From Pseudomonadota bacterium (GTDB taxonomy: Bacteria; Bdellovibrionota_C; UBA2361; OMIW01): DNA of 26,741 nt. The notes below the pieces were generated by a model that was not told the origin of the DNA, did not search any database, and saw only the letters and a program-made list of their open reading frames with translations. Each line of letters starts with the position of its first letter. The stretch's first letter is position 1. The stretch spans positions 1 through 26,741 of the forward strand of contig OMIW01000161.1 of assembly GCA_900299205.1 (NCBI GenBank), written 5' to 3'. Shown here one piece after another: positions 1-26,741 of this stretch. The position numbers and the translations under genes are program-made.

Positions 1-90
1 TCCTTTATAGTTGGCCTTGCTATCATTCTGATAGCCCAGTTGATTCTCTTCGCAGCCCTACCGTCGATGAATCTAGACCAACCCTCCTAA
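1..90 (+). CDS. C-terminal tail of a membrane protein (partial)
   Basis: An open frame enters from the left edge and ends at TAA 88-90. Its 29 visible residues start with about 20 hydrophobic residues (IVGLAIILIAQLILFAAL), which look like a last transmembrane helix, followed by a short polar tail ending NLDQPS. The stop overlaps the stop of lpxI on the other strand, so the two genes converge with no spacer. The family cannot be named from this tail. The hydrophobic run and the tight convergent junction support a real gene, but the fragment is short. Confidence 0.5.
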   Translation, partial: SFIVGLAIILIAQLILFAALPSMNLDQPS

Positions 91-935
91 TCGTGCCCGG
101 CTAAATCATCCGCCCAAACCTCTATGAACATTCCCGCAGCATTCGCCGCATGCACGATAGCATCTGGCTTTAAAAGCAGTGCTCTTCTCTCCTCTAAAAC
201 AATACCGGCAGCCCGTGCTGATCGAAGCGCTGTGATGGTCCCTTCCCCAACAGCGGGAAGATCGAGTCGGAGGTCCTGCTGAGGCTTTGCCCTCTTAACA
301 ACAACAACGCCAGCTCCCGCAAGACGACCGGCCCGCTCAATCGTCGCATCGGTTCCTTCAATACCCTCTACCGCGACCACTACCCCATCCTTCACGCACA
401 CCGTCTGGCCGATATCAAGAGTCCCTACCACTGCCGCAGCGCGCCACCCCAACTCAGCACTTTGTCTCTCCAAACCCGTCATCTCACGACGAGTAAGGCA
501 GCCCCGACTGGGAAGGCTATCGGCCAAAAGCTCCTCAGCCCCGACAACTGGCATCCCCTCACGAGCCAACTCCTCAGCAATACCTCGCAGAATCTCATCA
601 TCACGAACCGACCCCACTCGAGCAATAACCCGCATAGCGCGCCAATCGGGACGAGCTCCCTGGAATATCCCCACTCGGCGAATACCTCCGGAACACACTA
701 CCGACGCGACTCGTTGACGCCGAAAAAATTTAATAATCGCCCCAAGCTGACCAACGCGCACCCACCGAACCGGAACTCCCCTTTTTTCGACGGCTTTATC
801 GGTTTCGCCTCGGTGCGCTGCCACAACGACGCGCATGCCTCTGCGTATTGCCTCGTCCAGACATTCGAGGGGAAACTGCCCATTCCCGGCGATAATACCG
901 AGCGGTAGTGGAACCTGAGTCGAGACGTCGGTCAT
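87..935 (-). CDS. lpxI: UDP-2,3-diacylglucosamine pyrophosphatase LpxI (DUF1009)
   Basis: LpxI hydrolyses UDP-2,3-diacylglucosamine to lipid X (2,3-diacylglucosamine 1-phosphate) and UMP in cytoplasmic lipid A synthesis. It replaces the unrelated LpxH in several lineages. The family N-terminus LGIIAGNGQFPLE is near residue 11. The C-terminal catalytic half includes LDLPAVGEGTI and a closing segment ending IVHAANAAGMFIEV, both typical of DUF1009. I chose ATG 935 (282 aa) over an in-frame start at 971, because a purine-rich GGGGA lies just upstream and family proteins begin close to this motif. It lies 52 bp after lpxA and is probably co-transcribed with it. lpxB, which often follows, is not visible. 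Confident. Confidence 0.93.
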   Translation of the reverse strand: MTDVSTQVPLPLGIIAGNGQFPLECLDEAIRRGMRVVVAAHRGETDKAVEKRGVPVRWVRVGQLGAIIKFFRRQRVASVVCSGGIRRVGIFQGARPDWRAMRVIARVGSVRDDEILRGIAEELAREGMPVVGAEELLADSLPSRGCLTRREMTGLERQSAELGWRAAAVVGTLDIGQTVCVKDGVVVAVEGIEGTDATIERAGRLAGAGVVVVKRAKPQQDLRLDLPAVGEGTITALRSARAAGIVLEERRALLLKPDAIVHAANAAGMFIEVWADDLAGHD

Positions 936-987
936 AGTTCCCCGTGACGAGCTGCACAACCCAACACACAACCTCTTTTACCTTTCC

Positions 988-1824
988 CTAGCCCTCATCC
1001 CCACCGCGAGACCGCATGAGGCACACCCCACGCTCCGACGATCTGACGAACCCGATGAGAAGCCTCACAAGCTCTCCATACGATTCACCCGTTCCCACGG
1101 ATTCGAGCCTTTCTTGCCATGTCCCGGCTCCCAAGAAAAGCTTTCGGAATACCGACCGAGCTTCCGCGATCTGAGCATCCGAAAATCCACCTCTCTCGAG
1201 ACCTATTTTATTGATTCCTGCCAACCCTGCACGGTCTCCTTGGGCTATCGCGAACGGGGGTACATCCTTTGCCACCATAGCTCCCGCCCCGATCATCGCA
1301 TAATCGCCAATGCGCACGAACTGATGCACCCCGACCATGCCACCTACGGTCACTCTATTTCCAATCGAGACATGCCCCGCTATGGCCGCAGAGTTTGCGA
1401 AAACACACCCGCTCCCAACCCGTACGTCATGAGCGATGTGGGCTGTTGACATGAAGAGATTGTTGTCCCCGATTGAGGTGACCATTCCACCTCCCTGAGT
1501 ACCCGGCTGGAGCGTAACGTACTCCCTCATGATGTTACCATCCCCGATACTCAACCTACTGGGTTCACCCCGATACTTAAGGTCCTGGGGAGGTGCTCCT
1601 ATTGAAGCAAACTGAAATATTCGGTTATTGTCTCCGAGGGTGGTGTGTCCATCTATCACCACGTGGGAACCGATCATGCAATCGCACCCGATCACCACAT
1701 CCGGACCTATCACCGAGAAAGGCCCTATTGTGGTCCCCTTCCCAATCCGAGCTCCATCGGATACCACCGCCATCGGATGAATCGAGACCCCCTCGCCGGA
1801 GACCACGTTACTTTGCGGACTCAT
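988..1824 (-). CDS. lpxA: UDP-N-acetylglucosamine acyltransferase LpxA
   Basis: LpxA transfers a 3-hydroxyacyl chain from acyl carrier protein to the 3-OH of UDP-GlcNAc, the first step of lipid A synthesis. The 278-residue length is close to the family norm. Hexapeptide repeats of the left-handed beta helix (IGKGTTIGPFSVIGPDVVIG and similar) run from about residue 15 to 190. The active-site segment AHIAHD is at 128-133, with His132 matching the E. coli catalytic His125. The C-terminal helical part (INKIGLERGGFS onward) is present. ATG 1824 is preceded by AGGA at good spacing and follows the fabZ stop by 9 bp, so the two are translationally close. No defect seen. Confidence 0.97.
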   Translation of the reverse strand: MSPQSNVVSGEGVSIHPMAVVSDGARIGKGTTIGPFSVIGPDVVIGCDCMIGSHVVIDGHTTLGDNNRIFQFASIGAPPQDLKYRGEPSRLSIGDGNIMREYVTLQPGTQGGGMVTSIGDNNLFMSTAHIAHDVRVGSGCVFANSAAIAGHVSIGNRVTVGGMVGVHQFVRIGDYAMIGAGAMVAKDVPPFAIAQGDRAGLAGINKIGLERGGFSDAQIAEARSVFRKLFLGAGTWQERLESVGTGESYGELVRLLIGFVRSSERGVCLMRSRGGDEG

Positions 1825-1833
1825 GATTTTTTC

Positions 1834-2280
1834 CTAATCCGATTCAGCGGCACTAACCGTTCCCGAAGCAACGAGTACACCGTCAACAGTTACCTCACCG
1901 TGCATTACCCAGAGTGGTCGCCTTTTTTTAACCGAGCGAACATGGATACGAAGTACATCTCCAGGCACGACCTGTTTCTTGAACTTGACGTCCTGAGCTC
2001 CTACGAGAAATACCGTCTTTCCCGGTGCAATCCCATCTGAGGATATCTTCGCCAACACCGCAGCCGTCTGGGCTATCGCTTCGATGATTAAAACCCCGGG
2101 CATGACCGGACGACCTGGGAAATGCCCCTGAAAAAATGGCTCATTCGCCGTGACCGCCTTAAGCCCAACCGCCTCAACGTTGTCTACGAACTCTGTGACC
2201 CTATCGAGCAGTAAAAACGGATACCTATGAGGCAAGCATTCCTGAATCTGCCGAACGTCAAGCACTACCTTCTCTGCCAC
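1834..2280 (-). CDS. fabZ: 3-hydroxyacyl-ACP dehydratase FabZ
   Basis: FabZ dehydrates 3-hydroxyacyl-ACP in fatty acid elongation and so competes with LpxA for 3-hydroxyacyl-ACP. The 148 residues form one hot-dog domain. LPHRYPFLLLDRV at 16-28 and FFQGHFPGRPVMPGVLIIEA at 49-68 are diagnostic, with catalytic His53 and Glu67. The start codon is GTG at 2280, with AGGTAAG just upstream. It sits between skp and lpxA. lpxD, which usually lies between skp and fabZ in this cluster, is absent: the 123 bp upstream of fabZ have no coding capacity. Standard length and residues. Confidence 0.97.
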   Translation of the reverse strand: MAEKVVLDVRQIQECLPHRYPFLLLDRVTEFVDNVEAVGLKAVTANEPFFQGHFPGRPVMPGVLIIEAIAQTAAVLAKISSDGIAPGKTVFLVGAQDVKFKKQVVPGDVLRIHVRSVKKRRPLWVMHGEVTVDGVLVASGTVSAAESD

Positions 2281-2403
2281 CTTACCTAGCCCCCTACTTT
2301 TCGCAAAAAACTACTAGTCAAAACTGTTTGCCATATCCTCGAAGTCGCGCCACACGTCAGTAACGCCACCCTTTGTGAAATTAGTCGATCCCTCTCGGGT
2401 TAC

Positions 2404-2946
2404 CTAACTCCGCTCATCAAGCTTGGCGACAACAACATCCGAGATATCGATCGCTTTGTCATAATAGAGGACAAGCTGCGGATTGGCATCGAGGATGACC
2501 CCGTACTTACCAGAGGCTCCGAGCTCCTTAATGATCCCATCAATTTTACCTACAACTTTCCCCACCTCAGATCGATTCTTGCGAGCAATTGCATCCCTCT
2601 GATCCTCAAGGGCGACACGGAGAGCACGCTCTTTTTTTCGAAGTTCTCCCTGCTTCTCCTCGAGCGCTACCCCGGATAGAAGCTCAGCCTGTTTCTGCAT
2701 GCTCTTCTCGAGTGATTCAAACTCCCCCTTAAGTGCCGAGACTCGACTCTCGCCCCGCTTAACCTCGGCCTCGACCTCTTGACGTGCCCGCTGACCTGCC
2801 TTTGACGCGGTGATGACCTTCTGAACATCAACCACTGAGATCTGCTGATCCGCAAAGGCGGCTCCCGAAAATAAGACCACGCTCATCGCAATGACAGCCG
2901 CTAACCGCCGCGACGCCACCCTTCCGTACCGAGCTTGTTTACTCAT
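2404..2946 (-). CDS. skp: Periplasmic chaperone Skp/OmpH family
   Basis: Skp is a trimeric periplasmic chaperone that holds unfolded outer-membrane proteins on the way to the Bam complex. The 180-residue product has a basic N-terminus, a hydrophobic stretch (LAAVIAMSVVLFSGAAFA) and a likely signal peptidase I site after Ala32. The mature part starts ISVVDVQKV, typical of the family. Residues about 45-135 are charged and heptad-like, rich in K, E and R, fitting the coiled-coil tentacles. The C-terminal strand GKYGVILDANPQLVLYYDKA is also typical. ATG 2946 has AAGG about 6 nt upstream. It follows bamA by 133 bp and is probably in the same transcript. Confidence 0.92.
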   Translation of the reverse strand: MSKQARYGRVASRRLAAVIAMSVVLFSGAAFADQQISVVDVQKVITASKAGQRARQEVEAEVKRGESRVSALKGEFESLEKSMQKQAELLSGVALEEKQGELRKKERALRVALEDQRDAIARKNRSEVGKVVGKIDGIIKELGASGKYGVILDANPQLVLYYDKAIDISDVVVAKLDERS

Positions 2947-3079
2947 GACTTACCTTTTTGTCACTAAATCCGGGCGGCCACACCCACCATGGCCTCCCTC
3001 TTTCGACCGCCGAGACGATACCAAACTGCGTCCCCCCCGCGCAATCCCACCTTCTCCTCGTTTTGCGTCACCCCGAGCC

Positions 3080-5488
3080 CTAGAGTGGAGCTCCGAAGCT
3101 GAATAGGGTTACCATCCCGCGCTCTCCGGCTCGACGATCCCCGGGGAAACCGAACTCTATTCGGATGGGGCCCATCGGTGATGCCCAACGGATCCCTCCT
3201 CCGTATGCCCGACGCAACCCTGAGAGTTCGATAGAGGCATTATCATCGAATGCCTCCCCCACATCGTAATAAACGACCCCATTTACCCCGGCAGCTTGTA
3301 TCAGAGGAACAATAAGCTCGACGTTATTTATGAGCTCTTTACTTCCCCCATACTGACGGCCCTGATCATCTCGGGGTCCAAGCGTTCGGTTACGATACCC
3401 GCGAACCGAGGTTATTCCCCCCGGGAAAAACCGCTTGAAGAGGGGGAAACGGTCATCGGTCAGAGATTCCCCATAATCAAGGCGTGTCCGCATCGAGAAG
3501 ATCACCGGCCCATTCGAGAGCGCAAATAGGGGCTGGTACCAGCTATTAGCCGCGGTCACAAGATAATACTCTTGCTCTCCTCCTAACCCAGCGAACTCGA
3601 TCCCGAGCAGCTGTCTGACTCCTTTCGTAGGGTTGAGAGGATTGTCTATGGTGTTTCGAATAATCTGGGGCGTGAAGGCCGAAATCGTCGACTTTCCTTC
3701 AGATTCGATGACGATCGGAGATGCATTTGCCTTCTGCACATTCAGAATCTCAACCGACATGAAGTCATATCGAATACTTCCGTTAATATCCTGGGCCCAC
3801 GAACCGAGGAGCGGTTCGAGGGGGTAGCCCCAGGTAGTCCCCACCCCGTTAGCGGCTCGGCTAAAATCGATCAGCTCGCGGGTCGCGTGCTGCAGATCGA
3901 CTCCTGCGGAAAGCAAGGAGTCATTAAGTCGAGGGTCAGTAAAGGATAGAACCGCATTATTTCGCAAACTTCCCACGTCGACATTAAGTGCCACCTGCCT
4001 GCCCGTACCGAAAAGATTATTTTCGGATATGTTCGAGTTAAAAATAGCTCCGTCTGTCGTCGAGAATCCGGCCCCCGCTGAGAACGCCCCGGTTGAAGCT
4101 TCACGAACATTCAGGGTGAGATCCACCTGATCGGACCGGCCAGGGACCGGATCAGTTCCTATCGTCACCTCCTCGAAAAAGCCGAGGCGTCGGAGCAGGG
4201 TCTCGGTGCGTCGCAATTTAGAGGAGGAGTAGATACCCCCCTCAGGTATCTTCACATCGCGACGAATCACATTATCGTAAGTTTTGGAATTGCCCTTGAT
4301 CGTCACCCGGCGGACCGACACCTCTTCGCCTTTCGCGATGGAGTAATCAATTCCAACTGTCTTATCGGCCCGATTCACATTCGTACGAGGTACCACGTTT
4401 ACAAAGGCGAATCCGACATCCGAAAATTTGTCACTGATATCAAACGCATCTTTTCTTGCTTCCGACGCATTGAACACATCACCCGTCGAGAGCGATATTC
4501 CCGATAGGGTCTCCGACAAACTACCCTTCACAAGATCACCAGAGGCCGATATCGGACCAACCCGATACTGACTCCCTTCGTTAACATCAAAGGTCACCAC
4601 CAAGTGATCGCCCACCCGTTCGATTGCGGGGTCACTCACCGTGCCATCGATGAGTCCGTGATCGAGAAGCTGCTGAGTAACGATAGATTTATCTGTCTGA
4701 AGCTGCTCCTGATCTAGCCGTCCGGTCCCGAAAAGCCATGAATTCCACCATTTATAACGCTTCGTTTCGATTTTTGAGCGAAGGTCATCACCATCCAGCT
4801 CCTTCAACCCCCGGAACCGTATCTCTTGGATTCGAAATCGACTCCCCTCCGATACCGTGAAAGTAACATCCGACTGATCGGGCGAAATTGAGGTCACCGA
4901 ATAATCAATCGTCGCGTCGTAGAACCCCTTTTTCTGATAGTATTGGACCGCTGCTCGCGCCATCCCATCCAGCCGAGCTCGATCAAGGAACCGGCGGGTA
5001 CCAAGACTAAAGACCCCCGAGAGGTCACTCTCTTTAATCTCCTTGTTGCCGGTAACAAATATCTTTCGGATGACTGGTTTCTCCGTGACCTCGTACACAA
5101 GAGTCGCATGAGCGTCCCCCCCTTCTACGCGGACCGAGACTCGGTCGAAGAAGCCAGTCCGATAAAGAGTTTTTACATCTTCTGATAGTTCATCGGGGGA
5201 TACCGTTCCCCTCGTGTGCTTGAGCTGGGCAACGATGGCCGCCTCTGCAATACGACGGGCTCCCGAGACGGTCACTTCTCGCACATTGAGGGAGTTAGCC
5301 TCACCCCAGGCCCCTGACCCCGAAAAAGCCACTCCTCCGAGAACCCCCAGGATTGCTGTTATTCTACGGATTGCCTCACGGGCGGCGGAGGTCTCCCCTC
5401 GAGGCGAGCTCGGCCTAAAAGACTCTCGAGAATATTGGCTTCTTGACTGACCAACGAGCCGAAAACAATCGGAAAAGGGTAATCGCAT
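3080..5488 (-). CDS. bamA: Outer-membrane assembly factor BamA (Omp85)
   Basis: BamA inserts beta-barrel proteins into the outer membrane. The 802 residues show five POTRA domains (about 65-135, 138-214, 217-304, 307-387 and 389-464), then a 16-strand barrel from about 465. The loop-6 signature VRGYRNRTLGP is at 695-705. The signal peptide core is at about 42-60 (TAILGVLGGVAFSGSGA), preceded by an unusually long, arginine-rich 40-residue n-region. No ATG, GTG or TTG in that frame gives a shorter form, so ATG 5488 stands. The chain ends FSFGAPL, whereas the last residue is usually aromatic. A TTGACA-like promoter lies upstream. It heads the cluster with skp, fabZ, lpxA and lpxI. Confidence 0.96.
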   Translation of the reverse strand: MRLPFSDCFRLVGQSRSQYSRESFRPSSPRGETSAAREAIRRITAILGVLGGVAFSGSGAWGEANSLNVREVTVSGARRIAEAAIVAQLKHTRGTVSPDELSEDVKTLYRTGFFDRVSVRVEGGDAHATLVYEVTEKPVIRKIFVTGNKEIKESDLSGVFSLGTRRFLDRARLDGMARAAVQYYQKKGFYDATIDYSVTSISPDQSDVTFTVSEGSRFRIQEIRFRGLKELDGDDLRSKIETKRYKWWNSWLFGTGRLDQEQLQTDKSIVTQQLLDHGLIDGTVSDPAIERVGDHLVVTFDVNEGSQYRVGPISASGDLVKGSLSETLSGISLSTGDVFNASEARKDAFDISDKFSDVGFAFVNVVPRTNVNRADKTVGIDYSIAKGEEVSVRRVTIKGNSKTYDNVIRRDVKIPEGGIYSSSKLRRTETLLRRLGFFEEVTIGTDPVPGRSDQVDLTLNVREASTGAFSAGAGFSTTDGAIFNSNISENNLFGTGRQVALNVDVGSLRNNAVLSFTDPRLNDSLLSAGVDLQHATRELIDFSRAANGVGTTWGYPLEPLLGSWAQDINGSIRYDFMSVEILNVQKANASPIVIESEGKSTISAFTPQIIRNTIDNPLNPTKGVRQLLGIEFAGLGGEQEYYLVTAANSWYQPLFALSNGPVIFSMRTRLDYGESLTDDRFPLFKRFFPGGITSVRGYRNRTLGPRDDQGRQYGGSKELINNVELIVPLIQAAGVNGVVYYDVGEAFDDNASIELSGLRRAYGGGIRWASPMGPIRIEFGFPGDRRAGERGMVTLFSFGAPL

Positions 5489-5525
5489 AGGGTAGCTATC
5501 CTCTGGTGTTCATCACGACCCTGGC

Positions 5526-5554
5526 ATGGTTGCCCCTCACCCTCCCCCTGTCAA
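5526..5554 (-). promoter_or_regulatory. Candidate sigma-70 promoter for the bamA cluster
   Basis: On the minus strand a perfect TTGACA (5549-5554) is followed after 17 nt by AACCAT (5526-5531), a poor -10 matching 3 of 6. Predicted transcription would start about 30 nt before the bamA ATG at 5488. The -35 and spacing are good, the -10 weak, so this is a suggestion only. Confidence 0.35.
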
Positions 5555-5688
5555 GATAGCCTCGCCAACCTAAGAACGATTTCGGGATTTTTCCCGGCAG
5601 GGGCCTCTCTACCCCTCTTCCGAAAAATGAATTATTTTGGCGGCCGACAACTGAACCAAAAGCCCTTGAATCTCAGATAGGGGGAGGT

Positions 5689-6933
5689 ATGGAAATATAC
5701 TTTCTGGTCAGCACAGGGATGATTATCGGCGGGCTCCTCAGCTCCCTCGCCGGCACTCTTCTTTTTCCCTTCCTGATCCGGTGGCTGGACAAACCGCAGT
5801 CATCCGCCAAAACCAAAGGCAGCACACGTTCCCGTGCATCTCTAAGGACCGATCCTTCTCCCACAAGGCAAGAGTGCAGCTCCCTCGCCATTTTGCTGCC
5901 AGCCCCGGAAGGGGGAGAGTTTTCCGAAGGAACGCTTCCAGAGGACTTTCGAGCTTCACTCGAATCGATAACATCAGCGATTGCCGTCGCCAAGCGAAAG
6001 AAGCCAAGCTTATCAGTTGAGGTTTTCATCGGAACCCGCGAACAATATTCTAATGACGCGACTGCCTTGATTGGGGAATCTCTGGGAGCAAGGGCCAGGG
6101 TCGTCAAGACTGGTCAGTCGGATCGGTGGGATATTGTGCGGGTGCTTGTAGAGCGGGCCTGGGCATATGACTGGCTAGCGGTAGTAGAGCCCGGTACGGT
6201 GTGGTCACCCCGACTCCTTGCCGAGGTGGTAGAGCAAGTGCAACAGGACGGAAGAATCGCTCTCGTCTCTCCTCGTCACGGTCTAAAGCGATCAGCCTCG
6301 CTGATGGCCTCGATTTCAGCGTTTGCCGCCGCCGCTCTTTACCTCTGTAAAAATGTCCTTTTCCGACCCTCGCGGCTGTCAGGACTCCCCATCGCCATCA
6401 ACCCGTCAACCACTTTCTACCGTAGTGACGAATTGATCAACACCCTTCGGTTCCTTCAATTACATTCGGGGCAGAGTGGCAGCCTCATCCTTCCCTTCGT
6501 GCTGAAGGCGATCCACCCTCATGTGCGGATTTCAGGGATGAACTCCTCCCATTCAGCCGGGGTCTTCGCTCCAGCCAATCTGCAATCGACCCTACGGGGG
6601 GAGCGTCAGCAATTGCCAGCTGCCGTTGATTGCGTGCGCCTGTTGAAGTCTCTTCCCATTCGTCGCTCGCCGGCGCTCATGCTCGCTGCCCTCGAGTATA
6701 TCTTCATCTCCGGATGGGTTTATTGGACCCTCTCAATGATGGTGGGTGGTCTCCTCTTGGCCGGTCAACTTGGCGGGAGCGAGGCCGTCATTATGGTCTC
6801 AGCGGCGATAGGAATCATCACCATCTGTTGTACCCTTGGGGGTAGAATCAGCCTCCGCTCGATGGGAGACGAGATTTCAACCTCTCTCAAGGTGCCGCTC
6901 GCCATCGCCTTTCCCCCCTCATCGAGAAGATAG
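5689..6933 (+). CDS. Membrane protein, divergent glycosyltransferase family 2-like
   Basis: This 414-residue protein has an N-terminal transmembrane helix (about 5-30), a cytoplasmic domain (about 65-210) and hydrophobic segments near 205-225 and 335-385. That layout matches membrane-bound family 2 glycosyltransferases such as HpnI/ceramide glucosyltransferase types. The stretch WLAVVEPGTVWSPRLLAEVV resembles the strand where these enzymes carry a D-x-D metal site followed by a proline-containing loop, but here the acidic pair is replaced by E-P-G. The activity is therefore uncertain; it may be a non-catalytic or altered relative. GGGGAGG ends only 1 nt before ATG 5689, unusually close; the next in-frame ATG is 5719. 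It is transcribed away from bamA and converges on the acyl-CoA dehydrogenase gene. Confidence 0.65.
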   Translation: MEIYFLVSTGMIIGGLLSSLAGTLLFPFLIRWLDKPQSSAKTKGSTRSRASLRTDPSPTRQECSSLAILLPAPEGGEFSEGTLPEDFRASLESITSAIAVAKRKKPSLSVEVFIGTREQYSNDATALIGESLGARARVVKTGQSDRWDIVRVLVERAWAYDWLAVVEPGTVWSPRLLAEVVEQVQQDGRIALVSPRHGLKRSASLMASISAFAAAALYLCKNVLFRPSRLSGLPIAINPSTTFYRSDELINTLRFLQLHSGQSGSLILPFVLKAIHPHVRISGMNSSHSAGVFAPANLQSTLRGERQQLPAAVDCVRLLKSLPIRRSPALMLAALEYIFISGWVYWTLSMMVGGLLLAGQLGGSEAVIMVSAAIGIITICCTLGGRISLRSMGDEISTSLKVPLAIAFPPSSRR

Positions 6934-6974
6934 ATCGATAATGGCAGGGAGAAGCGACAGGTTCTGCTCGACTC

Positions 6975-8180
6975 CTAGGTTGTCGCGCTACTTTTCATTG
7001 GAGTTTGCCGAGATGGCCCCATCACAAGACGAGGTAAACCTAAGAGCCGTTCCGCAATAATCGAGCGCTGAATTTCCGAGGTCCCCGCCGCTATGGTACG
7101 TCCTCGAGAATACAGGTAGCGCAGGGAATGAGCAGAATCATCCTCTGAAATTATCGCATTTGCCCCTTCGAGACGAAGACGAAAATCGGCAAGCTGCTGG
7201 AACGACTCGCTCCAAAGCAATTTATCAATAGAACCCTCCGGGCCCGGAGAGCCCCCTCCCGCATAAGATGCGACATGGTGATAGGCAAGTGCTCGGATCG
7301 CATTGAACGTGGCAACATGAGACGCCAGTTCAGCCCGATCCGAATCGCTCATTCGTGCCTGAAAAGCAGGGTTTAGCAGCTCGTGCAAGACCCGTTCCGA
7401 TTGCACATGGCGGGCGAAAGTAAGGACGACCCGCTCATACAGGAGCGTCGTCAGGGCTATCGCCCAACCCTTTCCAACCTCACCGACGAGGTGTCCCCGC
7501 GGCACGAAAACACCATCAAAAAAAACTTCGTTAAACTCCTCTTCGCCTGAGATTTGGCGAAGAGGACGAACCGTGATACCTGGGCTCTTCATATCGACCA
7601 ACAGATATGACAATCCATCGTGCGGTCGATCCCCCCGACCGGTGCGGCCCAAGAGAAAACACCAATCGGCGATGTGAGCAAAACTAGTCCAAATTTTAGA
7701 CCCATTAAGTCTAAATCCCTCGCCCCCAGTCGGATCAACAACCGCCTCACATTTGAGCGACACCGCGGTTAGGTCGCTTCCGGCCCCTGGCTCCGAAAAA
7801 CCTTGACACCATATCTCCTTACCCGAGAGTATCGAACCAAGAAACCGCCGTCGCTGGGTATCGGTTCCGTGAGTGATGAGCACCGGCCCTACCATGGTCA
7901 GCCCGAAAAGCCCCAAGACCTGCGGCGAACCAATTCGACCCAGCTCCTCCTGAACCACTGCCTCCTCCACGAGGGTGAGGCCCCGTCCTCCAAACTCAAT
8001 AGGCCAGTGAAGTCCGAGCCACCTCCCTCCTGATAGCTGACGTTGCCATTCTCGACCCACCGTGACAAACGATTCGAGGCTGCTGTCACGAGTGGCGGTG
8101 GGCGGAGGATTAGCGGCGAGCCATGCCCGGAGCTCCCCCCTGATCGCCTCTGCCGAATCGCTTACACGCCAGGAAATCAT
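6975..8180 (-). CDS. Acyl-CoA dehydrogenase family protein
   Basis: This is a FAD-dependent acyl-CoA dehydrogenase of 401 residues, the usual length. The N-terminal helical domain runs to about 120. The FAD/substrate motif QGFSEPGAGSDL is at 126-137, KIWTSFAHIADW at 162-173, and the C-terminal helical domain carries AAGTSEIQRSIIAERLLGLPR at 364-384. The usual catalytic Glu just before that GT motif (YEGT in medium-chain enzymes) is Ala here. A Glu at 249 in LLYERVV sits where isovaleryl-CoA and long-chain enzymes keep their base, so activity is likely retained. ATG 8180 has AAGGAG upstream. It is last in the minus-strand run after pgl (81 bp). The substrate cannot be told; branched, long-chain and steroid acyl-CoAs are all possible. 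Confidence 0.9.
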   Translation of the reverse strand: MISWRVSDSAEAIRGELRAWLAANPPPTATRDSSLESFVTVGREWQRQLSGGRWLGLHWPIEFGGRGLTLVEEAVVQEELGRIGSPQVLGLFGLTMVGPVLITHGTDTQRRRFLGSILSGKEIWCQGFSEPGAGSDLTAVSLKCEAVVDPTGGEGFRLNGSKIWTSFAHIADWCFLLGRTGRGDRPHDGLSYLLVDMKSPGITVRPLRQISGEEEFNEVFFDGVFVPRGHLVGEVGKGWAIALTTLLYERVVLTFARHVQSERVLHELLNPAFQARMSDSDRAELASHVATFNAIRALAYHHVASYAGGGSPGPEGSIDKLLWSESFQQLADFRLRLEGANAIISEDDSAHSLRYLYSRGRTIAAGTSEIQRSIIAERLLGLPRLVMGPSRQTPMKSSATT

Positions 8181-8261
8181 GCAGCTCCTTCAATGACGCC
8201 AGCAGACCAAGGTATCGACCGGAGGATTATGAGCCCCGCGACGAGAAGTTATCTAAGAGGA

Positions 8262-9002
8262 CTAGTGCCCCGACTCCTGCAGCTTTCGAGCCGCCCCACT
8301 ATCAAGATACCATGTCACCTTATCAGCCACACCCCTGAATAGGAGGGCCGGATACTCATCAACTGAACCAATACCCTTAACTACCCTGTTAACGACATCT
8401 GCCTTTGCTTGGCCACTTACCAAAAAAAGGATTCGCCGACCTGCCATCAGAATTCGTGGCATCAAGGTGATTCGGGTCACTCCATCTTTGGGATTCGTAG
8501 CGACCGCTACCAGCCGATCACTCTCGTCCCGAAGGAGCGGAGAGCGCGGAAACAGCGAAGCCGTGTGTCCATCGTCACCCAAGCCGAGGAGGACGATATC
8601 GAATAGAGGCAACTCCCCTCCGATCGCGCTTCGAATCGTCGCCTCGTAGTGCCTTGCCGCCTCCTCTGGATCGGAAAGATCGGTGGGTATGGGAAAGAGT
8701 TGCGGAGGAATCGCCAACCCCGAGAGCATCGTCCCCTGTACCATATGGTAATTTGATTGGTCGTCCGAGTGAGACACATAGCGCTCGTCCCCCCAGAAAA
8801 GGGATACCTTATCCCACGGAACCTCTGCCACCCGAGGAGGATGCCCAAGGGCACGATATACCGATCCCGGAGTTGTCCCTCCTGAGAGCGCTATCGAACA
8901 ACTTCCCCGTTCAGCCACCGCCTCACCAATGAGAGACACCAACTCATCAGCCACATCACCCCCAAAATTTCGGGGCTCGACTATCTCGACATTTGCTTCC
9001 AT
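8262..9002 (-). CDS. pgl: 6-phosphogluconolactonase
   Basis: This enzyme hydrolyses 6-phosphoglucono-1,5-lactone to 6-phosphogluconate in the oxidative pentose phosphate pathway. The 246 residues match the DevB/SOL type in length. Diagnostic segments are ALSGGTTPGSVYRAL (38-52), SLFWGDERYV (67-76) and the active-site strand LLGLGDDGHTASLFP. ATG 9002 has GGAAG a few bases upstream. The gene starts 21 bp after the DprE1-like oxidase and is probably co-transcribed with it. zwf and gnd, its pathway partners, are not in this window, which makes its company with a lipid-sugar oxidase worth noting. Intact. Confidence 0.93.
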   Translation of the reverse strand: MEANVEIVEPRNFGGDVADELVSLIGEAVAERGSCSIALSGGTTPGSVYRALGHPPRVAEVPWDKVSLFWGDERYVSHSDDQSNYHMVQGTMLSGLAIPPQLFPIPTDLSDPEEAARHYEATIRSAIGGELPLFDIVLLGLGDDGHTASLFPRSPLLRDESDRLVAVATNPKDGVTRITLMPRILMAGRRILFLVSGQAKADVVNRVVKGIGSVDEYPALLFRGVADKVTWYLDSGAARKLQESGH

Positions 9003-9023
9003 CTGCTTACTTCCACCAATCCT

Positions 9024-10376
9024 TTACCCGGTTGTACTTGATAGCCCCTCGGTGACCCGACGCCAGAATGAAGACGATATCCGGGGATCCCGCAATCGTT
9101 CTACCTCTCGCCACCGCGGGAAAAAAGCTGCAAACGAACTTGGCTGCATGACAGCATCCTTCGCGGGATATATTCTTCCCTTATCAGCGACCACAATATC
9201 CTCAAGACGGCGAACCAATCGAAACACATCGTCACCAGTGATCGGAAGGTCCAATGCGAGAGTCACCCCCGGCTGGGGAAACGAAATGATACCGGGTGAT
9301 GGCATATCCCCGAACTCCTTCAGGACCGCCAAAAAGGATCCCGCGCCACTTCTCGACAAAGCATCAAGAATCTCCCCAACAGCATCTTGCGACGCAACGC
9401 ACTGAAACTGCAAGAAGCCTCGTGGCCCGTAGAGCCGATTCCACCTCCCCACCGCATCCAGGGGGTAGAAAAAGGGGTCATAATGCGTTCGCTGATTTTC
9501 GACCCGCCGCCCCTTTACTGCTCCATACACCGAGTTAAACGCCCGAATCGACCATGATGAAAGCAACCATGACGGGGCGGTAAAAGGAACGACGACCTTC
9601 TCTCCAACTATCCGACGCGCAACGGGGCCCGCCTCTGCCGCGTGATTACCCCTAAAGAGTACCCCCCGCCCCATTCGTCCGCCACGCGCGAGACAATCAA
9701 CCCACGCCACAACAAAATCGCATCGATGCTCACTTTCTCTAGAGAGTGAAAAAAAATCCCGATAGTGTCCAAAAGGAATAGAATCCACCGTCATCCACGG
9801 ACCCGCTACCCTGGTTAGCTGGATGTCAGCCCATAGAATGACGCCGGTTAACCCGAGGCCCCCGATAGTCGCACTGAAGAGGTCTGAATTACTATCAGAG
9901 GAGCACTCCGTTTCGGTGCCGTCTGAGCGCGCCAGCATGAAGCGCCTTACCCATCGACCAAAAGTCCCAGAACGATGGTGATTTTTACCATGGACATCAT
10001 TGGCGATTGCCCCGCCCACCGTCACGAACTTCGTGCCGGGGGTAACAGGAACAAACCAACCCCGGGGGACGAAAACTGACAGGATGTCGCCTATAGTGAC
10101 CCCAGCCTCACACCGAAGCACTCCCGTCGCCTCGTCGAAGGACCGAAAATACCGCAACTCTCGCATCGGTAGAACAGACTGACCTGAATTAAGACAGACG
10201 TCACCGTAGCTTCGTCCCAAGCCGAACGGAAGCAGAGTTCCCTCTGTCGGCCATGACACAACAGAGCCGGTTCTCGCGCCTGCCGAGAAATTGAGCTGGG
10301 CGATCCCGTAACCGTAATGAGGAGGAAACATTCCCCACGAGCCAATTTGATTCATACGGGAACTCTGACCAGCCAA
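9024..10376 (-). CDS. DprE1-like FAD-linked sugar oxidase
   Basis: The product resembles decaprenylphosphoryl-beta-D-ribose 2'-oxidase (DprE1) and other VAO/PCMH-fold FAD oxidases. Matching segments are FGLGRSYGD (51-59), TPGTKFVTVGGAIANDVHGK (112-131) followed by NHHRSGTFG, YGPRGFLQFQ (316-325) and GRIYPAKDA (400-408). Lys406 aligns with the active-site Lys418 of the mycobacterial enzyme. The histidine used for covalent FAD in related oxidases, and lost in some, is not evident. Cys387, the benzothiazinone target, aligns with Ala375. The longest frame begins at TTG 10376; ATG 10355 is an alternative and neither has a clear ribosome site. The upstream gene is a family 2 glycosyltransferase, and no DprE2 reductase lies nearby. 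The lipid-sugar substrate is inferred. Confidence 0.85.
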   Translation of the reverse strand: MAGQSSRMNQIGSWGMFPPHYGYGIAQLNFSAGARTGSVVSWPTEGTLLPFGLGRSYGDVCLNSGQSVLPMRELRYFRSFDEATGVLRCEAGVTIGDILSVFVPRGWFVPVTPGTKFVTVGGAIANDVHGKNHHRSGTFGRWVRRFMLARSDGTETECSSDSNSDLFSATIGGLGLTGVILWADIQLTRVAGPWMTVDSIPFGHYRDFFSLSRESEHRCDFVVAWVDCLARGGRMGRGVLFRGNHAAEAGPVARRIVGEKVVVPFTAPSWLLSSWSIRAFNSVYGAVKGRRVENQRTHYDPFFYPLDAVGRWNRLYGPRGFLQFQCVASQDAVGEILDALSRSGAGSFLAVLKEFGDMPSPGIISFPQPGVTLALDLPITGDDVFRLVRRLEDIVVADKGRIYPAKDAVMQPSSFAAFFPRWREVERLRDPRISSSFWRRVTEGLSSTTG

Positions 10377-10523
10377 GAAGGATCATCAAGCCGCGAAAAG
10401 CCAACATTCAAATGACCCGCACCATCGCTCTCACTGAGGAGAGCTAGTCCCTGGCGGGGGAGAGCCTCACCAAGGAAGGCTCCTTCAGAAAGAGAAAGAC
10501 TCTTCCGACCACCGAGCAGTTCG

Positions 10524-11210
10524 CTAAGCTAGATTGTACTTGACGATAGCGTATATCGCTCGGAACCCGTCGCGCCATCCGATTTTTTTTCCCTCGGCGT
10601 AAGTTCGACCGTAATAAGAAATTCCAACCTCAAAAATACGAACCGACAGCTTTGCCACCTTCGCAGTAATCTCCGGCTCAAACCCGAACCGGTCCTCCTC
10701 GATGGTTATCCTGTCAAGCACACTCCTTCGGAACATCTTGTAACATGTCTCCATATCGGTAAGATTGATATTTGTAAACATGTTCGAAAGGAGGGTCAGA
10801 AAACGGTTCCCCACCATGTGCCAGAAATAAACAACCCGGTGAGGCCCCGCACCCATGAATCGTGAGCCGTACACCACATCAGCCCTATCGCGTACAATCG
10901 GCTCCATGAGGATTGGATACTCCTGGGGATCATATTCAAGGTCAGCGTCCTGCACGACTACTATATCTCCGGATGCGACCGCGAACCCCGACCGAAGTGC
11001 CGCCCCCTTCCCTTGATTGACATCGTGATATACGACCTTATCAACGAGCTGCTCAATATCCGACTTAAGAAGTTCACGGGTCCCATCGGTCGAACGGTCA
11101 TCGACGATGATTATCTCCTTATCCGCAACGGGCGATGCTTTTACTGCCTCGATAATGGTGCGAATCGTCGTCAACTCATTAAAGCATGGGATAACCACCG
11201 ATAATTTCAT
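10524..11210 (-). CDS. Family 2 glycosyltransferase, dolichyl/polyprenyl-phosphate sugar synthase-like
   Basis: This 228-residue soluble GT-A enzyme probably moves a sugar from a nucleotide donor to polyprenyl phosphate on the cytoplasmic membrane face. It begins [10 protein letters not shown] (3-12), has [12 protein letters not shown] (33-44), a DAD metal site at 88-90 in [11 protein letters not shown], and VVYGSRFMG (112-120). These are classic for DPM1-like synthases. The [13 protein letters not shown] segment and a closing [19 protein letters not shown] are also typical. It lacks the C-terminal membrane helices of GtrB/DpmA types. ATG 11210 has AGGTAAGG just upstream. It is first in the minus run before the DprE1-like oxidase (147 bp gap), suggesting a joint lipid-linked sugar route. 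Confidence 0.92.
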
Positions 11211-11943
11211 GACCTTACCTCGAATTTAAACAGCCCTTTGGGGGCCACGACGGCACCTCATTCTCCAGGCTAAGGAGGGTACCCGCATCCCCTCACTCGT
11301 GCAAGGTTGCCGACCACCCGAAGCTGAAACCTCCCAGGCCGTTCTACCTGGCGAGACGCCGACTAAAAATAAGCCCTCGACCCTTGCCAACTCCTCCCCC
11401 TTGTGGTCTTATACTGGACATAAAGGTATTGTTTGTGTCCTAAGTCCCTCCGAGATATTTATTTAGAGGTCGAAGAAAATCATCGCTGCCATGGAGGTAG
11501 ACGATAGAACGACAAGGTCGAGCGGAGATCGGTGGGGCTTCTTTGGTTGATAGGAAAGGTTAAGAAGGTTGGTTGCCGTTGTCCGCCCTCAACCTCGAGA
11601 TTCGGGGTTGTGACCAGAGCAGTTAATCCCACCACGGGATATGCCCCACTAGAAATCTCTTCGAGGGGCACCCCTGAGTCTGAGGAACATAATCGAGCGG
11701 GGGGGTCGCTCGAAACCAGCGTTACACAGATCGGCGAAGCCGTTTCACCGGTTAGACATATCGTCAGTTTTAGCCCTCTGGGCTAGAGTAGTTGCATCAC
11801 AGCACCTGGAACACCGGAAAGGACTGACTTCGTCTTTTGCACGATGAGGAGGTTGATATCCGAAAGGAATTCGATCCGTCGCCGTCAACTCCACGAGAGG
11901 GCTTTCCCTGTTGCATAATTCTGAGAGAGGAGCTTTGAAATCC
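11211..11943 (+). other. Gene-free interval with a cluster of hairpins
   Basis: No convincing gene lies between the divergent glycosyltransferase and PH-domain genes. On the plus strand, TTGCCA (11384-11389) and TCTTAT (11407-11412) are 17 nt apart. A 9-bp hairpin with one G-U pair follows at 11416-11440. Further perfect or near-perfect stems are 8 bp at 11590-11610, 5 bp at 11626-11640, 4 bp at 11664-11675, 7 bp at 11693-11713 and 6 bp at 11771-11785. None is followed by a T-run. This could be a structured leader or small RNA upstream of the PH-domain gene, or chance pairing in GC-rich DNA. Short frames inside look non-coding. Confidence 0.3.
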
Positions 11944-12708
11944 GTGAGTTCTGTATCCACCCCAACCTATCGGCGACCTCGAATAGAATCCAGGCGATCT
12001 CCGCGACGTCGTCCCAAAGCGACGACATCCTCCAGAACTATCCGTTCCCGAGAACGGGGAGAAAGGGTTTCAGAGACGCTTCCGGTCGGTTTCTCCGGAT
12101 CAGTTGCCCAGCCCGCCCAGGAGCTTTCGGCTCCCGCAAAACAGCGCAGTGATGTCCTCTGGTATAATCGAGAGGTCGATCTTGACCAGCAGTACCCTAT
12201 CGCGATGCGTTTTTCCGTCAGAAAAAGTTACGGGTGGATTATTCTTGGAGTGATTGCATGTATCTCCTTCATCATGATCCATGGCTTAGCCGGTTTCGGT
12301 CATATGGATGACCCCTTCACCCGCGCTCACGTGACCGTCTTTCGGATTTCTCTTCTGGGTCTCATCGTGAGCATTTCCTATTGGGAGCTCTATCGGCGCA
12401 GCTTTTCTTATCAGATTGAGGGGTTCCGACTCTTGATTCAGCGAGGGATATTCTTCAAAGTGTACGCTTCAGTCCCCCTCCTGCCCGTGGCGGATATTCT
12501 CGTTCGGCGGGGTTTCTCCGACATGATCTTTGGCCTTTACAATGTGTCGCTCCTGATACCAGTGAGTGCTGGCGATCACATGTGCACCATATCGGGACTG
12601 ACCAAGGAAGCTTCATTCGGCTTGCGGGAGTATCTTTGTCAGCAGCTCAACAATCAGGTCTTCGTTGCTGATGCAGCCTTGAAGACCGCCGAGCACCCGA
12701 CGAGCTAA
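11944..12708 (+). CDS. PH-domain (bPH2/DUF304) membrane protein
   Basis: A disordered, arginine- and serine-rich N-terminus (1-45) is followed by two transmembrane helices (about 97-114 and 131-148) and a bacterial PH-like domain (about 152-236). The domain starts with the typical SYQIEGFRLLIQRGIF, continues with VPLLPVADILVRRG, and ends near TISGLTKEA. YdbS/YdbT-type proteins share this order of helices and domain; their role is unclear, with membrane or lipid binding proposed. I chose GTG 11944 (254 aa), with GGAG 11 nt upstream; a longer frame from TTG 11911 exists. It precedes the CCA-type gene by 64 bp with a weak terminator-like hairpin between. Confidence 0.8.
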   Translation: MSSVSTPTYRRPRIESRRSPRRRPKATTSSRTIRSRERGERVSETLPVGFSGSVAQPAQELSAPAKQRSDVLWYNREVDLDQQYPIAMRFSVRKSYGWIILGVIACISFIMIHGLAGFGHMDDPFTRAHVTVFRISLLGLIVSISYWELYRRSFSYQIEGFRLLIQRGIFFKVYASVPLLPVADILVRRGFSDMIFGLYNVSLLIPVSAGDHMCTISGLTKEASFGLREYLCQQLNNQVFVADAALKTAEHPTS

Positions 12709-12727
12709 ATGATTAGATTGGGGTAAA

Positions 12728-12748
12728 TGCCGGGTGTTCGGCACTTTT
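12728..12748 (+). terminator. Weak terminator-like hairpin
   Basis: TGCCG (12728-12732) pairs with CGGCA (12739-12743) across a 6-nt loop, followed by CTTTT. It lies 19 bp after the PH-domain gene. The stem is only 5 bp, so termination would be partial at best. Confidence 0.35.
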
Positions 12749-12772
12749 GTTCGGTGAAAGGCCGCAACCTAT

Positions 12773-14179
12773 ATGAATATCAGCGCTCCTTTCCCCTCTG
12801 ATGCCCGGATGACTGACCGCATTCAGACTGGGCTATCTCCGATTGTTGCGCGTTGCAGTGGTTTGTCCAACGCTCTCGGTGAAGATGCCGGGCTTTTTTT
12901 GGTGGGCGGAGCGGTTCGTGATGCGGCACTCGGTATCGCCCCAACCGATATCGACATCGCAATGCGTCTTGAACCTTCGGCCGCTCTCGAACGGCTCTCC
13001 CATGCGGGGATACGCACCTACGCAACCGGCCTGCGACACGGAACGATTACCGCACTTCTCGCAGACAACACGCCAGTTGAACTCACGACCTATCGTTTAC
13101 CGAATCCTGCGAATAATCCTCTTTTCTCAGATTCGATTGAGATCGACCTATCGGGCCGAGACTTCACGATAAATGCTCTCGCATTCGATCTAAGAACGCG
13201 AGCGGTCGTGGATCCTTTTGATGGACTCGGTGACATTCGGGACGAAATCCTCCGTGCCGTCGCTGAACCGCTCGCTCGCTTCGGGGAAGATCCGCTTCGT
13301 ATCCTTCGCATGGTTCGATTTGGACCAGCGTCAGGACGCACTGTCGATCACGCCACGATGGAAGCGGCTCGAAAGCTTGTCGACCGACTATCTGCGGTGA
13401 GCGTTGAACGAATCCGGGAGGAGCTTGTCCATATCATCTGTTCGTCGCACCCCCGAGCTGCTTTTTACACTCTGAAGGAGTTGGAGGTATTACCGCTTCT
13501 TCTTCCCGAGCTGATGCCAAGTGTAGGGTGTGATCAGAATCGTTGGCATGTTGAGGATGTCTTTAACCACACACTCTCAGTTGTTGAGCGCACCCCTGCC
13601 TCAGACCGGATACTGCGGCTCGCTGCGCTTTTTCATGATACGGGCAAGCCTGCCACCCTCTCAATAGATGACGAAGGCAATCGTCATTTTTACGGACACG
13701 AGGTGGTGAGTGCGAAGCTCTGTGAAGAAGCTCTGATGCGGCTTAAATGCTCGCACGATGAGGTGCGTGATGTGACGCTCATCGTCCGAAATCATATGCG
13801 GAGCATTGATTGTGGTCCTCCTGGGGTGCGTCGCATACTTCGCGACCTTGGTGAACAATTCGACAGATTTCGGGCATTTCAGGATGCCGATAAGACCCCT
13901 GTCATGTCGGAAGAGGATCATGCAACGAGGGTTAACCGTTTTGATGCACTCGTTACCGCGGAAAGAACCCGACTCAAAGGGCGCCCCGTTGACCAGCTTC
14001 AGGTGAACGGTCACGATATCATGGCGCTCGGGATTCCGGCTGGACCGCGCATCGGCAAGATACTCAACGAACTCGCAGAGCTCGTGCTTGATGATCCGAC
14101 GCTCAATGATGCAGAGGTGCTTCTTCAGCGGGCTCGCAAACTTCTCGGCGAGCCGACTGAGCTTCCCCAAAAACGGTAG
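12773..14179 (+). CDS. CCA tRNA nucleotidyltransferase / poly(A) polymerase family with HD domain
   Basis: This class II nucleotidyltransferase probably adds or repairs the CCA end of tRNA. LFLVGGAVRDAALG (41-54) and the metal-binding D59/D61 pair in DIDIAM form the head domain. GRDFTINALAFD (128-139) and DPLRILRMVRF (173-183) form the neck, with VERIREEL (211-218) matching the ERxxxE motif. An HD phosphohydrolase domain begins near 265, with ALFHDTGKP (285-293) and a second metal segment RNHMRSID. HD-containing bacterial members can also have 2',3'-cyclic phosphodiesterase activity. The 468-residue length is normal for such fusions. CCA-adding and poly(A)-adding types cannot be separated by eye. 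ATG 12773 has AAAGG upstream. Confidence 0.92.
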   Translation: MNISAPFPSDARMTDRIQTGLSPIVARCSGLSNALGEDAGLFLVGGAVRDAALGIAPTDIDIAMRLEPSAALERLSHAGIRTYATGLRHGTITALLADNTPVELTTYRLPNPANNPLFSDSIEIDLSGRDFTINALAFDLRTRAVVDPFDGLGDIRDEILRAVAEPLARFGEDPLRILRMVRFGPASGRTVDHATMEAARKLVDRLSAVSVERIREELVHIICSSHPRAAFYTLKELEVLPLLLPELMPSVGCDQNRWHVEDVFNHTLSVVERTPASDRILRLAALFHDTGKPATLSIDDEGNRHFYGHEVVSAKLCEEALMRLKCSHDEVRDVTLIVRNHMRSIDCGPPGVRRILRDLGEQFDRFRAFQDADKTPVMSEEDHATRVNRFDALVTAERTRLKGRPVDQLQVNGHDIMALGIPAGPRIGKILNELAELVLDDPTLNDAEVLLQRARKLLGEPTELPQKR

Positions 14180-14237
14180 GCTCTGTGGGAGCGGGCTTTC
14201 TGAAAACAGGCACGAGTCGGGAGGAACAGGACGAGCG

Positions 14238-14798
14238 GTGGGAATGACAAGCGGGTACTCTAAAATCTTAGCACGAGGGGCGCTTTTTGTTATCTGCATG
14301 GGAGCCGCTGGGGCTTTTGTCTTCCAGGCGAATCCTCCCGAATCAGCGCGGCAAGTCGAGTACGAGCGCTGGGTTGAGGCACAGATACACGCCTCGACGT
14401 TTCCGCTCAGGAAGGGCTCTTCATTCGAAATGCGCGATATTCGAATCACGCTCAGGGAGGCGTCTGCTCACCGCCAGGGCGACCCCACCACCCCAGCAAT
14501 TGATCATCCCGGCGAATGGGTTACGGTCTCTGGGCTTATATCCTCGGCCCCGGTTGTAAGACTTCTTGAACTCGCAAAAGAGGCAAAGCTCTTCCGACAG
14601 GAACCGATTCCAGAGCATGCAGGGACAGAGCCATATTCCGTTGTCGAAGTGACAATCCATGGGTACGGCACGGATGGGACGCCACTGCAATTTCGGTATC
14701 GGGGAAGAAAGGAAGATTTCGAATCCTCGATACCGGCGCGTTTACTGAAAAGCTTGGCGCGGATGTGGGGCGGAGCAGAGACTAAAAAAGAAGGGTAA
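14238..14798 (+). CDS. Membrane-anchored protein of unknown function
   Basis: The 186-residue product has one hydrophobic N-terminal segment (about 11-30, ILARGALFVICMGAAGAFVF), a signal anchor or signal peptide. A charged domain follows, with WVTVSGLISSAPVVRLLELA near the middle and an alternation of beta-like stretches. I do not recognise the family. GTG 14238 follows GGGAGG (14219-14224) by 13 nt and ATG 14244 is an alternative; the frame extends upstream into the preceding gene but that part is unlikely to be translated. The gene is 58 bp downstream of the nucleotidyltransferase and probably co-transcribed. It converges on the TauE/SafE gene. Confidence 0.7.
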   Translation: MGMTSGYSKILARGALFVICMGAAGAFVFQANPPESARQVEYERWVEAQIHASTFPLRKGSSFEMRDIRITLREASAHRQGDPTTPAIDHPGEWVTVSGLISSAPVVRLLELAKEAKLFRQEPIPEHAGTEPYSVVEVTIHGYGTDGTPLQFRYRGRKEDFESSIPARLLKSLARMWGGAETKKEG

Positions 14799-14917
14799 TA
14801 GGAGATGATCCACGGAGCTTGAACCAACTCTCAGAGGCTGCGAATTAAGAGGAGTCAGGGCGAGGGTGGAGCCACTTTGGCAGAGACTCCATTCGTCAAC
14901 AATCATTTTGGAGCCTC

Positions 14918-15703
14918 TCAGATATTCTTAACGATCACCGCACCAGCAACGATGAGCACGAGCAATCCGAAGATAATCTGTAACAGTCGGGGGGCGATTC
15001 GACCCTTAAACCGGACCCCCCAGTGAACCCCCACAAGCGATCCAGCAAGGAAGATTGACGGCACAGTCAACGGAATCGATAGTAAAGTTCCGGCTTGAGA
15101 CACGAGGCCACTCGATGAAATGATCAAAATCGCAACCAGCGATGTCGCCATCGCCTCCGCGACACCGAGCCCGGCGACTGCGATTAATGCCGGCACTATC
15201 AGAAATCCCCCTCCCACCCCGAATAATCTCGACAGTGTTCCGGTAAAAACACCAATCCCGAGCAACCGTACTCCACACTGCACAGCTATGAACCCCTCAG
15301 CCGACGAATCAGGGCAACGCAGCCACCGTGGCGCTCTCGGCCCACGCCGCGAGAATATCATTCGGGTTCCGATAAAGGTCATCAGTCCCGCAAATAAGAG
15401 CAGAGTCATCCGCTCGGAAATCCCCCTCCCGAGACATGCCCCGAACGGAATACCGAGAATGCCACCACAACCTATCGCGATACCCGTGCCCCACCGCACC
15501 TGCCCCCCCCGTCGCTGCGCGAGCGCACCATAAAGAGATGAGATAGCCACGATCCCGAGGGAGATCGCAACCGCCTGTTTCACCCGAAAACCGAGGACAT
15601 GAACCAAGAGGGGAACCGCGAGAATAGCGCCACCCCCACCGGTAAGACCGAGAATCAGGCCCACCGCGAGGCCACACAAAAGAGGAGCAAGAAAAAACAC
15701 CAT
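14918..15703 (-). CDS. TauE/SafE (TSUP) family anion exporter
   Basis: This is an integral inner-membrane protein of 261 residues with about eight hydrophobic segments in two similar halves. The first half opens with GLAVGLILGLTGGGGAILAV (12-31) and the second has the matching TGTLSRLFGVGGGFLIVPAL segment. These glycine-rich repeats are the hallmark of the family. Members move sulfite, sulfoacetate or other small organic acids across the membrane; substrate cannot be read from sequence. ATG 15703 lacks a strong ribosome site. It is divergent from the FkbM methyltransferase gene with a 63-bp gap that must hold both promoters. Confidence 0.9.
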   Translation of the reverse strand: MVFFLAPLLCGLAVGLILGLTGGGGAILAVPLLVHVLGFRVKQAVAISLGIVAISSLYGALAQRRGGQVRWGTGIAIGCGGILGIPFGACLGRGISERMTLLLFAGLMTFIGTRMIFSRRGPRAPRWLRCPDSSAEGFIAVQCGVRLLGIGVFTGTLSRLFGVGGGFLIVPALIAVAGLGVAEAMATSLVAILIISSSGLVSQAGTLLSIPLTVPSIFLAGSLVGVHWGVRFKGRIAPRLLQIIFGLLVLIVAGAVIVKNI

Positions 15704-15766
15704 ACTATTCTCACAAAACCTAGTTGAGTTCTATTCTCATCTTATACCCATTCTGGCCGCGCATGA

Positions 15767-16606
15767 TTGGTCATCCCGAGGTCATCAAAAGGGAAGTATC
15801 TCCTCGATGCCAGCGGATCGCCCATGTTTGATTCTTGCCAAAGTCAATTAGTTATCCCCTACCTCCCTACGATTGCCGCCGGACTCCAACTTGAGTGCGA
15901 CCTCGACAACTTTATTGATAGGTTCGTCCTCACCCATGGGATTTGGGAGCCACTCGTTGTCGCAGCTCTGAGTGCCCTCGTTCGGCCAGGAGATACCTGC
16001 ATCGACGTCGGAGCAAATGCTGGTTATCAATCGCTTCTCATGGGCCATTTTGCGGGGCCGACGGGGCGGGTTTACTCCTTCGAGCCTAATCTCGCGATAG
16101 TAAGAAAGTTACGACGGAACCTGGAACTAAATCCGAGACTCATCGAGCGGGTTGAGATTATCACGTTCGGGCTTGGGGATACTCCTCGAGAGATGTTTGT
16201 TTCACCTGCCACTGATGAAGGTGCGGGAAATGCCGTGCTTTGCGGCGGCCAATATTCTCACACCACCCACGCCGTTGAAATTCGAACCCTCGATTCTTTT
16301 GAGATTGAACGGGTTGACTGTCTCAAGATAGATGTTGAGGGTATGGAGCTGGAGGTCCTCCAGGGCGCCGAAAGAACACTTCGACGATGGGTTCCTCACA
16401 TAATCTTTGAAACCCTCACCCATCACGCTCCTGAGAAACACAGACCGCTCGAAGATTTCCTCCGATCGCTTGGTTATCAACTCTTCGGCCTGAACCTGCA
16501 AACATCAGAATTCTTCGGCGTCACCTATCCATACTATCCGCAGGAAGACACCTTCGCGATTCACCCCGCTCGGGTCGACCAGAGGAACGAGCATATTCCT
16601 CGGTGA
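15767..16606 (+). CDS. FkbM family SAM-dependent methyltransferase
   Basis: The FkbM fold is clear: SAM motif CIDVGANAGYQSLLMG (78-93), acidic post-II segment YSFEPNLAIV (103-112), and the family signature CLKIDVEGMELEVLQGA (185-201) ahead of IIFE. Such enzymes usually O-methylate sugars, polysaccharides or natural products. The start is uncertain: the frame opens at TTG 15767 (279 aa), ATG 15824 would give 260 aa, and neither has a good ribosome site. AAGGGAAG at 15789-15796 fits an out-of-frame ATG at 15807 that would encode only 14 codons, which could be a leader or a sequence slip. No glycosyltransferase or polysaccharide gene adjoins it directly. Confidence 0.88.
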   Translation: MVIPRSSKGKYLLDASGSPMFDSCQSQLVIPYLPTIAAGLQLECDLDNFIDRFVLTHGIWEPLVVAALSALVRPGDTCIDVGANAGYQSLLMGHFAGPTGRVYSFEPNLAIVRKLRRNLELNPRLIERVEIITFGLGDTPREMFVSPATDEGAGNAVLCGGQYSHTTHAVEIRTLDSFEIERVDCLKIDVEGMELEVLQGAERTLRRWVPHIIFETLTHHAPEKHRPLEDFLRSLGYQLFGLNLQTSEFFGVTYPYYPQEDTFAIHPARVDQRNEHIPR

Positions 16607-16749
16607 TGAAATCGGGGCAAAAGGGTTTATTGTCGGAGGCCGCTCATCTTGGGGAGATGAGCCCATCCGCGATCTCAGGCCTCGAGCATCATACGAGGAA
16701 TTTCGGCATTTATATCAGGGCCTTGCAGTTATATCTCCGATTGAATCGC

Positions 16750-17040
16750 TCAATCCTCAAGGACCTTTGTCCTAACATCACCTCTACCCACCACTCCCGC
16801 ATAACCAACAGGCAGGGGAGTTGTTGGAAACCGAGAGTCGGCTCTCCCCCAGAAGTACGCATAATAGGGGTAGATGATGGTGCCTTCCGAAAAAATCGGG
16901 GGTACATCAGAGATACGAGGCAGCTGACCCACATCAGCTTCCTTTAGGGGATCTTTGAGAGAGTGCGTCGTACTCGTCAGTGATAATTGGCAAGACCAAT
17001 TGCATGATGAAAAGGAAAGCGCGACTCCTCGACGGCACAA
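16750..17040 (-). CDS. Possible small hypothetical protein
   Basis: A 96-residue frame opens at TTG 17040 and runs through the otherwise empty interval 16607-17090. Its C-terminal two thirds (from EADVGQLPRISDV) read like a protein: balanced composition, few rare codons, and a tyrosine- and proline-rich stretch YPYYAYFWGRADSRF. The N-terminal part falls inside a long hairpin and is less convincing, so the true start may be further in or the gene may be a remnant. I know of no family match. A competing plus-strand frame (16603-16947) looks less protein-like. Kept at low confidence. Confidence 0.25.
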   Translation of the reverse strand: MCRRGVALSFSSCNWSCQLSLTSTTHSLKDPLKEADVGQLPRISDVPPIFSEGTIIYPYYAYFWGRADSRFPTTPLPVGYAGVVGRGDVRTKVLED

Positions 17041-17061
17041 GGGTGTCTTCGAGGAGTCGCG
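17020..17061 (+). repeat. Long hairpin (13-bp perfect inverted repeat)
   Basis: CGCGACTCCTCGA (17020-17032) is perfectly repeated in inverted form at 17049-17061. After one mismatch the inner sequence pairs for five more bases (one G-U) around the loop AAGG, giving about 18 bp of stem in 42 nt. No T-run follows on either strand, so it is not a simple terminator. It ends 29 nt before the ATG of the next hypothetical gene. Confidence 0.75.
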
Positions 17062-17090
17062 AATTTCGTGACACTTATCAATCGAGGCCC

Positions 17091-17516
17091 ATGATCATCC
17101 AACTCGAAGCGCCATTTTGGGTCAAATCCACCAAAGATGACGGCTTGTTCATCCGGTTAGATGCCGTTAACCCTCAGAACTTCGCGGAGACTCCGGTCCC
17201 TGCTTCAGTGGCATTTCAAGCCACTACTGCACTTGGGGGGCAATCGTTCGATTGCACGTGCTCTAGAATCCTGATGACAAACTGCGAGCCAAGGCAACTG
17301 GCGCCGCAGCTTGTGAAGTTTCAAGAGGTGGGAGGGGGAGGGACCTGTGTCTCTTTCGACTGCCCCAGTAGCCTCAAGAAGGGAACTCTTGACCGTATTC
17401 TCACCGAGATCGGTGAAGAAGGAGCTTTTTTCCTGATCCTCACCCCTCCCATGAACTCTGAGGAGCCTCTCCTCGAGCCCTGGAAAGGGACAGGTGCCTT
17501 CCTGACCCAGTCCTGA
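17091..17516 (+). CDS. Hypothetical protein
   Basis: The 141-residue product starts MIIQLEAPFWVKS and has a codon pattern consistent with coding. It shows an N-terminal beta-like segment (FIRLDAVNPQ), a cysteine-containing middle (FDCTCSRILMTNC), a glycine run (VGGGG) and a hydrophobic strand GAFFLILTPP near the end. No signal peptide or membrane helix is evident. I do not recognise the family. The frame extends upstream to 16980, but that part lies across the long hairpin; ATG 17091 with GAGG just upstream is a better start. Two overlapping hairpins follow the stop. It stands alone between the FkbM gene and the convergent polyketide operon. Confidence 0.55.
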   Translation: MIIQLEAPFWVKSTKDDGLFIRLDAVNPQNFAETPVPASVAFQATTALGGQSFDCTCSRILMTNCEPRQLAPQLVKFQEVGGGGTCVSFDCPSSLKKGTLDRILTEIGEEGAFFLILTPPMNSEEPLLEPWKGTGAFLTQS

Positions 17517-17522
17517 CCTTCA

Positions 17523-17566
17523 GGCGGTGCAGGGACGACGGGTTCACCGCCGATCTTCTCTGCACC
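17523..17566 (+). promoter_or_regulatory. Two mutually exclusive hairpins after a stop codon
   Basis: GGCGGTG (17523-17529) pairs with CACCGCC (17545-17551). The overlapping GGTGCAG (17526-17532) pairs with CTGCACC (17560-17566). Both stems are 7 bp and share four bases, so only one can form at a time. No T-run follows immediately; TTTTT lies about 10 nt further on. It begins 6 nt after the stop of the hypothetical gene. Confidence 0.5.
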
Positions 17567-17755
17567 TTACCTGGTTTTTACTCCGGTTTCAGCTGATTGA
17601 GTCAGCTTCCTCGTGTCTTACCGAACTACGCTCGATATTTATACCGAAATGCGTCGCGCCATCGCATCTCCCTGATTAGACCGTGAATGTGGAAAGGAGG
17701 AAGGGCGGAATTCCCAAGTGTCCTGAAGTGATCGCTCTCGATCCTGCCCCTATGT

Positions 17756-18910
17756 TTATCCGAAAAATCGCAAAACTCGCCCGACCAGTGAGCCTCTCGG
17801 TGGGGCGTGGGCCGCATGAGAGAACAAACTCATAAGCCCTATCCTTGCCGCTGCCGGCAGCACCGTTCTTCCGAGCGTTGAACCCATCATCATAACGGTC
17901 ATCCGCGTGAATCCACGCATGTCCCGGACCGCGTTCTCTCTCTCGAGCGCATACCGATGCAACTCTCCTTCCAGCGGAGTACCTCCAAGAGCACGCCCAA
18001 CACACTCCGCAGCTATCCTCCCCGATAGGAGCGCGTGGGTCATTCCGAAGCCTCCACTCGGATCGAGGGCCTCACAGGCATCCCCAACGAGGAACGCACC
18101 ACCAATTTCACTACCCCGATAGCCTGAGTTAATTGGGCCTGCCCCCAGAGGCGTACCGATCGATTTCCACTTAAGCCCCGCCAATAGTGGCACACGTTCC
18201 AACAGATTCCGAATGTAATCGACATGACTGGCACGCTGCACGAGCTCTCTCATTCCCAAAACTGAAATGTTACATCGCCCATCGAGGAGGGGTGTGATGT
18301 ATACCTCTCCTCCGGTAACAAGCACAACGGTGACGAAAGGTCGCAGTGAGCCAGCCGTTATGCGCCACGCCGAGCTCGACCCATAGCGAGGATTTACCAC
18401 GGTGGGAGTCGTAAGCCCTAGCAACCGAGCGCTCCGAGAGTTCACACCATCGGCGATGATGAGAAACTCACTCATCGCCGAACCTCCTGTCCACGCCACC
18501 TCGAAGCCCCCACAGCGGCGGGTGATAGATGATAATGCAGCTCCACTTTGAAGACTCACCCCCTCACAGCGAAGAGCCTGACGGAGGACAAGATCATCTA
18601 TTTTCTCCCGAGGTACACCGATTAAACCTCCCGAATCCGCTACTTCGATAACCTTTCCTCGGTATTCGATATGATATCCACCAACTTCACGGCCTATTGA
18701 CCGAAGCTCCGCAGATGAAACTCCCAACCTCTCCAGCTCAGACCGTCCTCGAGCGGATAGCCCCTCCCCACAAGGCTTTCTCCTCGGAAATATTGCTTTA
18801 TCTAGCAGCAATACCGACGCCCCCCGTCTTCCCAACTCTATCGCTGCCGCTGCTCCCGCGAGCGATGCACCCACGATAATCACTGATGGCGAAAAAGCAT
18901 GATTTCTCAT
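17756..18910 (-). CDS. FAD-dependent oxidoreductase, geranylgeranyl reductase-like
   Basis: A flavoprotein of 384 residues with an N-terminal Rossmann motif (VIIVGASLAGAAAAIELGRRG, 10-30, the first two of the usual three glycines in place), PRRKPCGEGLS (42-52) as in geranylgeranyl reductase-type enzymes, IADGVNSRSARLLG (152-165), and the second FAD motif GDACEALDPSGGFGM (276-290). In phenolic lipid operons a FAD enzyme hydroxylates the resorcinol ring to give a hydroquinone or quinone; a reductase role on an isoprenoid chain is the alternative. The start codon overlaps the methyltransferase stop (ATGA at 18907-18910), implying coupled translation. It is last in the four-gene operon. Confidence 0.88.
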   Translation of the reverse strand: MRNHAFSPSVIIVGASLAGAAAAIELGRRGASVLLLDKAIFPRRKPCGEGLSARGRSELERLGVSSAELRSIGREVGGYHIEYRGKVIEVADSGGLIGVPREKIDDLVLRQALRCEGVSLQSGAALSSITRRCGGFEVAWTGGSAMSEFLIIADGVNSRSARLLGLTTPTVVNPRYGSSSAWRITAGSLRPFVTVVLVTGGEVYITPLLDGRCNISVLGMRELVQRASHVDYIRNLLERVPLLAGLKWKSIGTPLGAGPINSGYRGSEIGGAFLVGDACEALDPSGGFGMTHALLSGRIAAECVGRALGGTPLEGELHRYALERENAVRDMRGFTRMTVMMMGSTLGRTVLPAAARIGLMSLFSHAAHAPPRGSLVGRVLRFFG

Positions 18911-19503
18911 GCGTTGACCGAGCGCCTCAGGGAGGGGAGAAACCGCGGCTTATGTCCCATCACCTCTCGATATCCCGGTACAGCAAACAGGGACTTTTCC
19001 TCTAAGTCTATGCGACGGCGCAGGAGAAGCCCGTTGATCGCGGTGAAGAATACCGCTGTCACTGGCGCTCCTCCGGCGATGGGCAGGCTTAATAACTCCA
19101 CCATGACCACCAGATAATTTGGGTGTCGGATGAAATGATAGGGACCTTTATCTACAAACGATCCCTCGACACCGCCGTTCGTGTAGACCGAGACATTCCA
19201 GAACTTTCCGAGCGTTATGAGCGTCCACCCGCGAAGCGCCTGTATCGCCACAAAAATAGTGAGTGCACCCATTCGGAGAGGAACCCAGATAGCAGCAGAA
19301 AAAAAAGTTGCCTCAATGATCAGTGCGACAAACCACCCTACATGCATGAGGATCATCGCGCTCATACCCAGCGGTGTTTCACTTTCAGCGAATCCCCGAG
19401 CTTTCATGACAACTTGATTCCGCCTCGACACAACGACCTCAATCAGCCGCTCAAGCGCGCAATAACCGAAAAGGAGCCTGAATAGAAAAATCACCGATGG
19501 CAC
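18907..19503 (-). CDS. ICMT-type membrane methyltransferase of the polyketide operon
   Basis: This is an integral membrane methyltransferase of 198 residues in the isoprenylcysteine carboxyl methyltransferase superfamily. Four to five hydrophobic segments are seen. The SAM-binding C-terminal part has FIRHPNYLVV (124-133) and RRRIDLEEKSL (162-172) with the conserved Glu pair, followed by a GYREVM segment. Homologues next to type III polyketide synthases (SrsB, BpsB) O-methylate alkylresorcinols or alkylpyrones, so that role is inferred here. It starts at GTG 19503 with AGGTGA upstream, overlapping the end of the synthase gene by 13 bp, and its stop overlaps the FAD gene by 4 bp. Confidence 0.88.
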   Translation of the reverse strand: MPSVIFLFRLLFGYCALERLIEVVVSRRNQVVMKARGFAESETPLGMSAMILMHVGWFVALIIEATFFSAAIWVPLRMGALTIFVAIQALRGWTLITLGKFWNVSVYTNGGVEGSFVDKGPYHFIRHPNYLVVMVELLSLPIAGGAPVTAVFFTAINGLLLRRRIDLEEKSLFAVPGYREVMGHKPRFLPSLRRSVNA

Positions 19504-20534
19504 CTCAATAGATTCACCTGGAGGGTCAATCCTGGGCCAATACCAAGCATGAGCACGAGATCTCCGGGACGATAAGACCGCTCATCGACAAACGATTTTA
19601 GTGCGTAGAGAATCGACGCTGACGACATATTCCCGTTCTCTCGAAGAGAGTCCCACGCCCACTTCGTCTGCTCTCGTCGCAGCTCAAAAGTCCCCTCCAA
19701 GCTTGACAGGATCTTGGCTCCACCAGGATGAAATATCCACCACTTGATATCACTTGAGCTGAGGTCGAGAGAGCCCAAAAATTCCGAGATACAGCGCGGC
19801 GCTGCCTCAAGGAGCGCATGCGGTATCTCGCGATCAAGGTGCAGATGGGGGCCATCGTCGTGAATGGCGTAACCCATCAGATCCCCCGTCTGCGGGATGA
19901 GATATGACTGACAGCTGACCACCTCCAACGGCCCGGGTCGCTCGGATACCACCACCGCCGCGGCACCATCGCCAAATATGGCCGCCCCCACAATGGCTCC
20001 CCCCTGAAGGTCATTCGGCTGATGAACCAGAGAACACAGCTCGACAGACGCCAGCATCGTATATCCGTTTCTCTGAGAGAGCCTTTGCGCCAACGACAGT
20101 CCGATTGCTCCTCCCGCGCACCCATACTGAAATATTGGAACCCGAAGTATTGCAGGCGATAACCCAACCTCTGCGATCGCGAGGGTGTCAATTGACGGAA
20201 TGCTCGGAACAGAGCAAGAGGTCATCAGAAGTGTATGAAGGTCCAAGGGTTCTAACCCGCTGGCATCTATGCCACCCCTTATTACCTTTGAGAGCATCGC
20301 TGCACCAACCTCGTTGAATATTTTAGCTCGCTCCCGTGGACCCGCGAGCCCTATCAACTCCTGAAGAGGTACCGCGAACGCCCTCTGCTCAATTTGGGTT
20401 GAGGCGCTTAACCTCTTGAAGAGGGATCGCTCCATCGGAGAAGAGGCAAGCCAGGCACCCGCAGCCTGGGTAATTGCGTCTGTTGAATAGTGGTATGGGG
20501 CTTTCTCCGTCACTATGGCGTTGATGAAGGTCAT
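19491..20534 (-). CDS. Type III polyketide synthase (alkylresorcinol/alkylpyrone synthase-like)
   Basis: This homodimeric condensing enzyme would extend an acyl-CoA starter with malonyl-CoA and cyclise the chain to a resorcinol or pyrone. The triad is intact: Cys139 in QYGCAGGA, His269 in IFHPGGAKIL and Asn302 in NGNMSSAS. FGDGAAA (187-193) and the loop GIGPGLTLQ (331-339) are also family marks. I chose ATG 20534 (347 aa) over a frame opening at 20639, because AAGGAG sits 8 nt upstream and the longer form would run back into yceI. It begins 5 bp after the yceI stop. The length fits bacterial enzymes. Product class is inferred from the neighbouring methyltransferase and FAD enzyme. Confidence 0.94.
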   Translation of the reverse strand: MTFINAIVTEKAPYHYSTDAITQAAGAWLASSPMERSLFKRLSASTQIEQRAFAVPLQELIGLAGPRERAKIFNEVGAAMLSKVIRGGIDASGLEPLDLHTLLMTSCSVPSIPSIDTLAIAEVGLSPAILRVPIFQYGCAGGAIGLSLAQRLSQRNGYTMLASVELCSLVHQPNDLQGGAIVGAAIFGDGAAAVVVSERPGPLEVVSCQSYLIPQTGDLMGYAIHDDGPHLHLDREIPHALLEAAPRCISEFLGSLDLSSSDIKWWIFHPGGAKILSSLEGTFELRREQTKWAWDSLRENGNMSSASILYALKSFVDERSYRPGDLVLMLGIGPGLTLQVNLLRCHR

Positions 20535-20539
20535 GGGTG

Positions 20540-21136
20540 TCACTCCTTCTTTGGAATCGTTGTTTGGTACGAAATAGTCACGAGAGGGTCTAACCGAGCT
20601 ACCAGGATAGATGGGTCCTCGACATGAAAGTCTTTCCACCGAGTCGTGAAGGCCCCTGCAACTCGATATCCAAGTGGGGTGTCTTGAATTGAGATAGGCA
20701 GCGATACCTTCTTGGTTACATCTCGAATGGTGAGCATGCCACTGAGCGTACCTTGGCAGCTGCCTTTCGTGGCGATCACTGCAGGCTCACACTCCTCACT
20801 CAATCTCTGCGACACAAAGTGAACATCTGGAAATGCCTCCGCCGCCATCACCTCGCGCAGACGATCATCCCGGAGTTCTGAATCAGTATCGAAAAACTTA
20901 ACCGGCACTCTCAGATCCACCACTACTGAGAGCCGATCTTTGGAATCGTCGAGGCGAACACTTCCTGAGATATTTTTTGTGGTCCCTCGTACCGTGTGCC
21001 ACGTCGAATCAACCGAAAACATGACACTCGTATTTTTGTCATTCAAATCCGTCGGCACATCCCATGTTTCGGAACGAGCTGTGTTGCTCAAGACAACACA
21101 GAAAACCGCCCAAATAATGGAAGAAAAGCGAAGCAT
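20540..21136 (-). CDS. YceI-family lipid/isoprenoid-binding protein
   Basis: A periplasmic or exported lipocalin-like protein of 198 residues. Residues 1-22 (MLRFSSIIWAVFCVVLSNTA) form a signal peptide with cleavage near RS|ETW. The YceI beta-barrel shows FSVDSTWHTVRGTTKNISG, then DDRLREVMAAEAFPDVHFVS, which matches the family motif near the R-x-x-x-L-x-x-x-x-FP region, and LTIRDVTKKVSLPI. Known members bind long polyprenyl chains or fatty amides. A frame opens at 21196, but ATG 21136 gives a clean signal peptide. It is first in the operon and ends 5 bp before the synthase, so it could carry the phenolic or isoprenoid lipid product or precursor. Confidence 0.9.
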   Translation of the reverse strand: MLRFSSIIWAVFCVVLSNTARSETWDVPTDLNDKNTSVMFSVDSTWHTVRGTTKNISGSVRLDDSKDRLSVVVDLRVPVKFFDTDSELRDDRLREVMAAEAFPDVHFVSQRLSEECEPAVIATKGSCQGTLSGMLTIRDVTKKVSLPISIQDTPLGYRVAGAFTTRWKDFHVEDPSILVARLDPLVTISYQTTIPKKE

Positions 21137-21355
21137 GTTCACGACGATCACCCCCACGTTGATACGACCAATCCGATTAAGACCAGCATGGATCATCTAC
21201 CTGGAGAGCACCAGTATCACAGACGCTTCATCCCATAGAAATATCAGCACCCAATAGTTGGGAAGCAGGAGTCAACTCTCCTCATACGACCTGCTATCTC
21301 GGCAGCCCTCAGACATAACTTTTACTCCCGACCCGACGGTGATAGTATCGAAAGC

Positions 21356-22156
21356 ATGCTCGTCTTCAATCATTCCCGCTCCCCTCATTATCGAGTCAAG
21401 CTTCTTGCTCTGATATGGGGCGTCGTATCGCTCTTAAGTTTTTTTGCCGCTGTATCGGCGATGGCTATCGGGCTGCATGGGGAGATGACAGGTCTTTTTC
21501 CGTTCAAAACGCTACGATGGGGAGTCGTCTGGGATTGCTTTATCACGCTTCTTTTTCCGGTGCTGCACTCGCTGCTTTTGAGCAATAAGGGGCGTCGTTG
21601 TTTGGCATCTCTTGTTCCTGGGGAAACGGGGCGACACCTCGTTACCACAACCTTCGTCATAATTGCCTCTCTCCAATTAATTGCGCTCTTTTTGCTCTGG
21701 TCTCACCTCGGAAGAAGCGAATGGACACCTCCGACAACGATAAGACCTCTCTGGGAGTTGTTGTACCTTCTCTCTTGGGTCCTGCTTACGGTGGCTATGG
21801 TAAAGGCGGGGCTTGGAATCCAAATGGGGCTTCTCGGGTGGACGTCGGTACTAAGAGGAAAACCACCGCACTATCCATCATTCCCGACTGGTGGGCTCTA
21901 TACTGTGTGCCGTCACCCCGTGTACTTTGCCATGGCTCTGGTATCCTGCACCGGGCCAGTATGGAATATCGATCATGCGATTATCGCCCTGATTTTTACC
22001 TTCTACTGTGTCGTGGGACCACTTTTGAAGGAGCGGCGACTTGTGAAGCAGTTTGGCACACCGTTTCTTGAATACCGCCAGCGCACCCCATTTTTTCCTA
22101 CGCCGCGCTCTCTGACCCGTGCCCTGAATCGTGATAAGTGGCCTTCATTGTCCTGA
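21356..22156 (+). CDS. ICMT/NnrU-like membrane methyltransferase
   Basis: A 266-residue membrane protein with about six hydrophobic segments. The C-terminal third carries the SAM-binding features of the ICMT/MddA superfamily: GGLYTVCRHPVYFAMAL (179-195) and KERRLVKQFGTPFLEYRQR (225-243). Its substrate is unknown; relatives methylate thiols, isoprenylcysteine or lipid hydroxyls. It differs strongly from the shorter ICMT-type enzyme in the neighbouring polyketide operon, so this is not a recent duplication. It is divergent from yceI with a 219-bp gap and lies upstream of the ligase-nitroreductase gene, which has its own likely promoter. ATG 21356 has only a weak GAAAG upstream. Confidence 0.85.
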   Translation: MLVFNHSRSPHYRVKLLALIWGVVSLLSFFAAVSAMAIGLHGEMTGLFPFKTLRWGVVWDCFITLLFPVLHSLLLSNKGRRCLASLVPGETGRHLVTTTFVIIASLQLIALFLLWSHLGRSEWTPPTTIRPLWELLYLLSWVLLTVAMVKAGLGIQMGLLGWTSVLRGKPPHYPSFPTGGLYTVCRHPVYFAMALVSCTGPVWNIDHAIIALIFTFYCVVGPLLKERRLVKQFGTPFLEYRQRTPFFPTPRSLTRALNRDKWPSLS

Positions 22157-22319
22157 ACCACCTCTGTCTCCCAGTTGCATTACCGGCAGCTCTCATAAAA
22201 GCGGCACTCATCGATTGAAAGGTTCATTCCACCACTCAGGTGAACGATGAACACAGCCCCGAGCTGACAGACCGAGAATAAGGGTTACCTCAGAACGTTC
22301 TCATAAAAGGTCGGGGATA

Positions 22320-22347
22320 TTGATCCGATTATCCCGCGTGCTATCAT
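22320..22347 (+). promoter_or_regulatory. Candidate sigma-70 promoter of the ligase-nitroreductase gene
   Basis: TTGATC (22320-22325) and TATCAT (22342-22347) are separated by 16 nt, matching consensus at 4 and 5 of 6 positions. Transcription would start near 22354, about 20 nt before ATG 22374, giving a short leader. Confidence 0.5.
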
Positions 22348-22373
22348 AAAGCAAATTTTTTGTAGGTTTTACC

Positions 22374-25079
22374 ATGACTCTTTCCCAGAGTCCCTTCGTT
22401 GCTCGTCGTAACGAAAACCCTCTCCATTCTCATCGATTTGGGGTTCGATTGGTGTTGAGGATGCTGAACAGAGTGATGCGAGAGTACTTCTATCTCTTTC
22501 TGCTCCGGTCAGGTCTCTCCGCTATAGCTCCGGTACAGATATGGGTTTCCGAACAGCTTGCTGTCCTAGAAGCAAGTCGGGCATACCGGCGGGTTCCTGC
22601 GTACAGGTCGTTCGTTAATCATGCGTTGGGTGTGAGAGGGATTACTAAAGACCTTCGTTTCAGTGATCTTCCGGAGACGTCTAAAGACACCTACATCAAG
22701 CCAGCGATTATCACACGGCCACACGATCTCTTCGTAGACGGGACAATTCCCTCGCACTCCGCGTGGGATACCTCCACTGGCACCAGTGGCCGACCCACTT
22801 CTTGGTACCGTGGTCCGCGCGAGGTAAATGGCTCCTATCGACTCCTGCTACACCGCTCTCGCGTGATGATTGGAGAGGTCCCATTTATCTTCATTAACGG
22901 GTTCGCTCTTGGACAGTGGGCGACAGGAATGACAGCCGCTCGTGCTGTCGGCCATGCTCCGCTTGCTATTGCTCACAACGTCGGTGCCAATCCGTCGTTG
23001 ATACTGCAATTGATTCAGGAATCATGGACCCTATTTCCTGGTCGTCTCGTCGTGGTCGCTGGATACCCGCCTCACATGGAGCAGGTCGTTCAGCTGGCTC
23101 GAGAGATGAATATTCCACTCCAAAATAACCCAGTGATGGCAGTTGTTGGTGGAGAGGCGATGTCTGAAGTACAACGTAGTCGGATAACCGCGCAGCGCGA
23201 TTCAAACGGTACCACTTTTGGCTTCCAAGAGGTGTTTTCCTTCTATGGAGCCAGCGATATCGACATCAATATCGGGATCGAAACTGCGTACACAAAGGCT
23301 CTTCGCTCGGTATTGATTGAGAGTCCTTCAATCGCTCGCGAACTATTCGGTACAAACGTCCCGTTTATACCGATGATATTTGCCTTTGATCCACTGTGTC
23401 ATTACATAGAGGTCAACGAGCACGGGGAATTGGTCTATACCGAGTTATCCGGGGATCGAATCTCGCCGCGAGTCCGCTACAACCTAGGCGATAAAGGAAT
23501 GGTTCGGCAATTCTCTGAAGTTGAGTCAATTCTCAGGTCTGCAGGCATCAACATTCCCCTTCCTGCAGGCTGTCGCACTCCCGTCGTATTTGTCTGGGGT
23601 CGGGTAGAGGATGGCGTAACATTTCGAGGTGCAAATCTCGCATGGGAGAATCTCCACGAAGCGATACGTCGGCTCAAACTGATAGAGCACGTTCAGGCTT
23701 TTGGGATTGCTCAGCATGAAGCCGAAGGCCGAGTCCTTACAGACCTTCTCCTTCACATACCTGACCCGCAGGTCGCTGACGCTTTTACGGAAGATGGCCC
23801 CGGGTTCCTCAAACGGATTATTGATGAGCTCTGGGAGCTCAATCAGGACTTCCGCTATCAGGTTCAATGGGTGACTGACCCAGCGGACCTTCCGCGGCTC
23901 CGACTGTACCTGAGTGATTCGCCAATGGCTAAACATGTCCGGGAGAATCCGGCACGGAAGCAAAAGCATGTATTCCTGGGAAAAGATGCGGAAGAGACTC
24001 TCTTCGTAGATGGTGGTGGACACCTTATCGAGATGATTGGTCACACCTCAAATACAATTGAAGTGACACCCCCTGCAACGAACCTTCGCGATGTTTGGGA
24101 ATCTATCCTCTCGGTAGCCCGTCACTGCCCAAGCCCCCACAATGTTCAGCCCTGGTGTTTGAATATTGACCAAGATGGAGGCGCTGAGCTGTATATCGAT
24201 GGAGGGCGCACCCTGCCCTTCGCGGATTCGACGGGTAGTTTTGTGCTGAGCGCCATGGCGATGTTCCTGAGCTATCTTGAAGCGTCGGCTCAAAACCGAG
24301 GGTTCATGCTTACAAGCCAGGTGGAAGACGTTTCCGAAATGGATCTGACTGCCCACCGTCCCTTGTTCGCTTCGCTGCGGCTCGAGTATCGTCCCGAGTT
24401 GGGTCCCTCTCGATTTTCCGACGCAGACTTGATTCGCAGAAAGACCTCCCGGAAGCCGAGCCTCAAACGCTCGGTATCCGCCGATGTGCTGCGGAGCATC
24501 GAAGATCTGGTTGCAGGTTACGGCTACGAGATGAAGGTGGTGAATGAGCAGGCCGAGATTAGCCATATTTTGATGGCTGACATCAAGGCACTCTTTGCCG
24601 ACATCGGTGATCCCCGCTACTTTGGCGAACTCAAGCCTTGGCTGAGACTCGGCGACAAGAGGTATTGTCGGGATGGATTGCATTACACAGTGATGAATCT
24701 TCCACCGCCTCTCTACGCTTTCATGAAGCGGTTCCCTCAAGCCGTTAGTGTTACCGGATTAGCTCCGATTTTGAGCCAGATTTACCGTGCTCAGCTCGGC
24801 CATTGTGAGCACATCGCAATTATCTCTGGGAAGTTCTGGGAACGGGAAGACTCTCTACGGGCCGGAAGGATGCTGATTGACATGTGGCTAACTCTCAGCG
24901 GCCACAACATCTTCATTCATCCCTTCGGTAATCTAGTGACCAACCTTTCCGCACGATCTGAAGTCGAGTCAAAGACCGGAGTTCAGGGGATGTGGTTTGT
25001 TTGTCGCCTCGGCTATACCGACGAACCCGAACCGAGTAATCGGCTCGCGATTTCCGAAATCGCCACTTTTGTCGGCTAG
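22374..25079 (+). CDS. PaaK-like adenylate-forming ligase fused to a nitroreductase-like domain
   Basis: A two-domain protein of 901 residues. The first part (about 60-520) is an adenylate-forming enzyme like phenylacetate-CoA ligase: phosphate-binding loop STGTSGRPT (134-142), YGASDID (291-297), RYNLGDKG (368-375), and hinge region GRVEDGVTFRGANL (409-422). The second part (about 570-890) resembles flavin-dependent nitroreductases: ARHCPSPHNVQPW (582-594), a basic RRKTSRKP (688-695), and a C-terminal Gly-rich SGHNIFIHPFGN region. A charged linker (520-565) joins them. Nothing indicates a frameshift; the frame is open throughout. It may activate an aromatic or acyl acid and reduce it or the conjugate. 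Facing the phenolic lipid operon, it could supply or modify a starter; this is inference. The exact substrate is unknown. Confidence 0.85.
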   Translation: MTLSQSPFVARRNENPLHSHRFGVRLVLRMLNRVMREYFYLFLLRSGLSAIAPVQIWVSEQLAVLEASRAYRRVPAYRSFVNHALGVRGITKDLRFSDLPETSKDTYIKPAIITRPHDLFVDGTIPSHSAWDTSTGTSGRPTSWYRGPREVNGSYRLLLHRSRVMIGEVPFIFINGFALGQWATGMTAARAVGHAPLAIAHNVGANPSLILQLIQESWTLFPGRLVVVAGYPPHMEQVVQLAREMNIPLQNNPVMAVVGGEAMSEVQRSRITAQRDSNGTTFGFQEVFSFYGASDIDINIGIETAYTKALRSVLIESPSIARELFGTNVPFIPMIFAFDPLCHYIEVNEHGELVYTELSGDRISPRVRYNLGDKGMVRQFSEVESILRSAGINIPLPAGCRTPVVFVWGRVEDGVTFRGANLAWENLHEAIRRLKLIEHVQAFGIAQHEAEGRVLTDLLLHIPDPQVADAFTEDGPGFLKRIIDELWELNQDFRYQVQWVTDPADLPRLRLYLSDSPMAKHVRENPARKQKHVFLGKDAEETLFVDGGGHLIEMIGHTSNTIEVTPPATNLRDVWESILSVARHCPSPHNVQPWCLNIDQDGGAELYIDGGRTLPFADSTGSFVLSAMAMFLSYLEASAQNRGFMLTSQVEDVSEMDLTAHRPLFASLRLEYRPELGPSRFSDADLIRRKTSRKPSLKRSVSADVLRSIEDLVAGYGYEMKVVNEQAEISHILMADIKALFADIGDPRYFGELKPWLRLGDKRYCRDGLHYTVMNLPPPLYAFMKRFPQAVSVTGLAPILSQIYRAQLGHCEHIAIISGKFWEREDSLRAGRMLIDMWLTLSGHNIFIHPFGNLVTNLSARSEVESKTGVQGMWFVCRLGYTDEPEPSNRLAISEIATFVG

Positions 25080-25126
25080 GTCAACGAGGGATACACGATC
25101 CCACGAGTTCTACCAAAGGTTCCTTT

Positions 25127-25162
25127 AAAAAGGTCATCATCCCGCAGTGCAGGATGGTGACC
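25127..25162 (-). terminator. Rho-independent terminator
   Basis: An 11-bp stem with one G-U pair joins 25132-25142 and 25152-25162 across a 9-nt loop. On the minus strand it is followed by TTTTT (25131-25127). It sits 143 bp beyond the stop of the minus-strand membrane protein and 50 bp beyond the plus-strand fusion gene, for which it has no T-run but could still act as a 3' barrier. Confidence 0.65.
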
Positions 25163-25305
25163 TCTCTCCTCAATTAACAACGCCTTACCTCTTCCCGTGG
25201 AGGTTCCTACCCACGATTATAGATGATTTCCCCATCCTTCTCGAAAATTACTGGTATCTCTGGTTGAGCATTCGCCGAACAATCGGCCCCGACAGGAAGT
25301 AACTC

Positions 25306-25722
25306 TCAACGATAGGGAGAGTCTAGTGGTGGTAAATATATCTTTCTAAACTGAAACACAGAAAACCTCACACCGAGGAATCCCACCAATAAACCCACCC
25401 CGATGCTCTGGCACAGGCGACTCAAAAAAGAAGGGAAAAGGGGTTGCGTACCTTCCTTGGCCAACGCCGGATACAACTTTACGATGAGAGCCGTGGCTGG
25501 GAAGGCGATTACGATGAGAGGATGCTTTAATAAGAGAATAGACTCCCTAGCCTCGTCATCGACACAGTAGTCGATTCCTGACGAACGGCAAGAACTTTTG
25601 TCACTGCTCAAAAACCTCATCACTTCTTTCACCTTCACTCCAAAAAGCAGATGTATCGCCGCTGCGATCATCGAGCTTAAGAGAAAAATACGCAAGTCGA
25701 ACTTCCTTGGTGATTTATTCAT
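25306..25722 (-). CDS. Small membrane protein of unknown function
   Basis: A 138-residue product with three likely membrane segments, at about 11-28 (RIFLLSSMIAAAIHLLFG), 66-85 (HPLIVIAFPATALIVKLYPA) and 105-125 (SRLCQSIGVGLLVGFLGVRF). Two cysteines near 45-53 flank a short loop between the first two segments. The family is not recognised. ATG 25722 has no clear ribosome site. A good terminator on this strand 143 bp downstream supports transcription in this direction. It lies between the fusion gene and a decayed peptidase gene, at the less orderly right end of the window. Confidence 0.55.
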   Translation of the reverse strand: MNKSPRKFDLRIFLLSSMIAAAIHLLFGVKVKEVMRFLSSDKSSCRSSGIDYCVDDEARESILLLKHPLIVIAFPATALIVKLYPALAKEGTQPLFPSFLSRLCQSIGVGLLVGFLGVRFSVFQFRKIYLPPLDSPYR

Positions 25723-26053
25723 AAGTATTTCGGGCTCGGGGAATGGGATGTTTACTCAAATCGATTTTGATGCTTCCGGCATTTTGGAGGAAGTTCCTTC
25801 GAAGATGTAATCGATTCGCAGGTACTCCGAACATACCACAGCATGTCTCTGGGTGCTCGGCAAAAATGATGCCCCTGTTGTGCCACACTCACACGGGGCT
25901 AACACCATTTTCCGATTACACTCTAATCCGGCAGACTGTGGAGGCTAAGCAGGTGGATTTGATACCGAAACTTGAGGTAAGGCACCCAACGAGTGGTGTT
26001 TTGACAATTCACCGATTAACTGGCGGCTTAGAGGTCCATCGCATTTTTTTCCG
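25723..26053. other. Interval with no supported gene
   Basis: Short frames occur on both strands (for example plus 25743-26057) but none resembles a protein family. A perfect TTGACA at 26001-26006 has no matching -10 at the usual distance. The interval may be degraded sequence upstream of the peptidase remnant. Confidence 0.4.
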
Positions 26054-26410
26054 GTGAAGGTTTTTTCTTTCGCCCATAACCTCAGAGTCGTCTTCCGGAA
26101 ATTACCGCAAAACCCCTCCAGAGGGTCAGCGAGCATAAAAGTAAAGCGAATTTCCAGTTGGTCATCTGCTTCGGCAAGCGAGGACGCGAAGCCAGTAGCA
26201 GTCATCGAGTGCCCTCAAAAAAAGGCTAGGGATCTCGTCGCCCTGTACGGTCAAGATATCGATTTCATTGTCAGAAATCGGGACCTGCTAAGCCGCGTCA
26301 TCCTCACTATTAACTCCCCCAGCGGTTCTGTGACCACCTACGGGTACCTCTATGAACAGACGAAACGGCTTCGAGAGGCGAATCTCGAGGTAAATGGCGA
26401 CAGGAGATAG
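26054..26410 (+). pseudogene. Truncated SohB/S49-like peptidase remnant
   Basis: The 118-residue frame ends in a segment resembling the S49 protease core of SohB: AKPVAVIE, then about 20 residues, then RVILTINSPSGSVTTYGYLY followed by EQTKRLREANLEV. In SohB the corresponding region is a VLDF strand, a helix, LRLESPGG, VHGYGLA and the LQRLR helix. Here the middle glycine of SPGG is Ser, and the frame stops at TAG 26408-26410 before the catalytic Ser segment and the whole C-terminal half, neither of which appears downstream. The N-terminal membrane helix of SohB is also missing. It is most likely a decayed gene; a short functional relative is the alternative. Confidence 0.5.
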
Positions 26411-26454
26411 TCGGAAATAGTGCTGCCCCCTCACCTTCCCGATGAATTCTCCGC

Positions 26455-26460
26455 TATAAT
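26455..26460 (+). promoter_or_regulatory. Isolated consensus -10 element
   Basis: A perfect TATAAT lies 130 bp before the partial gene at 26591. No good -35 is found 16-18 nt upstream. It could start a long leader for that gene or be chance. Confidence 0.25.
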
Positions 26461-26590
26461 CTGGGCCCTAGCCTTGATGCGGGACTGTGGGCAATGAGCA
26501 ATTTAAGCCTTGAATCGAGGAATTAGGCTACTTTATAGCGCCAACGTGGCATATCCCTCGGTCATTTCAAAGTTGTTTGAAGGGTAGAAT

Positions 26591-26741
26591 ATGACGCTGA
26601 AAGGGTTTGATGTGCTATTGACGACAAGAAACACCGTGGGTGAAAAATCCTCCTCCGAGGGATTGTCGCTCGTAGTTCCAGTGACGAACGAATCAGCCCT
26701 TACCTTGCCCAGCGTCCAGGCAATCTCTGACGGTAAGGAAA
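26591..26741 (+). CDS. N-terminal part of an unidentified protein (partial)
   Basis: A frame starting at ATG 26591 stays open to the end of the window (50 codons). The ATG is preceded by GAAGGG about 7 nt upstream, a good ribosome site. The visible part starts MTLKGFDVLLTT and contains LSLVVPVTNESALTLPS. It has no signal peptide or membrane helix. A short beta strand such as LVVPV near residue 27 would suit the N-terminal domain of a leucyl aminopeptidase, but this is too little to name the gene. Confidence 0.5.
   Translation, partial: MTLKGFDVLLTTRNTVGEKSSSEGLSLVVPVTNESALTLPSVQAISDGKE

Follow-up and report, generated by a model that had tools for sequence, protein, structure and literature searches.

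The question raised by this locus is whether a single gene that joins an acid-activating enzyme to a flavoenzyme is real, and which reaction sequence its two halves would carry out. The gene lies on the plus strand (22374..25079) of the window, meaning the whole 26,741-nucleotide stretch of DNA analysed here. The original prediction described it as an adenylate-forming ligase fused to a nitroreductase-like domain, acting one after the other beside a type III polyketide operon. As predicted, the frame is uninterrupted: it starts with the ATG at 22374, ends with the stop codon at 25077-25079 and encodes 901 residues, with a PaaK-like ligase first and an Acg/FDO-type flavin oxidase domain second. 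A codon-usage score preferred frame 0 in nearly all 60-codon windows (with a small margin in a few) and also across the junction (residues 511-570), where frame 0 scored +0.07 vs -0.30 and -0.28 for the other frames. The two domains are connected by an interdomain linker of ~29 residues (23997..24083, plus strand), with coding-like codon usage and low pLDDT at residues 525-565. The stretch between 23942 and 24177 contains no Shine-Dalgarno-like motif and so gives no sign of an internal start at the junction; promoter and terminator scans gave results at or near chance level. The fusion is almost certainly a genuine single gene.

The fold of the first half was obtained from a separate AlphaFold2 model of the ligase half alone (mean pLDDT 84.8, pTM 0.82), which replaced the stretch 329-565 of the full-length model, poor there probably because of a mixed alignment. 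In this model the ligase domain (residues about 38-541; 22485..23996, plus strand) takes the PaaK fold, matching PaaK1 2Y27 with a VIA Z of 30.6 over 404 aligned residues (model range 42-540; Foldseek E 3e-18). Other PaaK-family AMP ligases (HCL, NatL2, AjiA1 and ClxA) gave Z values of 26-30 and the GH3 amide synthetases lower ones, and a PDB sequence search with a profile of the window protein and two homologues matched PaaK 2Y4O (E 2e-11). The P-loop and the A8-like segment were found where the original prediction had placed them, and the residues examined in both were either invariant in 76 relatives or conserved in 97-100% of them. The P-loop-like motif DTSTGTSG (D132-G139, 22767..22790) has D132, S134, G136 and G139 invariant, and the A8-like motif RYNLGD (R368-D373, 23475..23492) has Y369 and D373 invariant, with R368 at 97% and N370 at 99%. 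Also on the plus strand are an A5-like motif GASD (G292-A293-S294-D295, 23247..23258; G292, A293 and D295 invariant), a second A8-type element with invariant G409-R410 (23598..23603), which reads GR.D in the relatives vs GRVE in the window protein, so that their D412 is E412 here, and K529 (23958..23960), a lysine in 99% of relatives and, by analogy to ANL enzymes, a candidate C-terminal A10-type catalytic lysine.

Judged by its predicted fold and its P-loop, A5, A8 and A10-lysine motifs, the ligase half belongs to the PaaK-like branch of the adenylate-forming (ANL) superfamily. With PaaK phenylacetate-CoA ligase (2Y27, 2Y4O) it shares the fold over those 404 residues, the P-loop, the A5-like motif, RYN..D, GR and the C-terminal lysine, whereas identity in structural alignments is only 15-18% and the window protein has a larger C-terminal region and the fused FDO. 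It is a divergent member, which differs at about 30 strongly conserved positions while keeping the core catalytic motifs intact, and its substrate may therefore differ from that of its relatives. NatL2, AjiA1 and ClxA share the PaaK-family fold with the window ligase, and we know of no flavin partner for any of them; the substrates of NatL2 and ClxA are aryl compounds. In NatL2, acid activation ends not in a CoA thioester but in a benzoxazole, formed from the adenylate via an ester (PMC7204872).

The second half (residues about 571-900, with its end at 896-900; 24084..25073, plus strand) was modelled with a pLDDT of about 95-98 over most of its length in the full-length AlphaFold2 model. It matched Acg 2YMV both in structure (VIA Z 30.5, 300 residues) and in the PDB search with the same three-sequence profile (E 1.5e-13), and the NCBIfam model NF047509 (Acg/Rv3131 FMN oxidoreductase family) matched residues 578-896 with an E of 2e-33, under its curated cut-off. 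On this evidence the flavin half is a member of the Acg/FDO subgroup of the nitroreductase superfamily; it has a nitroreductase fold and is not a ligase extension. Together, the profiles and predicted structures make it nearly certain that the protein is a PaaK ligase plus an FDO, in line with the predicted domain order, although the Pfam search suggested for AMP-binding and Nitroreductase domains found neither half at E<=0.1. No description of a PaaK-nitroreductase fusion was found in the literature.

The layout resembles that of TrzS (Rv1355c), the N-acyl tryptazolone synthase of Mycobacterium tuberculosis and Mycobacterium smegmatis, in which a ThiF cyclase and an FDO in one chain carry out ATP-dependent cyclisation followed by O2-dependent desaturation (PMC12856293). 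Both proteins consist of an N-terminal ATP-dependent adenylating half, a flexible linker and a C-terminal Acg-like FDO, whose nearest solved fold in both cases is that of Acg 2YMV. In contrast, the adenylating half is of the ThiF/E1 type in TrzS and of the PaaK/ANL type in the window protein, two unrelated folds. The FDO signature SPHNVQPW (residues about 587-594; 24132..24155, plus strand) is present, with N590, Q592 and P593 invariant across ligase-linked FDOs, TrzS and FDO-B proteins, and H589 invariant across ligase-linked FDOs and FDO-B but replaced by G in TrzS; R689, R693, G831 and R878 are also kept. At R758, W838 and H849, TrzS has R, W and H or Q, whereas Acg-type FDOs most often have G, L and C. 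The best positional match to TrzS R540, itself uncertain, is D743, which is not conserved. In the FDO tree, the window protein grouped with the ligase-linked FDOs (99/92, 100/100), inside a 14-row set of them (100/100) and beside pairs from Phycisphaerae and Alphaproteobacteria, while the TrzS FDOs formed their own 100/100 clade and the Acg-type FDOs another. Acg (2YMV), Rv3131 and other FDO-B proteins share the fold and FMN-domain signature with the window flavin half, but they stand alone, have no ligase partner and fall in a separate clade. Membership of the TrzS/Rv1355c family was rejected, since the N-terminal half is PaaK-like rather than ThiF-type and the FDO lies outside the TrzS clade; the family model NF005901 matched the FDO half only (profile positions 370-651). 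By analogy, the window protein looks like a TrzS counterpart in which the ThiF half has been replaced by an unrelated PaaK-type ligase.

Homologues of both halves were recovered in a plasmid search. They were neighbours in Gemmatirosa kalamazoonensis (flavin gene first, with a 4-base ATGA start/stop overlap) and part of a tight run of ligase, ABM-like small protein, GNAT and flavin gene in Nonomuraea gerenzanensis; Pfam also missed the ligases of these two genomes. The window protein as a single query found no relative among the genome contigs, and a three-sequence profile found 181 ligase relatives, of which 80 were kept. With the window excluded, a flavin gene was close to the ligase in 41 of 82 loci (14 in the order flavin-ligase and 27 in the order ligase-flavin), a fraction biased by the three seed sequences, each of which contains the flavin domain or lies next to it. 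The unfused pair that the survey brought out was found in about ten phyla (among them Gemmatimonadota, Krumholzibacteriota, Planctomycetota, Pseudomonadota, Bacteroidota, Actinomycetota, Chloroflexota, Dormiibacterota and candidate-phyla bacteria), and a single-frame ligase-FDO fusion was found at none of the 82 other loci. Ligase searches of 45 genomes of the window's phylum found only the window genome, and viral contigs, phage records and PHROGs gave no match.

The paired genes mostly lie within about 140 bases, on one strand or in one gene run, with exceptions at L079 (opposite strand) and L066 (about 5 kb apart), and at some loci an ABM-like small protein, a GNAT or a RoxA-like cytochrome is encoded between them. 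Actinobacterial operons have the order ligase, ABM-like protein, GNAT and FDO, and the pairs of the window's own FDO subgroup are without GNAT. Further fusions tie the same parts together: a GNAT and an FDO share one frame adjoining the ligase in Nesterenkonia alba (L078:9902-12535), and an ABM-like small domain is fused to the ligase N-terminus in a Chloroflexia genome (L067:1044-3080). A RoxA-like cytochrome c gene lies between ligase and GNAT-FDO in a planctomycetotal locus (L047:9368-10831) and in one from Methylococcaceae (L050:9344-10774).

Ligase and FDO distance matrices for 35 pairs were strongly correlated (r = 0.95, or 0.89 when the Nonomuraea near-copies were thinned), and none of 5000 permutations reached either value, indicating a genuine functional pair. 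The recurrence of the two as separate neighbouring genes in many phyla suggests that they are probably consecutive pathway steps. The predicted action in sequence is supported by this co-occurrence and co-evolution outside the window, together with the TrzS layout (PMC12856293), and both halves very probably act in one pathway. The ligase can also work without the FDO, and for the ligase family oxidation is thus not a required step: 10 of the 11 genomes tested with FDO-less ligases had no such FDO anywhere, and none was found in the genomes of the chlamydial relatives L005, L006 and L007. The window ligase grouped with these chlamydial proteins in the ligase tree, a placement made uncertain by its very long branch. 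The chlamydial ligases (L005:502-2592, L006:7458-9518 and L007:145-2136) carry an N-terminal extension of ~110-180 residues that matched no Pfam family above cut-off. At L027, L031, L035 and L042 a large gene of one common family follows an FDO-less ligase; these are probably the MMPL-type lipid exporters that made up 4 of 71 sampled neighbours of such ligases.

Separate FDOs of Gemmatimonadota and Bacteroidota bear a twin-arginine-like (Tat-like) signal, whereas the Gemmatirosa ligase has none. Stand-alone FDOs with such a signal were seen at L003, L011, L013, L032, L044, L063 and L065, accompanied in Gemmatimonadota by a lipobox-like Cys. Judging from these signals, the separate FDO of the two phyla is probably exported, and would therefore act on a released product rather than on a ligase-bound intermediate. 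The window FDO, tied to its ligase, cannot be exported by itself.

For the reaction itself, the closest characterised parallels are TyzABC and TrzAS of M. tuberculosis and OxzAB of P. rubra. In these, an N-acyl amino acid is first made by an acyltransferase; a ThiF-type enzyme then closes an oxazolone ring with ATP, and an FDO desaturates it with O2 (PMC10404671, PMC12856293); TyzC is the FDO desaturase (PMC10404671). FDO desaturase and ATP-dependent cyclase are neighbours in Tyz (TyzB and TyzC, Rv2338c and Rv2337c) or fused in OxzB, as in the ligase-linked systems, the difference being a ThiF cyclase vs a PaaK-type ligase. No ThiF gene was found at the 82 ligase loci, and thus the PaaK-type ligase occupies the place of ThiF beside the FDO. 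Five free-standing ThiF genes tried as a means of placing TyzC-like proteins in the tree had no FDO beside them. A possible Tyz-type pair occurs in a further genome from the class of the window: a diverged FDO gene there faces a ThiF-like gene tail-to-tail (L002:1471-3437).

In the scheme that we favour, the PaaK-like half would use ATP to convert a carboxylic acid into an acyl-adenylate, as suggested by its family, fold and motifs. The activated acyl group would then be captured by an internal nucleophile (ring closure, e.g. to an oxazolone from an N-acyl amino acid) or an external one, and the FMN-binding FDO half would remove two hydrogens, with O2 as acceptor, to give an alpha,beta-unsaturated product. 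The scheme would parallel TrzS, TyzBC and OxzB, except that an ANL-type ligase would do the work of the ThiF-type cyclase. Activation, capture (perhaps by ring closure) and desaturation are favoured because of the TrzS parallel, the NatL2 benzoxazole precedent and the agreement of R758, W838 and H849 with TrzS, and such a two-step enzyme is, on balance, the best overall explanation. The original prediction, that the acid is activated and then reduced or oxidised, holds in outline as to order, whereas of its two outcomes oxidation (desaturation) is the likelier, because characterised Acg/FDO members are O2-dependent desaturases; by this analogy the FDO half probably desaturates rather than reduces.

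The GNAT acyltransferase of the actinobacterial four-gene run could make an N-acyl amino acid. No relative of TrzA, of FeeM or of that GNAT was found in the window genome, which is ~90% complete, acyltransferase families being diverse; since none was found and the possible match to R540 is not conserved, an oxazolone is only one possible product, and an N-acyl amino acid substrate with an oxazolone-like product is proposed tentatively. More speculative, and somewhat unlikely, is a second route to oxazolone-type (or related dehydro-acyl) products that needs no ThiF: a PaaK-type ligase would serve as cyclase in about ten phyla, including candidate-phyla bacteria, and the window protein would be the single-chain form, a PaaK-type counterpart of TrzS that arose independently.

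Alternatively, the ligase might form an acyl-CoA or amide and the flavin half might introduce an alpha,beta double bond into that thioester or amide with no ring closure, in a dehydro-lipid or dehydro-amino-acid route. The enzymes that match the ligase half best in structure, PaaK1 and HCL, do produce CoA thioesters (the GH3 amide synthetases being weaker matches), FDO-B proteins have been proposed as desaturases of other lipids (PMC10404671), and MMPL-type lipid exporters occur beside FDO-less ligases. However, characterised FDOs with an adenylating partner use N-acyl amino acids or their oxazolones, and the presence of a GNAT in many operons points to an N-acyl substrate, so that this route is considered unlikely.

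The predicted role in preparing a starter for, or modifying the product of, the type III polyketide operon gained no support except adjacency. The operon (17756-21196, minus strand) is divergent from the fusion gene, about 1.2 kb away, and encodes an FAD oxidoreductase, an ICMT-type methyltransferase, a type III PKS (a DpgA-like match under cut-off) and a YceI protein. It looks like an alkylresorcinol/hierridin-type operon, resembling those of Planctomycetota and the cyanobacterial hid operon (PMC10896814). Between the two, on the plus strand like the fusion gene and 217 bases ahead of it, an NnrU/MddA-like protein is encoded at 21356-22156 (MddA model 77 bits, cut-off 270). The ligase could activate a fatty or aryl acid for this PKS, with the flavin half oxidising starter or product, and a fatty acyl-AMP ligase feeding a type III PKS in Myxococcus xanthus, taken from a reference in PMC10896814, would be a precedent. 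Against this, the operon has its own FAD oxidoreductase, like the Planctomycetota and hid operons, which need no ligase (PMC10896814). Moreover, neither a type III PKS nor an ICMT relative was found at the other 82 ligase loci, whether or not these had an FDO, the only traces of the operon being a weak YceI-like ORF (L060) and a weak FAD-protein match (L066). As the operon does not accompany the ligase or the FDO elsewhere, starter supply or tailoring by the fusion protein is improbable.

A still smaller chance is given to the flavin half storing FMN or being catalytically silent, which would leave the fusion functionally a ligase only. Acg has been proposed to store flavin, and many ligase relatives operate without an FDO. 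The retained FDO signature residues and the tight co-evolution with the ligase argue against such a role, and the FDOs of TrzS and TyzC are active oxidases (PMC12856293, PMC10404671). Finally, although the fusion is known from a single draft metagenome-type genome of 206 contigs and the two are mostly separate genes elsewhere, a sequencing or assembly error that merged adjacent genes is highly improbable, given an in-frame linker with no stop or ribosome-binding-like site and two intact domains with their conserved motifs.

FDOs are a large, largely unassigned flavoenzyme group whose characterised members partner ThiF cyclases on N-acyl amino acids. Here the FDO partner is a PaaK-type ligase, in a layout clearly analogous to that of TrzS and outside the TrzS family; the fusion and the conserved gene pair, from a ligase/FDO family poorly covered by Pfam, point to a second, unrelated activating partner for these enzymes. 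The window fusion can also be set beside TrzS, for which it has been asked whether fusion fixes the order of cyclisation and desaturation. The gene pair yields a prediction on the role of such FDOs outside mycobacteria. Ligase and FDO probably catalyse successive steps of a little-known pathway, lipid- or amino-acid-derived, that resembles the making of oxazolones by Mycobacterium tuberculosis.
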